From assembly GCA_024743055.1 (NCBI GenBank), contig JANSXH010000003.1:124001-188000 (forward strand): a stretch of 64,000 bases of DNA, given 5' to 3'. This document shows positions 1 through 64,000 of the stretch, piece by piece (the first letter of the stretch is position 1; each line of letters begins with the position of its first letter). Made by a program: the position numbers and the translations under genes. Under the pieces are notes generated by a model. That model saw only the letters and a list, made by a program, of their open reading frames with translations, made no database searches and was not told where the DNA came from. The stretch comes from Pseudomonadota bacterium (GTDB lineage: Bacteria > Pseudomonadota > Alphaproteobacteria > Sneathiellales > Sneathiellaceae).

Positions 1-189
1 CTGAAGATGGCGCGATCCAAGGGCCTTGTGACTCATGCTTTTACAGGGCGGGATGGCGGGGTCATGCCGGACATTGCCGATAACTGCCTGATTGTTCCAG
101 CTCAGTCGACACGGCGCATTCAGGAAATGCATATTACACTGGGTCATATGCTGTGCGGGGCGCTGGAACGCTCATTGTCATTGGTGTGA
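1..189 (+). CDS. gmhA: GmhA, phosphoheptose isomerase (3' end only)
   Basis: This is the last 62 codons of sedoheptulose-7-phosphate isomerase, cut by the left window edge. The visible part has the SIS-family C-terminus: a GLVTHAFTGRDGG stretch (the nucleotide-sugar loop, GLVxxxxTGxDGG), then IVPAQSTRRIQEMHI, which matches the 'RIQExHI' helix of GmhA proteins. The enzyme makes D-glycero-D-manno-heptose 7-phosphate for the LPS inner core. hldE follows after 7 bp and hldD overlaps hldE, so the heptose pathway is one operon. The product call rests on a short fragment plus context. Confidence 0.85.
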   Translation: MKMARSKGLVTHAFTGRDGGVMPDIADNCLIVPAQSTRRIQEMHITLGHMLCGALERSLSLV

Positions 190-196
190 GGGAATA

Positions 197-1681
197 ATGC
201 AGAATTCCGCCGATCTTCTCTCCCTTCTCGATGCATTATCCGGCAAACGGGTCCTCGTTATCGGTGATGTCATGCTCGATCGCTTTGTCTATGGGACAGC
301 GGCACGCATCTCACCCGAAGCCCCAATCCCGGTTCTTAATATCACCCATCAAACGAAAATGCTTGGCGGAGCGGGAAATGTGGTGCGCAATATCGCCTCT
401 ATGGGCGGGGAAGCCCTGCTGGTTTCCGTCGTTGGCGAGGATACCGATGGCGCAGAAATCAGCGATATTTTAAGCAATACAGGCGGCCTGACGCCACATC
501 TAGTGAAATCAGTCGGTCGACCGACCACATTGAAGACCCGTTTCATCGCTGATGGTCAACAATTGCTCAGGAGCGATCAGGAAGCGACCCATGAATTGCA
601 GCCCGCCACTGCTGAAAAACTCCTCAAAGCTTACAAATCCGCCCTTGAGTCTGCGGATATTGTTGTCCTGTCCGATTATGCTAAAGGCGTTTTGTCGGAC
701 CCTGTCCTGAAAGAGGCCATTGCCCTCGCGCGGGCAGCAAATCTGCCGATTATCGCCGACCCCAAGTCCGAGGATTTCAGCCGTTATGCCGGCGTAACCC
801 TTTTGACACCGAACCGAAAAGAGATGATCGCTGCCAGTGGCAAGCCGTGCGGCACCAATGGTGAGGTGGAGACCGCGGCCTTGAATGTCCTGGCCAAAAC
901 CGGGCTCGAGACCCTGCTGGTCACCCGGTCTGAAGCCGGGATGAGCTTGATCACGGAAGAAAGCGCCCATCATATCGCAGCCGAGGCTCAGGAAGTCTTT
1001 GATGTCTCCGGGGCCGGGGACAGCGTGATTGCGGCCCTCGCTCTCGCTCATGGCGCCGGGGCGCCACTACTGGAAGCGGCCAACCTCGCCAATTTGGCCG
1101 GCAGCATCGCCGTCGCCAAATCCGGCACTGCTGCGGTGAGCCGCGAAGAGCTGATGGAGGCGGTGCAAGCCGCAGAAATCCACGGCCTGGAAGAAAAAAT
1201 TACAAGCCTGGCCATGGCTCTGGAGCGGGTGTCCAATTGGCGAAGCCGCGGACTAAAGGTCGGCTTTACCAATGGCTGCTTCGATCTGGTGCATCCGGGG
1301 CATATTTCCCTGATCCAACAATCCAAGGCCGAATGTGACCGGCTGATTGTCGGCCTCAATACAGATGACAGCATCAAGCGCCTGAAAGGCCCGGACCGTC
1401 CCGTCACTTCGGAGAATTCCCGGGCCATTGTCCTGGCCAGTCTCAGCGATATAGATCTGGTGGTACCTTTTGCCGAAGACACGCCAATCACCTTAATCGA
1501 GGCAATCAAACCTGATGTGCTGGTAAAGGGAGCGGATTACACGGTCGAAACCGTTGTTGGTGCCGATATTGTCCAGGCTTATGGGGGTCGGGTGCATCTG
1601 GCCGAATTGAAAGATGGCTTCAGCACGACCGGTACCATTCAGCGGCTTCTCGGCAAAAAAGAAGGGACAAAACAGTCATGA
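197..1681 (+). CDS. hldE: HldE, bifunctional heptose-7-phosphate kinase / heptose-1-phosphate adenylyltransferase
   Basis: The 494-residue cytosolic protein phosphorylates D-glycero-beta-D-manno-heptose 7-phosphate and later adenylylates the 1-phosphate to ADP-heptose for LPS core. The N-terminal ribokinase (PfkB) domain covers about residues 1-320, with GGAGNVVRN near the start and the catalytic GAGD motif near residue 272. The C-terminal nucleotidyltransferase domain carries FTNGCFDLVHPGH (357-369, HxGH motif). Both halves are complete, so it is a fused E. coli-type enzyme. The ATG at 197 is chosen because GAGGGA lies just upstream; the frame is open further upstream but overlaps gmhA. The stop overlaps hldD in ATGA. 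Confidence 0.95.
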   Translation: MQNSADLLSLLDALSGKRVLVIGDVMLDRFVYGTAARISPEAPIPVLNITHQTKMLGGAGNVVRNIASMGGEALLVSVVGEDTDGAEISDILSNTGGLTPHLVKSVGRPTTLKTRFIADGQQLLRSDQEATHELQPATAEKLLKAYKSALESADIVVLSDYAKGVLSDPVLKEAIALARAANLPIIADPKSEDFSRYAGVTLLTPNRKEMIAASGKPCGTNGEVETAALNVLAKTGLETLLVTRSEAGMSLITEESAHHIAAEAQEVFDVSGAGDSVIAALALAHGAGAPLLEAANLANLAGSIAVAKSGTAAVSREELMEAVQAAEIHGLEEKITSLAMALERVSNWRSRGLKVGFTNGCFDLVHPGHISLIQQSKAECDRLIVGLNTDDSIKRLKGPDRPVTSENSRAIVLASLSDIDLVVPFAEDTPITLIEAIKPDVLVKGADYTVETVVGADIVQAYGGRVHLAELKDGFSTTGTIQRLLGKKEGTKQS

Positions 1682-2670
1682 CCGCACATATCCTGGTCAC
1701 CGGCGGCGCCGGATTTATCGGCTCCAACATGGTTGCGGCCCTCTCGGAGCAGGGAAAGTCTGTTGTTGTCTGCGACTGGCTGGAAGATGGCGAGAAGTGG
1801 AAGAATATTGCCAAACATGTGGTTTCTGACATTGTTGATCCCGATCAGTTGGAAGACTGGCTGAAAACCAAGGGCGAGAAGCTCTCTGCCGTTATCCATA
1901 TGGGGGCGATCTCGGCGACGACCGAGACGGACGGTGATCTTATCCTCAAGCGCAATTTCCGGCCCACATTGATGCTGTGGAACTGGGCAACAACCCAGAA
2001 AATCCCGTTTATCTACGCCTCTTCCGCAGCCACCTATGGCGATGGCAGCGGCGGCTTCGATGATAATGAGGCCGAAACATCCCTTGGTGAGCTACATCCG
2101 CTCAATCTTTATGGCTGGAGCAAACATGCCTTCGACAAGCACATTGCCCGGGAAATTGCCCGTGGCGCCATGACGCCACCGCAATGGGCCGGGCTCAAGT
2201 TTTTCAACGTTTACGGCCCTAACGAATATCATAAAGGCAGCATGAAAAGCGTCATCGCCCAATGCTATCCTAAGGTTGCAGCGGGGGAGGGAGTGACCCT
2301 GTTCAAATCCCACAATCCTGATTATGAAGACGGCGGCCAGCTCCGCGATTTCGTCTATGTGAAAGATTGCGTCAATGTCATGCTGTGGCTGCTGGATAAT
2401 CCGCAGGTTTCCGGGCTTTTCAACCTCGGCACCGGCAAAGCCCGCAGTTTCAAGGACTTGGCCAAGGCCGTTTTCACCGCCGCGGGCAAACCCGCGAACA
2501 TAACCTACCGCGACACCCCCATCGAAATCCGCGACAAATATCAGTATTTCACCGAAGCCAATATGCAAAAGCTGAAGGCCCGCGGCTTTGGTGGCAACTT
2601 CCATAGCCTCGAGGACGGGATCGCCGACTATGTGACCGAATATCTGGCGAAAGATGATCCGTATCGGTGA
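1678..2670 (+). CDS. hldD: HldD, ADP-L-glycero-D-manno-heptose 6-epimerase
   Basis: An extended short-chain dehydrogenase of 330 residues that epimerises ADP-D,D-heptose to ADP-L,D-heptose, the last step before heptosyl transfer to lipid A-Kdo. It has the NAD(P)-binding GGAGFIGSN loop at residues 8-16, the SSAATYG segment, and the catalytic YxxxK as YGWSK near residue 145. The KFFNVYGPNEYHKG segment is typical of HldD. The start codon overlaps the hldE stop by four bases, which indicates translational coupling. Length matches the family (about 310-330). Confidence 0.95.
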   Translation: MTAHILVTGGAGFIGSNMVAALSEQGKSVVVCDWLEDGEKWKNIAKHVVSDIVDPDQLEDWLKTKGEKLSAVIHMGAISATTETDGDLILKRNFRPTLMLWNWATTQKIPFIYASSAATYGDGSGGFDDNEAETSLGELHPLNLYGWSKHAFDKHIAREIARGAMTPPQWAGLKFFNVYGPNEYHKGSMKSVIAQCYPKVAAGEGVTLFKSHNPDYEDGGQLRDFVYVKDCVNVMLWLLDNPQVSGLFNLGTGKARSFKDLAKAVFTAAGKPANITYRDTPIEIRDKYQYFTEANMQKLKARGFGGNFHSLEDGIADYVTEYLAKDDPYR

Positions 2671-2683
2671 GAGATACACATTG

Positions 2684-2980
2684 CTATAGTTGAACTATTA
2701 TTCCACCCTTCATCGCACTGTCACCTTTTCGATAACCTTCTCTTGCATCGAGAAAGCTCTGCCCGTTAGGCCCGCTGTTCTGTATCCGATCTACTCTGAA
2801 TAGCTTCCAATGCTCATGTTCACCAGATGCACTGGCCCCAGACGTTTGAAATGCCCGTAAAAGGGGTTTCCCGTCCTTACTGTATCCAAGTGCATGAGGC
2901 TCAATAACCCTGCTTCCTGGAGAATAGTAAATCTCTAGCTTTAAACGCGATTCAATTGCTCTTTTAAGTTCGTCAAGCAT
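2684..2980 (-). CDS. Small stand-alone WYL-domain-like protein
   Basis: The 98-residue protein has the sheet pattern of a WYL ligand-binding domain: LKLEIYYSPGSRVIEPHALGYSKDGKPLLRAF, then a later segment with KLFRVDRI. This matches the Y...R.i.P..lgy..dg..ll.a....g....fr.dRI layout. No helix-turn-helix is present, so it is not a standard WYL regulator. AAGGAG stands 6 bases before the ATG. It is convergent with hldD and isolated. WYL domains bind nucleic acid or nucleotides in regulators, some linked to phage defence; no function is claimed here. Confidence 0.65.
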   Translation of the reverse strand: MLDELKRAIESRLKLEIYYSPGSRVIEPHALGYSKDGKPLLRAFQTSGASASGEHEHWKLFRVDRIQNSGPNGQSFLDAREGYRKGDSAMKGGIIVQL

Positions 2981-3001
2981 ATTAGCTCCTTAACAATAAG
3001 G

Positions 3002-3091
3002 AATATCGGCTTGACACAGGATTCCAAGATGTGGGACAACTTAGAAGCTTATTTCTTGTTCCGCGCCGACATTCAAAAAGTGCGGATTTAG
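3002..3091 (+). pseudogene. Possible remnant of an IS256-type transposase
   Basis: An open stretch ending in TAG at 3089 encodes MWDNLEAYFLFRADIQKVRI. This resembles the conserved IS256-family segment W-x-x-L-x-x-F/Y-F-x-[YF]-P-x-x-I-R-K-x-I. The next conserved block (YTTNAIES) is not in frame, though an ATCGAG follows at 3105. No terminal inverted repeats were found. The identification rests on about 20 residues recalled from the family pattern and is tentative. Confidence 0.3.
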
Positions 3092-3100
3092 GAATTCAAG

Positions 3101-3131
3101 GCCCATCGAGTTGCAGCTCGGTGGGCTTTTT
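3101..3131 (+). terminator. Rho-independent terminator (hairpin plus T-run)
   Basis: GCCCATCGAG (3101-3110) pairs with CTCGGTGGGC (3117-3126) across a 6-base loop, with one G-U pair, and is followed by five T. It would end transcription on the plus strand, but no intact plus-strand gene lies just upstream after hldD. It may be the end of a decayed element. Confidence 0.65.
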
Positions 3132-3400
3132 CCATAAGTCAGCAATAGAAACGCAAAAAGACTAGGAAGAGTCAAGTATGAAAGCTGCCCTTGGCACAAT
3201 ATCTTGGGGATATCCTTTATCCACATATCCACATGTGGCTGATTCTGGAGATTTTGTGACAGTGGAATTGTTCTGACCCAGGTTTTGTTTTTTAATTTCG
3301 TTAATCAAATACAAAATTTATTCCAAAGACAGCGATAGGTTGCGAATCACTCTCTTATAAGTTTAAAGTGTTTGTTGTTAATCATACATTGGGTGTTTTT

Positions 3401-3688
3401 ATGAAAGGCTACTGGATCGTACATATCACCATCACGGATGAGGTGGGGTATCCGGAGTATATCAAGGCGGATGCGGAGGCTTTTGCAAAATATGATGCCA
3501 AGTTCCTGGTGCGGGGCGGGCAGTATTCTGCGGTTGAAGGACCGGCGCGGGAGCGGCATGTGGTGATAGAGTTCGAGTCATACGAAAAAGCCCTCGAATG
3601 CTACCACTCCCCCGAATACCAGCGCGCTGCCAAGCTCCGGCAGGCCTATGCGGACTCGGAAGTACTAATCCTGGAAGGGACGGGCTAG
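3401..3688 (+). CDS. DUF1330 family protein
   Basis: A 95-residue ferredoxin-like (dimeric alpha/beta barrel) protein. The family signature is visible: GYWIVHITITD at the N-terminus, then YPEYIKADAEAFAKYDAKFLVRGG and VVIEFESYEKALECYHSPEYQ. The ATG at 3401 is chosen because MKGYWIVHI is where family members begin; the frame is open back to 3368 without family sequence. DUF1330 proteins are small cytosolic proteins of unknown biochemical role. It stands alone, convergent with the cupin gene. Confidence 0.85.
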   Translation: MKGYWIVHITITDEVGYPEYIKADAEAFAKYDAKFLVRGGQYSAVEGPARERHVVIEFESYEKALECYHSPEYQRAAKLRQAYADSEVLILEGTG

Positions 3689-3847
3689 GTCGGGTTAGGT
3701 CGACTCAAGTAAGAGAGGCCGTCTCTCCTCTTATCATCTTTTGCCCATCGAGTATCTCTACGGACAGGCTCTCATTCCATGAAAAGGGGTATTGATATTT
3801 CTTTCTACACCACAAAAGAGAATACAATTTTATTAAATTCTTCTCTA

Positions 3848-3863
3848 TGTTTCACGTGAAACA
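3848..3863. promoter_or_regulatory. parS: parS centromere site (left of the proposed origin)
   Basis: TGTTTCACGTGAAACA is a perfect 16-bp palindrome identical to the chromosomal parS consensus bound by ParB. It lies in the 204-bp gap between the DUF1330 and cupin genes, about 12 kb to the left of the proposed oriC. Two identical copies lie to the right at 25331 and 27641. Confidence 0.9.
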
Positions 3864-3892
3864 AATTGGCGAATTAAAACGGGTCAGTGGCC

Positions 3893-4198
3893 CTATTTCA
3901 GGAATTCGATCTCGACAAAGGCAAACTCAAAATCGTTACCGTTGATGACGTTATGTTCGACCCCAAGCTCGCGGAAATAGGGGACTCCAGTCTTAAGCTC
4001 GGCCGTCACCCGTTCCCCATCTGGAAGATCGATCTCGAGGATGCCGTCGCCCATGGGCACGACCACATAATCGTACTCATGCCGGTGCCAGCCCGTATCG
4101 GAGCCCTTCTCTGCGAAGCGCCATTCGGTGACGCGGGTACGCTCATTGTCGATGAAAACGGTGGGAACTGCGGTTCCAGAGGTAGGGCTATCGCACAT
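3893..4198 (-). CDS. Cupin-domain protein
   Basis: A 101-residue single-cupin protein. GWHRHEYDYVVVPMGDG gives the first cupin motif (HxH with E), and the second half reads VPYFRELGVEHNVINGND with the metal-ligand His. Such proteins are small beta-barrels, often metal-binding; the substrate cannot be told. The ATG at 4198 is preferred (AGGAG 7 bases upstream) over a TTG one codon earlier. It overlaps the end of mmcB by 11 bases, so it is the last gene of the minus-strand run. Confidence 0.8.
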   Translation of the reverse strand: MCDSPTSGTAVPTVFIDNERTRVTEWRFAEKGSDTGWHRHEYDYVVVPMGDGILEIDLPDGERVTAELKTGVPYFRELGVEHNVINGNDFEFAFVEIEFLK

Positions 4199-4667
4199 CA
4201 AACTTCTCCTTCAAAGGGTCTTCCGCGGCCAGCAACCGGCGGGCGGCAATGCGGGCAAAACGCAGGGTGACATTGCGCCGGCGGGCGGCGTTGAGCTTGT
4301 AATCGGGGGAGGGGCGGAGGATTTCCCCGCCGTAATTGTCCGCGATGATCAAACCATGCTCCTCCGGCAACATATCTCTCGGGAAATCGGCATCGACGGC
4401 GAAGTAATATTCATCGCAGAATTCGAGATATTCCGGCCATTTGCTGTCGGTCTGAAAATCGGCGGTGCTGCTTTTGACCTCGACAATGATAATCCGGCCC
4501 TTGTCGTTGATGCCCATGACATCGACCCGGCGGCGGCTGCGGAGCTTGACCTCAGCCATCGCCTCATAGCCCATGGAAACCAATAGATGTTGCACCCCTC
4601 GTGCGAGGCGGATTCCTTTGTCGGAGCGGGTTCGAGCTCCTTTTTCAGCGCCGCTCAGGAGAGGCAT
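4188..4667 (-). CDS. mmcB: MmcB family DNA repair protein (DUF1052)
   Basis: A 159-residue protein of the alphaproteobacterial MmcB family, in Caulobacter an SOS-induced factor for mitomycin C resistance. The nuclease-like core is visible: RVDVMGIND, then IIIVEVKSSTADFQTDSKWPEY, where the D...EVK pattern recalls PD-(D/E)XK enzymes, followed by EYYFAVDADFP and GLIIADNYG. It overlaps the XRE gene upstream by 23 bases and the cupin gene downstream. No obvious LexA box was recognised upstream. Confidence 0.85.
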   Translation of the reverse strand: MPLLSGAEKGARTRSDKGIRLARGVQHLLVSMGYEAMAEVKLRSRRRVDVMGINDKGRIIIVEVKSSTADFQTDSKWPEYLEFCDEYYFAVDADFPRDMLPEEHGLIIADNYGGEILRPSPDYKLNAARRRNVTLRFARIAARRLLAAEDPLKEKFDVR

Positions 4668-5013
4668 CTTTTAAACTGTTTAGCATCTGCTGGAGCCGTG
4701 GCTCCTGCAGATTGCGGATTTCACGGGCGAGAAGATTGGCGTATTCCGTTGCGGTCGGGCTAAGACCACTGGTATCCAACGTGACTTTCGGATGGGAAAG
4801 GGAGGCGAGGCGCTGTAATTCCTCGGCATCATCCCAGATGATATTGAAATAGACGCAGATCTGCTCCACCAAGGACCAGGACGGACGGCCGCGATGACCA
4901 TGCTCCAATGCCGAAAGATAGGCGGAGCTGATATCCAGATCCGTCGCCATCTGTTTCAAGGTGATGTTCCGACCCTTGCGCAGGGCCCGGACCCGAAGTC
5001 CAAAGGGTGTCAT
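4645..5013 (-). CDS. XRE-family helix-turn-helix regulator
   Basis: A 122-residue DNA-binding protein. The HTH spans about residues 5-60: LRKGRNITLKQMATDLDIS, then SAYLSALEHGHRGRPS, the classical XRE recognition helix. The C-terminal half (EELQRLASLSHPKV and on) is helical without a ligand domain I recognise. A similar XRE gene next to the Smr gene is common in alphaproteobacteria. The regulated genes are not known; it may regulate its own operon with mmcB. Confidence 0.85.
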   Translation of the reverse strand: MTPFGLRVRALRKGRNITLKQMATDLDISSAYLSALEHGHRGRPSWSLVEQICVYFNIIWDDAEELQRLASLSHPKVTLDTSGLSPTATEYANLLAREIRNLQEPRLQQMLNSLKDASPERR

Positions 5014-5040
5014 AACCGCAACTCTTCCAAATTCATGTTT

Positions 5041-5694
5041 TTACGAGCGCGTTCGCCGTAACAGCACATAAAGGGCGCCCGAGCCTCCATGTTTCGGCTG
5101 TGCGGGACGAAAGTCAATAACAATGCGTTTCAAATCCGCCTGTCCAAGCCATTTTGGTACCGCTTCACGCAGGATTCCTCGGCGATCCCGGGTCATAAAG
5201 GCGGCATCATCGGATTTCTCGGCTGAAGAGCCTTTCCCCGTAATGACCAGCACGCAGCGTCTGCCCTGAATCTGAGCTGCCGACAGAAAGGTCCGAAGGC
5301 GGCCATGCGCTTCCGCCTGAGTCAGCCCATGCAGATCGATGCGACCTTCTATTGGCATCTGCCCTTTGCGCAACCGCTCCGAACTCCGCCGGTCGAGGCC
5401 CGCCACATTCCCTCTCGCCGTCTCAGACGAGGCTTTAGGTTGTTGTTTTGAAGCCTGTTCTTGATGTTTGATCCCGGACATGGCGGCAGCAAGGCTTTCT
5501 GCATTGATTGTCTTGGCAGGGGTCTTTGATCGGGATTTTGTTGTATTTTTGGCAGATTTTGGTGCCTTTGCCGGCACCACCTCGAAACCGGTAAAGCGAT
5601 TGCTGGTCGTCCGATCTACGGCTCGGGTAACATAATCCCACAGATCACGATCTGCTTTTGACAGCCCTTGCGGGCGCTTATCCTTGCGGCTCAT
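5041..5694 (-). CDS. Smr/MutS2-domain endonuclease-like protein
   Basis: A 217-residue protein with a basic, low-complexity N-terminal half (Lys, Ser and Thr rich, residues about 30-110) and a C-terminal Smr domain: RIDLHGLTQAEAH (the DLHG motif), CVLVITGKG, and the end motif HGGSGALYVLLRR. Smr domains nick or bind structured nucleic acid. In alphaproteobacteria this gene normally follows mltA; here lutABC lies between. The ATG at 5694 lies inside the end of lutC; a TTG three codons earlier is an alternative. Confidence 0.88.
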   Translation of the reverse strand: MSRKDKRPQGLSKADRDLWDYVTRAVDRTTSNRFTGFEVVPAKAPKSAKNTTKSRSKTPAKTINAESLAAAMSGIKHQEQASKQQPKASSETARGNVAGLDRRSSERLRKGQMPIEGRIDLHGLTQAEAHGRLRTFLSAAQIQGRRCVLVITGKGSSAEKSDDAAFMTRDRRGILREAVPKWLGQADLKRIVIDFRPAQPKHGGSGALYVLLRRTRS

Positions 5695-6358
5695 CTTCAA
5701 CAATCACCACATGCAAACGGCGCGGGCCATGGGCGCCCATGATCAGGGTCTGTTCAATATCGGCTGTTCGTGACGGGCCGGAGATAAAATTGACGGTACG
5801 CGGCATATTGCCGGTTCCAAACTTATCCCGCACTCGATCCCAGGCATCCTCAAACCCGCCCGTAACCTGATTGGCCTTCAAGACCACAATATGATTTTCC
5901 GGCAAAAAATTGAGGGTTGAGGGGGTATCTGCACCCGATGCCATACAGAGGGTCCCGCTTTCCGCCATGGCCGCGAGGGCTGGTGTCAGGCTGACATCAT
6001 CTTTTATGTCTGCAGCACCTTCAGTAACTTCGAGCAATGGCGCTTTCTCAAATGAGAGGTCGGAAAGCGCCGGAGACATTTTGATTTTGCTCGGTAGATT
6101 ATGGCTGCTGAGGTAGTCCTGAACCTCTTCAGCCACATTGTCCATGGAAGAGACCCGTGTCACTGTACCGCCAAGAGCCTCCATTTTCTGCTGAAATAGA
6201 TCAACTTTCTCTGCGGCGCTGATATTGGTACGGTCTGGTACAATATTTCGGGAATGCCCTTCAATTCTTGCGCGGGCGGCGGCAGCGGCCTCATCAGAGA
6301 GCGGTCCTCGTCCCAGGTTATGACGAATACGGTTGAGTATCTTTTCCCGGGATGGCAT
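5678..6358 (-). CDS. lutC: LutC, LUD-domain lactate utilisation protein
   Basis: A 226-residue LUD (DUF162) domain protein, third gene of lutABC, needed for oxidation of L-lactate to pyruvate. It starts MPSREKILNRIRHNLGRG, typical of LutC, and carries ALAAMAESGTLCMASGAD and PENHIVVLKANQVTGGF, then the glycine-rich tail FISGPSRTADIEQTLIMGAHGPRRLHVVIVED found in all LUD proteins. Its ATG overlaps the lutB stop (TGATG). The frame is open upstream inside lutB but without family similarity. Confidence 0.9.
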   Translation of the reverse strand: MPSREKILNRIRHNLGRGPLSDEAAAAARARIEGHSRNIVPDRTNISAAEKVDLFQQKMEALGGTVTRVSSMDNVAEEVQDYLSSHNLPSKIKMSPALSDLSFEKAPLLEVTEGAADIKDDVSLTPALAAMAESGTLCMASGADTPSTLNFLPENHIVVLKANQVTGGFEDAWDRVRDKFGTGNMPRTVNFISGPSRTADIEQTLIMGAHGPRRLHVVIVEDEPQG

Positions 6359-7785
6359 CAGTTTTGACCTCGCTTCTGCTGCTTTTTCCATTGGTCCATG
6401 AAAGTCGAGCCTTGCGGAGCCGGCAGATCCCGCACGGAGGTCCATCCAGTTGCCAGCGGCAATTTGCTGAGACGGCCCTTCTTGCCAGCGAGGGCTTTGA
6501 GCGTCATGGCGCCAACTCGGGTGGCCAAGCGATAAAGGGCGGGGCGCTTGGCGAAAAAGGCCCAAAGGCCAACTCCCCAGCGCTCCGGCTTCGGGGCAAT
6601 CTGCTTCTCAAACGCTTCTTCCCTCCAGTGCCGCATGATTTTCGGCAAGGGAATGCGTACAGGGCAGACTTCCTCGCAACGACCGCAAAAGCTGGTTGCA
6701 TTTGGTAGATGCCGGGCTTCCTCTAACCCCACCATCTGTGGATTGAGCGCCGCGCCGATAGGCCCGGGATACACCCACCCATAAGTGTGGCCGCCGACCG
6801 CCTGATAAACCGGGCAATGGTTCATGCAGGCACCGCATTTCAGACATCGCAGTAGATCCTGCTTATCGGTGCCCAGCAATTCGGTCCGGCCGCTATCAAC
6901 TATCACCACATGAAAAGCTGCCGGGCCGTCAATATCGTCGCGTCGCCGCGGCCCGGTAGAAAAGGTGGTATAAACGGACATTTCCTGCCCAGTGGCCGAG
7001 CGAGCAAGAAGCCTCAGAAATGTGGAGGCATCTTCTAAAGTTGGAACAACCTTCTCAACACTGCTGACAGCAATATGGGTTTTTGGCAAGCTCTGGGTGA
7101 GGTCGCCATTGCCCTCATTGGTGACAATCACCGTTGAACCAGTCTCAGCAATCATGAAATTGGCTCCGGTAATGCCCACATCAGCGGCCACATATTTCTC
7201 ACGAAGGACCGAACGGGCTTCATTGACGAGGGCTTGCGGATCTGTCTGACGTTCGTTCAGACCATATTTCTGGTGATGTTCATGAAACAGCTCCGTCACC
7301 TGATCCTTTGTTTTATGCAAGGCCGGAGCAATAATATGGCTCGGATATTCCTCGGCCAGCTGGATGATATACTCGCCGAGGTCTGTCTCGATTGGCTCAA
7401 TATCATTGGCGGCGAGAAAATCATTAAGGGCCATTTCCTCGGTGATCATGGATTTGCCTTTGGTCACCGTTTTGGCATCGGCGTCGCGGCAGATCTTGAG
7501 AATGGCTTCCCGCGCCTCGGCATAGGTACTACACCAATGAACCTGTCCGCCTTGCAAGAGCACCTGATCCTCGAAATATTCCAGATAGAAGTCTAGATGT
7601 TCAATAATGTGGTTTTTCAGGTCGCGGGCGCTGTCTCTGAGATCCTCAAATTCCGGCAATTCCGACACCCGCTCGGCCCGAGCGACAGAAAACCCGGTTT
7701 TAACCTTGGAAAAAGCTTCCTGAACCTTGGCATCCTGCAACGCGTCATGTGCTTCTTTCTTGAAATGGCGGCTGGTAACCTGCAT
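6358..7785 (-). CDS. lutB: LutB, iron-sulfur subunit of L-lactate oxidase complex
   Basis: A 475-residue protein combining an N-terminal LUD domain (SMITEEMALNDFL, GITGANFMIAETGSTV, FSTGPRRRDDIDGP) with a C-terminal 2x[4Fe-4S] ferredoxin module: CLKCGACMNHCP at residues 314-325 and CGRCEEVCPVRIPL at 367-380. It transfers electrons from lactate oxidation, probably to the quinone pool. Length agrees with the Bacillus LutB family (about 475). It is coupled on both sides by TGATG overlaps. The gene was confirmed as complete by eye. Confidence 0.93.
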   Translation of the reverse strand: MQVTSRHFKKEAHDALQDAKVQEAFSKVKTGFSVARAERVSELPEFEDLRDSARDLKNHIIEHLDFYLEYFEDQVLLQGGQVHWCSTYAEAREAILKICRDADAKTVTKGKSMITEEMALNDFLAANDIEPIETDLGEYIIQLAEEYPSHIIAPALHKTKDQVTELFHEHHQKYGLNERQTDPQALVNEARSVLREKYVAADVGITGANFMIAETGSTVIVTNEGNGDLTQSLPKTHIAVSSVEKVVPTLEDASTFLRLLARSATGQEMSVYTTFSTGPRRRDDIDGPAAFHVVIVDSGRTELLGTDKQDLLRCLKCGACMNHCPVYQAVGGHTYGWVYPGPIGAALNPQMVGLEEARHLPNATSFCGRCEEVCPVRIPLPKIMRHWREEAFEKQIAPKPERWGVGLWAFFAKRPALYRLATRVGAMTLKALAGKKGRLSKLPLATGWTSVRDLPAPQGSTFMDQWKKQQKRGQN

Positions 7786-8570
7786 CAGTTTTCTCCCTCC
7801 GCCAGTCCTGGGCCATCACCCATGCCAGCGAGTACCTCCGCAACATGCAGGACTTTCATATCCTCCCCGCGACGCTTCAATCTTCCGGCAATGTTCATCA
7901 GGCAACCCATATCCCCTGCCGCCAAGATATCAGCTTTGGTGGCCAATAGGTTATTGACTTTGTTATCAACCATCTCCCCTGAAATTTCGGAGTATTTCAA
8001 GCAAAAAGTCCCGCCGAAACCGCAGCAAACCTCTCGGTCTGCCGCTTCGCGTATTTCCAAGCCATCAACCGCGCCCAATAATTGTCTCGGCTGATCCTTC
8101 ACCTTCATCTCCCTTAAGCTCGAACAGCTATCGTGATAGGTGAGGGATTTGTCCAGGCTCACCCCGTCGGGTGAGAAGCCGCAAATATCGGTCAAGAAGG
8201 ATACCAGTTCAAATGTCCGATTTGAGAGTTCTTCAACCTCCACCATCATGGTGGGGTCGTCCTTGAACAGCTCCGGATAATGATGCTTGATCATGCCGGC
8301 GCAGGAGCCGGAGGGCGCGACCACATAGTCAAAGTCCTTGAAGGCCCGGATTACTTGGGTTGCGATGACTTTCGTGCTCTCCCTGTCACCTGAATTATAG
8401 GCGATCTGACCGCAGCAAGTCTGTGCTTCCGGCACCATAATGGTGCAACCAGCCTGCTCCAGTAACTTAATGGCAGCAAAGGCAACGGACGGACGGTTCA
8501 GATCCACGAGGCATGTGACGAAGAGGGCCACATTACGCGCCTCCTGAGATGTTTCCGTATCTGCAGACAT
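7785..8570 (-). CDS. lutA: LutA, CCG-domain subunit of L-lactate oxidase complex
   Basis: A 261-residue protein with two CCG (cysteine-rich) domains, the first gene of lutABC. CCG motifs appear as TCCGQ (residues 51-55) and VCCGFGGTF (181-189), with matching upstream Cys residues in GSCAGM and HDSCSSL. These ligate a noncanonical [4Fe-4S] cluster, as in GlcF and heterodisulfide reductase B. GGGAGAAAGAA stands before the ATG. mltA ends 57 bp upstream on the same strand, so the operon promoter lies either in that gap or further upstream. Confidence 0.92.
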   Translation of the reverse strand: MSADTETSQEARNVALFVTCLVDLNRPSVAFAAIKLLEQAGCTIMVPEAQTCCGQIAYNSGDRESTKVIATQVIRAFKDFDYVVAPSGSCAGMIKHHYPELFKDDPTMMVEVEELSNRTFELVSFLTDICGFSPDGVSLDKSLTYHDSCSSLREMKVKDQPRQLLGAVDGLEIREAADREVCCGFGGTFCLKYSEISGEMVDNKVNNLLATKADILAAGDMGCLMNIAGRLKRRGEDMKVLHVAEVLAGMGDGPGLAEGEN

Positions 8571-8627
8571 TTCTTTCTCCCTGTTGAAGGGAACTATATC
8601 GGCTGTCTCGGAAAATCACCAGAATTG

Positions 8628-9851
8628 TTAGGACTGGGCTGCCATATTAATGCGCGCTGCCACAGCGTTAGGCAGCAAAATCCAATAACGGCCATCATTT
8701 TTCATGGCGCCGGACATCTCATAGGCATGGTCACCATAACCCCAGAAGACGTCGCCACGAACGGGCCCGCGAATGGCTCCGCCAGTATCCTGAGCCATCA
8801 TAAGCTTTCGGAATGGGCGTGGAGGTGACGTACTGCTTGCCCCGGCGACTTCTGTCTCAAGAAATATGGGCACCCCGAGCGGCATCCATTTACGGTCAAC
8901 GGCCAGGCTGCGCTCAGCAGTCAGCTCAACTCCTTGGGCGCCGATAGGTCCGTCTCCATCCAGCTGTCGGAAGAATACATAAGAAGCATTCAGCTGCATG
9001 ACCTCATCCGCCTGATCCGGATTGGCATCCAGCCAACTGCGGATCGCCTGCATGGACATTTCTTCCTTGGGAACATGACCACGCTCGATCAGAGCCTTGC
9101 CAATGGCGAAGTAGGGGTGGCCGTTTTGCGCGGCATAGCCAACTCGCAAAGTTGAGCCATCATCCATCTCGACAATGCCCGAGCCTTGGATATGCAGAAA
9201 AAAGGCGTCGATGGCACTGTCGACCCAGACCAGCTCCAACTCCCGGCCTTCTAGCGCCCCGCTCTCAATATCGGCGCGCGGATCAAAGGGCTTCAGGTTA
9301 CCGTTTTCCACCTTGCCGGCGATGCGCTGACCCTTCAGCTCATCGCGAAACTGACCAAGGTCGACCATGACAAGTTCAGGCGGTCGTAAGTGAAGGGGTG
9401 TTGTATAAAAGCCTTGTCGGACCTGGCTGCCTTTGAGACTGGCCTCGTAATAACCCGTAAAGAGCCCCGTCTCTTCTTTGTTATTCAGGATCTGGTAGGG
9501 AGTGAAATTCTGCTCCATGAAAGCTCGGAGAACTGAATGTTCCGGAGGTAGTGTAATGACATCTTCACAGAGAGGTTGCCAATCGGCTGCTGTCCCTGCA
9601 AGTCCAACGCCGCCCATTTTCCGAGTTGCAGGCAGAGCCAGTATTTTAGAGCATGATTTGAGTAAAGCGGGCAGAAATTCGACCAGATTGTCTTCTTTCC
9701 ATCCTGGAAGGGCCGCAAATTCTGTCTGTCTAAGATTTAGAGCGTCTTCTTCCATCTCTTCAACGTCCCGGTACAGCCATATCGCCGCGGCCGTCATGAG
9801 AATCAAAGCGCCCAAGATCAAGCCGCTTAACGATTTTTGCGTAGGAGACAT
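8628..9851 (-). CDS. mltA: MltA, membrane-bound lytic murein transglycosylase A
   Basis: A 407-residue exported murein hydrolase with an N-terminal hydrophobic segment (GLILGALILMTAAAIWLY, residues about 9-26) followed by the MltA barrel (FTGYYEASLKGS, DAFFLHIQGSGIVEMDDG) and a C-terminal 3D domain (MMAQDTGGAIRGPVRGDVFWGYG) with the conserved Asp residues. There is no lipobox Cys, so it looks anchored by a TM segment rather than a lipoprotein. The start at 9851 is chosen for the GGGGT upstream; another ATG lies six codons earlier. Confidence 0.92.
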   Translation of the reverse strand: MSPTQKSLSGLILGALILMTAAAIWLYRDVEEMEEDALNLRQTEFAALPGWKEDNLVEFLPALLKSCSKILALPATRKMGGVGLAGTAADWQPLCEDVITLPPEHSVLRAFMEQNFTPYQILNNKEETGLFTGYYEASLKGSQVRQGFYTTPLHLRPPELVMVDLGQFRDELKGQRIAGKVENGNLKPFDPRADIESGALEGRELELVWVDSAIDAFFLHIQGSGIVEMDDGSTLRVGYAAQNGHPYFAIGKALIERGHVPKEEMSMQAIRSWLDANPDQADEVMQLNASYVFFRQLDGDGPIGAQGVELTAERSLAVDRKWMPLGVPIFLETEVAGASSTSPPRPFRKLMMAQDTGGAIRGPVRGDVFWGYGDHAYEMSGAMKNDGRYWILLPNAVAARINMAAQS

Positions 9852-9875
9852 ATGACCCCATGCGCGCATGCTGGA

Positions 9876-10571
9876 TCAGTTAGCGCTGCGAGTGGCGATG
9901 AGCAACCAGTTCGGATTTCTCGACCTCAAATTGCGGGCGAAGGTCCAAAGCTCATTGACCGTATGGGGCTGTGGATCACCGGAGACGACCATCCCCTCCT
10001 CATCCTTGGTCATGGATATCATCTCAGCTTCAAATTTTACCGTCACTTCCGCTTCCTTGGAGACAAGGGTCGCGTCGATGATGTTGGCCGAACTGATGGA
10101 GACAATGTCCGTGGACATTTCAAAATTCTGATCTTCACGATCCTGGATGGACCGCTCAAAGTTATTGTAAACATCCTCAGCCAGCAGGTCTTTCAACGTT
10201 TCGCGATCACCGCGGGCAAAGGCGACAACAATTGCTTCATAGGCAGCTTGTGCGCCCTGAACGAAAACTGTCTGATCAAAAGTCTTGTCTATCTGCCGGA
10301 TTTGGTTGAGCACACGGGTCAGCTCCAATCCTTCAAACGGACTGTCAGAAGAACGGCCTGTCTTGTTCTCCAGGGTGACGACATTATCATCGCTATCAAC
10401 TTCGTCTTTGGTCGAGGCTTTGTGCTTCTCAGCCAGCTCCCGGGCGCGCTCTTCGCGTGAGGCTTGTTCATGGCCGATCCGCCGACCCAACACGCTCCGC
10501 AGGCGCAGAAAAATAAACCCCGCTACAGCGGCGAGCAGAATAATGTCGAGGAACTGAAATCCGGAGTCCAT
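9876..10571 (-). CDS. Tim44-like (TimA) domain protein
   Basis: A 231-residue inner-membrane protein with a TM segment at about residues 8-25 (FLDIILLAAVAGFIFLRL), a charged linker rich in Arg, Glu and Lys, and a C-terminal Tim44 domain (AYEAIVVAFARGDRETLKDLL and ELWTFARNLRSRNPNWLL). This is the alphaproteobacterial relative of mitochondrial Tim44. The gene sits between fxsA and mltA as is usual in the class. The ATG at 10571 gives the TM segment at the N-terminus; the frame is open further upstream without meaning. Confidence 0.88.
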   Translation of the reverse strand: MDSGFQFLDIILLAAVAGFIFLRLRSVLGRRIGHEQASREERARELAEKHKASTKDEVDSDDNVVTLENKTGRSSDSPFEGLELTRVLNQIRQIDKTFDQTVFVQGAQAAYEAIVVAFARGDRETLKDLLAEDVYNNFERSIQDREDQNFEMSTDIVSISSANIIDATLVSKEAEVTVKFEAEMISMTKDEEGMVVSGDPQPHTVNELWTFARNLRSRNPNWLLIATRSAN

Positions 10572-10740
10572 AATCGATATCTTTAAATTGGGTTTGGCAA
10601 TTAATCCATTAGCCCTTATGTAAAGGACAGCGTTAAACAAGAGGTTAATGAGTTCGATGTGCGAAGTCCATCGCCTCTTGTCCCGAACTATTTGGCCTCT
10701 TTATAGAGATACATAGAAACTTAGGGAAGGATAAACAAGC

Positions 10741-11256
10741 TTGGCTTTGCTAATTCTGGCGGCATTCATTGCAATTCCCCTTGTTGAAATAATGGTTTTC
10801 ATCCAGGTCGGAAGCGAAATCGGCGCCCTGAACACGATTCTGATCACAGTTGTTACAGCCGTTATCGGACTGATGCTGCTGCGCGTCCAAGGTCTTGGCG
10901 CGCTGATGCGAGCCCGCGCTGCGCTTGAAAAACAGGAATCTCCGGTGAATGAGATTTTTGAAGGCGTTCTTCTGGCGTTGGCTGGTTTATTCCTTCTAAT
11001 TCCGGGCTTTGTAACTGATGCCATCGGCTTTCTGTTGTTTTTGCCACCGTTGCGTAAAACTCTGGCTGGTTATATGGCCCGGCATTCCAAATTTGTTGCC
11101 ACTAACATGCAATATCAGGGCGGGCGTCGATCGCCTCCTGGTAAAGGTCCGATTATTGATGGGGAATATGAGGTGGTTGACGAAGATGCTCCGGAAATCG
11201 AGAACCATCCAAGCGGACCCGGCAATCCGGAAAGCCCCTGGTCAGACAAAAAATAG
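10741..11256 (+). CDS. fxsA: FxsA family cytoplasmic membrane protein
   Basis: A 171-residue membrane protein. Residues about 1-110 hold the FxsA domain: a first TM segment (LLILAAFIAIPLVEIMVFI), a second (AVIGLMLLRVQG) and two more with the family hallmark LLIPGFVTDAIGFLLFLPPLR. The C-terminal tail is hydrophilic. FxsA overproduction eases phage T7 exclusion in F-plasmid E. coli; its normal role is unclear. The start is a TTG at 10741 with AGGGAAGG about ten bases upstream; the next ATG would remove the first TM segment. It is divergent from the Tim44-like gene. Confidence 0.88.
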   Translation: MALLILAAFIAIPLVEIMVFIQVGSEIGALNTILITVVTAVIGLMLLRVQGLGALMRARAALEKQESPVNEIFEGVLLALAGLFLLIPGFVTDAIGFLLFLPPLRKTLAGYMARHSKFVATNMQYQGGRRSPPGKGPIIDGEYEVVDEDAPEIENHPSGPGNPESPWSDKK

Positions 11257-11354
11257 AATTTCCATCAATATCGGGTGACTTCTGCTTGTTCATAGCGGAC
11301 ATCCGTGATAGCCACTCAGCCAAACTAAACCTAAACTCTCGGAGAGACAAATTC

Positions 11355-11867
11355 ATGGCAGAAAATGGTAGTGCATCCGGCCCAGATGCCGCTGGCATCG
11401 CATCAGACCCAGGCCAGCATCCTTCAATGGCGATCATCACCCAGTATGTGAAAGATCTGTCTTTTGAAAATCCCTTCGCTCCAAGCAGTCTCGATCCGGA
11501 AAAAGGGGCGCCAGCATTAGAACTCGCCGCCAATGTCCAGGCCCGTTCAGGCGAGGAAAACAATTTTGAAGTAGAACTGCGCATCAGTGCTACAGCAAAG
11601 CATGGCGAGAATACGGCATTTGTTGTGGAGCTGGTGTACGCCGGATTATTCCAATTGGTCAATTTTCCACCGGAGACATTGGAGCGGATGTGCATGATTG
11701 AATGCCCTCGGATTCTCTTCCCTTTCGCTCGCCGGGTTATTTCAGACGCAACACGAGACGGCGGATTTTCACCTCTTCTCCTGGACCCAATTGATTTTGC
11801 CAGATTGTATGAACATCACAAGGCAGAGCAGGCTAATGCTCAAGAGCCTGCCGGAGATACTGCCTAG
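11355..11867 (+). CDS. secB: SecB, protein-export chaperone
   Basis: A 170-residue cytosolic chaperone that delivers preproteins to SecA. The fold is recognised from ITQYVKDLSFENPFAP, then VELRISATAKHGENTAFVVELVYAGLF, and IECPRILFPFARRVISDATRDGGFSPLLLDPIDFARLY. The ATG at 11355 follows GGAGAG. The N-terminal 25 residues are Gly, Ala and Ser rich, as in other alphaproteobacterial SecB. It is convergent with dnaQ, 15 bp between the stops. Confidence 0.95.
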   Translation: MAENGSASGPDAAGIASDPGQHPSMAIITQYVKDLSFENPFAPSSLDPEKGAPALELAANVQARSGEENNFEVELRISATAKHGENTAFVVELVYAGLFQLVNFPPETLERMCMIECPRILFPFARRVISDATRDGGFSPLLLDPIDFARLYEHHKAEQANAQEPAGDTA

Positions 11868-11882
11868 TAGGATATTTGCTGA

Positions 11883-12551
11883 CTAGCGCCTCCAGATCGG
11901 ATCGCTAACGCTTTCCATAAAAGCTGCATGGGCAGCTAATTCATCATCGCTGGCAGAGTGGGGACGCGGTGGCCGGACTTCCTTCTGTCCATATATTTCC
12001 GCGTCCTTGGCCTCATCTTGGCCAAGCGAAAAGCCCTGCTGACGGCCGCCGATCAGCTCCAAATAAACTTCGGCCAGTAGTTCCGCGTCCAACAGGGCTC
12101 CATGTTTGGTCCGTGCAGAATTGTCGATTCCAAAACGCCGACATAACGCATCAAGGCTGGCTTGAGCGCCCGGAAACTTGCGACGAGCCATTGTCACCGT
12201 ATCAATGGACTGGCTCATGGGCAGGGCGGGACGTCCTAAAAGGCCGAGTTCCGCATTGACAAATTTCATATCGAACTGAGCGTTATGGATGACCAGTTTG
12301 GAATCGCCAATAAACTCAAGAAATTCATCGATTTCCTCGGCCATGACTTTATGGCCTTTAAGAAACTCTTCGCTCAGACCATGAACCTCAAAGGCACTTT
12401 TCGGCATGTCCCGCTCAGGATTGATATAGCGGTGAAAGACTTCGCCGGTCGGGACATGGTTGATCAGCTCGACACAGCCGATCTCGACAACCCGGTCACC
12501 ACTCGCCGGGTCAAATCCGGTGGTTTCCGTATCAAGGGCTATCTCACGCAT
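11883..12551 (-). CDS. dnaQ: DnaQ, DNA polymerase III epsilon subunit (3'-5' exonuclease)
   Basis: A 222-residue proofreading exonuclease of the DEDDh class. Exo I is LDTETTGFD (D7, E9), Exo II is [14 protein letters not shown], and Exo III is [16 protein letters not shown] with the catalytic His and Asp. The C-terminal tail (about residues 180-222) should bind the polymerase alpha subunit. It is the last gene of the ppsR-maf-aroE-coaE-dnaQ operon and overlaps coaE by 8 bases. Confidence 0.95.
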
Positions 12552-13140
12552 GTTTCAGATCTTCCACCAGCGCTTTCACCTGCTCAAAAGTCGCTTCTTT
12601 GGGGCAGTTGGTATTGATAACATAGTCTGCCCGCTCCCGTTTCTCGGCATCGGGAACCTGCCGCGCCAGAATAGCCTCGAATTTTTCTTCTGTCATGTCA
12701 TCACGAGCCAAGACCCGTTCTCGCTGGACTTCTGCTGGGGCACTGACAACAACAATCTTGTGAACCCGATTTTCACCACCGGTTTCAAAGAGTAAGGGAA
12801 TATCCAGAACGACCATCTTTTGACCGGTTTTCTCTGCTTCCTCAAAAAATGCTGCGCGTCCGGCGCCCAGCAAAGGATGAGTAATGGATTCCAGCTTTTT
12901 CATTTCGGCTTCTTTGCCAACAACCAGCTTGCTGAGCCGGGCCCGATCCACCTGATCGTCAACAACCGCCTCAGGAAAAGCGGCACGGATGGGCTCAACT
13001 GCTGCACCTCCTTTGGCGTAAACTTTATACACCTCAGCGTCGGCATCATAAACGGGCACGCCAAGCCGGCGGAACATCTCACCTACCGTGGATTTTCCCA
13101 TCCCTATGGAGCCAGTTAGACCTATCAACATCATACTCAT
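12544..13140 (-). CDS. coaE: CoaE, dephospho-CoA kinase
   Basis: A 198-residue P-loop kinase that phosphorylates the 3'-OH of dephospho-CoA in the last step of coenzyme A synthesis. The Walker A motif is [11 protein letters not shown] near residues 8-18, followed by the family markers [24 protein letters not shown] and a lid region [13 protein letters not shown]. There are three clustered start choices (13140, 13134, 13131); all give the full domain. The start overlaps the aroE stop. Confidence 0.95.
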
Positions 13141-14012
13141 TTCTGACCCAATCCTTCCAGCATATGGCGACGTAATCCTTCATCTACTTCCGGCGTGACT
13201 CCAAACCAGGCAGCAAATCCAGCCTTGGCTTGATGCAGTAGCATGCCAAGACCGTCAACTGTGACATGCCCAGCTAGCCTTGCGTCTTTCAACAATGCAG
13301 TTTCAAGAGGCACATACACAATATCACTAACGACAGCTGATTTTTTAAGGGTTTTGAGGGAAATCTCGAGCGAGGGTTGCCCAATCATACCGAGGCTGGT
13401 CGTATTTACCAGAATATCCGCGTTTTCAAGACAGTTCTCACGCTGATCCCAGGCAGCTGCGGAACTAAGAGCCCCTACTTGCGTAATATGAGCTGCCAAA
13501 GCTTCCGCCCTTTCACGGGACCGATTGCATATAAGTATTTCGGTAACCCCTAAATCACTGAGGGCAATGGCCACGGCACGGGCCGCCCCCCCAGCGCCCA
13601 GAATTACTGCCTTTCCACCTTTTAAGGCCTCTTTGCGGACATGCCCGATCAGAGAATCCGAAAAGCCGATGGCATCCGTATTGCGGCCAATCAGTTTTCC
13701 GTCCTCGGCCACAACAATGGTATTCACCGCGCCAATCCGGACGGCGGAAGGATCAACGATATCTACCAGATCGAGAGCCGTTTCTTTTAATGGGATGGTC
13801 AAGTTGGTTCCTCGAAATTCCCGGTTTTCTGCCAGGCAGTCATCCGGCAGGGATTTCAGGACCGGGCGCAGATCCTCAGACTTGACAGCGCGCGCAATAT
13901 ATTCCGCTTTCAGACCATGTTTCTGTATCCAATAGCCATGGAGTCGCGGTGATAGTGAATGGCTGATCGGCCATCCCATGACACCTGCAGATTTAATCAA
14001 AGAACTACTCAT
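13137..14012 (-). CDS. aroE: AroE, shikimate dehydrogenase
   Basis: A 291-residue NADP-dependent dehydrogenase that reduces 3-dehydroshikimate in the chorismate pathway. The substrate-binding N-domain shows [17 protein letters not shown] and [12 protein letters not shown] with the catalytic Lys. The NADP domain has [13 protein letters not shown] and the basic motif NRSRERAE. The end [18 protein letters not shown] is the family's C-terminal helix with the conserved Gln. It is coupled to maf and coaE by overlapping codons. Confidence 0.95.
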
Positions 14013-14623
14013 TTTGAGACCCCAATTCCGTGGCCACGCAGAAAATCAAGCAACGGCAACATCGGCAAACCCAATATGGAGAAAAAATCTCCATCTATGC
14101 GGCTGAACAGGTGAATACCCCGACCTTCCAACTGATATGCACCAACCGAAGACAGAATTGCCTCCCCGGACGCCTCAAGATACTGATCAAGGAAGGCATC
14201 GTCCAGCTTACGCATGGTCAGCTCGACCGTATTGACATGATGCCACAAAATAGCTCCGCCCTTGGCCACGCAAACGGCATTGGCCAAACTATGGGTTTTG
14301 CCACTTAACGATAAAAGATGAGCGCGCGCATGATCCATATCCACGGGTTTATCAAACCAGATATCCCCACATTCCAGGATTTGATCAGCGCCGATCACCA
14401 GGTTTTGTGGGGCCTGATGGGAGACCCGTTTGGCCTTCAACTCAGCCAATGCAACGGCTGCATCAGTTGCTGGCGCCTTGGCGCCTCGCATGGCATGCTT
14501 GATTTCATCTTCGTCCACAGCGGCAGGCTGGACAGAGGCCGCAATTCCGGCTTTCTCCAATAATCGGGCGCGGGATGTACTTGCTGAGGCCAGAATGAGG
14601 GCCGGTTCGGACGGGGAGAGCAT
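14009..14623 (-). CDS. maf: Maf family nucleotide pyrophosphatase
   Basis: A 204-residue Maf/HAM1-fold nucleoside triphosphate pyrophosphatase that hydrolyses noncanonical or modified NTPs. It begins LILASASTSRARLLEKAGI (the phosphate-binding S-x-S-x-R loop), has LVIGADQILECGD with the catalytic Asp, SGKTHSLANAVCV and the AYQLEGRGIHLFSRIDGD motif. In canonical Maf the A-Y-x-I-E-G pattern holds; here it is AYQLEG. It overlaps aroE, and ppsR lies 12 bp upstream. Confidence 0.93.
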   Translation of the reverse strand: MLSPSEPALILASASTSRARLLEKAGIAASVQPAAVDEDEIKHAMRGAKAPATDAAVALAELKAKRVSHQAPQNLVIGADQILECGDIWFDKPVDMDHARAHLLSLSGKTHSLANAVCVAKGGAILWHHVNTVELTMRKLDDAFLDQYLEASGEAILSSVGAYQLEGRGIHLFSRIDGDFFSILGLPMLPLLDFLRGHGIGVSK

Positions 14624-14635
14624 AGTTTGTTCCTG

Positions 14636-15454
14636 CTAGATTTCCGAACCCTGACGGCGATTAAAGAGGGTAATGATCTGTGCGGCGGTTTCCTCTACGG
14701 AGCGCCGGGATACATCAATAATCGGCCAGCCCTCTCGGGTACACATTTTACGGGCGAAAATCACTTCTTCCTTGATCCGCTCCCTATCCACATAATCCGT
14801 CTCAACGGTTTCATTGAGACTAAGCAGTCGGTTTTTACGAATTTCCGATAACCGCTCTGGGCTTGTGGTCAATCCGACAACAATAGGATTTTTCAACTGA
14901 AATAACTCATCGGGCAGCGGAATACTCGGAACAATCGGCACATTTGCAGTTTTATAGCCACGATGGGCCAGATAAAAGGAAGTTGGTGTTTTTGAGGTTC
15001 GTGACACGCCAACCAGAACGATATCTGCTTCTTTTAGGCCTTCCGGCATCTGACCATCATCATGGGCCAAGGTATAATTAAGGGCTTCGATACGACCAAA
15101 ATAGTCCTGATCGAGCATATGCTGCCGACCCGGCAGCTGTTTTATCTCCTGTCCCAGAAAACTGGAGAAAGCTGCCAACACCGGATCAAGAATTGAGACA
15201 CAAGCAACATTCAGGTTCTGGCATCCCGCTTCCAGTACCCGTCGCATCTCTGCATTGACCAGGGTATAGAGCACAAGACCCGGTTTTTGTTTAATGGAAT
15301 CAAGGATATCATCCAGCTGACGGACAGTTCTTGTCAAGGTCCAGACATGTTCAATTGGAGCCACCCCTTCAAACTGGACAAGGGCCGCCTTAGTCATTGA
15401 TTGTAAGGTTTCACCGGTTGAATCCGACACCAGATGAAGATGAAATTCCGCCAT
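14636..15454 (-). CDS. PpsR-type kinase/pyrophosphorylase (PEP synthase or PPDK regulator, DUF299)
   Basis: A 272-residue regulatory protein that phosphorylates and dephosphorylates PEP synthase or pyruvate phosphate dikinase. It starts MAEFHLHLVSDSTGETLQ, the family N-terminus, and has the P-loop GVSRTSKTPTSFYLAHRGYKTANVP and the end WPIIDVSRRSVEETAAQI. The ATG at 15454 is chosen over one 16 codons upstream because family proteins begin here and because the longer form would run into the DnaA-like boxes. It is the first gene of the leftward operon beside the proposed origin. Confidence 0.92.
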   Translation of the reverse strand: MAEFHLHLVSDSTGETLQSMTKAALVQFEGVAPIEHVWTLTRTVRQLDDILDSIKQKPGLVLYTLVNAEMRRVLEAGCQNLNVACVSILDPVLAAFSSFLGQEIKQLPGRQHMLDQDYFGRIEALNYTLAHDDGQMPEGLKEADIVLVGVSRTSKTPTSFYLAHRGYKTANVPIVPSIPLPDELFQLKNPIVVGLTTSPERLSEIRKNRLLSLNETVETDYVDRERIKEEVIFARKMCTREGWPIIDVSRRSVEETAAQIITLFNRRQGSEI

Positions 15455-15848
15455 TAAGGACGCCTGTCTAGCTGTGAATAATGTGGATAACAGGGATAAC
15501 ATGGCTGCTGGGAAAAGCCTAAAAATTTTCTCCCCGAAGGATGGTTTTTCATCCTCTTAGAATTCCGCATGTGATTAAATTGATTTCACCAAATTGGGAA
15601 ATGTGAATAACTGCCAACACAGGATCCAAAAAACAAGTTATCCCCATTATCCCTGTTTTTAGAGTGACCTGAAATCGTGATTACATCGTAGTAATTCACA
15701 AATGTGCGAAGGGCTGGATTTTATCCCCAGATTTTCTATAAAGGGTGTGAATGAATTTTAATCCCCAGCTTTCACAGCCATCAACCACTACTACTACCTT
15801 TTTATAAATATATTTATAGAAGGGGATAATGAAGGAAGGCCTGCCCGA
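15455..15848. other. oriC: Proposed chromosomal replication origin (oriC)
   Basis: The 394-bp gap between divergent ppsR and hemE holds at least seven 9-mers equal or close to the DnaA box TTATCCACA. One is exact on the minus strand (15482-15490). TTATTCACA types lie at 15473-15481 and 15602-15610 (minus strand). TTATCCCCA lies at 15638-15646 and 15721-15729, TTATCCCTG at 15647-15655 and, on the minus strand, at 15491-15499, and TTATCCCCT at 15821-15829 (minus). An AT-only-like tract (TTTTTATAAATATATTTATAG, 15799-15819) next to hemE could be the unwinding element. The hemE neighbourhood matches the known Caulobacter origin. No dnaA gene is in the window. Confidence 0.75.
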
Positions 15849-16892
15849 GTGACAAAGACTGAAGATAAACTCATGCTCAGAGCCCTGTCAGGGGAAATCA
15901 CGACCCGGCCTCCTTTTTGGCTCATGCGCCAGGCTGGTAGATATTTGCCTGAGTATCGGGAAACCCGTGCGGAAGCCGGTAATTTCCTGGATCTGTGCTA
16001 CAATCCGAAGCTAGCCGAAGAAGTAACCTTACAACCTTTGCGCCGTTATGGCATGGATGCCGCCATCCTGTTTGCTGATATTCTGTTGATCCCCCATGCT
16101 CTCGGACAGCCTCTAGCCTATCGGGAAGGAGAGGGGCCGGTTCTAGATCCCGTTCGGAAGAGGGAAGATCTTAAAAAACTCAGCCCGGAATTTATCCATA
16201 CCACCCTGGAACCCGTCTATGAGACCGTCTCGCGCTTAAGCAGCTCAATTCCGGCCGATTGTACGCTGATCGGATTTGCTGGTGCGCCCTGGACGGTGGC
16301 GACTTATATGGTGGAGGGCCGGGGATCGAAGGATTACGTCAATATCAAGAAATGGGCCTATGGCGATCCGGAAGGGTTCGGTTTGCTGATGGATATGCTG
16401 GTCGACAGTACCATTTCCTATCTTGCGAAGCAGGTGGAAGCTGGTGCTGAAGTCGTGCAAATTTTTGATACCTGGGCCGGTGTGTTGCCAGATGATGTCT
16501 TCCATAAATGGGTCATAGAGCCGACAAAGCGAATTGTTGAGGGGTTGCGTCACCAATTTCCCGAATTGCCCGTCATCGGCTTTCCCAAGGGCGTTGGCGG
16601 CAATATTATAGACTTTGTGGAGGAGACAGGTGTTACCGCCGTCAGCCTCGATACGGGAACCCCACTTGATTGGGCGGCGCGCGAGTTGCAATCCCGTTTG
16701 CCCGTTCAAGGTAATCTTGATCCGATCCTGCTGGTTTCCGGTGGTGCAGCCATGGAGACCCGTATCCATAAAATTCTTGATACCCTTGGCAAGGGTCCTT
16801 TTATCTTCAATCTGGGACATGGCATCATTCCGCAAACACCGCCAGAGCATGTGGCGGAGTTGAGCCGGATCATCCGTCACCGGGCAACCTGA
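15849..16892 (+). CDS. hemE: HemE, uroporphyrinogen decarboxylase
   Basis: A 347-residue cytosolic enzyme converting uroporphyrinogen III to coproporphyrinogen III. It shows the N-terminal signature [20 protein letters not shown] with the substrate-binding Arg, [33 protein letters not shown], and the C-terminal [13 protein letters not shown]. The start is a GTG at 15849 with GAAGGAAGG about eight bases upstream. It is the first gene of hemE-hemH-hemJ, reading away from the proposed origin. Confidence 0.96.
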
Positions 16893-16908
16893 AAGGCGAC
16901 TTCTATCC

Positions 16909-17943
16909 ATGACCCGTAAAGCTGTCGTCCTGTTCAATCTTGGGGGTCCTGACGGGCCAGAAGCGGTGGAACCTTTCCTGTTCAATCTGTTTAACGACGC
17001 AGCCATTATCCGCCTGCCCGGACCGTTACGCTGGGCCATTGCCAAATTGATCTCCCGCCGACGGGCGCCAGTTGCTCAGGAAATTTATAGTTATATTGGT
17101 GGATCGTCACCGTTGTTGCCACAGACACTTGCTCAGGCCGACGCCTTGAAACAGGTTCTGTCGAATAAGGATCCTGATACCATCTATGAAGTCTTTACCT
17201 GCATGCGTTATTGGCACCCAAGGGCAGATCAGGTAGTGCGGGAGGTGCAGAAATTTTCACCCGATGAAGTTCTGCTATTACCTCTCTATCCGCAGTTTTC
17301 CTCGACCACAACCGCATCTTCCCTAAAGGACTGGCATGCGGCCGCGGCAAAGATTGGACTGACAGTTCCAACCGCAAGTCTCTGTTGCTATCCCGCTGAA
17401 ACCGGACTGGCCAAAGCTTACGCTCGGCTAGCTGCGCCGCTTCTGGAGGGATTTGACGAGAAGCCAGTGCGGTTTTTGCTCTCTGCCCACGGCCTGCCAC
17501 AAAAAATTGTTGATGCCGGGGATCCCTATCAGTGGCAGATTGAGAAGACGGCAGCCGCCATTGTCGCGTCACTGCCCAAGGCGCCAAAGGACTGGAAAGT
17601 CTGTTATCAGAGCAGGGTCGGTCCGATGAAATGGCTGCAGCCCTCTACCGAAGATGAAATTCAGGCCGCCGGAGAAGAAGGCACAAGTCTTGTAATTCTG
17701 CCGATTGCCTTTGTTTCAGAACATTCGGAAACTCTGGTGGAACTGGATATCGAATATGCGGAACTGGCGAAGGAAGCCGGAGTTCCGGACTATCGGCGGG
17801 TGCCGACAGTTGGTGTCGCAGAGGAATTTATTGACGGGTTGGCGAGCCTGCTGTTGAAACTGGAGACCGGTCAGGTTATGAGTTCCGATGGAGGGCGGAT
17901 CTGCCCTGCGGATTTCAAGGATTGTGCCCTGGTGGCGTCGTGA
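16909..17943 (+). CDS. hemH: HemH, ferrochelatase
   Basis: A 344-residue enzyme that inserts Fe2+ into protoporphyrin IX. It has LFNLGGPDGPEAVEPFLFNLFND at the N-terminus (given in part: LGGPD motif), YSYIGGSSPLLPQT, RYWHPRAD, LSAHGLPQKIV with the catalytic His, and YQSRVGPMKWLQPST. The E in AFVSEHSETLVELDIEY is the second conserved metal-site residue. It follows hemE by 16 bp. The protein ends in Cys-containing FKDCALVAS, which alone is not evidence for an Fe-S cluster. Confidence 0.95.
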   Translation: MTRKAVVLFNLGGPDGPEAVEPFLFNLFNDAAIIRLPGPLRWAIAKLISRRRAPVAQEIYSYIGGSSPLLPQTLAQADALKQVLSNKDPDTIYEVFTCMRYWHPRADQVVREVQKFSPDEVLLLPLYPQFSSTTTASSLKDWHAAAAKIGLTVPTASLCCYPAETGLAKAYARLAAPLLEGFDEKPVRFLLSAHGLPQKIVDAGDPYQWQIEKTAAAIVASLPKAPKDWKVCYQSRVGPMKWLQPSTEDEIQAAGEEGTSLVILPIAFVSEHSETLVELDIEYAELAKEAGVPDYRRVPTVGVAEEFIDGLASLLLKLETGQVMSSDGGRICPADFKDCALVAS

Positions 17944-17980
17944 CGCCAGGGTTATCAGAAACGGCACAAAAGGGCTGAAA

Positions 17981-18433
17981 ATGGACGATATACTGGCGGA
18001 TATCTATCCCTGGGTAAAATCCCTTCACATCATTTCTGTGATAGCCTGGATGGCGGGCATGTTCTATCTGCCGCGGCTTTATGTCTATCATGCGGACGCG
18101 GAAGTCGGCTCTGATAAGTCGGAAACTTTCAAGGTCATGGAACGACGGTTGCTGCGAGGCATTATCAACCCAGCCATGATCATGACCTTTATTTTTGGCG
18201 GCTTGTTATTGTTGACCCCCGGCATTATCCATTGGGGAGATGTCTGGATCTGGCTCAAACTGGGTTTGGTTTTCATCATGGGGGCCTTTCACGGTAACCT
18301 GTCAAAATGGCGGCGCCAGTTTGAAGCAGATAACAACCAGCATAGCGCTAAATTTTACCGGATGGTCAATGAAATCCCCACGGTTCTGGTGGTGTTTATT
18401 GTTATCCTGGTTGTTGTTAAGCCGTTTCAATAG
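17981..18433 (+). CDS. hemJ: HemJ, protoporphyrinogen IX oxidase
   Basis: A 150-residue integral membrane protein of the HemJ (UPF0093) family with four TM segments. It oxidises protoporphyrinogen IX in bacteria lacking HemG and HemY. Conserved features are KSLHIISVIAWMAGMFYLPRLYVYH near the N-terminus (essential His), MERRLLRGIINPAMI, and FHGNLSKWRRQF, followed by FYRMVNEIPT. The ATG at 17981 starts the usual short N-terminus. It completes the terminal haem steps with hemE and hemH and precedes rho, also a common alphaproteobacterial order. Confidence 0.93.
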   Translation: MDDILADIYPWVKSLHIISVIAWMAGMFYLPRLYVYHADAEVGSDKSETFKVMERRLLRGIINPAMIMTFIFGGLLLLTPGIIHWGDVWIWLKLGLVFIMGAFHGNLSKWRRQFEADNNQHSAKFYRMVNEIPTVLVVFIVILVVVKPFQ

Positions 18434-18509
18434 GCGCAAATGCGAAAGGACCTGGTTCAAAAATTTCATTTGACTATCATTCGTAAAGCTGGCAATAACT
18501 CCTTAACTT

Positions 18510-18583
18510 CTATGGAATATATCTCTTCCATAGCCTCATTGCCTTAACGTGAAAGAGCAATCTGCAACATACCCAGGGTATGT
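18510..18583 (+). promoter_or_regulatory. Two inverted repeats in the rho leader
   Basis: CTATGGAA (18510-18517) pairs with TTCCATAG (18526-18533), and ACATACCC (18567-18574) with GGGTATGT (18576-18583). Both lie in the 216-bp gap between hemJ and rho. They could be part of a structured rho leader (rho genes are known to be autoregulated) or an end structure for hem transcripts. Neither has a strong T-run. Confidence 0.45.
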
Positions 18584-18649
18584 CTTTTCCAAAAGTATCC
18601 GAACCATTTCCCCCATCGTTTTACATCATTACCAATTGTAGAAATTTAC

Positions 18650-19909
18650 ATGAATCTTCAAGAGCTTAAGAAAAAATCCCCGGCAGAAATTTTGAACACG
18701 GCCGAAGAGCGGGATATTGAAAACGCCTCCACCATGCGCAAACAGGAACTGCTGTTCGCCATCCTTAAATATGAAGCCGAACAGGGCGCAGAGATTACCG
18801 GAGGCGGGGTTCTGGAGATTCTTCAGGACGGCTTTGGCTTCCTCCGATCGCCGGACGCCAACTATCTTGCGGGTCCGGACGATATTTATGTAAGCCCGAG
18901 CCAGATCCGCCGATTTTCGCTGCGAACCGGCGACACGGTGGAGGGGCAAATCCGCAGTCCCAAGGACGGGGAGAGATATTTCGCCCTTCTCAAAGTCCAG
19001 AACATCAATTTTGAAGACCCAGAAAAAGCCCGACATAAAATCAATTTTGACAACTTAACGCCCCTCTATCCCGACGAACGCATTCAGCTCGAAACCCCCG
19101 ATCCCACCGCCAAAGATATCAATTCCGCCAGAATTATTGATCTGGTCGCCCCGCAAGGGAAGGGACAGCGGGCCCTCATCGTGGCCCCTCCCAGAACCGG
19201 TAAAACCGTCCTCCTCCAAAATATTGCCAATTCCATTACCACCAACAATCCGGAAGTATATCTGATTGTGTTGCTAATCGATGAGCGGCCTGAGGAAGTG
19301 ACGGATATGAAGCGCTCGGTGAACGGCGAAGTGGTTAGCTCCACCTTTGATGAACCGGCAGCGCGCCATGTGCAAGTCGCCGAAATGGTCATCGAAAAAG
19401 CCAAACGGCTTGTCGAGCATAAACGCGATGTGGTCATCCTGCTTGATAGTATTACCCGCTTGGCCCGCGCCTATAACACTGTGGTGCCGTCCAGTGGTAA
19501 GGTCCTGACCGGGGGTGTGGATGCCAACGCCTTGCAGCGCCCGAAGCGTTTCTTCGGTGCCGCCCGGAATATTGAAGAAGGCGGCTCCCTCACCATCGTT
19601 GCCACGGCCCTGATCGATACAGGCTCGCGCATGGATGAGGTGATCTTTGAAGAGTTTAAGGGCACAGGTAACTCGGAAATCATTCTGGATCGGAAACTCT
19701 CCGACAAACGGGTCTTCCCGTCCATCGACATCACCAAATCCGGTACCCGGAAAGAGGAACTGCTGGTCGACAAGAACACCTTGCAGAAAATGTGGGTGCT
19801 CCGCCGGATCCTCAATCCCATGGGCACCACGGATTCCATGGAATTCCTTCTCGACAAGCTCAAACAGAGCAAATCCAACGACGATTTCTTCGATTCCATG
19901 AATACGTAA
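18650..19909 (+). CDS. rho: Rho, transcription termination factor
   Basis: A 419-residue hexameric RNA-dependent ATPase. The N-terminal Rho-N helical part ([20 protein letters not shown]) is followed by the cold-shock-like RNA-binding domain with [12 protein letters not shown] (61-72). The ATPase domain has Walker [13 protein letters not shown] (179-190), [10 protein letters not shown], the Walker B region [17 protein letters not shown] and the Q/R-loop segment [30 protein letters not shown] (only in part conserved text). Length is standard. It ends 21 bp before a strong hairpin terminator. Confidence 0.97.
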
Positions 19910-19930
19910 TGGAAATCAATCAGTTAAATA

Positions 19931-19960
19931 AAAAGGCGCCCCAAGTGAGGCGCCTTTTTT
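19931..19960. terminator. Bidirectional Rho-independent terminator between rho and qor
   Basis: AAAAGGCGCC pairs with GGCGCCTTTT over an 8-base loop, with T-runs on both strands. It lies between the convergent rho and quinone oxidoreductase genes and can serve both. It is notable that rho itself ends at an intrinsic terminator. Confidence 0.9.
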
Positions 19961-19979
19961 GTTGGGTTTTGATGTCAGA

Positions 19980-20954
19980 TTAGACTGTAAATACTGTCGA
20001 TCCCGTGGTTTTACGGCTTTCCAGATCTTCATGAGCCTGGCGGGCGTCTGAAAGGGCGTAGCGTTGGTTGATGGTGACCTTGATGGTGCCATCCCCGACA
20101 AGACGCATCAGATCTCCGGCGGATTTTTCCAGATCTTCGCGCTTTTCGTTGTAAGTCATCAGAGTGGGTCGGGTCAGGTAGAGGGAACCCTTGGCGGCCA
20201 ACACCCCGAGATTAAGGTCGGAAACCGGTCCGGTGGCATTGCCGAAGGACACCATCAACCCGCGCGGCTGCAGGCAATCAAGGGATTCCATAAAGGTATC
20301 CTTGCCGATGGCGTCATAGACCACCGGCACGCCCTTGCCATCGGTAAGTTCGCGGACTTTATCTGCGAAATTCCCGTCACGGTAATTGATGGTATGGGTA
20401 CACCCTAAGGATTTGGCCAGCTCCGCCTTTTCATCAGAGCCGACAGTGCCGATCATCGTTGCGCCGATATGCCGGGCCCATTGACAGACAAACAGGCCAA
20501 CACCCCCAGCGGCGGCGTGAAACAGAAAAGTATCGCCTTTCTTCAAGGGATAAGTGCGTTGCAGCAGATATTCCGTGGTCATGCCCTGCAGCATCATGGC
20601 GGCGGCAGTTTCATCATCAATGCTGTCCGGCAGTTTGATCAGACCATCCGCCGGCATGACCCGGGCTTCGGTATAGGCGCCGACAGGGCGACCGGCATAG
20701 GCGACCCGGTCACCAACCTTAAGCCCGCTCACCCCGTCGCCCAGCTCTTCGATCACGCCGGCTGCTTCCATGCCTGTGGATATAGGTAGCTCGGCGGGAT
20801 AAAGACCGGTGCGGAAATAGACATCAATATAGTTGAGGCCAACGGCTGTATGACGCACCCGTGCTTCTCCCGGGCCGGGCGTGCCGACCTCGACATCTTC
20901 CCATTTCAGGACCTCTGGTCCGCCAAATTCATATTGCCTGATCGCTTTTACCAT
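19980..20954 (-). CDS. Zinc-independent NADPH:quinone oxidoreductase (QOR family)
   Basis: A 324-residue medium-chain dehydrogenase/reductase. The start MVKAIRQYEFGGPEVLKWEDVE (partial match), GLNYIDVYFRTGLYP and PISTGMEAAGVIEELG are typical of QOR, and the NADPH site is HAAAGGVGLFVCQWA. The catalytic zinc ligands of alcohol dehydrogenases are absent. Such enzymes reduce quinones by one electron or act on enones. It is probably a stand-alone gene. Confidence 0.9.
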   Translation of the reverse strand: MVKAIRQYEFGGPEVLKWEDVEVGTPGPGEARVRHTAVGLNYIDVYFRTGLYPAELPISTGMEAAGVIEELGDGVSGLKVGDRVAYAGRPVGAYTEARVMPADGLIKLPDSIDDETAAAMMLQGMTTEYLLQRTYPLKKGDTFLFHAAAGGVGLFVCQWARHIGATMIGTVGSDEKAELAKSLGCTHTINYRDGNFADKVRELTDGKGVPVVYDAIGKDTFMESLDCLQPRGLMVSFGNATGPVSDLNLGVLAAKGSLYLTRPTLMTYNEKREDLEKSAGDLMRLVGDGTIKVTINQRYALSDARQAHEDLESRKTTGSTVFTV

Positions 20955-20995
20955 TCTGTTTGTCCTTTTCTTATGACCCGCGCCCAGATTTCCTA

Positions 20996-21475
20996 TTATA
21001 AATCAAGTGTTTGCTGCTCTGGCGGCAGAGCATCCTCAAGCCTCAGCAGCGCTGTTTTTGTCTCCAGCCCACCCAAGCCCGAATAGCCTCCCATCTTGCC
21101 GCCAGCTGCCAATACACGATGGCAAGGGATGATAATGGGGATCGGATTGGCACCACAGGCCGTGCCAACCGGTTGCGCTGCCGAGCCGATGGCTTTCGCC
21201 AGATCCCCATAGGTTTTGGTGGACCCCGCCGGAATTTTCAACATCTCAGCCCAGACCTGTTTCTGAAAGCCGGACCCTTCGGGCTCGAGAGGGAGGTCAA
21301 AATCCCCAATCTCACCATCGAAATACTGGTTCAATTGCTCCACAGCTTTTTCAAGCAACGGGGTTTTACTCTGCCATTCGGTTGGGACCCAGCCCCAGTC
21401 GAGGGAGATAATCACCCCGTCTTCTTCGGTAACGGTCAGGTCGCCAAGCGGACTATGCAAACTAAGTTGCGGCAT
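20996..21475 (-). CDS. ogt: Methylated-DNA-[protein]-cysteine S-methyltransferase
   Basis: A 159-residue DNA repair protein that removes O6-alkyl groups from guanine. It has the active-site PCHRV motif (IIIPCHRVLAAGGKMGGYSGL), the DNA-binding helix with FQKQVWAEMLKIPAGSTKTYGDLA, and the GTACGANPIP stretch. There is no Ada-type N-terminal Zn or AraC domain, so it is the Ogt/MGMT short form. The ATG at 21475 lies within the end of the DUF255 gene (14-base overlap), implying coexpression. Confidence 0.93.
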   Translation of the reverse strand: MPQLSLHSPLGDLTVTEEDGVIISLDWGWVPTEWQSKTPLLEKAVEQLNQYFDGEIGDFDLPLEPEGSGFQKQVWAEMLKIPAGSTKTYGDLAKAIGSAAQPVGTACGANPIPIIIPCHRVLAAGGKMGGYSGLGGLETKTALLRLEDALPPEQQTLDL

Positions 21476-23504
21476 GTTTTGTCTCTCCTTCCAATAGGGC
21501 TCGAAAGGCGGCTGCCGTGTTCGTGGGTAGGGAACAGGTCGGGCCGGTACAGAGATAAGCGGTCGCTTTGTCTTCCTGGCGGGCTTTGCCCTTAGCTGGA
21601 TGATCAAAGGGCAGCTCTTCCGTATCTTCAATGATATTGATGACCTTCGCCGGCAGGCTGAAATCCTTTAAAACATGAACCAGATCAATGAGTTCCGGCT
21701 CCTCACGGCTGCCGACCAGGATCACCTGGCGGGCATTGATCAGGGTCTCAAAATTATTGAGGAAAGTCGCTAAAGGGAAGAAATTGCGGCCCAGTTCCGC
21801 GGAAAAGAACCGTACCAGGTCGGTCGCTTTTTCAAACGGCTCCCGCGCACCGGTCAGCAGATGCAGTTTGGCCAGGACTTCCAGGATAACGCCATTTCCT
21901 GCGGGCACGGCATTATCATGGGCGTTTTTGGTGCGCACAATCAGGGCTTCCGCATCATCCGCGGTATAATAATACCCCCCTTCGGTATCATCCCAAAAGT
22001 GCCGATTGAGAATATCCACCCACTGCTCGGCCCGTTCCAGATAGAAGGCCTTGCCGGTGATCTCGTACAGGGTGAGGGCGGCCCGGGACAGATTAGCATA
22101 ATCATCGAGCAATCCCGAATGTTGGGCCCGCCCAAGGCGATAGCTATGGAACAACCGGCCGTCTTTATCCATGGAATGGGTGGTGAGGGCGACAAAGGCG
22201 GCTTCCGAGGCGGCAACCCAATCAGCTTCATCAAAATACTGACCGGCCTTGGCCAACGTGGCGATCATCAGGCCATTCCAGTCTGTCAGGACCTTGTCAT
22301 CAAGTCCGGGACGAATGCGGGATTCCCGCACATCAAACAGTTTCTGGCGCCCTGACGCCAACAAGGCCTCGGTTTCCATATCCTGCAGTTGAGGATAAGC
22401 TAAGCGATTGAGAATATTGGTATTTTCCCAGTTCCCTTCGGGCAAGACACCATAGATTTCGCGAAAATGCGGGGCATGATCTCCAAGAATCTCGTCAATT
22501 TCCTCCTTGGACCAGACATAGAATTTTCCTTCTACTCCTTCGCTATCCGCATCAATGGTGGCGGCGAACGCCCCTTCCTCCGTGCGCATTTCCCGCATCA
22601 ACCAACCAATGGTCTCATAGATGCGCGCCTCGAACAGCTCTGATTTGGTTTCATGATGGACGGTCAACAGCAGATCGAGGATCTGGGCATTGTCATAGAG
22701 CATTTTCTCGAAATGCGGGGCGAGCCAATAGGCATCAGTGGAATAGCGGGCAAAGCCGCCGCCGAGATGATCATAGATCCCCCCCTGACACATGGCGCTC
22801 AGGGCCTTGATGACAATTTCCGAAAGGCCTGCATTGCCGGTGCGCAGGAAACTGCGCCAGAGATTTTCCAATACATAGGTCTGGGGGAATTTCGGGGCTG
22901 ATCCAATGCCGCCATATTGCGGATCCGCCTCCTGGGCATAACGCTCCGCGACCCGGTCCAGGACCTCCAGGGTCAATTTCGGCCGATCACCGTCAAATCC
23001 CTTGTTATTGGCTTTTAAGGCCGCGGTCAGGGCATCACGGTTTTTGGTGACCTTTTCCGGCTCGTTCTTGAAAATCTCCGAGACGGTTTCCAAAACACTA
23101 ACGAAACCCGGCCGTCCAAAGCCGCTTTGCGGAGGAAAATAGGTGCCGCCCCAGAACGGCTCACCCGCAGAATTGAGGAACATGGTCAGTGGCCAACCGC
23201 CTTGCTCGCCGAGGAGCGCGAGGGCGTTCTGATAAATCTGGTCGATATCGGGCCGTTCTTCCCGGTCAACCTTGATATTGATGAATTTCTCATTCATCAC
23301 TGCAGCCGTCTCGTCATTTTCAAAGCTTTCATGGGCCATGACATGGCACCAGTGACAGGCGGCATAACCGACACTCAGCAAAATGGGTTTGCCGGTCTTC
23401 TTGGCCAGAGCCAGGGTTTCCGCGCTCCAGGGCTGCCAGTGAACCGGATTGTCCTGATGCTGCAGAAGATAGGGGCTCGTTTCCTGGCCCAGTGTATTTT
23501 CCAT
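21462..23504 (-). CDS. DUF255 thioredoxin-domain protein (YyaL/SPATA20 family)
   Basis: A 680-residue protein. The N-terminal thioredoxin-like domain has HQDNPVHWQPWS, then GYAACHWCHVMAHESFE with a CxxC motif (CHWC), and KVDREERPDIDQIY. The rest is an (alpha/alpha)6 barrel like that of N-acylglucosamine epimerases and glycosidases, e.g. GGIGSAPKFPQTYVLE and GGGFARYSTDAYWLAPHFEKMLYDNA (in part). The biochemical role of the family is unsettled. It is cotranscribed with ogt. Confidence 0.92.
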   Translation of the reverse strand: MENTLGQETSPYLLQHQDNPVHWQPWSAETLALAKKTGKPILLSVGYAACHWCHVMAHESFENDETAAVMNEKFINIKVDREERPDIDQIYQNALALLGEQGGWPLTMFLNSAGEPFWGGTYFPPQSGFGRPGFVSVLETVSEIFKNEPEKVTKNRDALTAALKANNKGFDGDRPKLTLEVLDRVAERYAQEADPQYGGIGSAPKFPQTYVLENLWRSFLRTGNAGLSEIVIKALSAMCQGGIYDHLGGGFARYSTDAYWLAPHFEKMLYDNAQILDLLLTVHHETKSELFEARIYETIGWLMREMRTEEGAFAATIDADSEGVEGKFYVWSKEEIDEILGDHAPHFREIYGVLPEGNWENTNILNRLAYPQLQDMETEALLASGRQKLFDVRESRIRPGLDDKVLTDWNGLMIATLAKAGQYFDEADWVAASEAAFVALTTHSMDKDGRLFHSYRLGRAQHSGLLDDYANLSRAALTLYEITGKAFYLERAEQWVDILNRHFWDDTEGGYYYTADDAEALIVRTKNAHDNAVPAGNGVILEVLAKLHLLTGAREPFEKATDLVRFFSAELGRNFFPLATFLNNFETLINARQVILVGSREEPELIDLVHVLKDFSLPAKVINIIEDTEELPFDHPAKGKARQEDKATAYLCTGPTCSLPTNTAAAFRALLEGETKHAAT

Positions 23505-23606
23505 TCCGAAAACCCTGTTATTCGCGGTGTGATCCGCTATAAGAGACGTAAGAATACCCGTTGTACCCCAGCAAACCCATCCGGATCAATGAGGAGTGAC
23601 TTGGTT

Positions 23607-23852
23607 ATGAAGATTAATGTGGATATTGAGTGTACACCCCAGGAAGCAAGGACTTTTTTCGGTCTTCCCGATGTGCAGCCGATGCAGGAAGCCGTAATGA
23701 AAGAGCTGCAGGCAAAAATGCTGGATAATATCAACAATCTCGATCCGGAAAATATGATGAAAACCTGGTTCCCGGCGGGGATGCAGGGGCTTGAGCAAAT
23801 GCAGAAGATGTTCTTCTCGCAATTTCCAGGCGGCGACAAGGACAAGTCCTAG
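23607..23852 (+). CDS. DUF6489 family protein
   Basis: An 81-residue acidic-to-neutral protein, MKINVDIECTPQEARTFFGL and PDVQPMQEAVMKELQ, with a C-terminal helix MQGLEQMQKMFFSQFPG. This short family is found in alphaproteobacteria just upstream of mnmE, as here (18 bp gap). GAGGAG at 23591 is about 10 bases before the ATG at 23607. Its role is unknown; the N-terminal sentence resembles polyhydroxyalkanoate-granule or phasin-associated small proteins only weakly. Confidence 0.82.
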   Translation: MKINVDIECTPQEARTFFGLPDVQPMQEAVMKELQAKMLDNINNLDPENMMKTWFPAGMQGLEQMQKMFFSQFPGGDKDKS

Positions 23853-23870
23853 CGCGATCCGGGGTAGGGG

Positions 23871-25223
23871 ATGAGTACGGACACCATATTTGCGCTGGCC
23901 AGTGGCCGCGGTAAGGCCGGGGTGGCAGTTGTCCGTCTGTCGGGACCGGGCGCCGTGGCGTCTGCGGCGGCTTTGACAGCCAAAAAACTACCGAAAGCGC
24001 GCCAGGCCGGGCTCAGGGAACTGCGCAATCCAACTAATAATTCCCTTATAGATCAATCACTTATCCTTATATTTCAGGCGCCGGATAGTTTTACCGGCGA
24101 AGATGTGGTGGAATTTCACCTGCATGGCGGTCCGGCGGTTCTGAACATGCTGTATGAGGCGCTTCTGGCGATGGACGGCCTTCGTATCGCAGAGCCCGGG
24201 GAGTTTTCCCGCCGCGCTTTTGAGCAGGGCAAGCTTGATCTCACCGAAGCCGAGGGAATTGGTGATCTGGTCAATGCGGAAACGGCGGCCCAGCATGCCC
24301 AGGCCTTGCGTCAGATGCGGGGGGAGCTCGGTCAGATTTATGAAGCTTGGCGGCAGGAACTGATCGGCGCGCTCGCCCATCTTGAGGCCGATATCGACTT
24401 TCCCGATGAAGATCTGCCGGGTGGGGTGGCGGCGGCCGTGGCCCCGCGCATTGCCGATCTCAAAGATGCCATCAACACCCATCTTGCCGATGGTCACCGC
24501 GGCGAGAAAATCCGCGACGGCCTTGATGTGGTTATTCTGGGCGCCCCCAATGTCGGTAAATCCAGCCTCCTCAACTGGTTGGCCCGACGGGATGCCGCTA
24601 TTGTCTCTGATATTGCCGGGACTACCCGCGATATTGTTGAAGTCCCGATGGATCTGGCTGGCTATCCCGTAACCATCGCCGATACCGCCGGTCTCCGGGA
24701 CGCAGGGGATGTGATTGAACGGGAAGGGGTGCGGCGCGCGGCTGCCCGGGCGGAAACCGCGGATCTGCGTATTTTCATGACCACGGCGGCGGATCCGGAG
24801 CTGCCGGCGGATTATGCGGATCTGCTGAAACCCGGGGACTACCATCTTGTCAATAAGATCGATCTTGATCGCTCAATCACGGATATTCAGCGCGAAACCT
24901 CCGATCCCCGGCAAAACAGGCTGAGCCTGTCTGTCACCGCAGGGAAGGGGTTGGAGGAGTTTCTGTCTCAACTGGAAGCCGATGTGGTGGCCCAGCTCGA
25001 TGTTTCCGGTGCCCCGGCCCTGACCCAGCTTCGCCATCGCCAGGCCCTGGAAGACTGCACGGCGGCGCTGGCCCGATTCCAAATTGCCGCCGACACCCTC
25101 GATCCTGAACTGGCCGCCGAGGATATCCGCCTCGCCGTCCGCTCTCTCGGGCGCATCACGGGTCGGGTCGATGTGGAAGATATTCTCGATATCGTCTTCG
25201 GCGATTTCTGCATCGGCAAGTAG
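23871..25223 (+). CDS. mnmE: MnmE, tRNA U34 modification GTPase
   Basis: A 450-residue GTPase which, with MnmG, places the (carboxymethyl)aminomethyl group at tRNA wobble U34. The N-domain carries the folate-binding region and FTGEDVVEFHLHGGP. The G domain has G1 GAPNVGKSS (224-232), G2 around GTTRDI (250-255) and G3 DTAG (271-274). The C-terminal CxGK motif is intact as CIGK (447-450). All key sites are present, which contrasts with the interrupted mnmG downstream. Confidence 0.96.
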   Translation: MSTDTIFALASGRGKAGVAVVRLSGPGAVASAAALTAKKLPKARQAGLRELRNPTNNSLIDQSLILIFQAPDSFTGEDVVEFHLHGGPAVLNMLYEALLAMDGLRIAEPGEFSRRAFEQGKLDLTEAEGIGDLVNAETAAQHAQALRQMRGELGQIYEAWRQELIGALAHLEADIDFPDEDLPGGVAAAVAPRIADLKDAINTHLADGHRGEKIRDGLDVVILGAPNVGKSSLLNWLARRDAAIVSDIAGTTRDIVEVPMDLAGYPVTIADTAGLRDAGDVIEREGVRRAAARAETADLRIFMTTAADPELPADYADLLKPGDYHLVNKIDLDRSITDIQRETSDPRQNRLSLSVTAGKGLEEFLSQLEADVVAQLDVSGAPALTQLRHRQALEDCTAALARFQIAADTLDPELAAEDIRLAVRSLGRITGRVDVEDILDIVFGDFCIGK

Positions 25224-25241
25224 GGCCACAAGCCCTTTTTT
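25222..25241 (+). terminator. Weak hairpin terminator after mnmE
   Basis: AGGGC and GCCCT form a 5-bp stem around CACAA, followed by a T6 run. It begins at the mnmE stop codon. The stem is short, so read-through into mnmG is possible. Confidence 0.55.
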
Positions 25242-25313
25242 AACCAATGATACGAAAATTTCGAGGAGTTTGTTTTTCCGAAACCCTCAGTTTCCTTGGG
25301 ATAGCACAAAATT

Positions 25314-25329
25314 AGTTTCAAATGAAACA
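25314..25329. promoter_or_regulatory. Degenerate parS-like sequence
   Basis: AGTTTCAAATGAAACA matches the parS 16-mer at 13 of 16 positions and lies one base from the perfect parS at 25331, giving a 17-bp start-to-start spacing. It may be a decayed or weak second ParB site. Confidence 0.4.
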
Positions 25330-25330
25330 T

Positions 25331-25346
25331 TGTTTCACGTGAAACA
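25331..25346. promoter_or_regulatory. parS: parS centromere site (mnmE-mnmG gap)
   Basis: TGTTTCACGTGAAACA, a perfect copy of the parS palindrome, lies in the 230-bp gap between mnmE and mnmG. It is about 9.7 kb to the right of the proposed oriC and 2.6-3.5 kb upstream of parA and parB. Confidence 0.92.
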
Positions 25347-25453
25347 TTTTGGATTCTAGATTGGTACTTCAGGCCCAAATTTGGCGCTTCGACACCCTCC
25401 AAAAAACCACCTGTGGCGGTTGACTTTTAAGGGGGGATACATATGTTGGCGCG

Positions 25454-27316
25454 ATGATTGATTTTGATGTGATTGTGATCGGGGGAGGGCATGCTGGCTG
25501 TGAAGCAGCGGCGGCTTCTGCGCGCCTCGGGGCCCGCACCCTTTTGATCACTCACAAACTCGATACCATCGGAGAAATGTCTTGTAATCCGGCGATCGGC
25601 GGATTGGGCAAGGGGCATCTGGTGCGGGAGATTGATGCGCTCGATGGAATCATGGGCCGGGTGGCCGACGCCGCCGGGATCCAGTTCCGTCTTCTCAACC
25701 GCCGCAAGGGCCCAGCCGTGCGCGGCCCCCGGGCTCAGTCGGACCGTAAAATATATCGCGAAACCATGCAGGCGGTGTTGGCCGACCAGGACAATCTGGA
25801 AATCCGGGCCGGGGCTGTGGAAGACCTGATTGTCGCGGACGGCGTTGTCGGCGGTGTGATCCTGGCCGACGGCACAGAGATCCGCTCCGGCAAAGTCATT
25901 CTGACGACAGGAACCTTCCTGCGGGGCCTGATCCATATGGGCGAAACCAAGATCCCGGCGGGTCGGATTGGCGATGATCCTTCCAACGGCCTTTCAAACA
26001 CTCTGGAAACCGCCGGATTTGAGCTGGGTCGCCTGAAAACCGGGACGCCGGCGCGGCTTAAGGGGAAAAGCATCAATTGGTCGATCCTGGAGGAACAGCC
26101 GGGCGACGACATCCCGGTACCCTTCTCCTTTCTGACCCGAGAGATCACAACTCCGCAGATTTCCTGCCATATCACCACCACCACCGAGGCGACCCACGCC
26201 CTGATCCGGGATAATCTCGATCGGGCGCCGATCTATTCGGGGCAGATTGACGGCACCGGCCCGCGCTAGTGCCCCTCCATCGAGGACAAGGTGGTGCGCT
26301 TCGCCGATAAAACCGGCCATCAGATATTTCTGGAGCCCGAGGGGCTGGATGATGACACGGTTTATCCCAACGGGATATCCACTTCTCTGCCAGAAGAAGT
26401 GCAAATGGCCTTCTTGCGCACCATTCCGGGGCTTGAAGCGGTGGAATGGGTGCGGCCGGGCTATGCCATCGAATATGACTTCGTCGATCCGCGGGAGCTT
26501 AAGCTCAGCCTGGAGACCCGGCGGCTTAAAAATCTCTATCTTGCCGGACAGATCAACGGCACCACCGGCTATGAGGAAGCGGCAGCACAAGGCCTGATGG
26601 CCGGGATCAATGCGGCCAGGGAAGCTGGGGGCGGGGAAACCGTCATTCTTGACCGGGCCGAAGCCTATATCGGGGTGATGATCGATGACCTAGTCACCCG
26701 CGGCACCCAGGAGCCCTATCGCATGTTCACCTCCCGCGCCGAATATCGGCTGGTGCTCCGGGCCGATAATGCCGATCAGCGGCTCACCGGCCTCGGTATG
26801 GAGATCGGATCTGTCGGGTCGGAGCGGGCAAAACATTTTACCCGTAAGACTGAAAACCTTGAATCCGCCCGAAGGATGTTCAGCGATCTCAACATGACTC
26901 CCAATGAAGCCCGCAAACACAGCCTTAATGTCAATCAGGACGGCGTGCGGCGCAGCGCGGCCGATCTCCTTGCCTATCCGGATATCGATCTGGACGACCT
27001 GATCCGCATCTGGCCCGAGCTTTCAGCCGTCGATCCCGATATCCGCGAGCAAATGGCCATCGACGCCCAGTATAGTGGCTATCTGGAGCGGCAGAAGTCG
27101 GACATCCGGGATTTCCGCAAAGACGAAGCCCTGGTCTTGCCCGAGGATATCGACTTTTCCAAGATCGGCGGACTTTCGGCGGAAGTGCGGGAGAAGTTCA
27201 AGGCCGTACGGCCCGCAACACTTGGCCAGGCAGCGCGGATTTCCGGCGTGACCCCGGCGGCTCTGACGGCGCTCCTCTCTTATGTGAAACGCGGTGAGCA
27301 TCGCCATCGTGCCTGA
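25454..27316 (+). pseudogene. mnmG: MnmG (GidA), tRNA U34 modification enzyme, interrupted by an in-frame TAG
   Basis: The frame encodes a 620-residue FAD protein that forms the MnmEG complex. The N-terminal FAD motif [12 protein letters not shown], the [21 protein letters not shown] region and the C-terminal helical domain (ending near [12 protein letters not shown]) are all present in one frame. Codon 272 (26267-26269) is TAG, where the family has Tyr in GPRYCPSIEDK; the sequence here reads GPR-stop-CPSIEDK. A single base change from TAC or TAT explains it. No frameshift accompanies it and the downstream half shows full conservation. If real, only a 271-residue fragment would be made, or a suppressor tRNA would be needed; a sequencing error is equally possible. 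Confidence 0.93.
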
Positions 27317-27938
27317 GCCTGGCAAAATCCTCAGCAAAGAGCAGTTTCAGGCGCAGACCAATGTTCCTCATGAAACAATGGAAGCTCTCGGGCGCTATGG
27401 CGCTTTGCTGGAGAAATGGCAGAAAGCCATCAATCTCGTCGGCAAATCGACCCTCCCGGATCTCTGGCGACGGCATATGCTCGACAGCTATCAATTGCTC
27501 TCAAAGACCCAGAAAACTAGCGGAACCTGGCTCGATCTCGGCAGTGGCGCTGGCTTTCCGGCCCTTGTGGTCGGGATTTGCAGTGAGTTTGAGGTCCATG
27601 CGGTAGAGAGCGATCAACGCAAATGCCTCTTCATGCAAAATGTTTCACGTGAAACAATGGTCAGCATTGCTGTCCATAATTGCCGCATCGAAGCGCTCCC
27701 GCCAATGACGGCCGATATCATCTCGGCCCGGGCCCTGGCCCCGCTGGAAAAGTTGCTGGAGCTGGCAACCCCTTTCGCCCATGCCGACACCGAGTTCCTG
27801 TTTTTAAAGGGACAAGATGTAGATGAGGAATTGACCAAAGCCTCTAAATGTTGGAATATGGAGATTGAAAAACACAGTAGTGTAACCAGTGAAGAAGGCT
27901 GCCTTTTAAAACTCACAAAGGTGCGCCGTCTCGCCTAA
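27294..27938 (+). CDS. rsmG: RsmG (GidB), 16S rRNA m7G527 methyltransferase
   Basis: A 214-residue SAM-dependent methyltransferase acting on G527 of 16S rRNA. The N-terminus has [31 protein letters not shown], and the SAM-binding motif is [17 protein letters not shown], followed by [17 protein letters not shown] and [13 protein letters not shown]. It starts at GTG 27294, overlapping mnmG by 23 bases. The parS site at 27641 is inside the reading frame and encodes NVSRET; this is a common arrangement in alphaproteobacteria. Confidence 0.94.
27362..27377. promoter_or_regulatory. Degenerate parS-like sequence in the 5' part of rsmG
   Basis: TGTTCCTCATGAAACA matches parS at 13 of 16 positions, with identical flanks (AA before, ATGG after the site region) to the perfect copy at 27641. 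It encodes NVPHETM against NVSRETM at the perfect site. Many alphaproteobacteria carry parS at this N-terminal place in rsmG, so this may be a decayed site. Confidence 0.4.
27641..27656. promoter_or_regulatory. parS: parS centromere site within rsmG
   Basis: Third perfect TGTTTCACGTGAAACA in the window, inside rsmG and 302 bp upstream of parA. It serves as a ParB loading site and also constrains the rsmG protein sequence there. Confidence 0.92.
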
Positions 27939-27957
27939 CCCGAGGGGCTCGAGGATC

Positions 27958-28773
27958 ATGAGTAACAGCGTGTCGCATCTGACTTCCGGAAAATCCGCCC
28001 GCATCCTGGCCATCGCCAACCAGAAAGGCGGGGTCGGCAAGACCACGACCACCATCAATCTGGCGACGGCCCTTGCCGCCATCGGCCAAACCGTTCTCAT
28101 CGTCGATATCGACCCCCAGGGCAATGCCAGTACCGGCCTCGGCGTCGCCCGCGATGACCGGGAGGACAATGTGTACGGCGTGCTGATGGGGACAACCCCG
28201 ATCAAATCCGCCATTCATCAAAGCAATATCCCTCATCTCGACCTGGTGCCGTCGACGGCAGACCTGTCGGGCGCGGAATTAGAGCTGATCGAGCTCGACC
28301 GCCGCAGCCACCGCCTTTATGACGCGATTTCCGAAGTGCGGGACATGTACGACTATATCCTCATCGATTGCCCGCCGTCCCTCAATCTGCTGACCTTGAA
28401 CGCCATGGTCGCCGTCCATGCGGTGATTGTGCCTCTGCAATGCGAGTTTTTCGCCCTCGAAGGTCTCAGCATGCTGATGAAAACCATCGAGCGGGTGCGC
28501 AGCACCCTCAATCCCGGGCTCAATATCCAGGGGGTGGTGCTGACCATGTTCGATAAACGCAATAATCTCTCCTTGCAGGTGGCCCAGGACGTTCGCGATT
28601 TCCTCGGCGACAAGGTGTATCAGACAGTGATCCCGCGCAATGTCCGGGTTTCGGAAGCCCCGAGCCATGGCAAGCCTGTCCTTATATATGACCATCGCTG
28701 CGCCGGCAGTCAGGCCTATATCGGTCTGGCCAAAGAAGTAATCCGCCGCGAACGCCAACTCAACGCGGCCTGA
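27958..28773 (+). CDS. parA: ParA, chromosome-partitioning ATPase
   Basis: A 271-residue Walker-type ATPase which drives movement of ParB-parS complexes. The deviant Walker A is QKGGVGKTTT with the signature Lys (K23) and K28. Further motifs are VDIDPQGNASTGLG, the Walker B DYILIDCPPSLNLLTLNAM (partial) and TIPRNVRVSEAPSHGKP-like text VIPRNVRVSEAPSHGKP. It lies 19 bp after rsmG and 25 bp before parB in the usual order. Confidence 0.96.
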   Translation: MSNSVSHLTSGKSARILAIANQKGGVGKTTTTINLATALAAIGQTVLIVDIDPQGNASTGLGVARDDREDNVYGVLMGTTPIKSAIHQSNIPHLDLVPSTADLSGAELELIELDRRSHRLYDAISEVRDMYDYILIDCPPSLNLLTLNAMVAVHAVIVPLQCEFFALEGLSMLMKTIERVRSTLNPGLNIQGVVLTMFDKRNNLSLQVAQDVRDFLGDKVYQTVIPRNVRVSEAPSHGKPVLIYDHRCAGSQAYIGLAKEVIRRERQLNAA

Positions 28774-28798
28774 GGCATAAGCCCCGGCCGAGACGAAT

Positions 28799-29836
28799 GT
28801 GATGACAATGATGACTGACGAAATTTCCAAGAAGAAACTCGGACGCGGCCTTTCGGCCCTGCTCGGTGATGATGTAGCTAGTGATTATGCGGATCTCGAC
28901 AAGGTCCGCAGCACCAAGGAAGTGCCGGTGGAACAGCTCCGCGCCAACCAGTTCCAGCCGCGTCAGGACTGGGATAAGGAGGCGCTTCAAGGGCTTGCCG
29001 ACTCCATCGGGGAAAAAGGCATTTTGCAACCTATCCTTGTTAGGCGCAACCCTGGCAAGGATGGGGAGTACGAGATCATCGCCGGGGAACGCCGTTGGCG
29101 TGCAGCACAGATGGCGCAGCTCCATGAAGTGCCGGTGATCATCAAGGAATTTACCGATGCCGAGAGCATGGAAATCGCCATCATCGAAAATATTCAGCGT
29201 GAAGACCTCTCTCCCATCGAGGAAGCGGAGGCCTATCGCAAGTTGATGGATGATTTCGGCTATGTGCAGGAGACCTTGTCGAAGAAGGTCGGCAAGAGCC
29301 GCTCTTACCTTGCCAATATTCTCCGGCTTCTTATCCTGCCGACCAATGTCCAGGCGATGATCCGAGATGGCCGCTTGACAGCAGGGGCGGGGCGTACCCT
29401 GATCAACGCAGAAGACCCGGAAGCCATGGCTTTCCAGATTGTTGACGGCGGCCTGACCGTTCGTGAAGCCGAAGATCTCGTTCGCAAAGATAGTAAGAAG
29501 AAGACCCCCGGCGACAATATCGCCAAACGCCAGCAAGCCTGGAAAAGCGCCGATGTCATCGCCCTCGAAGAGGACCTCTCCGCCGCCATCGGTATGGCCG
29601 TCGATATCGATCATAAGGAGAACGGCACCGGCACCCTGATCATCCGCTATGGCGATCTCGACCAGCTCGATGATGCCTGCCGCCGCCTGACCCGCGAACC
29701 CCTGCATCTCCTCGGTGAAGAAGAAGACCCGCTGGACCCCGGTGATATGGTGGAAATCTACCCCTATAAGGGCGAAATGACCGAAGCCATCTCTGACGCC
29801 CTCGAAGACCCCAACGGGAACGGCGAAGAGAAGTAA
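28799..29836 (+). CDS. parB: ParB, chromosome-partitioning CTPase and parS-binding protein
   Basis: A 345-residue ParB. The N-terminal ParA-interaction region is KKKLGRGLSALLGDD (11-25). The CTP-binding domain holds GILQPILVRR and the Arg-rich patch GERRWRAA (96-103), then ENIQREDLSPIEEAEAY. The HTH contains KVGKSRSYLANILRLL. The C-terminal dimerisation part ends near GDMVEIYP-like segments. Several starts are possible (GTG 28799, ATG 28802, 28808, 28811); the first is given. Its binding sites are the three parS copies here. Confidence 0.95.
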   Translation: MMTMMTDEISKKKLGRGLSALLGDDVASDYADLDKVRSTKEVPVEQLRANQFQPRQDWDKEALQGLADSIGEKGILQPILVRRNPGKDGEYEIIAGERRWRAAQMAQLHEVPVIIKEFTDAESMEIAIIENIQREDLSPIEEAEAYRKLMDDFGYVQETLSKKVGKSRSYLANILRLLILPTNVQAMIRDGRLTAGAGRTLINAEDPEAMAFQIVDGGLTVREAEDLVRKDSKKKTPGDNIAKRQQAWKSADVIALEEDLSAAIGMAVDIDHKENGTGTLIIRYGDLDQLDDACRRLTREPLHLLGEEEDPLDPGDMVEIYPYKGEMTEAISDALEDPNGNGEEK

Positions 29837-29892
29837 TTCAACTTGAAGTATTAGATCTTAATTGACACGATACAGGAAGGTGGAGCGAAGAA

Positions 29893-30252
29893 ATGGAAAT
29901 TCTTCCGGTTGAGCCTCCCGACACGCGCTTGTCAAATGATCCTATAAGCAAGATGGCTCGAGGGTATGGAAAAGAGGTGGGAAAACTCTCATACAGTCGC
30001 GAAGATCTCAGTATTTCCATTCAAAATCTGTTGCGAGCCCATCTAGCGGATGTTGAAAAATCAAAATCTTTGTTTGGTAGGATAACTCACTTCTTTTCTC
30101 AACCGATCGATCCAGAATATCTGGAACTTGATGGCAATCGAGTTATCTCCTTGCTGGTATCTGCAGACGAGTCGGTTCCAGATAACGTGCAAATAGACAG
30201 GTATTACAAAGTTGACATTGCTTCCCTACAGAAATTGCTTTTGAAACTATGA
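29893..30252 (+). CDS. Hypothetical protein after parB
   Basis: I do not recognise this 119-residue protein. It is soluble with no TM segment or signal peptide, and has a Leu-rich C-terminus (YYKVDIASLQKLLLKL). GGAAGGTGGAGCG lies just before the ATG, a plausible ribosome binding site. Base composition looks more AT-rich than parB. It occupies the place after parB where a different gene is usual, so it may be part of an insertion. Confidence 0.6.
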   Translation: MEILPVEPPDTRLSNDPISKMARGYGKEVGKLSYSREDLSISIQNLLRAHLADVEKSKSLFGRITHFFSQPIDPEYLELDGNRVISLLVSADESVPDNVQIDRYYKVDIASLQKLLLKL

Positions 30253-30264
30253 GCCGTGTCACCC

Positions 30265-31110
30265 TTACCGGCTGAATTTCAGCAACACCGTGCCTGACAA
30301 TGTTACAAACACCGACAGTAACCGCCGCAGATCAAGCCGTTCTTTGAGAAAAAACACCCCGATCAGGACGGCGAAGACCATGCTGGTCTCGCGCACGGCG
30401 GCGACCATGGCCAACGGGGCCTGGGTGGCGGCCCAAAGCACGATCCAGTAGGCGAAAAGCGAGACGCCTCCCGTCAGAACACCGACTTTCCATAATTTTC
30501 TGAACTGGCTCTGAATTCTTCCCCGCCGGGCAATCAGGGCAATAATGATGATTGGCAGTCCGTTAAACACATTGACCCAGAGGATATAGCTATGGGCACT
30601 GGTGGAGAGGCGGGCGCCGGTGCCGTCGACCATGGTGTAGCTGGCAATGAATGCGGCGGTTGCCAGGGCCGCAAAGATAGCTTTTGGCTGCCGTATTCCT
30701 TCCGCGCCCTTGACCAGCACCATGCTCATAATGCCGGCAGAAATCAGGAAAACCGCCAGCAGAGCCTGTCCGGAAAGGGTTTCGCCAATAAAGACAAAGG
30801 CCAGAAGCGCCACGATCAGCGGCGCGGTGCCCCTCGAAAGTGGATAGACATGACTGAGATCGCCATAGCGATAGGAGAGGATCAGAAACAGGAAATATCC
30901 GGTATGAATGACGGTGGAGGCGGCGATATGCGGCCAGACCGCCGCCGGAGGGACCTCGATAAAGGGCAGGAAGGCCAGGGCGATCACCAGGGTTCCGGCA
31001 TTAAAGATCGCCATGACGGAAAGCCGGTCCGAACTCCCCTTGACCAGGGCATTCCAGGTGGCGTGTAATATGGCTGCCCCCAAAATCGCGAAAAAAACGC
31101 CAAATGACAT
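30265..31110 (-). CDS. EamA-family (DMT) transporter
   Basis: A 281-residue inner-membrane protein with about ten hydrophobic segments in two repeated halves, each with an EamA domain. The first half has LGAAILHATWNALVKG and YPLSRGTAPLIVALLAFVFIGE; the second ends LIGVFFLKERLDLRRLLSVFVTL, with the conserved E-R pair. Substrate unknown; family members export amino acids or metabolites. RidA is 21 bp upstream on the same strand, so they are probably cotranscribed. Confidence 0.85.
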   Translation of the reverse strand: MSFGVFFAILGAAILHATWNALVKGSSDRLSVMAIFNAGTLVIALAFLPFIEVPPAAVWPHIAASTVIHTGYFLFLILSYRYGDLSHVYPLSRGTAPLIVALLAFVFIGETLSGQALLAVFLISAGIMSMVLVKGAEGIRQPKAIFAALATAAFIASYTMVDGTGARLSTSAHSYILWVNVFNGLPIIIIALIARRGRIQSQFRKLWKVGVLTGGVSLFAYWIVLWAATQAPLAMVAAVRETSMVFAVLIGVFFLKERLDLRRLLSVFVTLSGTVLLKFSR

Positions 31111-31131
31111 GATTTCCCTCCTAACAGGGCT

Positions 31132-31596
31132 CTAGTCTGAAATCTCCACAATCATTTCGATCTCGACGGCGATCTGGTTGGGTAGCGAGCCCATGCCGAC
31201 AGCGGAGCGGGCGGCTTTACCGGCTTTTTCACCGAAAACTTCGACCATCAGGTCCGAGTAGCCATTGATGACCTTGGGATGCTCTTTAAAGTCAGGAACC
31301 GCATTGACCATGCCGAGGACCTTGACGATCTTTGTCACCCGATCCAGGTCCCCAATCACCGATTTCATATTGGCCAGCATATTGAGGCCGACGAGACGGG
31401 CGGCGTCATAGGCTTCGTCTGCGGTCAGATCCGCGCCGACCTTACCGGTGATGGCACCGCCTTCCGGTTTTCTAGGGCCCACACCGGACATGAACAGCAA
31501 ATTTCCGGTCACAACGCCGCCAATATAGTTGCCGATGGGCGAGGGGGCTTTGGGCAGGGTGATATTGAGCTCGGCAAGTCTTGCATCGATGGACAT
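31132..31596 (-). CDS. RidA/YjgF family protein
   Basis: A 154-residue RidA-superfamily protein. Family cues are LPKAPSPIGNYIGGVVTGNLLFMSG, then KVGADLTADEAYDAARLVGLNMLANMKSVIGDLDRVTKIVKVLGMV (in part), and the end RSAVGMGSLPNQIAVEIEMI. The usual catalytic Arg of canonical RidA is represented by R in KAARSAVGMG. It belongs to the longer, YjgF-like subgroup (about 150 residues) often near amino-acid or amine metabolism. The EamA transporter follows. Confidence 0.88.
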   Translation of the reverse strand: MSIDARLAELNITLPKAPSPIGNYIGGVVTGNLLFMSGVGPRKPEGGAITGKVGADLTADEAYDAARLVGLNMLANMKSVIGDLDRVTKIVKVLGMVNAVPDFKEHPKVINGYSDLMVEVFGEKAGKAARSAVGMGSLPNQIAVEIEMIVEISD

Positions 31597-31789
31597 ACTG
31601 GGGATCCTTATGGTTGTGAGGTGGGGTAGGCAGGAGTGATAGGGGAATTCTATGGGAAAAAAGCCATTTTTCCAAGAATTCCGCCATAGAATTGATCGCT
31701 GTCATATTTCTTTTTCTGCGGGGCGCTATTGTGCCAGCGAAACCCTGGCTTGTGGGCCGGAAACAGACAGTATTGAGGATTGGCTTTAC

Positions 31790-32362
31790 ATGTTCCGTAC
31801 CCTTGTCGCCCGCTACCTGAACCGGGACCTGCTGGTGGAGTTTTTTCCGCCCGTCGTGTTTCTGGTGTCTAATTTTGCCTGGGATATCATGGTGGCGACG
31901 GCGGCAACCATTGTTGCGACCGCCATTTCCGTGCTGCTCGCCTATATTTTCAGCCGCAAAGTACCGGTGATTGCCGTGATCACCCTGGTGATTGTGCTCT
32001 GTCTGGGCGGGGCCAGCCTTTATTTCGGTGATGAGAGTTTCATCAAGATCAAACCAACGGTCGGGCGGACCCTCTTTGCTCTGGCCCTCGGCATCAGCCT
32101 TCTTTTGGGCAAGAATATTGTCTATCGGGTACTGGGCGGGCAGATCAGCCTGACCGAACGGGGCTGGACTCTGCTCACCTACTTCTGGATCATTTTTGCC
32201 CTCAGCCTTGCGGTTCTCAACGAGATCTTGCGGCGGGTTCTGACCACGGATACCTGGGTCATCGTCGATACGGCGGCCGGACCGCTTTCCATTCTCGGCT
32301 ATGTTCTGATTACCCGGATCACGGCGGAATATTACTGGGATGAGGAAGCAGAAGAGACGTAA
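31790..32362 (+). CDS. YciB/IspZ family septation-associated membrane protein
   Basis: A 190-residue inner-membrane protein with five or six TM segments. Features are LLVEFFPPVVFLVSNF at the N-terminus, KPTVGRTLFALALG, LLGKNIVYRVLGG and TERGWTLLTYFWIIFA, matching the YciB (intracellular septation protein A) signature. YciB affects cell envelope and division. The ATG at 31790 begins the conserved part; the frame is open for 46 codons upstream without similarity. Confidence 0.85.
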   Translation: MFRTLVARYLNRDLLVEFFPPVVFLVSNFAWDIMVATAATIVATAISVLLAYIFSRKVPVIAVITLVIVLCLGGASLYFGDESFIKIKPTVGRTLFALALGISLLLGKNIVYRVLGGQISLTERGWTLLTYFWIIFALSLAVLNEILRRVLTTDTWVIVDTAAGPLSILGYVLITRITAEYYWDEEAEET

Positions 32363-32469
32363 ACGGCAGTTTTCAGCCATTTCTCAAGTAATTTCCGAAA
32401 AAACACGATTTCCATTGAACCGAATTCGCCGTTCAGGCCACCTTATTCCTGAACGATGGATGGGCGGTC

Positions 32470-33021
32470 ATGCAACGCAAAGAGAAAATATTCGAGGAAT
32501 ATCTGGTGGCCGGGGCCCGGCTTGGCGACAAAACCGCCATTGACCGGCTGGTTATGTTGCGGGGCCCAAAGCTTCTCAGCCATGCGCGGCGGCTTCTGGG
32601 TAATCTCGAAGATGCCCATGATGCGGTCCAGGATGCCTGGATTGAAATATTGCGCGGCCTTCCCAAACTTCGGGACGAGCGGGCCTTTCCCGCCTGGGCC
32701 TATCGCATTGTCACGCGGCGGGCCGCCCGCATTATCTCCGGGCATGTGAACCGGCGCGCCATGGCTGCGGAACTCGAACAGACCGAGCCTGCAGAAGTAG
32801 CCGAGACCGCCACAGCGGCGACGGATGCAGAAGCCGTTCGCCAGGCCATCAACCAATTACCACCGGCGCAGGCAGCGGCTATTTCGTTGTTTTATCTGGA
32901 AGATATGACGGTGCGCGAAGTGGCTCTGGCCCTTGATATCCCGGTTGGAACTGTCAAAACACGGCTGATGCATGCCCGTCATGCCCTCAGCCAATCCTTG
33001 AAAGGAGAGGAAGATGAGTAA
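32470..33021 (+). CDS. ECF-type RNA polymerase sigma factor
   Basis: A 183-residue sigma-70 family factor with region 2 (RRLLGNLEDAHDAVQDAWIEILRGLPKLRDERAFPAWAYRIV, in part) and region 4 (QLPPAQAAAISLFYLEDMTVREVALALDIPVGTVKTRLMHARHAL, in part), the usual HTH. The stop overlaps the next gene. The overlap and order suggest the downstream membrane protein acts as its anti-sigma or signal partner. No upstream auto-regulated promoter was recognised with confidence. Confidence 0.9.
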   Translation: MQRKEKIFEEYLVAGARLGDKTAIDRLVMLRGPKLLSHARRLLGNLEDAHDAVQDAWIEILRGLPKLRDERAFPAWAYRIVTRRAARIISGHVNRRAMAAELEQTEPAEVAETATAATDAEAVRQAINQLPPAQAAAISLFYLEDMTVREVALALDIPVGTVKTRLMHARHALSQSLKGEEDE

Positions 33022-33382
33022 ACTCGACAAACTGATTGAAGAGGCCCTGTCCGCGGAAGAGCGGGAGATTATGGATGAGACCAAAGAGCTCGGCTGGTTC
33101 GCCCTTGGCGCCCATCAATTTCGCGGCAAGTTTGGCTGGGTGACCTGGCTCATTATGCTGGCGCAACTGGTGATGTTCGCTGTCGGGATGTGGTTCGCTT
33201 GGAAGTTCACACAGACAACGGACATACTGCTTGCCTTGAAATGGGGACTTATCGCTTCCACCATGATTATTCTGGCGACCATCATGAAGACCAGCCTGAT
33301 GCCTCAGATGCAGGCCGATCGTATCATGCGGGAACTGAAACGGGTGGAGCTTTTAATTGCCCATCATAAAAACGACAGCTGA
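33014..33382 (+). CDS. DUF6768 family membrane protein
   Basis: A 122-residue protein, hydrophilic for residues 1-42 (MSKLDKLIEEALSAEEREIM), with two TM segments at about 43-62 and 72-90 (WLIMLAQLVMFAVGMWFAWK and LKWGLIASTMIILATIM), then a helical tail. It overlaps the ECF sigma factor by 8 bases. Proteins of this type follow ECF sigma genes in several alphaproteobacteria and might act as membrane anti-sigma factors; that role is an inference from position. Confidence 0.78.
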   Translation: MSKLDKLIEEALSAEEREIMDETKELGWFALGAHQFRGKFGWVTWLIMLAQLVMFAVGMWFAWKFTQTTDILLALKWGLIASTMIILATIMKTSLMPQMQADRIMRELKRVELLIAHHKNDS

Positions 33383-33406
33383 CAAACCTATCATCGCCGG
33401 GCAGTG

Positions 33407-34063
33407 CTACAGATATTGCCCGGCGATGAAACTCGCATCATAGATCAGTTTCAGTCCAATCAGGCCAAGGACAACAGCGACGGTCCGATCGATCCAGACC
33501 TTGGCCCTCAAATAAATCTTCACCGACCGATCAATGGAAAAAGCTGTGGCCACCGTGCCATACCAAAAGCATTCGCTGCTGAAAACGATGACAATGCTGG
33601 TCCCATAGACCCAGGGCGGGGCATGGGCCGGCAGCAATCCAAAAAAGATCGAGCCGAAAAAGATCACGACTTTCGGGTTGGCGAGCTGGGTCATCAACCC
33701 TTGCAGGAACGCCGCGGCAAGGGAAACTGACTTGGTTGCCATGTCGCCTCGGGCCAATTCCGCATTTGCATGCCGCCAATGGGCGAGAGCGATATACACG
33801 AGATACCCGCCGCCGCTGAGTTTCAGCAAAGCATAGAGCCAGAGATCATGTTGCAGAACCAGCGCGAGGCCGGCGAGGGCTGCTCCAGCCCAAACCACCG
33901 ATCCAGCCCCCATGCCGATGCTGGCAGCAAAGGCGGCGGGCCTGCCGGAGGACAAGGCCAGCTTTGAGACCACCAGAAAAGACTGACCCGGGCTGATCAC
34001 CGCCAGAATATGCACCAATGCCAAGGTGGTCAGGGCTGGTAAAAATTCCAAATTCGCTCCCAA
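33407..34063 (-). CDS. LysE/RhtB family amino-acid exporter
   Basis: A 218-residue inner-membrane protein with six TM segments. The family motif is visible in the N-terminal VISPGQSFLVVSKLALSSGRPAAFAASIGMGAG (partial) and in FLQGLMTQLANPKVVIFFGSIF. Members export lysine, homoserine, threonine or related compounds; the substrate is not predictable here. It is convergent with the DUF6768 gene and divergent from no regulator. Confidence 0.88.
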   Translation of the reverse strand: MGANLEFLPALTTLALVHILAVISPGQSFLVVSKLALSSGRPAAFAASIGMGAGSVVWAGAALAGLALVLQHDLWLYALLKLSGGGYLVYIALAHWRHANAELARGDMATKSVSLAAAFLQGLMTQLANPKVVIFFGSIFFGLLPAHAPPWVYGTSIVIVFSSECFWYGTVATAFSIDRSVKIYLRAKVWIDRTVAVVLGLIGLKLIYDASFIAGQYL

Positions 34064-34122
34064 AAAGGTGAGTTATGCGCAAATTAGGCGGTATATGAGC
34101 CTAAATTGCAAGAATTGAAACA

Positions 34123-35325
34123 TTACTCTCCGGAAACCGCCTTGTAGATAAGGCCCTTCAACTCAATAGCGAAGGGATGGGAAAAAGCCATCTGGCGCTG
34201 GGTCATCAGCACCCCGGCGCTGTTGGTTTTAGGTGAAATCCACCATTGGGTTCCGGCAACACCGCCCCAATGTACCTCTCCGGCGGCTGACGGGCTTTCG
34301 AAGGGGAAGGGAGTTTCGCAGACAGCGCTGGCGAGGCCATGACCACGGCCGATCATCTCGCCAATGCCGGGAAACCGGATATTCCTGCCGTCCGGCAGCT
34401 GGTTACGGCAGATCAGGGCCTTGATCTCCGGCGAAAACAGATCGCTGCCGCCGTCAGTAAGGGCCCGCAAAAGCGCCAGCATGTCTGGCAGGGTGGAGAC
34501 CAGGCCGCCACCGCCGGATTGCCGCAGCCTTTCAGTCAGACTGCCGGCGGCAAAAGGCGCATTGTCTTCGCGGGTGAGGCCGCCTTTCATGGGTTCCAGC
34601 AGATCGGCACCGATATAATAGGCAGCAAGGCGGTCGGCCTTGTCGGCGGGTACGAAGAACATTGTATCCGTCATGCCGAGCGGGCTGAAAATCTCCTCCT
34701 GCAGATAGGTCCCGAACACCTTGCCGCTGGCCACCTCGACAAGCCGGGCAAGAACATCGGTAGCATGGGAATATTCCCAGGCGGTGCCAGGATGAGCGAC
34801 CAGCGGCAGCTCGGCTAGCACCTCGATCATATGGGAGAGCGGCGTGTCGGGATTACCGACATTGGCAGCGTGATAGGCCCGGGAAATAAGTCGCTTCGGA
34901 TCAAGAAAAGCATAGGTCAGGCCGGACGTATGGGTCATCAGTTGATGGGGAGTGATGGCACTGTTGGCGGGTTCGGTATCTGTAATCTCCGTGGCATCGG
35001 GCTTCAGGACCTGTAATTTGCCTAGCTCGGGGATATAAGTCTCAATCGGGGCATCCAGATCAATATGTCCTGCCTCGACCAGCTGCAGAATAGCTAGGGA
35101 GGTGATCAGTTTGGTGTTGGAGTAAATTCGGAAAATATGATCGGGTCGCAGCGGGATATTATTCTCCCGATCGGCAAGGCCCGCGCAGTGCATATCAACC
35201 AGATCCTGCCCGATCAACACAGCGGAGGAGACCCCGCTCAGGATCTCTTGATCTACATAGCGTTGCATGGCCGCGTGCAGGGGCGAGAAGTCAAACTCAG
35301 TCGAGATGACAGACAGCTTATTCAT
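34123..35325 (-). CDS. Serine hydrolase of the beta-lactamase (class C) fold
   Basis: A 400-residue protein of the beta-lactamase/EstB/D-Ala-D-Ala carboxypeptidase group. The SxxK motif is SNTK (residues 69-72) in FRIYSNTKLITSLAI, followed by LIDLDAPIETYIPELG-like text and the second motif WEYSHATDVLARLVE with YSH in place of YxN. No signal peptide is apparent, so it is probably a cytosolic esterase rather than a beta-lactamase. The start at 35325 is at MNKLSVIS; an earlier one gives no similarity. Confidence 0.85.
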   Translation of the reverse strand: MNKLSVISTEFDFSPLHAAMQRYVDQEILSGVSSAVLIGQDLVDMHCAGLADRENNIPLRPDHIFRIYSNTKLITSLAILQLVEAGHIDLDAPIETYIPELGKLQVLKPDATEITDTEPANSAITPHQLMTHTSGLTYAFLDPKRLISRAYHAANVGNPDTPLSHMIEVLAELPLVAHPGTAWEYSHATDVLARLVEVASGKVFGTYLQEEIFSPLGMTDTMFFVPADKADRLAAYYIGADLLEPMKGGLTREDNAPFAAGSLTERLRQSGGGGLVSTLPDMLALLRALTDGGSDLFSPEIKALICRNQLPDGRNIRFPGIGEMIGRGHGLASAVCETPFPFESPSAAGEVHWGGVAGTQWWISPKTNSAGVLMTQRQMAFSHPFAIELKGLIYKAVSGE

Positions 35326-35417
35326 ATTAAATTCCCGTTGATGGTGTCTTGAAGTGTGAGGGTTCCGCAGGACGCTATTTAGCACAGCTTTAAAATCGAG
35401 ACCACCGAAAGTCCCGC

Positions 35418-36785
35418 TTAATGTCGCCCTGACAGGCTTGCGGAAATTTCCTCAAGGCTCTTGCCCTTGGTTTCCGGCACCTTGAACAGGGTGACAAGCA
35501 GCGCAAAAGCGGCGATGCCGCCATAGATCCAGAACGTGGTGCTTGGCCCCAACAGTCCTTCAACAGTCAGGAAAGTAAAAGTCACCACCAGGAAGGAGAG
35601 CCAGATGGCCACGGTCGCCAGGCTCATGGCCGGTCCGCGGACATGCTGCGGATATAACTCCGAGATTAGCAGGAACGTAATGCTCGCCGGACCGAACGCC
35701 CAGGCCCCGGCCAACAGCATCACCCCGCCCACCGCCATATATTGCGCCAGCTCCGAGGGCTGAGGCAAAGCGAAAGCGAGACCAAGGGGAAGCAGCCCCG
35801 CCACCATCCCGGCATAGCCGATCAACAGCAGGGGGCGGCGGCCCAGCTTGTCGACCACAAACACGGATGCCACCTGTCCGACAACCAGGGCTATGCCAAC
35901 TCCGAGGCCGGCGACGATATCGAGGGAAATCGCCTCCATCCCGGCAAATTCGAAAATGGTTGGCCCGTAGAAAAAGGCGATGCTGATGCCGGTGATACGT
36001 TGCAGGATGCCAAGACCAACACCGAGATACAGAGCCGGACGGATATTGGCCGCCAGAAGCGCGCCCCAGCCACTGCCCTGTTGACCGAGGCCGGCATTGA
36101 TCTGGTTGATTTCTTCCTCAATTCTATCATGCCCACGAATGCGCTTCAGGGCGGCGCGCGCCGGATCGGGTCGGTTGTTGCACAGGCACCATCGTGGTGT
36201 TTCCGGCAGAACCCAGACACCAATCGCAAAAGGCAAAGCGATAATCGCCGGGAATCCGAGCATCCAGCGCCAGTTGCCGCTGGTATCAAATGCCAGCTCA
36301 ACTAAGTAGCCGCATACAACCCCGAGCATATTTGCAGACATGTAGATCCCCACCAGCCGCCCGCGGACATGATCGGGGGCGACTTCCGCCAGATACAAGG
36401 TGGCAACGACGGAGACGAGACCAATGGCGGAGCCGACAAGGGCCCGACCGATGCCGATGAACAGGACATCCATTGCCGCCGCGCAGGCCAGGGCACCAAA
36501 AAAGAACACAGCGGCCGTAAACAGGAGGGTCGGCCGTCGGCCAAACCGGTCTGCCAGCGGTCCGCCAACCGCGGCCCCGATCAGAGCCCCGGCGAGAGAG
36601 GCCCCCATAATCGTTTCCTCGGCAAAATGACTGAGAGAAAATTCAAACTTGATGAACAGAATGGCGCCGGCAATAACTGTCGCGTTATAGCCGAACAACA
36701 GGCCTCCTATGGCTATTACCGCTGCGGCAAGTGAGATAACCCCTGTCGTTTTTTCCCGTGCCGATTGCGGGGCATTTTCTGCCAT
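35418..36785 (-). CDS. Sugar porter (SP) family MFS transporter
   Basis: A 455-residue, 12-TM transporter. Major facilitator signatures are IGGLLFGYNATVIAGAI, GGPLADRFGRRPTLL, YLAEVAPDHVRGRLVG and PETPRWCLCNN after TM6, and in the second half DKLGRRPLLLIG, ELYPQHVRGPAMSL and VPETKGKSLEEI. These are characteristic of proton-coupled sugar uptake proteins. Substrate unassigned. Start chosen at 36785 for a GAAAGG 6 bases upstream; other ATGs lie 6 and 18 codons further. Confidence 0.9.
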   Translation of the reverse strand: MAENAPQSAREKTTGVISLAAAVIAIGGLLFGYNATVIAGAILFIKFEFSLSHFAEETIMGASLAGALIGAAVGGPLADRFGRRPTLLFTAAVFFFGALACAAAMDVLFIGIGRALVGSAIGLVSVVATLYLAEVAPDHVRGRLVGIYMSANMLGVVCGYLVELAFDTSGNWRWMLGFPAIIALPFAIGVWVLPETPRWCLCNNRPDPARAALKRIRGHDRIEEEINQINAGLGQQGSGWGALLAANIRPALYLGVGLGILQRITGISIAFFYGPTIFEFAGMEAISLDIVAGLGVGIALVVGQVASVFVVDKLGRRPLLLIGYAGMVAGLLPLGLAFALPQPSELAQYMAVGGVMLLAGAWAFGPASITFLLISELYPQHVRGPAMSLATVAIWLSFLVVTFTFLTVEGLLGPSTTFWIYGGIAAFALLVTLFKVPETKGKSLEEISASLSGRH

Positions 36786-36920
36786 TCCCGACCTTTCCCC
36801 CATAGGTATATGGTTGTATTCCCACTCCACGAATAGCATTTCGGTTGCAATGTCGCCATAGGTATCTCCTCACACGATAAATTTACAGACGGAGCCTTTT
36901 AAGGCGGGGTATAATGCAAA

Positions 36921-37133
36921 ATGGCGTCTCAACATCTTTTAAAAGCCGGCTTGATTGGCACCGTTATTCTGGCGCTCTGTTGCTTCACGCCAGTGCTGGT
37001 GATCCTTCTCGGCGCCATCGGTCTATCGGCCCTTGTCGGTGTATTGGACTATGTGTTGCTGCCCGCCCTCGTTTTCTTTATTGGCCTCACGGGATATGCC
37101 CTATGGAAACGCAAAAAACTGACATCGAGCTGA
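36921..37133 (+). CDS. merF: MerF-like mercury(II) transport protein
   Basis: A 70-residue membrane protein. LIGTVILALCCFTPVLVILLGAIGLSAL (in part) and DYVLLPALVFFIGLTGYALWKRKK match MerF: two TM segments, with the vicinal Cys pair C20-C21 of the first helix. The second, cytoplasmic Cys pair typical of MerF (ACCTPK) is missing; the protein ends KRKKLTSS. It overlaps the following Cys-rich gene by 31 bases. No merR, merT, merP or merA occurs in the window. Confidence 0.88.
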   Translation: MASQHLLKAGLIGTVILALCCFTPVLVILLGAIGLSALVGVLDYVLLPALVFFIGLTGYALWKRKKLTSS

Positions 37134-37333
37134 CCTCGGTCCTGACCTGTCCGGACTGCGGCCATAGTGAGACAGAGACCATGCCGACCAATGCCTGTCA
37201 GTGGTTTTACGACTGCAAGGGCTGCGGCACCTTACTCAAGCCCAAAGCTGGTGACTGCTGTGTTTATTGCTCCTACGGCACCGTGCCCTGCCCGCCGATC
37301 CAGGAGGGGGAGAGCTGCTGCAGCCCGACATAG
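37103..37333 (+). CDS. GDCCVxC-domain protein
   Basis: A 76-residue Cys-rich protein (11 Cys). A zinc-ribbon-like start CPDCGHSETETMP is followed by FYDCKGCG, then the defining GDCCVYC (residues 50-56) and the C-terminal SCCSPT. Related proteins in other bacteria are sometimes selenoproteins at the GDCC site; here all positions are Cys codons. It overlaps merF, strongly suggesting a joint role in mercury or soft-metal handling. The same frame is open upstream across merF to 36914, probably by chance. Confidence 0.82.
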   Translation: METQKTDIELTSVLTCPDCGHSETETMPTNACQWFYDCKGCGTLLKPKAGDCCVYCSYGTVPCPPIQEGESCCSPT

Positions 37334-37380
37334 CCTCGGATGGTGCCACCATTATGGTGCACCCATAAAGGAGTCAGGGT

Positions 37381-38262
37381 TTAGGCATCCTCTATAGTGG
37401 AATTCACTTCCGCCAGGATCCAAACGACAAGCGCCGCGAGGGCCGGGTTGGATTTATTGCTTTCAGGATAGACCAGATAAAACCCATCAGCTCCTTCTCC
37501 CGGCTCCTGCCACAGTTCTGTCAGCTTCCCCTGTTTCAGCTCAGAGGCGATGAGCAATCGCGGCGCGAGGGCGATGCCCTGGCCATTGGCAGCGGCATCG
37601 ACCGCCAGGGCAATCTGGTTGAAACGCAGCATGCGCGGGCGGCTCGAGAGGCCCGCCTCTTCGAACACCGCCTCCCACAGATTATGGCCATCGCGGATTA
37701 GCTGCAGATCGAGTATATCCGAGAGGCCACCCACCGGCCCGATATTGGCCGCATAAGCCGGACTGCAGATGGCACAAAGATCCATGGGCCGGAGTTTTTC
37801 AACATGAAACCCGGGAATTGCCGACAGCCGCCCTTGCCGGATGGCAAGATCGACTCCATCGGATTTGAAATTAGCCAGCTCTTCACTGGCGACGACCTGG
37901 ACTTCAAATTCCGGGTGGCTTTTGGCGAGCCGCCCCAGTCTCGGAACCAGCCATTTTGACGCAAAGGAGGGGGTGACGCTCAATGTCAGGCTGCTGCTGT
38001 CGGGCGCGAATTTCCGGGTGGCCTCTTCTATGAGGGACAGGGCCTTGCGCACGGGCCCATGAAACTCCCGACCGCGGCCTGTGAAACTAAGACCCCGGGC
38101 CTCCCGATGGAACAAAGCTGCGCCCAGATCTTCCTCCAGCCGTCGCACCTGTTGCGCCACGGCGCCTTGGGTCACATTCAGCTCCTCCGCTGCCAGCCTG
38201 AAATTCAGGTGGCGGGCCGCGGCATCGAACATTTTCAAACTATTCAGATTGGGGGTGCGCAT
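37381..38262 (-). CDS. LysR-family regulator (GcvA-like)
   Basis: A 293-residue regulator. The N-terminal winged HTH spans residues about 5-64: LNSLKMFDAAARHLNFRLAAEELNVTQGAVAQQVRRLEEDLG (in part). The type-2 periplasmic-binding effector domain has SVTPSFASKWLVPRLGRLAKSHPEFEVQV (in part) and DLAIRQGRL, typical of the GcvA group. It is divergent from the SDR gene with 113 bp between them, so it likely controls that gene. The effector is unknown. Confidence 0.9.
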   Translation of the reverse strand: MRTPNLNSLKMFDAAARHLNFRLAAEELNVTQGAVAQQVRRLEEDLGAALFHREARGLSFTGRGREFHGPVRKALSLIEEATRKFAPDSSSLTLSVTPSFASKWLVPRLGRLAKSHPEFEVQVVASEELANFKSDGVDLAIRQGRLSAIPGFHVEKLRPMDLCAICSPAYAANIGPVGGLSDILDLQLIRDGHNLWEAVFEEAGLSSRPRMLRFNQIALAVDAAANGQGIALAPRLLIASELKQGKLTELWQEPGEGADGFYLVYPESNKSNPALAALVVWILAEVNSTIEDA

Positions 38263-38280
38263 AAGGTGCTGTCCAAGCCA

Positions 38281-38293
38281 GTAGAATTTCTAC
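38281..38293. promoter_or_regulatory. Operator-like palindrome between LysR and SDR genes
   Basis: GTAGAATTTCTAC is a perfect 13-bp inverted repeat 19 bp from the LysR start and 83 bp from the SDR start. Its position fits a LysR regulatory binding site; no ATAC/T-N11-A test was possible beyond visual reading. Confidence 0.45.
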
Positions 38294-38375
38294 AGTCTTG
38301 CGCGACAATTCATGATTAGTCAAGAGGCGGTTTGATGTCCATATTCAGGGCAGACATTTGAAAGGACCGTAAATT

Positions 38376-39080
38376 ATGGCATCACAGAAAACAGCGCTGG
38401 TGACAGCAGGCGGAAGCGGCATGGGCGCGGACGCCGCCCGGTATCTGGCAGAGCAGGGCTTTAAAGTTGGTATTCTGTCGTCCTCGGGTAAAGGGGAGGC
38501 CCTCGGCGAAGAGCTTGGCGGATTTGGGATCACCGGATCAAACCGATCGGTTTCGGATATTGAAGCCCTCGTCAACGGCGCGATGGAGCGTTGGGGGCGA
38601 ATTGATGCCCTTGTGAACTCTGCCGGTCACGGCCCGAAAGGCCCGGTCATGGAAATCAGCGATGACGACTGGCATATGGGTATGGAGGTTTACCTGCTGA
38701 ACGTGATCCGCCCGGCCCGGCTGGTTGCCCCGATCATGGCGGCACAAGGGGGTGGAGCCATTGTCAATATTTCCACATTCGCGGCGTTTGAGCCGGACCC
38801 GCTTTTCCCCACCTCCGGGGTTTTCCGCGCCGCTCTGGCCAGTTTCACCAAGCTGTTCACCGACAAATTCGCCGCTGACAACGTGCGTATGAACAATATC
38901 CTGCCTGGCTTTGTCGACAGCCTGCCGGAAACCGAGGACCGCCGGGCCCGTATTCCCATGGGCCGCTATGGGAAAGCCCGGGAAGTCTCGGCCCTGATCG
39001 GGCATCTGACGTCAGAGGATGGGGCCTATATCACCGGGCAGAATATCCGTATTGATGGTGGGCTGACCCGTGCCGTCTGA
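38376..39080 (+). CDS. SDR-family protein with replaced catalytic Tyr and Lys
   Basis: A 234-residue classical SDR. The cofactor loop TAGGSGMG (10-17), NSAG (81-84), the active-site Ser (S133 in NISTFAAF) and the end PMGRYGKAREVSALIGHLTSEDGAYITGQNIRIDGG (in part) are present. Where YxxxK is expected the protein reads TSGVFR, i.e. Ser-147 and Arg-151. Either the reaction differs or it is a noncatalytic or altered-activity member. It is divergent from the LysR regulator and coupled to the downstream small membrane protein. Confidence 0.85.
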   Translation: MASQKTALVTAGGSGMGADAARYLAEQGFKVGILSSSGKGEALGEELGGFGITGSNRSVSDIEALVNGAMERWGRIDALVNSAGHGPKGPVMEISDDDWHMGMEVYLLNVIRPARLVAPIMAAQGGGAIVNISTFAAFEPDPLFPTSGVFRAALASFTKLFTDKFAADNVRMNNILPGFVDSLPETEDRRARIPMGRYGKAREVSALIGHLTSEDGAYITGQNIRIDGGLTRAV

Positions 39081-39087
39081 GGCCGTC

Positions 39088-39318
39088 ATGGGAGGCCCAG
39101 GAAAAGGGCAGGTCGCTTTTGTCATAAAATGGCTGGCCTCGGTGATTCAGATCTTCGGCTATACGGCAACGGCCTTCGCCCTTACCCCCTGGAACATCTA
39201 TCTGTTTCTGGCCGGCCTTATCGGCTGGCTGGTGGTCGGGCTTTTGTGGAATGACCGGGCCATTATCCTCATCCATCTCGTCGCTTTCGGAGCCATGACC
39301 GTCGGCCTGATGAGCTAG
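39088..39318 (+). CDS. DUF6552 family small membrane protein
   Basis: A 76-residue protein with two or three hydrophobic helices: FVIKWLASVIQIFGYTATAF, NIYLFLAGLIGWLVVGLLW and ILIHLVAFGAMTVGLM. It is of the small DUF6552 type. GAGG lies five bases before the ATG at 39088; a GTG at 39070 is an alternative that overlaps the SDR stop. It is probably expressed with the SDR. Confidence 0.7.
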   Translation: MGGPGKGQVAFVIKWLASVIQIFGYTATAFALTPWNIYLFLAGLIGWLVVGLLWNDRAIILIHLVAFGAMTVGLMS

Positions 39319-39426
39319 GTTGCGTTTCTCTCCTTGCCCCGGTTGGTTTAGAGAACGTCGCCTGGGAGCAATTTCGTCAAACTGGGGCTGTTAGGCTAGT
39401 CAAAGCAAGCCACAAAAAGGACGACA

Positions 39427-40668
39427 GTGCGACATCCCGGCTCTATCCAAGAAGTTGTCGAAAACGGACTATGCATTGGCTGCGGCCTTTGCGAGGCCCT
39501 GACCGAAAACTTGAACATGAAATTGACCGAGCGCGGTGTGTTGCGCCCCCAGGGAACCCTCCGGCGTGACGAAGAAATCCAGCTTCTTTCAGCCTGCCCG
39601 GGGGCCGTTGCGGCTTCCCATATTGAAACCGGTAGCCAGATGGATGAGGTTTGGGGTCCCTGGCAAAAACTTGTCATGGCCTGGTCGGCGGAGCCTGACG
39701 TCCGGTTTCAGGCGTCAACGGGTGGTGTGCTGACAGCGCTTGGCCGATACGCCCTTGACGCAGGGTTGGCAGAATTCGTTTTGCATGCGGGTGTCCACGC
39801 AACCGACCCATTGCGTACGGATTGGGTCATATCTGACACGGCTGAGGAAGTTCTCGATAACTCCGGCTCCCGCTATGGGCCGGTATCGGTTCTGGCCGGG
39901 CTGAAAGCGGCACTGGCGCGCAACGCCCCGTTTGTGCTGATCGCCAAGCCCTGTGACATCAGCGCCGCCCGATTGCTGGCGATATCAGATACCCGGATGG
40001 CAGATAATTGCGTGGCAATGCTGACAATGGTTTGCGGCGGCCTGTCTGACCTGACCAAAACCCGGGAGGCTGTCGCCGGAGCAGGGGTAGCCGAAAAAGA
40101 CGTGGCTGAATTTCGGTATCGTGGTTTTGGAACACCGGGACCGCACCGGATTACCCTGAAAAACGGGCGGTATATTGATATTGACTATAACAGTATGTGG
40201 AGCCGGGATGAGCAGGGGTGGCGGATACAGCAGCGCTGCAAAATTTGCGCAGATCCTATTGGCGAGGCCGCAGATGTCGCTGTTTCGGATACCTGGCCCG
40301 GCGGCAAGCCTGCCGCCGATGATCCCGGGCATAACGGTCTTATCATCCGGACAGGGCGCGGCGCGGATCTGGTGCAGGCGGCAACGGAAGCCGGGTTCCT
40401 GACAACAGCAGAAACCCTTGATGCGCGCCAGTTCGATGAGTGGCAGCCCCACAACGTTCGGAAAAAACGGGCCATACAGCCACGGTGTCTGGGATTGGAC
40501 GATCAAGGCCAGCCAAGCCCGGAATGGCGAGGCTTAAGGGTCCCGGAACTCGCAGAAAATCTGGAATCTTTTAAACGGGAACGTGAAGGAACAGCGCAGC
40601 GGGCGGCCAACGGTGCTTTTCGGGAAGGTTCCAACCTCAAGCTTATAGAAACTCCGGTCGAGGACTAA
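39427..40668 (+). CDS. FrhB/FdhB-family iron-sulfur flavoprotein (F420 hydrogenase/dehydrogenase beta-subunit-like)
   Basis: A 413-residue protein. The N-terminal ferredoxin motif is CIGCGLCEAL (C16, C19, C22), with a fourth Cys in ACPGAV (C57). The FrhB N-terminal domain follows, then a C-terminal domain with ASTGGVLTALGRYAL, IAKPCDISAARLLA, FRYRGFGTPG and RCKICADPIGEAADVAVSDTWPGG. In archaea it binds F420; in proteobacteria its redox partner is generally unknown. AAAGGACGACA precedes the GTG start at 39427. No F420 biosynthesis gene is in the window. Confidence 0.85.
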   Translation: MRHPGSIQEVVENGLCIGCGLCEALTENLNMKLTERGVLRPQGTLRRDEEIQLLSACPGAVAASHIETGSQMDEVWGPWQKLVMAWSAEPDVRFQASTGGVLTALGRYALDAGLAEFVLHAGVHATDPLRTDWVISDTAEEVLDNSGSRYGPVSVLAGLKAALARNAPFVLIAKPCDISAARLLAISDTRMADNCVAMLTMVCGGLSDLTKTREAVAGAGVAEKDVAEFRYRGFGTPGPHRITLKNGRYIDIDYNSMWSRDEQGWRIQQRCKICADPIGEAADVAVSDTWPGGKPAADDPGHNGLIIRTGRGADLVQAATEAGFLTTAETLDARQFDEWQPHNVRKKRAIQPRCLGLDDQGQPSPEWRGLRVPELAENLESFKREREGTAQRAANGAFREGSNLKLIETPVED

Positions 40669-40690
40669 GCCCCCGATCATTTTTGCGCTG

Positions 40691-41629
40691 TCAGGAGTGT
40701 CCGGGGGCAGGGCGGCTTCGGGCGACACCATAGGCGGCGATCAGGGCGCCGATAATATAGAGGATCAGCCCGGCTAATGTGGCCGGGGCATAGGTCAGCC
40801 GGGCATCCATCAATTGCAGGGCAAAGACGATGGCCGGGCCCAGGGAGGTGACCGCCGCGATGGTGGCAGCGGAGGCCAGTGGGACAGCTTTTTGGAACAG
40901 ATAAAGCGGAAGGCCGATGACACCAAGACCGATCAGATAAATGGTGAGCAGCTCTTTAGTCGGCAATTCTACGTCCTTCGCATCGAACCCGAGATAAACA
41001 AAAAAACTGGCGAGCAGGATATAGAGAAAGAACCGCAGCCCGAACTGGGCCAGCGGGCCCACCCCCTGGCCGTTCAGTCGGACGGAATAGAGGATGATAT
41101 AGGCGGCAAGAGCCCCTGAAAACAGGGAAAGACAAATGCCGAGGAGGCCAACGGTCCAGTCCCCGCGAACAAATCCCGAGAGGCCGGAGAGGGTCGTCAC
41201 GATAAGGGCAATGATGCTGAGGATAATCAGCAGATTTCCAAAAATTGCTGTCTTGGTCAGGGTGGTTCGGCCTTCCAGAAAGCCGAATTTTGTCGCCAGG
41301 TGGGTGACCAAAGGTATCATGCCGGAAAAAATAGTAAAAACCACCGCAGGTTCAATCATCTGTACGGCAAAGAAATAGCTGGACCAGGTCAAGGCTACCA
41401 CCAGATTCAGCATAACGACGGTATGAAGGGCAAGGCGGGCGGCACGCAATTGAACCGGCCGAAACAAGGCAGTGGAGCCCATGGTCACCACAAAAACCGT
41501 TCCGAAGACCAGGGCGCCGATCAGAAAGGAATCAACCTCCTGAAAAATCGCACCCAGAAACACCGCCTGGAGGGCTTCCAGAACCACACAGGAGGTTATG
41601 AACAGGATCCCCTGAACGCCTTTTGACAT
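40691..41629 (-). CDS. EamA-like DMT-superfamily transporter
   Basis: A 312-residue membrane protein with about ten TM segments. The EamA pattern is present in two halves, e.g. TWSSYFFAVQMIEPAVVFTIFSGMIPLVTHL (in part) and the second-half IGLPLYLFQKAVPLASAATIAAVTSLGPAIVFAL (in part). Substrate unknown. The start at 41629 (MSKGVQG) is preceded by GGAAAG; a TTG five codons upstream is possible. It is convergent with the FrhB-like gene. Confidence 0.82.
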   Translation of the reverse strand: MSKGVQGILFITSCVVLEALQAVFLGAIFQEVDSFLIGALVFGTVFVVTMGSTALFRPVQLRAARLALHTVVMLNLVVALTWSSYFFAVQMIEPAVVFTIFSGMIPLVTHLATKFGFLEGRTTLTKTAIFGNLLIILSIIALIVTTLSGLSGFVRGDWTVGLLGICLSLFSGALAAYIILYSVRLNGQGVGPLAQFGLRFFLYILLASFFVYLGFDAKDVELPTKELLTIYLIGLGVIGLPLYLFQKAVPLASAATIAAVTSLGPAIVFALQLMDARLTYAPATLAGLILYIIGALIAAYGVARSRPAPGHS

Positions 41630-42025
41630 CGCGATACTTTCCAATTCGAAACGGGGCTAAAAGACCGACTTACCAGCGTTACAGAGGGGAATTGAACCCG
41701 TCAAGAGGGAAGTTGGGGAATGACATTCACCGGGAGCGGGAAAGGCGGTTTTGAAGCTTTTCAGGACCCTAGAGTTCTTTCACCGACAAAAACACTTACT
41801 CGACCGCTAAAACTGCCCTCATTTGTCGCTCCAACTCCGGGCTTAGGGCGTGCGGCAGAAAGTAGAGGCAGTCTTCGAAATCTAGTCACTCTGTACAGTG
41901 TATAGTAGTACAAAGCATGCAAGAACGCCTGAAAAGCCATAATTTAATCCCCTTAATGACACAATCATCTCGTCAATATTTCAATTTAAAGATGATGCGT
42001 CCTGTTCATTGGGTGAGGGGTTACA
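41630..42025. other. 396-bp gap before the DUF4173 gene
   Basis: Besides repeat copy A, the gap contains an 8-bp palindrome CTGTACAG (41891-41898) and AT-rich sequence towards the DUF4173 start. An open frame of about 60 codons at 41720 has no sign of being a gene. No tRNA or terminator was recognised. Confidence 0.5.
41694..41749 (+). repeat. Imperfect direct repeat, copy A (left of DUF4173 gene)
   Basis: This 56-bp element begins GAACCCGTCAAG and ends CGGGAAAGGCGGT. A similar 57-bp copy stands at 43616-43672, after the DUF4173 gene, with about three-quarters identity over the length and blocks of exact identity at both ends. It is the only pair of such repeats found here. Confidence 0.55.
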
Positions 42026-43609
42026 ATGGCAATATCATATTCTGCGGGCAGCGCTCTGTCGTTTAATCGCAAGCCGAATAAATGGGTCATTCATGCTGGA
42101 ATAGTCCTTCTTTTGATTGCGTTGGCCGATTGGCTTTTCTTTGGCCGAAGCGTTGGTGTCACGGCGCCAATATTTATGCTGATACTGGCACTTTGTACGT
42201 ATGGATCAGCCATCGCCACTAAAGAGGTTCAGGTTAGTATAGCAACTGCCTCCATCCCGTTAATCGCGGTGTTTCCTCTGATCGAAACAATCAACACGCT
42301 CACGGTGATTATCGGCGTTCTGGGACTTGCTATTTTTACATTTCAGATCTATCGCCACCGCAGTGATGGCTTTATCCCATGGCTTATTTCTTTCTTTGGA
42401 TTTCTGATACGGCTTCCGTTTCGATTTATATACGATGTGGTGTTCATAGCACGGCTTTGGAAGCGCTCACGCAGCAAAGCTGTCAGCCGTAAACGCATTG
42501 CAGTATTTCTTTTGCCAGTTTTGTTTACGTTGGGGTTTCTCGGACTGTTCTCCATTGCCAATCCGCTTATCGGTAATTGGGTGAGTGCAATAGACATTCT
42601 CTACCCTTTCAAAGCGTTTGATTATTTGAGGATATTGTTTTGGACGGCCGTTGCAATTCTATGCTGGCCGCTCATACATTTCTCCCAACGGGGCTTGATG
42701 ACGTTGTTGTCACAATTAGAAATTCCGCAGGTACCCAAAATCAGCAAGTCAGAGGGATATAATTTCCTCGGCGCGGCATCGGTCTTTTACGCACTCCTGA
42801 TGTTTAACGCCCTCTTCGCTGTACAAACATATCTCGATATTGTTTTTCTCTGGGGAGAAAACGAGTTGCCGGATGGCGTTACTTACGCTGAATATGCCCA
42901 TCGAGGCACCTATATTCTCATCGTAACGGCGTTACTTGCTGCCGCATTTATCCTTTTTGTAACCCGAAAGAAACAGGCAGCTGAAACCTCTCGCCCCATA
43001 AAAGCGCTGCTTCTTTTATGGACAATACAAAATATCGTTCTCGTCGTTTCCACTATGATGCGCCTCAATCTGTATGTTGAAGCATACGCACTCACTTACC
43101 TTCGCATAGCCGCCTTAATTTGGATGATATTGGTAATGCTGGGTCTGGGTTTCATACTCCTGCGACTTATTATGAACCGCCCCAATATCTGGCTGATTAA
43201 AATGAACATGATGTCTCTCGCGGTTGTTCTATATGCCGCGAGCTTCGTGAACATGCCGTTTGTCATCTCCAACTATAATGTTTCCGCCGCCATCTTAAAT
43301 CATACGAAAAAACTAGATGCCAATTATCTCGTAAGCTTAGGTGCTGAAGCTATCCCGGCAATCGAACGCGCTGCGATACATCCAAGGTTAAGCAGATATA
43401 GAACCGGTCCAACTCTTCACGGATATAACCTTTCCAGAAGGAGCCTTGGTGAATGGAGCCGAATTATGAAGCTGAAATTCGAGACTTCAGAAAATGATTG
43501 GCGGCAATGGACGTTTAGACGACATCGATTGTCACAATATCTGGATAGGAAGCCATTAAGTGCATTCAATCCAAATCAAACGACAAAAGACAAGGCTGAA
43601 GAGATCTGA
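42026..43609 (+). CDS. DUF4173-type multi-pass membrane protein
   Basis: A 527-residue integral membrane protein with about eleven hydrophobic segments. The family mark is in the middle: FNALFAVQTYLDIVFLWG, then LPDGVTYAEYAHRGTYILI and MRLNLYVEAYALTYLRI. The C-terminal 100 residues are a hydrophilic tail with NYLVSLGAEAIPAIERAA. The function is unknown. It stands alone, appears more AT-rich than its neighbours, and is bracketed by direct repeats at 41694 and 43616, which suggests acquisition. Confidence 0.85.
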   Translation: MAISYSAGSALSFNRKPNKWVIHAGIVLLLIALADWLFFGRSVGVTAPIFMLILALCTYGSAIATKEVQVSIATASIPLIAVFPLIETINTLTVIIGVLGLAIFTFQIYRHRSDGFIPWLISFFGFLIRLPFRFIYDVVFIARLWKRSRSKAVSRKRIAVFLLPVLFTLGFLGLFSIANPLIGNWVSAIDILYPFKAFDYLRILFWTAVAILCWPLIHFSQRGLMTLLSQLEIPQVPKISKSEGYNFLGAASVFYALLMFNALFAVQTYLDIVFLWGENELPDGVTYAEYAHRGTYILIVTALLAAAFILFVTRKKQAAETSRPIKALLLLWTIQNIVLVVSTMMRLNLYVEAYALTYLRIAALIWMILVMLGLGFILLRLIMNRPNIWLIKMNMMSLAVVLYAASFVNMPFVISNYNVSAAILNHTKKLDANYLVSLGAEAIPAIERAAIHPRLSRYRTGPTLHGYNLSRRSLGEWSRIMKLKFETSENDWRQWTFRRHRLSQYLDRKPLSAFNPNQTTKDKAEEI

Positions 43610-43615
43610 GCAAGA

Positions 43616-43672
43616 GAACCCGTCAAAGCAAAAGGTTTGAGAACAACAATTACCGGAAACGGGGAAGGCGGT
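43616..43672 (+). repeat. Imperfect direct repeat, copy B (right of DUF4173 gene)
   Basis: Begins GAACCCGTCAAA and ends CGGGGAAGGCGGT, 7 bp after the DUF4173 stop. Compared with copy A it has one extra base and identical end blocks. The distance between copies is 1.9 kb. Confidence 0.55.
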
Positions 43673-43762
43673 CATTGCCTGCTGGGTCCGATCAATGCTA
43701 GGACAAAGACCTAACAAGAAACCTCAGCCCCGGATGGGGCCGGATAGATAAAGGGGACGGCC

Positions 43763-44134
43763 ATGATTGGATACGCAACTCTCGGAACCAATGATTTTGA
43801 GAAAGCGAATGACTTCTATAATGCCTTGTTTGAGGATCTCGGCGCCAAACGGGTGGTGGAAGATACACATTTGACCCTTTGGGGCACAAAACGCGGTGGG
43901 GCGCTACTTGGGGTGATCAAACCCTATAACAAGGAAGAGGCGACCATTGGCAACGGGACAATGGTGGCGCTGGGGCTGGAAAACCCTGAAATGGTGGCGA
44001 AACTTCATGCCAAGGCGTTATCACTGGGGGGCACCGATGAAGGGGCGCCGGGTCCGCGCGGCAAGCGAGAGACAGTTTTTGCCTATTTCCGGGACCCTGA
44101 AGGACATAAACTCGCTTTTTACAGCATGAGCTAG
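43763..44134 (+). CDS. VOC-family (glyoxalase/dioxygenase-like) protein
   Basis: A 123-residue vicinal-oxygen-chelate protein: MIGYATLGTNDFEKANDFYNALFEDLGAKRV (in part) at the N-terminus, and the second module FAYFRDPEGHKLAFYSM with the metal-ligand-like Glu and His region. Such proteins include glyoxalases and resistance proteins; here no specific activity can be named. AAAGGGGACGG lies before the ATG. Confidence 0.85.
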   Translation: MIGYATLGTNDFEKANDFYNALFEDLGAKRVVEDTHLTLWGTKRGGALLGVIKPYNKEEATIGNGTMVALGLENPEMVAKLHAKALSLGGTDEGAPGPRGKRETVFAYFRDPEGHKLAFYSMS

Positions 44135-44139
44135 ATTAA

Positions 44140-44565
44140 TCAGGAGAGCGCGGCGCGGATTTTGTCTGCGTTGGCTTTCAAAACCTCCGGTTTTTCCATT
44201 TTACTGGCGGGTGGCTGCAGGCGCATGCCTTCGTGGCGCGGCAGCACGTGAAAATGCAGGTGAAACACGACCTGGCCACCGGCGGCTTCGTTAAACTGCT
44301 GAAAAGTGATACCGTCGGCATTGAACGCTTTGGTCACGGCATGGCTGATTTTCTGCACCGTTGCCATACAGGCGGCCAGTTGTTCGTGGCTGGCGTCGAG
44401 CATGTTGCGGGCCGGGGTTTTCGGGATCACCAGCACATGACCATCGGTGCGCGGCATGATATCCATGATCGCCAGGGTCATGTCATCCTCGTAGACCCGT
44501 TCCGCCGGCAGTTCACCTCGCAGGATCTTGGCGAAGATGTTATCGGTATCATAGGCTTTGTTCAT
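44140..44565 (-). CDS. HIT-family nucleotide-binding protein
   Basis: A 141-residue histidine-triad hydrolase. Motifs are DNIFAKILRGELPAERVYED, VIPKTPARNMLD and the triad HLHFHVLPR. HIT proteins hydrolyse nucleoside phosphoramidates or dinucleotides. The start overlaps the end of the ArsR-GNAT gene by 17 bases, so they are coexpressed. The frame is open further upstream but begins to be similar only at MNKAYDTDNIF. Confidence 0.9.
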   Translation of the reverse strand: MNKAYDTDNIFAKILRGELPAERVYEDDMTLAIMDIMPRTDGHVLVIPKTPARNMLDASHEQLAACMATVQKISHAVTKAFNADGITFQQFNEAAGGQVVFHLHFHVLPRHEGMRLQPPASKMEKPEVLKANADKIRAALS

Positions 44566-45460
44566 AGGCTTCCCATTCTTCTCTGGTGATCTCCCAGATT
44601 TCCTTTTCTGTATAGGTCGGATCGACAAAGCGCGCTGGGGCTGTTGCCACAAACCTGGCGCCATGACGCTTCTTAACCCGGCTGGATCGTCGGTTTCTTG
44701 TGGCATTCGAGAGGACCATGCTCTTGAAGCCGAGCTTGGTAAAGGCATAGTTCATGACCGGTACCAGTGCCTCGCTCATCAGCCCCTGACCCCAGAATTT
44801 CTGGGCAAGCCAGAAGCCGCGGTTGTCATTTTCGCCGACACCAGCGTCGGTACGGCGGATCTCGATCGAGCCGATAACCTCCTCCGGCTGGTCCTTGTGA
44901 CAGAGCACCCAGACCCACTTGTCTTTCCCCTGATTGGGCAGAATTGCTTCATTCAGGTGGGTTTCCACGCCATTTTCGGGGTAAGGCCAGGGGATATGCG
45001 CATGCAGATGCCGGATGACCTCATAATCGACGAAATTCTTCTGCCAGGACGGAATATCCGCTGTTTCAGGCGGTCTTATGATCAATCGGGAGGTTGTGAA
45101 AGCCGGAGGCGGGATTTCCGCGTCGGAACTGGCGGCTCCGATTTCAGTCCGCAGCCTTTGGTTCAAATCCGCAAGGGCGCTGTCCACGGCGTCGCGGTCC
45201 GGCTTGTAAAAGACCCAGTTCTTGATCGGCTTGGACGTGACCAGCCCGGCGTCGCCCAGAATTTTCATATGCATGGTCACCGTCGGCTGGGTCAAGCTGA
45301 CCTTGTCGGTGATATAGGAAATGCAGACCCCATCCTCGATCAGATCACCATCATTTTGCGGCGGAAAATTTTCCACTGGCGAGAGCAGCCATTGCAGAAT
45401 CTGCAGCCTTTTTTCATTGGCCAGCGCTTTTAGCAGAACGAGGGTTGACTCTGTGTCCAT
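44549..45460 (-). CDS. ArsR-type HTH fused to a GNAT acetyltransferase
   Basis: A 303-residue two-domain protein. Residues about 1-100 are an ArsR-like winged HTH: LLKALANEKRLQILQWLL, SLTQPTVTMHMKILGDAGLV and NWVFYKPDRDAV. Residues about 120-300 are a GNAT domain of the RimJ/RimL type: FTTSRLIIRPPETADIPSWQ and GFWLAQKFWGQGLMSEALVPVMNYAF with the acetyl-CoA loop QKFWGQGLMSEA. The end of the GNAT domain reads less conserved (RNRRSSRVKKRHGARFV). The upstream region contains repeats that may be its operator. Confidence 0.88.
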   Translation of the reverse strand: MDTESTLVLLKALANEKRLQILQWLLSPVENFPPQNDGDLIEDGVCISYITDKVSLTQPTVTMHMKILGDAGLVTSKPIKNWVFYKPDRDAVDSALADLNQRLRTEIGAASSDAEIPPPAFTTSRLIIRPPETADIPSWQKNFVDYEVIRHLHAHIPWPYPENGVETHLNEAILPNQGKDKWVWVLCHKDQPEEVIGSIEIRRTDAGVGENDNRGFWLAQKFWGQGLMSEALVPVMNYAFTKLGFKSMVLSNATRNRRSSRVKKRHGARFVATAPARFVDPTYTEKEIWEITREEWEAYEQSL

Positions 45461-45512
45461 CTATATTGATAATTTCCTATATAGTTAATTCCCTATATAG
45501 ATTCAGTATGCC
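45461..45512. promoter_or_regulatory. Repeated TATATAG motifs upstream of the ArsR-GNAT gene
   Basis: TTTCCTATATAG and TTCCCTATATAG are near-identical 12-mers 17 bp apart (start to start), with a third related CTATATTGATAA directly before the start codon. Together they look like a promoter/operator for the ArsR-type protein. Confidence 0.5.
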
Positions 45513-45563
45513 AGAGCACTCCAAAAACACCAACCCCTTAACTTAGGTTGGGAGGGTCATTCC

Positions 45564-46307
45564 ATGACGACGTCAAACGCAACAGCATCGGACACGGTCA
45601 CCTTCACCTTTGCCGGGGTGCGGCGGGGATTTGTGCGTGGGCAGGCCCTCGGATTTGCCGCCTTTGTCTATGGCATTGCGTTTGGGTTATTGGCGCTGGA
45701 AGTGGGTTTGTCGGCGATTGAGGCAGTTTTGACCAGTGGCGTCGTCTATTCTGGATCGGCACAGCTGGCAGCCATGAATATCATGGCGGAGGCAAGCCCC
45801 TGGACGTCGGCCAATATCTGGATCATCACCACCTCCATATTGATCATCAATGCCCGCTATTTCCTTTATGGCGCAACATTGCGGCCGTGGCTCGGTAAAA
45901 CCGGGCCCATCCAGGCCTATGCCAGCCTGTTTGTCCTCGCCGATGGCAACTGGGTCCTGTCCATGAGTGCGTATAATGAAGGGGAGCGGGATGCGGGCTT
46001 TGTCTTTGGATCGGGCTTTGCCATGTTTTTGGCCTGGCTTACCGGAACCCTGGCCGGATCTCTGGTCGGTGCGCTGATCACCAATCCGGCCCTGCTCGGG
46101 CTGGATTTCCTGCTGGTCGCCTTTTGTGGCGCTTTTGCTGTCAATATGTTCAAGGGGCGGCAGGATATTGCCATTGTCATCGTTGCCGCGATCACGGCCT
46201 TCATCACCTCCAAACTTGTGGACGGCGGTTGGGCTATCATCACCGCAGGTCTAGCCGGAGCTGCCGTCGCTTATGTCCGCTATAGCTGGGGGAGCCGCAA
46301 GACATGA
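45564..46307 (+). CDS. azlC: AzlC family branched-chain amino-acid exporter subunit
   Basis: A 247-residue membrane protein, the large subunit of the AzlCD two-component amino-acid exporter. The conserved YGIAFGLLALEVGLS, VVYSGSAQLAAMNIM, NARYFLYGATLRPWLGK and ADGNWVLSM segments are visible. Its stop overlaps azlD (46304) by four bases. The arrangement, with a GNAT gene coupled downstream, suggests a single operon for export of an amino acid or analogue. The regulator is not evident. Confidence 0.92.
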   Translation: MTTSNATASDTVTFTFAGVRRGFVRGQALGFAAFVYGIAFGLLALEVGLSAIEAVLTSGVVYSGSAQLAAMNIMAEASPWTSANIWIITTSILIINARYFLYGATLRPWLGKTGPIQAYASLFVLADGNWVLSMSAYNEGERDAGFVFGSGFAMFLAWLTGTLAGSLVGALITNPALLGLDFLLVAFCGAFAVNMFKGRQDIAIVIVAAITAFITSKLVDGGWAIITAGLAGAAVAYVRYSWGSRKT

Positions 46308-46615
46308 GCTTTGAGACGGCGTTTCTGCCGCTTTTGCTGGCCATGACCGTGATTTCCTTTATCTGCCGGGCCGGCGGCTTCTGGCTGATGCGCTATGTTC
46401 CGACCACCCCGGCGGTCGAGGCGGCGCTGAAAGCCACGCCACTTGCGGTAATGGTGGGGATCGTCACGCCTGTCGCGGCCCGCGGAAATCCGCCAGAACT
46501 TGCCGCCCTGGCCGTCATTGTTATCATTGTACGTCTGACCGGCAGCGATATTCTGGCCGCCATCCTTGGGGTGGCGACGGTCGCTGGCCTCAGAATTCTG
46601 CTGGGATCCCCATGA
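46304..46615 (+). CDS. azlD: AzlD family exporter subunit
   Basis: A 103-residue membrane protein with three or four TM segments, partner of AzlC. Typical is the start FLPLLLAMTVISFICRAGGFWLM (partial) and ALKATPLAVMVGIVTP. Overlaps azlC and the following GNAT gene, both by four bases, so all three are translationally coupled. Confidence 0.9.
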   Translation: MSFETAFLPLLLAMTVISFICRAGGFWLMRYVPTTPAVEAALKATPLAVMVGIVTPVAARGNPPELAALAVIVIIVRLTGSDILAAILGVATVAGLRILLGSP

Positions 46616-47079
46616 CCGTCACAATTCGACGCTTTACCGAAAAAGACGCGGCGGCAACAGCACAGCTTTATTTTGACGCCGTCCGCATCGGCGGGCTCGG
46701 GCCTTATTCAGAGGCCGAAACGGTCGCCTGGGTCAAGGAAATCCCGGAAATTGAGACATGGCGGGAGCGACTGAGCGCGCAAAGCACCTTTATCGCCGAG
46801 CAGGCGGGAGACATTATCGGATTTCTTGCCATCAATGATGCAGGCTATATCGATCTCGCCTTCGTTGCCCCGGAAGTACAGGGGCAGGGGGTCGCTTTCA
46901 CCCTGTATAAAGCCGCAGAAAAGCAAGCTGTTCAGCAAGGTTTGAGCCGCTTAACCGCCCATGCCAGCCTCCTGGCCCATCCGTTCTTTCTGCGGCAAGG
47001 CTGGACGGCTCTGGAGGAAGAGTGGGTTGAACGTCACGGACAAGTCCTCCGGCGCTTTTACATGGAGAAAAACCTGTAG
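46612..47079 (+). CDS. GNAT-family N-acetyltransferase
   Basis: A 155-residue acetyltransferase. The fold shows ITIRRFTEKDAAATAQLYF-like text (TIRRFTEKDAAATAQLYF), GYIDLAFVAPEVQGQGVAFTLYKAAE with the acetyl-CoA binding loop Q-x-x-G-x-A, and the end ASLLAHPFFLRQGW. It is coupled to azlD; it might modify the compound exported by AzlCD, but that is only suggested by the gene order. Confidence 0.88.
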   Translation: MTVTIRRFTEKDAAATAQLYFDAVRIGGLGPYSEAETVAWVKEIPEIETWRERLSAQSTFIAEQAGDIIGFLAINDAGYIDLAFVAPEVQGQGVAFTLYKAAEKQAVQQGLSRLTAHASLLAHPFFLRQGWTALEEEWVERHGQVLRRFYMEKNL

Positions 47080-47125
47080 CTCTGGCGCCGTGGCGCCACG
47101 GGCAAAAACCCGCAGAAAACCTGGG

Positions 47126-48022
47126 CTATTGAGCGATGGGGCGAAAATGCTCGACAAGATAATCCAGGAAAACACGGACCTTTGGAGAGAGATTGCGCCG
47201 ATCTGAATAGACAGCGAAAATATCCCCTTCACTCGCCATATAGTCATCCAGCAATGACACCAAACGTCCGGCCTGTATTTCCGGTTCGACCAGATAGGCG
47301 GAAAGCTGGGCGATCCCCATACCGGCAAGGGCGGCATGATAGACGGCGTCGGCGCTATTGACATCAAAATTGCCGTCGACTTCCAGGGACCAGCTTTCCT
47401 CGCCTTTACGAAAATGCCATTCATTCCAATGTGTTACCGTCGAGATCCGGAGACAGTTATGATCTGCCAGATCATCGGGTGTCTTTGGCATGCCATGGGC
47501 ACTGATATAGTCCGGAGAGGCGCAAATCAGGCGCTTGTTGCTCGCCAGTTTGCAGGCTATGACCGAGCTGTCCTCTATCTGCTCCGGAAAGCGAATGGCC
47601 AGATCAAACTCGGACTCCGATAGGTCAATCGACCGATCTGTTAATTCCAGCACCACCTTCAAATCAGGATAGCTGGCCGTAAAGGCGGGCATCAGGGGTA
47701 AAATTTGTGCTTTTGCAAAGGCGACGGTCGCTGCCACCCGCAGATTACCTTGCGGCTTTTCGCTCATGGAATGGGCCATAGCCTCGGCTTCCGAGACTTC
47801 CGCGGCGATTTCGGCGCAGCGAGCATAGAAGGGGCGGCCCTCCTCGGTCAGGGAGATATGACGGGTAGAGCGGTTGAGCAGGCGGACGCCAAGCCGATCC
47901 TCAAGCTGGCTGATCTGCTTGCTGACAGCAGACGGCGTCAGCCCAAGATCGCGGGCTGTGGCAGAAAAACTTCCATGATCCACCACGTTGGCGAAGAGAA
48001 TCATCTGGCTGGCAATATCCAT
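47126..48022 (-). CDS. LysR-family regulator
   Basis: A 298-residue LysR regulator with the N-terminal HTH FANVVDHGSFSATARDLGLTPSAVSKQISQLEDRLGVRLLNRSTR (in part) and an effector domain with TDRSIDLSESEFDLAIRFPE and GMGIAQLSAYLV. It is of the CrgA-like group often regulating adjacent enzymes. It is divergent from the 48171 gene with a 148-bp gap that holds inverted repeats. Confidence 0.9.
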   Translation of the reverse strand: MDIASQMILFANVVDHGSFSATARDLGLTPSAVSKQISQLEDRLGVRLLNRSTRHISLTEEGRPFYARCAEIAAEVSEAEAMAHSMSEKPQGNLRVAATVAFAKAQILPLMPAFTASYPDLKVVLELTDRSIDLSESEFDLAIRFPEQIEDSSVIACKLASNKRLICASPDYISAHGMPKTPDDLADHNCLRISTVTHWNEWHFRKGEESWSLEVDGNFDVNSADAVYHAALAGMGIAQLSAYLVEPEIQAGRLVSLLDDYMASEGDIFAVYSDRRNLSPKVRVFLDYLVEHFRPIAQ

Positions 48023-48086
48023 AGGCCAAGCCTCTCCATCTGTTCCTGCAGGTCACAGGACTTGTGACCAATCTGGCAATTATCAA

Positions 48087-48121
48087 ATGCTGCATCGCGG
48101 CATAATGTTGCATTGCAGCAT
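48087..48121. promoter_or_regulatory. Inverted repeats in the LysR / 48171 divergent gap
   Basis: ATGCTGCAT (48087-48095) and ATTGCAGCAT (48112-48121) form an outer inverted repeat, and ATGTTGCAT in the centre is a 9-bp palindrome. This is a likely LysR binding region controlling the divergent genes. Confidence 0.5.
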
Positions 48122-48170
48122 AGATATTGCCCTTTGGCAATGGAATTGCAAGCGTGAAAAGGAGTTTTCG

Positions 48171-48422
48171 ATGAGTGATTTATTTGATGATATTGATCTG
48201 CCCAACCTGACCCATGCCGAGATGCAAGAGATGGTGAAAGAGGGCCATCGGCTAAGGAACGCCGCCCTGCGTGAGGCTGCGCGGCGGCGATCAGAGGTAA
48301 CAGGCGCAGCTTTTTCATGGCTTGCAGCCAAGCTCGGAACGATAGTTTCCTGGGCTTTGCGCAAAATTCTCCCGGAAGCACCGGCAGGCAAGCCCCTCTC
48401 CAGTGGTGGGCCAAATGACTGA
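48171..48422 (+). CDS. Small hypothetical protein
   Basis: An 83-residue protein not recognised. AAAAGGAG stands six bases before the ATG at 48171. Residues 15-45 are helical and basic (EMQEMVKEGHRLRNAALREAARR), followed by an amphipathic AAFSWLAAKLGTIVSWALRKIL segment, which could contact a membrane. It overlaps the GNAT gene by 8 bases, so the two are coupled. Confidence 0.6.
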   Translation: MSDLFDDIDLPNLTHAEMQEMVKEGHRLRNAALREAARRRSEVTGAAFSWLAAKLGTIVSWALRKILPEAPAGKPLSSGGPND

Positions 48423-48975
48423 GGACGGGCCGGTGCGGTTCGACCCCTCGGATCACGGGAGGCCGACCTACCATCTTGCCCCATCCGGCGACCTTCCGGA
48501 CCTTTATGATCATCTATTGAGATTGGGTCCGAAAAGCCGGTACTACCGGTTTTGTCATCAGGTTCGTGATGAGGTGATTGAGGCCTATTGCCGAAAATGC
48601 GGCACCAGTCGGGGATTTGTTCTCTGTGCCAGCAGCGGGGATTTTTTACGCGGGGCCGCGGAAATTCATTTGCAACCGGGCATCTGGCCCTTGCAGGGGG
48701 AGCTTGCTTTAAGTGTCGAGGATCCCTGGCAGGATGCCGGGATCGGCAGCGATCTTCTCGCTCTTGCGCTGTCAACGGCGCGGGATTGTGGGGTATCCCG
48801 GGTTCAGATGATCTGTCTGGCGGAAAACAGGCGAATGCGGCATGTCGCCAAAAAGTTTCATGCCGGGCTGAGCAGTCAGGCCCATGAAGTCCGGGCGGTT
48901 TTTGAACCGCTCAAACCAATCTACCAAGATCTTAGGGTTGAAGGGCGTCACCTCCCAGTGCCGCTTCATTCCTGA
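48415..48975 (+). CDS. GNAT-family acetyltransferase
   Basis: A 186-residue protein. LGPKSRYYRFCHQVRDEVIEAY at the N-terminal half recalls acetyltransferase domains of the Pat type, followed by GELALSVEDPWQDAGIGSDLLALALSTARDCGVSRVQMICLAENRRM (in part), with Q-D-x-G-I-G-S as the acetyl-CoA loop. Substrate unknown. The stop is followed by a strong terminator. Confidence 0.85.
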   Translation: MTEDGPVRFDPSDHGRPTYHLAPSGDLPDLYDHLLRLGPKSRYYRFCHQVRDEVIEAYCRKCGTSRGFVLCASSGDFLRGAAEIHLQPGIWPLQGELALSVEDPWQDAGIGSDLLALALSTARDCGVSRVQMICLAENRRMRHVAKKFHAGLSSQAHEVRAVFEPLKPIYQDLRVEGRHLPVPLHS

Positions 48976-48983
48976 GATTCCTT

Positions 48984-49016
48984 GCGGGTGGCGTCACGGC
49001 GCCACCCGCTTTTTTT
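48984..49016 (+). terminator. Rho-independent terminator after the GNAT gene
   Basis: GCGGGTGGCG (48984-48993) pairs with CGCCACCCGC (49000-49009), a perfect 10-bp stem, followed by a T7 run. It ends the 48171-48975 transcript; the P450 gene ends 26 bp further on the opposite strand. Confidence 0.92.
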
Positions 49017-49041
49017 GAGTTTTTGCTTGGATCTCTCAGGG

Positions 49042-50268
49042 TTAGGATTTTGCCGTAAAAGAAAGTGGCATGCGGTCGAGGGCATGGATGGCATTGTTGG
49101 GCCGCCAGATGGCGTCTCCGGTCAAAGTAATGGTCTCCACTTTGCGGGCAATTGCAGAGAGCACAGCTTCCAGCTCGGCCCGCGCGATATTCTGCCCGAC
49201 ACAGCCATGAATGCCCGTTCCCAAGGCCAAATGGCCAACCGGCCGGCGCTCAATATCGAAGCGATCAGCGTTTGGCCAGTGATCTTCATCGAGATTGGCG
49301 GCGGCCAGGACACAGAGGATCTTCGTGCCCTCGGCGATGCTGATCCCGGCCACTTCCGTATCGAGATTGGCTGTGCGGCAGAAGGAATGGACGGGCGAGG
49401 TATAGCGTAAAGTCTCCTCAAAGGCCGGGCGGGCGAGGGACGGGTCCTCTTTCAGCTTCTCGAACTCCTCCGGATGGGTGGCGAGGCACCACAAAGCGCT
49501 GCCGATCCCCGAAACCGTCGTATCAACTCCCGCGGAGAGCAGGGAGCGCACCAGCATGCCGGCCTCCGCCTCGGTTATGTCACCGTTGTCGGCGGCCGCA
49601 TAAATACTGGCGCCGATGCCGTCGGTGCGGAGGTTCTTGCGCTCGCATTGCTCGGTAATCCAGGGAACGATGTCCGGGCCCTTGGCCATGGCCTGCTGGC
49701 GTAGCGCATTATCAGGGCCGAGGGCATTGAAGACCATGGCCCCGTAATCCACCAGCCGCCGCCGGTCACTCTTATGCAGTCCGACGGCTTCAGGAAAGAC
49801 CGTTGTTGGGTAAGTTTCCGCGAGATCCTCCACCGCCTCAAACGGCCCTTGCTCCAAAAGCTGGTCAATCAGGCTGTCGGCGGCGGTTTGAAAGGCTTCC
49901 TTCAGATTATTGACGGCCCGTGGCGACATGGCCCGGGACATGACGGTGCGGGTTTTGGTGTGGTCGGGCGGGTCCACCTCCAGGATAATACTATGGGGGC
50001 GCCAGGGCGTCTCGAGACTGAAATCCTGTAATCCCACGCCGCGCGACGAGACAAACCGTTCCCAGTCGGAAAACACGGTTTTCGTCACCTCAAACCGGCC
50101 ACAGGCAAGCATGGCATATTTCGGAATATAGACAAACGGTCCCAACCGCCGCAGCTCCGCATAATAATCGGTGGGATCGCTTAAAATGGCGGGATCGTAG
50201 GGATCAATATCCCAAACCGGCACATTCTCCGGCACCTCCCGCGCCAAATGCCCCTCAACCAGGTCCAT
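49042..50268 (-). CDS. Cytochrome P450
   Basis: A 408-residue soluble bacterial P450. The I-helix reads SAGVDTT, the K-helix ExxR is EETLR, and the haem loop is ALGTGIHGCVG with the axial Cys at 356; the usual Phe of the loop is replaced by Leu. AVNNLKEAFQTAADSLI and VDPPDHTKTRTVMSRAMSP are the conserved F-helix and WxxxR-like regions. No ferredoxin or reductase gene is adjacent, so the electron partner must lie elsewhere. The substrate is unknown. Confidence 0.93.
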   Translation of the reverse strand: MDLVEGHLAREVPENVPVWDIDPYDPAILSDPTDYYAELRRLGPFVYIPKYAMLACGRFEVTKTVFSDWERFVSSRGVGLQDFSLETPWRPHSIILEVDPPDHTKTRTVMSRAMSPRAVNNLKEAFQTAADSLIDQLLEQGPFEAVEDLAETYPTTVFPEAVGLHKSDRRRLVDYGAMVFNALGPDNALRQQAMAKGPDIVPWITEQCERKNLRTDGIGASIYAAADNGDITEAEAGMLVRSLLSAGVDTTVSGIGSALWCLATHPEEFEKLKEDPSLARPAFEETLRYTSPVHSFCRTANLDTEVAGISIAEGTKILCVLAAANLDEDHWPNADRFDIERRPVGHLALGTGIHGCVGQNIARAELEAVLSAIARKVETITLTGDAIWRPNNAIHALDRMPLSFTAKS

Positions 50269-50328
50269 AACCGCCTCCCACGTTGTTCTTTTTCATAAGG
50301 ATGCCGGGGCGGGGCGGGAATGTCCAGC

Positions 50329-50358
50329 TTGATCAACCAAGAAGAGAGAAGCTATAAT
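50329..50358 (+). promoter_or_regulatory. Sigma-70-like promoter
   Basis: TTGATC (50329-50334) and TATAAT (50353-50358) are separated by 18 bp, 44 bp upstream of the ATG at 50402. It is a good match to the housekeeping consensus. Confidence 0.6.
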
Positions 50359-50401
50359 ATTTTGATCGTATTAAAAGTAATTGAAAGAAGTAGCTTTGGG
50401 A

Positions 50402-50938
50402 ATGTTCAACAATTTAGCTGAAGGTCATTTCTTTCCTGCCCCAGACGGGAATACCTACTACATTCCTTGGGCGTTTTTTGGAAAGACTTATCGTATTGAT
50501 ACGGATGCGCAGAAAAAAAGAATCAAAAAATGGATGACTTTGACAGTTATCGGCCTCTTCATATTTTTCATTGCCTTCGTATATTGCTTGCAGATTTGGG
50601 ACAACATTTCCCCCTGGTTACTTCTTCTTATCTTTCCTATCTACGGAATTTTTTGGCACATTCTCAACAAGTCATTAACGAAGCCGTTAATTCTCTCTGA
50701 GTATAAACCAAAGCTTTCTGATGCCTTTAGGTACTCAGTAGGTATGATCGCCGCAAAAATATTGATATTCCTATTTATTCTGAATGTATTGGCACTATTG
50801 TTAGGAGTTTACGCCATAAATCGGCCCAACGAACTCGCTATAGGGATCTTTCTAATCGGGTCTTCTTTAATTGGAATAATCTATCTCATATTCATACTAC
50901 ACGTTAAATATTTTCAGAAAGAAACAGATTCTGAGTAA
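50402..50938 (+). CDS. Hypothetical four-TM membrane protein
   Basis: A 178-residue protein, not recognised. It begins with a short hydrophilic region (PAPDGNTYYIPWAFFGKTY), followed by four hydrophobic segments (LTVIGLFIFFIAFVYCLQIW, WLLLLIFPIYGIFWHIL, AKILIFLFILNVLALLLGVY, AIGIFLIGSSLIGIIYLIFI). Sequence composition is AT-rich against its neighbours, suggesting transfer. The consensus promoter is just upstream. Confidence 0.65.
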   Translation: MFNNLAEGHFFPAPDGNTYYIPWAFFGKTYRIDTDAQKKRIKKWMTLTVIGLFIFFIAFVYCLQIWDNISPWLLLLIFPIYGIFWHILNKSLTKPLILSEYKPKLSDAFRYSVGMIAAKILIFLFILNVLALLLGVYAINRPNELAIGIFLIGSSLIGIIYLIFILHVKYFQKETDSE

Positions 50939-50995
50939 AGCGAGTTGAATGTGTAATGATGATTGGTGACTTTAACAAATTTAACAGGAAACAAG

Positions 50996-51613
50996 ATGTC
51001 TGATCATGTCATCACAACAATAGAAGACCTCTACACGCTCTATAAACAACCGTCCGAGCGGGTGAAGCAGAAGCAGTTGGATCGGCTGGATGAGCATTGC
51101 CGGAATTTTATTGCCCATGCACCCTTTGTAGCTCTCGGGACAAATGGCGGGGACGGGACGGCGGATACCTCGCCGCGCGGTGATGCGCCGGGCTTTGTGA
51201 AAGTGGTGGATGACACGACCTTGTTGTTGCCGGACCGGCCGGGCAATAATCGTCTCGACAGTCTTCAGAATATCATCCGCAACCCGGCGGTCGGTCTGCT
51301 GTTTATGATCCCGGGCTTTAAAGAGACTTTGCGGGTCAATGGCAATGCGGAGATTACGACGGATCCGGCGCTGCTGGAGGAGAATGCTGTGGGTGGCAAG
51401 CTGCCGATTTCCATTATCCGGATCAAGGTGACGGCGGCTTACTTGCATTGTGGCAAGGCTCTGATCCGGTCACATCTTTGGGACCCCTCGACCTATATCG
51501 ATACTAAAAGCCTGCCGACGGCGGGAAAGATGTTTGCCGATCAGATGGGCGGCCTCGATGCCGATGAGCTCGACGCTTATCTCGAGGAAGGCTACAAAAC
51601 CACCCTGTATTAG
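50996..51613 (+). CDS. Pyridoxamine 5'-phosphate oxidase-fold protein (MSMEG_1061-like)
   Basis: A 205-residue flavin-binding split-barrel protein. FIAHAPFVALGTNGGDGTADTSPRGDAPGFVKVVDDTTLLLPDRPGNNRLDSLQNI (in part) is the PPOX-type core, and VGLLFMIPGFKETLRVNGNAEI is the second strand set. Function is unassigned; such proteins bind FMN or F420-like cofactors in other groups. AGGAAACAAG before the ATG at 50996 serves as the ribosome site. Confidence 0.88.
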   Translation: MSDHVITTIEDLYTLYKQPSERVKQKQLDRLDEHCRNFIAHAPFVALGTNGGDGTADTSPRGDAPGFVKVVDDTTLLLPDRPGNNRLDSLQNIIRNPAVGLLFMIPGFKETLRVNGNAEITTDPALLEENAVGGKLPISIIRIKVTAAYLHCGKALIRSHLWDPSTYIDTKSLPTAGKMFADQMGGLDADELDAYLEEGYKTTLY

Positions 51614-51633
51614 GGAAGAGGGACGGAAGCCCG

Positions 51634-52332
51634 TTAGCTTCCGCCGAGCCCCAAAGACTGCTTCAATCCAGAGAGCGCATAAAGTGCACCGTTGGCCCGT
51701 TGTTCAGCCCGGGCATTGCAGTCATCAGGCTTGAACTCGGCCTTTTGCGCTGCGATCAGGTTGTTGGCATCTTTCATCAGCTGCGGATTTTCCGATGTCA
51801 GCTTGGCTTTCACCGCGGCGAAGTCGCTTTTCACTTCAGACCAGCGGCTCCCGCTCATCCCGAACTGATTGCAGGCTTCCATAATAACCTCGATACCGAG
51901 AGCGGATCGGGTATAGCGGCGCATATTATACTGGGAATAGGAATTCGGATGACTATAGGTCTCACCCGTCAGCTTCTCATTCATGGCAGTGGCCAGGGCT
52001 AAAGTGTCCTTGGCGATCTTGGACGAGGCGTTGTTGCATTGCGCTCTGTCAGCCGCGGCTTTGGCTTGGTTCTGGGCCGCAACGACGAAATTAACGCCGT
52101 TATGCTTGGCCAGCCACTGATTGATGCGCCAGATCTGCCATTCCAGTTCCTGATGGCTGCGGGCATCGAGAAGGTCGCATTTATCTTCCAGGTACCAGCC
52201 ATTGGCAACGATGGCATATTGATCTGAAATTTCAGTCAGGCTCTCATCCGCCGTGGCTGCATTGGACGTAAAGGCTGCAATTACAAGACTCAGTGCCAAT
52301 GTTGTAAGGGGAAATTTACCGCCGAGCTTCAT
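51634..52332 (-). CDS. Secreted hypothetical protein
   Basis: A 232-residue protein with an N-terminal signal peptide: MKLGGKFPLTTLALSLVIAAF then a likely cleavage near SNA-ATADE. The mature part is Ala and Asn rich, with four Cys (e.g. KCDLLDARSH, AQCNNAS, EACNQFG, DDCNARA) that may form disulfides. No family recognised. It is convergent with the PPOX-like gene. Confidence 0.7.
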   Translation of the reverse strand: MKLGGKFPLTTLALSLVIAAFTSNAATADESLTEISDQYAIVANGWYLEDKCDLLDARSHQELEWQIWRINQWLAKHNGVNFVVAAQNQAKAAADRAQCNNASSKIAKDTLALATAMNEKLTGETYSHPNSYSQYNMRRYTRSALGIEVIMEACNQFGMSGSRWSEVKSDFAAVKAKLTSENPQLMKDANNLIAAQKAEFKPDDCNARAEQRANGALYALSGLKQSLGLGGS

Positions 52333-52531
52333 GACCAATCCTTCCGCGCGAGTCATCCTGTACAAATTCTCTAGATCGGAGCATATCGCCATGAGGGTAT
52401 TAGGACAATCTATAATCTGGAGGATCGCTCGCGTTTGTAAATTTTTGGACGATCGGATATAAGCGGATCATGTCTTTATCGAAATATGAAACAGAGATCC
52501 ACAGTTTGTGGACAGCACGGCGAATTACCAG

Positions 52532-52553
52532 CCCGGCTTAAGGTTAAGCCGGG
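52532..52553. repeat. Perfect inverted repeat before the kinase gene
   Basis: CCCGGCTTAA and TTAAGCCGGG form a 10-bp perfect stem with a GG loop. It lies 52 bp before the kinase start. No T-run follows, so it is not an obvious terminator. A second small palindrome TCCACA-GTT-TGTGGA lies at 52498-52512. Confidence 0.6.
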
Positions 52554-52604
52554 ATTACTGCCTGTTTGTCTCAACATCTTTCTATTTCGAATTGGATCTT
52601 CGCC

Positions 52605-53090
52605 ATGCCAAGCTCACCCACCCTGTATCTTGTCTGCGGAAAAATAGCCGCGGGCAAATCAACCCTGTGCAAAAAACTCGCCTCAAAAAAGCAGACTGTT
52701 CTTCTCAGTGAAGATGTCTGGTTGTCGCACTTATTTGGGCCCGAAATGACCACCGTGAAGGACTATGTCACCTATTCCCGCCGCCTTGCCCAGGTTCTCG
52801 GCCCTCATGTTGTGGCCCTCTTGCAGGCCGGGGTTTCCGTCGTCCTCGACTTCCCCGCCAACACCCTGGACCAGCGGCGCTGGATGCAGACTATATATGA
52901 AAAAGCGGGAACAGGGCATGAGCTGCACTATCTCGATGTTCCGGATGAGCTTTGTAAGGAACGACTGCGGCTGCGCAATGAAAGTGGTACCCACGAATTT
53001 ACCCCAAGCGAAGAGGAGTTTGACCACATCACCCGGTTTTTCGTCCCGCCAACCAAGGAAGAAGGATTTAATCTGATCCTGCATTCCTAA
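52605..53090 (+). CDS. P-loop kinase-like ATPase (zeta-toxin or AAA type)
   Basis: A 161-residue protein. The Walker A is CGKIAAGKST (residues 11-20), followed by LLSEDVWLSHLFGPE and LDFPANTLDQRRWMQTIYEKAG, and LDVPDELCKERLRLRNE with a lid-like Arg. Homologous proteins phosphorylate small molecules such as chloramphenicol or UDP-sugars. No antitoxin-like partner is adjacent, so a toxin role is not indicated. Convergent with the HAD gene; stops overlap by 4 bases. Confidence 0.8.
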   Translation: MPSSPTLYLVCGKIAAGKSTLCKKLASKKQTVLLSEDVWLSHLFGPEMTTVKDYVTYSRRLAQVLGPHVVALLQAGVSVVLDFPANTLDQRRWMQTIYEKAGTGHELHYLDVPDELCKERLRLRNESGTHEFTPSEEEFDHITRFFVPPTKEEGFNLILHS

Positions 53091-53734
53091 AGGCCGAGGG
53101 GGTCAAAAAGCGCGTCCATGGAATTGAAAACAATACCGCCAGCCTCTGCCAGCGCCGCTTCATTGCCATGGGGTGCATATCCATAGACCTGCATCCCGGC
53201 ATTTACGGCGCCTTTGATCCCCAGCACGCTATCTTCAATGACAACAGAACGCGCTGGCGAAATGCCGAAGGCAGCAGCAGCATGGAGAAAGAGGGTCGGG
53301 TCCGGCTTGGAAACGCCAAGACTATGGGCGGAAAAAATTGCATCGTCGAACTTCCTCAGCAAATCGTTCTGGCCGAGAGTAATCCGCATTTTTTCCTCGC
53401 TGCCGTTGGATGCGACGCAAACCGGGATACCAAGTGCCTGAAGCCGCTCAATTATATCAAGAACACCTTCAACAACTTCAACGCCCTGCTCAAGCCGGGC
53501 GAAGGTCTCTTTATACACTTCATCAATCCAGTTATCCGGCAGCTTTGCCCCCATTTCAACCAAGGTTTTTTGGACCATATCCATGCTGTTGCCGACAAAC
53601 ATCCGCATGCACTCTTCGGTGGACAATTCAATACCGTAGCGGGAGATGTTTCTCGCCATGACTTCATTGGAGGGCCATTCGCTGTCGACAAGGACCCCGT
53701 CGCAGTCAAAAATTACCAGTTCAGGCCGTCTCAT
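53087..53734 (-). CDS. HAD-family hydrolase (HAD-IA type)
   Basis: A 215-residue phosphatase-like enzyme. Motif I is FDCDGVLVDSE (D10 and D12), motif II VCVASNGS, motif III with Lys in SLGVSKPDPTLFLHAA, and motif IV VVIEDSVLGIKGAVNAGM. It resembles beta-phosphoglucomutase and sugar-phosphatase proteins (e.g. YieH-like). It overlaps the GFA gene by four bases at its start. Confidence 0.9.
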   Translation of the reverse strand: MRRPELVIFDCDGVLVDSEWPSNEVMARNISRYGIELSTEECMRMFVGNSMDMVQKTLVEMGAKLPDNWIDEVYKETFARLEQGVEVVEGVLDIIERLQALGIPVCVASNGSEEKMRITLGQNDLLRKFDDAIFSAHSLGVSKPDPTLFLHAAAAFGISPARSVVIEDSVLGIKGAVNAGMQVYGYAPHGNEAALAEAGGIVFNSMDALFDPLGL

Positions 53735-54147
53735 GCGTCTGGCATCGCTGCACAAGTTTCTATGTCGCCACTAATTTGTAGCCAGTCAGGCTTTGTCCGG
53801 GTAAAGACATAACGTTCCGGTTGATACCAGAAGCTGGGCTGATCAAAGGTTCCGCCGGTAAGGCCAATTCGTCCTGGATTGAATTCCAGGGTCCAGCTCA
53901 CAGTCGTACCGCATATGCTGCAAAACTCCGTTTCGATCCAGCGACCACCGTCCGACGTCAGCCGGAAATGTGTCGTCTCACCATTGTTAAAGGTCACATT
54001 TTCAGCATCAAAATAGACGGAGATACCAAGGGCACTACCGGTGCGTCGCTGACACCAGCGACAGGAACACAGACTGACCCGAACTGGTTCGCCGGCCGTC
54101 TCGTAGCGAACCGCCCCGCAATAGCATCCACCTTGATGAGTTTCCAT
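53731..54147 (-). CDS. GFA-family glutathione-dependent formaldehyde-activating-like enzyme
   Basis: A 138-residue zinc-binding protein. The Cys ligand pattern is complete: CYC (C8, C10), CSCRWC (C27, C29, C32) and CSIC (C76, C79), as in GFA/CENP-V fold proteins. Family members bind glutathione adducts in some cases; the substrate is not predictable. It sits between the HAD gene and the cyclase gene, all on the minus strand. Confidence 0.88.
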   Translation of the reverse strand: METHQGGCYCGAVRYETAGEPVRVSLCSCRWCQRRTGSALGISVYFDAENVTFNNGETTHFRLTSDGGRWIETEFCSICGTTVSWTLEFNPGRIGLTGGTFDQPSFWYQPERYVFTRTKPDWLQISGDIETCAAMPDA

Positions 54148-54167
54148 TCCTGTTCCTTCTTGCAAGG

Positions 54168-55892
54168 CTATTCCGGCAGGCCGGCTTTTATCAAAGCCTC
54201 CATCCAGCGCTGGCGGGCGATCATATTATGGCCAAACGGTAGTTGACGGCCTGATTCTGTTGCAGTGTGGTCTGGGATCAACCTGAGGATCTGATTTTCA
54301 ACTACTTCTTTCGCGTCATCTATACGACCAACTTCCGCATAGGCAGCCGCCAGCTGCCGCCATCCCGTGGGCATTCCCGGAAATTCCTGAATAATATCCT
54401 CGGCATTGCGAACCATTTCATCAAACTTGCCCAACATCAGGAATACGATTCCTTTAACGCCAGTAATGATTGCCCGAAGCGGGTCCCGTGGACTAAGGTT
54501 TCGCGCGACCGTCGCAGCCTCCAGAGCCTCGTCATACTCAGCGGTTTGAAACAGTGCGAGAGCCAACATCGCTTGCCCTGCTGCCAGGTTTTCATTTAGC
54601 TGAATAGCTCGCCGCGCTAATGCAATGGCATGGGAACTTTCCGACGCAGCACATCTGGCGGCTGCAGCTGCGGCATACGCATAGGCATCCATTTCATCAG
54701 CGGCGATAGCGGCATCCGAGGCGGCAACCGCCTTTCTGATAGACGTTTGTTGGTCGTCGCTCCAGCCAAAGAGGCACTCATACAAATAGGAAAAGGCCAG
54801 ATCGCTTTGACCATAGCCAGATTCAGGATCAAGCTTGATGGCTTCATGGAGAATTTCCTGCGCCTTCGCGTTATCTTCTCTGTTAACCCGGCAGACCAGA
54901 GCCCTTCCCTGGATCATCAGGTCCCAGGCACTACCATCACCGCCAGATTGCACTCGCCGGGTTTCCGCCCCAACAATACGAGGGGTTAATTCCGCCAGGA
55001 TGGCCCGCGTGATCTGGTCTTCCAGTTCAAACGGGTCCTCAACGCTGCCATCGAAACGACCTGCCCAGATACTGTTTCCTGAACGGGTGTCCAGAAGCTC
55101 GGCGCTTACTCTCGCACGGCTTCCCGCAACGCGAATATTGCTCTCGAGCATATATGATACTTGATGGTCACGTCTTAGGCTCGTCAGGTTGACGGCCTGG
55201 CCCTTGAATTGTCTGCTGGTGTTGCGGGGAAGGGTCAAGAACCATGAAAATCGGGAGAAAGCAGTAATTACGGCGTCCGTCATTCCCTCCGCAAGCAACT
55301 CAGTATCCGGTGTGCCGCCACTGACAGTGAAGGGGAGTACCAGCATGGCAGGGCGTTCACGGGCGGGCGCCGGGGCAGGTGTCTTGGGAATCGCGGTTCC
55401 CCATCCGAATATCTCTATTTTTTGAGATATATTCTTAAGGTTTGCCTGGCCGAGGGACTGGAATCCCTGACGAACAACCCCATCGAGGCTATCATGGGCA
55501 AATGCCGAAAGCGCAATCCCACCGGGGTCGGCCTTTTCCTGCAGTCGCGAGGCGATATTGACACCATCGCCGTAAATATCCTCATCCTCATGGACAATAT
55601 CGCCTACATGAATACCTATGCGAAGCTTGATAAAAGGATGATCCAGAAGGGCTTCCTGAACGGAAATGGCACAATTGACGGCGTCGACGACAGAGGCAAA
55701 TTCAACGAGCCAGCCATCGCCCATACGCTTAACAACCGTTCCCCTTTTTTCATTGATTACCGGCTCAAAGGTCTGTTGGCGAAGTTCCCGCAGACCCGCA
55801 AGGGTTCGCCCCTCATCTTCACCCATGAGACGTGAGTAGCCTACGACATCAGCTGAAAGGATGGCGGCGAGTTTGCGATCCGGTAAAGGCAT
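54168..55892 (-). CDS. Class III adenylate/guanylate cyclase with TPR-like C-terminal region
   Basis: A 574-residue protein. The cyclase domain spans about 1-175: metal Asp residues D15 (SADVVGYS) and D59 (MGDGWLVEF), substrate Lys near K55, and the transition-state pair N112 and R116 (VNIASRLQ). A linker is rich in Pro and Ala (PKTPAPAPA). The rest is an FlgO-like beta domain (MLVLPFTVSGGTPDTELLAEGMTDAVITAFSRF in part) and then TPR-like helical repeats (residues about 350-560). Such proteins are frequent in alphaproteobacteria. Catalytic residues look intact, so cyclase activity is plausible. Confidence 0.88.
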   Translation of the reverse strand: MPLPDRKLAAILSADVVGYSRLMGEDEGRTLAGLRELRQQTFEPVINEKRGTVVKRMGDGWLVEFASVVDAVNCAISVQEALLDHPFIKLRIGIHVGDIVHEDEDIYGDGVNIASRLQEKADPGGIALSAFAHDSLDGVVRQGFQSLGQANLKNISQKIEIFGWGTAIPKTPAPAPARERPAMLVLPFTVSGGTPDTELLAEGMTDAVITAFSRFSWFLTLPRNTSRQFKGQAVNLTSLRRDHQVSYMLESNIRVAGSRARVSAELLDTRSGNSIWAGRFDGSVEDPFELEDQITRAILAELTPRIVGAETRRVQSGGDGSAWDLMIQGRALVCRVNREDNAKAQEILHEAIKLDPESGYGQSDLAFSYLYECLFGWSDDQQTSIRKAVAASDAAIAADEMDAYAYAAAAAARCAASESSHAIALARRAIQLNENLAAGQAMLALALFQTAEYDEALEAATVARNLSPRDPLRAIITGVKGIVFLMLGKFDEMVRNAEDIIQEFPGMPTGWRQLAAAYAEVGRIDDAKEVVENQILRLIPDHTATESGRQLPFGHNMIARQRWMEALIKAGLPE

Positions 55893-55979
55893 TGCGAAAG
55901 TGTAGCCGGGTCGGAATGCGCCTGCAATCAACAATACGAGACGGCACGAATATTGTGACGCCGTAAAGGGTGTTTTAGC

Positions 55980-56315
55980 TTAAGCGAATTGCTCTCCCTG
56001 TCCGTTGGCGCAGGAGATACAGAGGGAGGTATAGGGCAGGGCTTCAAGCCGTTTTTGCCGGATCTCTCCGCCACAGCTCATACATTCCTGATAGGTACCT
56101 TTCTCAATCCGCATCAATGCCGCCTTGATCAGCTGGATCTCAGCACCAATGCTTTCCTCAAGTTGCTCCTTAACATCATCAGACCCGCGTTCCACGGCTT
56201 GTTCGGAAAAAGACGCAGAATGGGGCGATCGCAGAGACGTCTTGATTTTATCGAGATGCTCGGTTTTTTCGACAAGTCTTGTTTTCAATGTGGCTTCGAT
56301 CGCTTTGATATCCAC
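55980..56315 (-). CDS. TraR/DksA-family zinc-finger protein
   Basis: A 111-residue protein with a coiled N-terminal part (KTRLVEKTEHLDKIKTSLRS) and a C4 zinc finger with CMSC (C78, C81) and CISC (C99, C102). The coil is shorter than that of E. coli DksA and the coiled-coil tip Asp residues cannot be placed reliably, so RNA-polymerase binding is uncertain. It stands alone between the cyclase and the APC permease. Confidence 0.88.
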   Translation of the reverse strand: MDIKAIEATLKTRLVEKTEHLDKIKTSLRSPHSASFSEQAVERGSDDVKEQLEESIGAEIQLIKAALMRIEKGTYQECMSCGGEIRQKRLEALPYTSLCISCANGQGEQFA

Positions 56316-56446
56316 TGGACCTTCCTCCGCGGTTAGTTGTCTTCCTGAATTTAGGTCTCGGGTTCCAAATCAGCATTGAGCAGGATCAAGGCAAAGCAAA
56401 CTCGCAGTGCCTAGAATGATATGCTAAAGCCTGAGATGATGCTGGT

Positions 56447-57661
56447 ATGAATGCTCCAAGTTTAAAACGTGCTCTGAACCTGCCTTTGCTCACTCTTTAT
56501 GGCCTTGGGGTCACGGTGGGAGCGGGTATTTATGTGCTTATTGGCGCCACGGCAGCAAAGGCAGGCATATTTGCGCCGGTCTCCTTTCTGATCGCCGCTT
56601 TCGTGGTCGGGTTCACGGCTCTTAGCTATGCGGAACTCAGTACAAGATATCCAGTAAGTGCGGGAGAGGCCGCCTATGTGGAAGCTGGATTTGCCCGAAA
56701 GCGGCTATCTTTGATCATCGGCCTGCTCGTCATGCTGTCGGGAATTGTGTCCTCTGCAGCCGTTAGCATAGGGGCCGCGGAATATGTGTCTCATTTTCTA
56801 AACATGCCCCATTCTGTTTTGTTGGTCGGAATTGTTGCGATAATCGCCCTTTTGGCCGCATGGGGTATATTTGAATCCGTGTTTCTAGCCGGACTGGTTA
56901 CCCTGGTTGAAATTTCCGGCTTGCTGCTTGTGATTTATGTGGGGGTTTCCTCGGCGGAAAGCATGGAAATAGCGACGCGGAGCTTCACGCCACCCTTTGA
57001 GGCGTCGGTCTGGGCCGGAATTTTGACGGGAAGCCTTCTCGCCTTTTTTGCCTTTATTGGATTTGAGGATATGGCAAATGTTGCGGAAGAGGTTGAGAAA
57101 CCGCACACGACCTTACCAAAGGCCATTTTAGCGACCCTGGCTGTGTCCACAGTCCTTTATCTGGCCGTCGTCACGGTCGTTCTCCTGAATGTTCCGCTTG
57201 AACAGTTGGCCGGGTCGGCGGCCCCCCTCACATTCCTGTTTGTCGGAAAGTTTGAAATTCTGGCCGCACCGTTTGGTATTGTCGCAATCCTGGCCACTTT
57301 CAACGGGGCGCTTATTCAGGTGATCATGGCTTCCCGGGTTCTTTACGGGCTTTCGTCTCGCGGGCATTTACCGGCAGAATTGTCCCGGGTGAATGCTACG
57401 ACCCGAACGCCGGTACTGGCCACGGCGATTGTCGCGGGCGCTGCTCTTGTTCTGGCCCTTTGGCTTCCGATTGAGGAGCTTGCCGCCTCCACCTCCTTCA
57501 TTGTTTTGATCGTGTTTTTTGCGGTCAATTTGTCATTGATACGGATTAAGCGGCGACCGGCCGGACCCGCAGGAACAGATAAGATTTTTACCGTGCCACT
57601 TTGGGTTCCCATTACTGGCGCGGTGTTTTCTCTCGCCCTGGCTTTGGCTCGTTTGTTGTGA
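56447..57661 (+). CDS. APC-family amino acid permease
   Basis: A 404-residue, about 12-TM permease. LYGLGVTVGAGIYVLIGATAAKAGI is the conserved first helix with GxGI, FVVGFTALSYAELSTRYP follows, and FAFIGFEDMANVAEEVEKPHTTLPKAIL is the G-F-E-D motif of cationic and basic amino-acid transporters (in part). Substrate unassigned. No regulatory site was seen upstream. Confidence 0.9.
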   Translation: MNAPSLKRALNLPLLTLYGLGVTVGAGIYVLIGATAAKAGIFAPVSFLIAAFVVGFTALSYAELSTRYPVSAGEAAYVEAGFARKRLSLIIGLLVMLSGIVSSAAVSIGAAEYVSHFLNMPHSVLLVGIVAIIALLAAWGIFESVFLAGLVTLVEISGLLLVIYVGVSSAESMEIATRSFTPPFEASVWAGILTGSLLAFFAFIGFEDMANVAEEVEKPHTTLPKAILATLAVSTVLYLAVVTVVLLNVPLEQLAGSAAPLTFLFVGKFEILAAPFGIVAILATFNGALIQVIMASRVLYGLSSRGHLPAELSRVNATTRTPVLATAIVAGAALVLALWLPIEELAASTSFIVLIVFFAVNLSLIRIKRRPAGPAGTDKIFTVPLWVPITGAVFSLALALARLL

Positions 57662-57774
57662 AACGCATTTATCCAAACACACAGGTGGCATCTTTTCGTG
57701 GATGCGCTATATAACGGTCAGCCAAGTTCAATAATAAGCATCGGAAAACGATGATCCTCACTTACTGATCCTTT

Positions 57775-58971
57775 ATGCGGAAACCTCTTCTTCTCACAGG
57801 ACTGTTTCTGGGGCTGCTTTTTCTGTTGCCACAGATTTTCACCAATACAGCGTCCATTCTGACTTTGAACCAGATGGGAATCGCGGTCATTCTGGCCATT
57901 TCCTATAACCTGCTGCTGGGGACCGCCGGTTTGTTGTCTCTCGGCCATGCGGCCTATTTTGGATTTGGTGGATTTTTTGCCGTCCATGTCATTCGCTTTG
58001 CCTCGGAGGGGGAGAGCTGGATTTCTGCACCATTCATTCCTTTATTTGGAGGCTTAATGGGGATGTTCGGCGCCTTTGTAATCGGCAGTTTTACGACAAA
58101 GCGGGGCGGCCTGATATTTGCCATGTTGAGTTTTGCCATGGCGGAGCTGGCTCTGGCATCATCTACGATATTCGGCCGGTTTTATGGCGGAAGTATTGAC
58201 AGAACATCCTTGCCTCCGGTCGGTGACATAACGTTCCAGCTGGATAGCCAGGTTTTCTATGTAGTTTGGATCTGGGTGGCAATCTGTCTGGTTTTAGCTG
58301 CTTGGTTTGAGGCCAGTCCGCTTGGCCGGTTGGCCCGGGCGGTTGGCCAGAATCCGGATCGCGTCGAATATATTGGTTATAGCCGGCGCAGCCTCAGATA
58401 TATGACATTCTGTTTTTCTGGTTTTATCGCCGGGATTGCCGGAGGGTTATTCGCACTCGCCTATGAGTTTGTTACGGTCGAAATCATCAGCCTGCAGCAA
58501 TCCTGGCAGATCCTGCAAATGGTGTTTATCGGCGGTGTCGGTTTTTTCTGGGGACCACCTGTCGGAGCGGCTTTGCTGACCATGCTGTTTTCCGTTCTTA
58601 GCAGCTATACGGACATCTGGAACCTTTATACAGGCATCGTCTTTCTGCTTATCGTGCTTTTTGCTCCGAAGGGTTTGACAGGGCTCGCCATGTCGGTTTC
58701 TGGCCGCCTAAGGACCGGAGATGATCCCGGGATAAAATGGTATTACGGGCTGAATTTGGGGGCGATTGTCACCGCCTTTGTTGGTGTGATCGGTCTCTGC
58801 GAAATGGTTTATTTTCTAAAGGCACCGATTCTGGTCAAGGGTCATCTGGATCTGTTCTGGGCACAGGTCAATCCGTATAGCCCCTGGCCTTGGCTCATAT
58901 TTGGCACTTTGGCCGTTGTCGGAACCATTGTCGCCAGCAGATGTATCAAAAGGTTGTCTTTGGATCATTGA
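57775..58971 (+). CDS. Branched-chain amino acid ABC-transporter permease (LivM family), orphan
   Basis: A 398-residue, 10-TM inner-membrane protein. ILAISYNLLLGTAGLLSLGHAAYFGFGG is the LivM signature (in part), with ISLQQSWQILQMVFIGGVGFFWGPPVGAALL later. LivH, LivG, LivF and a binding protein are normally adjacent but none of the neighbours here is such a gene. It ends with overlap against the HxlR gene (7 bases). It may be a remnant or use components encoded elsewhere. Confidence 0.88.
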   Translation: MRKPLLLTGLFLGLLFLLPQIFTNTASILTLNQMGIAVILAISYNLLLGTAGLLSLGHAAYFGFGGFFAVHVIRFASEGESWISAPFIPLFGGLMGMFGAFVIGSFTTKRGGLIFAMLSFAMAELALASSTIFGRFYGGSIDRTSLPPVGDITFQLDSQVFYVVWIWVAICLVLAAWFEASPLGRLARAVGQNPDRVEYIGYSRRSLRYMTFCFSGFIAGIAGGLFALAYEFVTVEIISLQQSWQILQMVFIGGVGFFWGPPVGAALLTMLFSVLSSYTDIWNLYTGIVFLLIVLFAPKGLTGLAMSVSGRLRTGDDPGIKWYYGLNLGAIVTAFVGVIGLCEMVYFLKAPILVKGHLDLFWAQVNPYSPWPWLIFGTLAVVGTIVASRCIKRLSLDH

Positions 58972-59309
58972 GGCGCCTCATATTCCATACCGATTTTCTC
59001 AGCCCAGTTTTTGGCCCACCCATCAAAGACGACCAGATGATCCGTCAGTTCTCGACCAATGTCAGTATGGCCGTAACCTCCTTCTTCATGATCGACGAAG
59101 CCTGAATCCCTGAGTTGCTTTAAGCGGCCGTTGAGGATTGTTGGAGACATGTTGTCACAACGGTTTTGCAACTCTCTAAAAGTCAGTCTCTCTTCTCGAA
59201 GCTCCCATAAAATGCGCAAGGTCCATCTTTGACCCAGGATATCGAAAAGCACCATTATGGGTCGCCCCGTGGTGGAACCACGTACCGGAAGTCCGGGGGT
59301 TTTGGTCAT
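58965..59309 (-). CDS. HxlR-type winged-HTH regulator
   Basis: A 114-residue MarR-like regulator of the HxlR group. LFDILGQRWTLRILWELREERLTFRELQNRCDNMSPTILNGRLKQLRDSGFV (in part) is the winged HTH. The redox-sensing Cys of HypR-type proteins is not in the usual N-terminal position. It is divergent from the CMD gene, with palindromes in the 77-bp gap, so autoregulation and control of the CMD gene are likely. Confidence 0.88.
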   Translation of the reverse strand: MTKTPGLPVRGSTTGRPIMVLFDILGQRWTLRILWELREERLTFRELQNRCDNMSPTILNGRLKQLRDSGFVDHEEGGYGHTDIGRELTDHLVVFDGWAKNWAEKIGMEYEAPQ

Positions 59310-59329
59310 TCAGCTCACTCCGTCTTGAC

Positions 59330-59373
59330 GCTACATAAAATGTAGCATAGTTTGTGCTACAGAAAACATAGCA
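59330..59373. promoter_or_regulatory. Paired operator palindromes in HxlR / CMD gap
   Basis: GCTACATAAAATGTAGC (59330-59346) is a 17-bp palindrome, and GCTACAGAAAACATAGC (59356-59372) is a partly matching second copy; start-to-start spacing is 26 bp. Their position between divergent genes suggests two HxlR dimer sites. Confidence 0.6.
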
Positions 59374-59386
59374 TGGAGTTACCAAT

Positions 59387-59944
59387 ATGTCAGAGCAATT
59401 ACAGCCAATCAATGAGCCCTATTCGACAGAGGTTGCCGAAATTCTGTCCGGGTACCCACAAACGGACGGATATATCCTCAAGCTGTTTCGGGTATTTGCC
59501 AATAGCGTCAGATTCTTAAGGAAAGGGGTTTTGAACCTTCTCGACAAGGACAGCCCGATCTCTCTTAGAGCCCGTGAAATTGTGATCTTGAGAGTGACCG
59601 CAAATTTGAACTGTGAATATGAATGGGGTGTTCATGTCGCAGTCTTTGCTGAACATGCCGGATTTTCGGGTGCCCAGATTCATGCAACCTACGCCAAGGA
59701 AACAGATCCAACGATTTGGTTGGAAGAAGAAAACCTCTTGATCAAGGTAGTTGATGAGCTATGCGCAACAGGCAGCCTACAAGTAGAGACAGGCAGGGCC
59801 TTTGCAACAATTTGGACACGCACACAGCAATTGGAAATCCTTGCGCTGTGCGGGAACTATCACACCATCAGTTTTGTGGCCAATGTAGCGCGACTGGAAG
59901 GCGAAGATTTCGCAGCCAAATTCGGAGATTACAAAAAAGTCTAG
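59387..59944 (+). CDS. Carboxymuconolactone decarboxylase-family protein
   Basis: A 185-residue AhpD/CMD-fold protein. The core helix is LRAREIVILRVTANLNCEYEWGVHVAVFAEHAGF (in part). The usual AhpD CxxC is replaced by a single Cys (NCEYEWGVH), as in many CMD proteins with a Glu and His pair. Likely function is detoxification or a peroxidase-like role; no substrate is known. It is controlled from the HxlR gap. Its stop overlaps the holA stop by three bases (CTAG). Confidence 0.88.
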   Translation: MSEQLQPINEPYSTEVAEILSGYPQTDGYILKLFRVFANSVRFLRKGVLNLLDKDSPISLRAREIVILRVTANLNCEYEWGVHVAVFAEHAGFSGAQIHATYAKETDPTIWLEEENLLIKVVDELCATGSLQVETGRAFATIWTRTQQLEILALCGNYHTISFVANVARLEGEDFAAKFGDYKKV

Positions 59945-60960
59945 CGTCGCCGACTGGCCATTGCAATCCGCATCAAAGCTCGCCGGCACATCACTTCCTC
60001 CGGATAACCGGTGGTTTTGCATTGGATCTCTGCATTGAGAGTGATGTCAAGACAAGTCGCCATATGAGCACTGCTTTTGCCGCTGAGTTGTCCTTGCGCC
60101 TTGCGATGGTTGAAATAAGGGATTCCGGCCTTTTTAAGGGCCTCATCACTACGGCTTCCCCGATCAATATAGGCAGCTGCTTTATGAAGCTGCTTTAGTT
60201 GCCCCTGGATCAGTCGTAAAAACCCGATCGGACTTTCTCCGGCAGTAAAGGCTTTAGTGAGGCGTCGTTCGAGCGCCTGCAAATCGCCTGACAGAGTGGC
60301 GTCGATAATATCAAAAACTGTTTGTGAGGAGGAATCGCCAATAATGGCCTGGACATCTTCAAGGGTAAGATCTTTAGCTCCACGGCCTGCGTAGAGAACA
60401 AGCTTGTTAAGCTCCTGGCGAGAAACAGCCCGGTCGCTTCCCAGGTTCTGCCTTAAATAATCAGTTACGTCCCGCGACGGCACAATACCCGCGGTGCCGA
60501 GGACGTCCTGTATCAAGCCGTTGATATCTTGTGCCTTGTCATGAAAACAAGGCGTCACGGCGCCATTTGGCGCGGACTTGATCATCTTGACCAAGGCGCT
60601 GTCTTTCCGAATATCACCAGCTTCAATGACAAGGTAACTCTGATCGAATTTGACGTCCAGCACCGGTTCTATCAGACCCTTGCTGTTACCAGTCGCCCCA
60701 CGAAGACGAATAACCCGGTTCCCGCCCATCATGGAAATAGCAGTGACTTCATCTATCAGGCGCGCCGGTTCGGAAGTCAAATCCGAGGCTGTTAAATCAC
60801 TGAAACTGAAAGGGTCCTCAAGACTTTCGACATGTCTGAGACACAGCGCCTTTCCTCGTTCTCGAACCAACCCCTCATCAGGACCATAAATAAGGAATAT
60901 ACGTGTATTGGTATCGTCCGACTTGAGAAAGGCGTTAAATTGGCTGCCACTAAGTTCCAC
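59941..60960 (-). CDS. holA: HolA, DNA polymerase III delta subunit
   Basis: A 339-residue clamp-loader subunit. The N-terminal IFLIYGPDEGLVRERGKAL, then LVIEAGDIRKDSALVKMI, the segment NLGSDRAVSRQELNKLVLYAGR, and FDIIDATLSGDLQALERRL match the DNA polymerase III delta family. It opens the beta clamp on DNA. It is last in leuS-lptE-holA. In many alphaproteobacteria the next gene is parB, which here lies about 30 kb away. Confidence 0.93.
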   Translation of the reverse strand: MELSGSQFNAFLKSDDTNTRIFLIYGPDEGLVRERGKALCLRHVESLEDPFSFSDLTASDLTSEPARLIDEVTAISMMGGNRVIRLRGATGNSKGLIEPVLDVKFDQSYLVIEAGDIRKDSALVKMIKSAPNGAVTPCFHDKAQDINGLIQDVLGTAGIVPSRDVTDYLRQNLGSDRAVSRQELNKLVLYAGRGAKDLTLEDVQAIIGDSSSQTVFDIIDATLSGDLQALERRLTKAFTAGESPIGFLRLIQGQLKQLHKAAAYIDRGSRSDEALKKAGIPYFNHRKAQGQLSGKSSAHMATCLDITLNAEIQCKTTGYPEEVMCRRALMRIAMASRRR

Positions 60961-60962
60961 AG

Positions 60963-61463
60963 CTACCGCCCGGAGAAATAGACGGAAAGTTGTTGATGAA
61001 TCTGCTCGGCAGCGACAAGGGAGGCTCGTTTGCGGGCGTTGTTTTCTGCGGCAAGGTTGGCAAACTCCGATGCTACAATGTTGTAGGCTGCAACGGTCTG
61101 GGTTGATCCAGAATAGACCCGCTCGCCATTGGCGATCCTGACAAGGCGGAAATTGGTGTCCAATGTTAGATTATAGCGCGTTGTCGTATCGTCTTCCTGA
61201 ATGGCCAGACCGGACTTTACTTCAGACATACCGATATCAAGCCGATAAACCGGCTTTTGCGGATAGCCCTTTGGCGTTGTCAAATCAAGAAGTTCGTTTC
61301 GTAAATACTGACCGGCGCGACCTTGCAAAGGGACGATATCAATGCCTGCCAGCTTTTGCTGAACGGACGCGTCTTGAGTTCTGCTACCATAAAGCGGCTG
61401 GAAACCGCAGCCGACAAGCAATGCTGTGAGTAAAACGAATAGGCCTGTTCTAAATAACGACAT
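60963..61463 (-). CDS. lptE: LptE, LPS-assembly lipoprotein
   Basis: A 166-residue outer-membrane lipoprotein partner of LptD in LPS export. The N-terminal signal is [12 protein letters not shown] with the lipobox Cys at residue 19, followed by GFQPLYG, a hallmark of LptE. ATG at 61463 is chosen because it gives the lipobox; an upstream frame of 41 codons is inside leuS. holA follows 2 bp after the stop. Confidence 0.93.
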
Positions 61464-64000
61464 TGACGATCCGGTTTGGTACAACAATGATTTTGCGAAT
61501 AGCATTTTCCCCGATCGCATTCTGGACGGATTTCTGGGCCAAGGCAATTTCTTCGACACGATCTTGCTGCTCGTCCTTGGCAACATCGATGGTTGCCCGA
61601 AGCTTACCCTTCACCTGAACTGCCATTGTGATCTGATCTTCAACAATCAGGTCGGGCCGGGCGGCAGGCCAGGCAGACAAAGCCAACAGCTCTTCTTTGC
61701 CCAGCATTTGCCAAAGTTCTTCCGCCAGATGCGGCATCATTGGACCAACAAGACGGACAATGATCTCCATTGACTCCGTCAAAGCCCATTTTTCATCGTC
61801 TGCCAGGTTTGAGATATCAAACTCGTTTAGCGCCTTCATAAATTCATAGATTCGAGCGATGGCGTTGTTGAAATGCAGATCCTCAATGTTCCGGGTCACA
61901 CTTGCCACCGTCTTATGGGCGACTTTACGCAGTTTAAGAGCGGCTTCGGAAAATTCAGAAGGTTCTACAGACTCGGTCTGGCCTGTTTTTTCAACTGTCT
62001 CAACTACGAAACGGTGAAGCCGCTGCTTGAATCTCCACGCTCCGGTCGCGCCGGCATCCGTCCATTCCATGTCGCGGTCCGGCGGGCTGTCGGAAAGAAC
62101 ATACCAACGGGCGGCATCGGCGCCGAACTTGTCGATGATGGCACCTGGGTCTACGACGTTTTTCTTTGACTTCGACATCTTTTCGATGCCGCCGACTTTG
62201 ACCGGACGGCCATTGGCCAGTTCAATCAGGTCACCATTGTCGTTGGAGGTAACTTCTTCTGGAAGTAGCCATTCTCCGCTTTCGCTTCGATAGGTTTCAT
62301 GGGTCACCATGCCCTGAGTAAACAGCCCATCAAACGGCTCATCTATGTGAGACCATCCAGTCTCTTTCATGGCGCGGGAATAAAAGCGAGAATACAGGAG
62401 ATGCAAAATAGCGTGCTCAATCCCACCGATATATTGATCCACCGGCAACCAGTAATCGACCTTTTCCCGTTCAACAGGCTGTTCTGCACGAGGTGAGCAG
62501 AAGCGTGCAAAATACCAGGAGGAATCAACAAAAGTATCCATGGTATCCGTATCGCGGACGGCTTCCTTGCCGCAGGAAGGACAGGGAACATGCTTCCAAC
62601 TCGGGTGATGTTCCAAAGGACTGCCTGGTTTATCGAAGGTGACATCTTCGGGTAGTTTAACAGGAAGGTTTTCTTCCTTTTCAGCCACAACGCCGCAGGC
62701 TTCACAATGGACAACTGGAATCGGGCATCCCCAATAGCGCTGTCGCGACAATCCCCAGTCCCGCAATCGATAATTCACAGTCGCGGAGCCTTTTCCGAGC
62801 TCTTCGAGACGGCCAATGATTTCAGTTTTCGCGGATTCGATTTCGAGGCCATTGAGAAAATCTGAATTGATGATTTTTCCCGGGCCCGTATAGGCTTCAT
62901 TCCCAATTTCAGGATTCTCATCCGGGCCAGATGCCACGACAGGCGTAACTTCCAGTCCATATTTGCGCGCAAAATCCAAGTCCCGCTGGTCATGAGCAGG
63001 GCACCCAAAAATGGCACCGGTTCCATATTCCATCAGCACAAAATTCGCCACATAGATCGGTAGCTTTTTCCCCTCAATGAAAGGATGCATAACTTCCAGA
63101 CCCGTATCCACTCCTCTTTTCTCGGCCTTTTCGATCACCTCTTCGCTGGTGCCCATCTGATGGCATTCAGCGATGAAATCGGCAATTTGATTGCTTTCTT
63201 TGGCCAGCCGTTGCGCCAAGGGGTGATCAGCCGAGACTGCCATGAAGCTTGCCCCGAACAGAGTGTCCGGACGGGTCGTATAAATCTCAAGGGGCTCTGT
63301 TTCGCCAACAATATCAAAGGAGACATGCGCGCCCTGTGACTTTCCGATCCAGTTTTGCTGCATAAGCCGCACCCGGTCCGGCCAGCGATCGAGATTTTCG
63401 AGGCTTTCCAGCAGATCCTGACTGTAGTCTGAAATCCGGAACATCCATTGATTAAGCTTGCGCTTTTCAACAACTGCACCGGATCGCCACCCTTTGCCAT
63501 CAATAACCTGTTCGTTGGCAAGGACGGTCATATCGACCGGGTCCCAGTTCACCCAGCTTTCCTTACGATAGACGAGGCCTTTTTCCAGGAAATCCAAAAA
63601 CAGCTTCTGCTGTTGGCCATAATATCCCGGATGGCAGGTCGCAATTTCTTTACTCCAGTCGAGTGACAACCCCATGCTTTTAAGTTCATCGCGCATATGA
63701 GCAATGTTGGCATAGGTCCATTCGGCCGGATGCACGCCCTGGTCCCGCGCTGCATTTTCTGCAGGTAGTCCAAAGGCATCCCAACCCATGGGATGAAGCA
63801 CATTGAAGCCTTGGGCTTTCTTGTAACGAGCGACAACGTCGCCCATGGTGTAATTGCGGACATGTCCGATATGGATGCGCCCGGAAGGATAGGGAAACAT
63901 CTCAAGCACATAGTATTTGGGCTTTGATGAGTCTGCCTCTGCTTCAAAGCATTTTTCCTGTTCCCAGGCGGCCTGCCATTTGGCCTCGACTTCTTTAGCA
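61450..64000 (-). CDS. leuS: LeuS, leucyl-tRNA synthetase (5' end cut)
   Basis: A class I aminoacyl-tRNA synthetase, 850 residues visible. The start of the gene lies beyond the right window edge; the visible sequence begins [20 protein letters not shown]. Motifs are the HIGH signature ([13 protein letters not shown]), the CP1 editing domain (e.g. [17 protein letters not shown]-like text [18 protein letters not shown]), the zinc-like CPSC region, and KMSKS ([13 protein letters not shown]). The C-terminal part ends [19 protein letters not shown] and on. It is the first gene of the leuS-lptE-holA operon. Confidence 0.95.

Follow-up and report, generated by a model that had tools for sequence, protein, structure and literature searches.

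A probable chromosomal replication origin in the gap between ppsR and hemE of a Sneathiella-type bacterium

Organization of the ppsR-hemE region

The window, the whole stretch of 64,000 nucleotides that was analysed, corresponds to positions 124,001-188,000 of a 292,383-bp contig from a 3.6 Mb genome in 26 contigs. The closest relatives of its hemE gene belong to Sneathiella, with 86% identity to a Sneathiella MAG and 78-81% to cultured species.

A gap of 394 bp separates two operons that are read in opposite directions: ppsR, maf, aroE, coaE and a dnaQ-type exonuclease gene to the left, and hemE, hemH, hemJ (UPF0093) and rho to the right. These assignments were made from Pfam and NCBIfam matches and upheld the divergent arrangement described in a first-pass annotation of the sequence. 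The gap gave no Rfam match to a structured RNA. An alternative in-frame ATG for ppsR was found at 15502; the codons added by it (15455-15502) overlap the conserved left box array described below. The conservation over this extension probably comes from the boxes, and the likely start of ppsR is at 15454.

The parABS components found in the window are listed with the other features in Table 1. In one relative (G007) eight exact parS sites were found; three of them are at 3.67-3.88 Mb of contig C1 and another is at 211 kb, and they are spread more widely than those of the complete close relative G001. The mnmG gene (25454-27316) of the window is interrupted by a TAG codon at 26267-26269. The two halves share one reading frame with this codon and jointly cover TIGR00136; the TAG reflects either a genuine nonsense change or an assembly that carries a sequencing error.

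The dnaA gene lies outside the window, at contig position 105,426, which is 34.4 kb to the left of hemE; in a set of nine genomes this distance was 33-39 kb, always to the left. The statement of the first-pass annotation that no dnaA gene is nearby is thus correct within the window, but not for the contig, which carries both genes.

Table 1. Positions of the features in the window
Feature	Position	Strand	Basis
oriC (almost certain assignment), gap between divergent ppsR (DUF299) and hemE	15455..15848	.	boxes, AT tract, position, GC-skew turn, conservation in 23 genus members
ppsR, PF03618 kinase-PPPase	14636..15454	-	profile match
hemE, uroporphyrinogen decarboxylase	15849..16892	+	PF01208 match
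Left array: TTATCCCTG, TTATCCACA, TTATTCACA, head-to-tail, zero spacer	15473..15499	-	sequence
DnaA box TTATTCACA, weaker genus conservation (78%)	15602..15610	-	sequence and alignment
Right array: TTATCCCCA then TTATCCCTG, head to tail	15638..15655	+	sequence and alignment
DnaA box TTATCCCCA	15721..15729	+	sequence and alignment
Trio-proximal tandem pair: TAATCCCCA and degenerate GCTTTCACA	15759..15776	+	sequence and alignment
DnaA-trio-like tract, plus strand CAACCACTACTACTAC	15782..15797	-	three 3'-GAT-5' trios on minus strand
AT-rich probable DNA unwinding element	15798..15820	.	AT content vs contig
Box-like TTATCCCCT, far side of unwinding element	15821..15829	-	GGATA invariant in all relatives
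parS TGTTTCACGTGAAACA, exact	3848..3863	.	sequence match
parS, exact	25331..25346	.	sequence match
parS, exact	27641..27656	.	sequence match
parA-type ATPase	27958..28773	+	profile match
parB	28799..29836	+	TIGR00180 above cut-off

DnaA boxes of the gap

Predicted DnaA boxes were defined as sequences with at most one mismatch to TTATCCACA. The segment contains five of them in 394 bp, against 0.092 expected on the basis of the 292-kb contig; in 5,000 dinucleotide shuffles of the segment the count never rose above three, and the runner-up 394-bp stretch of the contig contained two. The motif TTATCCMCA occurs 41 times in the 3.6 Mb genome: three copies are inside the segment, and no two copies elsewhere lie within 400 bp of each other.

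An exact TTATCCACA is located at 15482-15490 on the minus strand. The other boxes are TTATTCACA at 15473 and 15602, both on the minus strand, and TTATCCCCA at 15638 and 15721, both on the plus strand. Near-boxes were found as well: on the plus strand TTATCCCTG at 15647 and TAATCCCCA at 15759, and on the minus strand another copy of TTATCCCTG at 15491 and TTATCCCCT at 15821. Boxes and near-boxes are arranged together as arrays in a 9-bp register. TTATCCCTG, the neighbour of the exact box, occurs three times on the entire contig, twice within the segment. The first-pass annotation had reported at least seven box-like 9-mers, with a single exact one at 15482; every box that it named was recovered.

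In G001 a separate tight group of three TTATNCACA boxes was observed at C1:1600562-1600594 (1.60 Mb), far from the origin.

Trio-like tract and AT-rich element

To the right of the tandem pair at 15759-15776 the sequence continues with CAACCACTACTACTAC and then with CTTTTTATAAATATATTTATAGA. The first of these, a trio-like tract that the first-pass annotation did not mention, is the only CTA repeat of at least three units on the 292-kb contig. The basal unwinding system (BUS), described for Bacillus subtilis and in a broad survey, consists of DnaA boxes and DnaA-trios; its rule asks for at least three DnaA-trios (3'-NAN-5') near a DnaA box with at most two mismatches, or near a tandem pair (PMC8287927). 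Read by eye against this rule, three GAT trios are present at 15788-15796 beside the tandem pair, and the trios start 11 bp past the degenerate box (four mismatches) and 20 bp past the box with two mismatches.

The adjoining stretch 15799-15819 is 95% A+T, a value exceeded by no 21-mer of the contig, in accordance with the AT-rich tract noted earlier at this place. The segment as a whole has a GC content of 39%, against 51% for the contig. A pattern combining trios and AT tract had one match in the source genome. Three relatives matched it, each once and at the hemE locus; six other relatives, whose tracts are variant, were not matched by the pattern in its strict form.

Conservation in the genus

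The genus comparison drew on a pool of 23 further genomes, and the gap was aligned for 23 genus members, namely the source genome and 22 others. Boxes, trios and AT element recur at the ppsR-hemE locus in all 22. Over the 23 members, the columns of these elements were approximately 78-99.6% conserved, versus 63% for the remaining gap. The highest value belongs to CAGGGATAACA at 15491-15501 (99.6% over the 23 genomes). The position of the degenerate GCTTTCACA reads TTATCCACA in more distant Sneathiella.

A wider set was formed by 72 relatives that share the divergent ppsR-hemE arrangement, and their gaps contained a mean of 2.7 boxes, versus 0.08 in shuffles; this set is not an unbiased census, because it was selected by hemE similarity and includes near-duplicates.

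GC skew and assignment of the origin

The first-pass annotation had made its inference, that the segment is oriC, depend on a GC-skew minimum not far from 15.65 kb. On the source contig the cumulative skew has a broad floor, and its lowest point lies 7.7 kb rightward of the hemE start; this contig alone was too blunt, and eight relatives were therefore added, giving a set of nine genomes. In all nine, the skew was negative between dnaA and hemE but positive over the 35 kb past hemE, so that the change of sign occurs at hemE rather than at dnaA. The cumulative minimum was located at most 1.4 kb from the hemE start in five of the nine; in G001 it fell at +266 bp inside hemE, 36.7 kb from dnaA. 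Both the turn of sign and these distances answered the proposed test in favour of the segment. Two of the relatives had a further minimum that was slightly deeper, located 86 kb (G007) and 69 kb (G003) to the right of hemE. When the skew was sampled around G001 and G007, one pattern of two arms emerged, whose other turn is near 1.9-2.4 Mb.

In many bacteria the origin adjoins dnaA. The same could hold here, 34 kb to the left, with the box cluster of the gap serving otherwise: dnaA shares the contig, and a two-slope fit on the source contig alone breaks at 102 kb, near dnaA. However, the skew is still falling between dnaA and hemE in each of the nine genomes, the G001 minimum is far removed from dnaA, and no box cluster was found at dnaA, the 1.3 kb upstream of it containing only two weak boxes with two mismatches. 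Because of this skew course and box scarcity an origin beside dnaA was rejected, and we regard it as very unlikely.

The cluster sits between divergent genes and some promoters are known to be regulated by DnaA, which raises a different explanation: the segment might be a two-way promoter under DnaA control, or a site titrating DnaA, for ppsR and hemE, and no origin. The three-box cluster at 1.60 Mb of G001 indicates that clusters by themselves are no proof of an origin. Such a function would account neither for the trio and AT tracts nor for the change of skew sign in nine genomes or the proximity of parABS, and we consider it extremely unlikely as the sole role of the segment, which could serve as a promoter besides being an origin.

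The 394-bp ppsR-hemE segment is almost certainly the chromosomal replication origin (oriC). The assignment is based on the clustering of the boxes, the uniqueness of the trio and AT tracts, conservation in the genus, the change of skew sign and the proximity of parABS. Counting against it are the broad, displaced skew minimum and the two-slope break of the source contig, the deeper further minima of G007 and G003, and the degenerate state of the trio-proximal box. The earlier inference to the same effect is backed by the boxes, the skew, the conservation and the Caulobacter-type position.

Initiation at this origin may be pictured as follows. DnaA would bind the left array and the plus-oriented boxes on the right; a DnaA filament would then grow rightward from the 15759-15776 pair, engage the trio tract (15782-15797) on its minus strand and melt the AT tract (15798-15820), immediately upstream of hemE. 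Helicase would be loaded at the melted tract, and forks would depart both ways.

Comparison with known replication origins

The assignment narrows the origin of this Sneathiella-type chromosome to approximately 400 bp; within the literature searched, no paper on the replication origin of the Sneathiella lineage was found. The genus-wide alignment tells which bases of the origin stay constant.

According to PMC1914354, the experimentally identified origin of Caulobacter lies between hemE and COG1806/DUF299, as the first-pass annotation had stated in placing it next to hemE; the hemE-COG1806 boundary is common to Rickettsia and Caulobacter and is there termed likely ancestral. The Caulobacter-type gene neighbourhood thus marks the origin in the Sneathiella lineage too. 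Cori of Caulobacter crescentus resembles our segment in flanking genes, similar size, AT-rich element and DnaA boxes (PMC1914354, PMC4285127), and the predicted origin of Rickettsia prowazekii shares the same gene boundary (PMC1914354). Since the locus coincides with the known Caulobacter origin, the segment can be classed, with good support, as an unexceptional example of an established type, the hemE/COG1806 origin.

The TTATCCCCA box of the segment, the variant named in the first-pass annotation, includes the Caulobacter W-box core TCCCCA (PMC4285127), whereas its consensus-type boxes TTATCCACA and TTATTCACA differ from the G-box TGATCCACA used in Cori. Published work reports CtrA sites at most alphaproteobacterial origins; Cori has CtrA, IHF and GANTC sites, and CtrA and IHF sites are reported for the R. 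prowazekii origin. In contrast, the segment contained no CtrA site (TTAA-N7-TTAA) and no IHF consensus WATCAANNNNTTR at up to one mismatch, and no GANTC site; exact CtrA or IHF sites were absent from the gap in all 23 genus members. Matches to TTAA-N6-TTAA were discarded as CtrA sites, because the CtrA spacing is 7. The genome encodes SciP- and GcrA-family proteins. The segment has the divergent gene pair, boxes, AT-rich element and GC-skew turn of a hemE/COG1806 origin and is not of the CtrA-controlled Cori type, both CtrA and IHF sites being missing.

With the BUS of Bacillus subtilis the segment shares tandem boxes, a short spacer, three 3'-GAT-5' trios and AT-rich DNA following them. It differs in that its GAT trios occupy the end of the tract distal to the boxes, while the triplets nearest the boxes are GTT and GGT, and in that the box next to the trios is degenerate in the source genome. 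The chances seem to us evenly balanced that Sneathiella origins are hemE/DUF299 origins of a form that lacks CtrA and IHF sites and combines a BUS-type trio tract with a genus-specific invariant TTATCCCTG next to the consensus boxes; an alphaproteobacterial origin might then be opened by the mechanism of the Bacillus type. The segment is a clear candidate on which DnaA-trio opening in Alphaproteobacteria could be tested.
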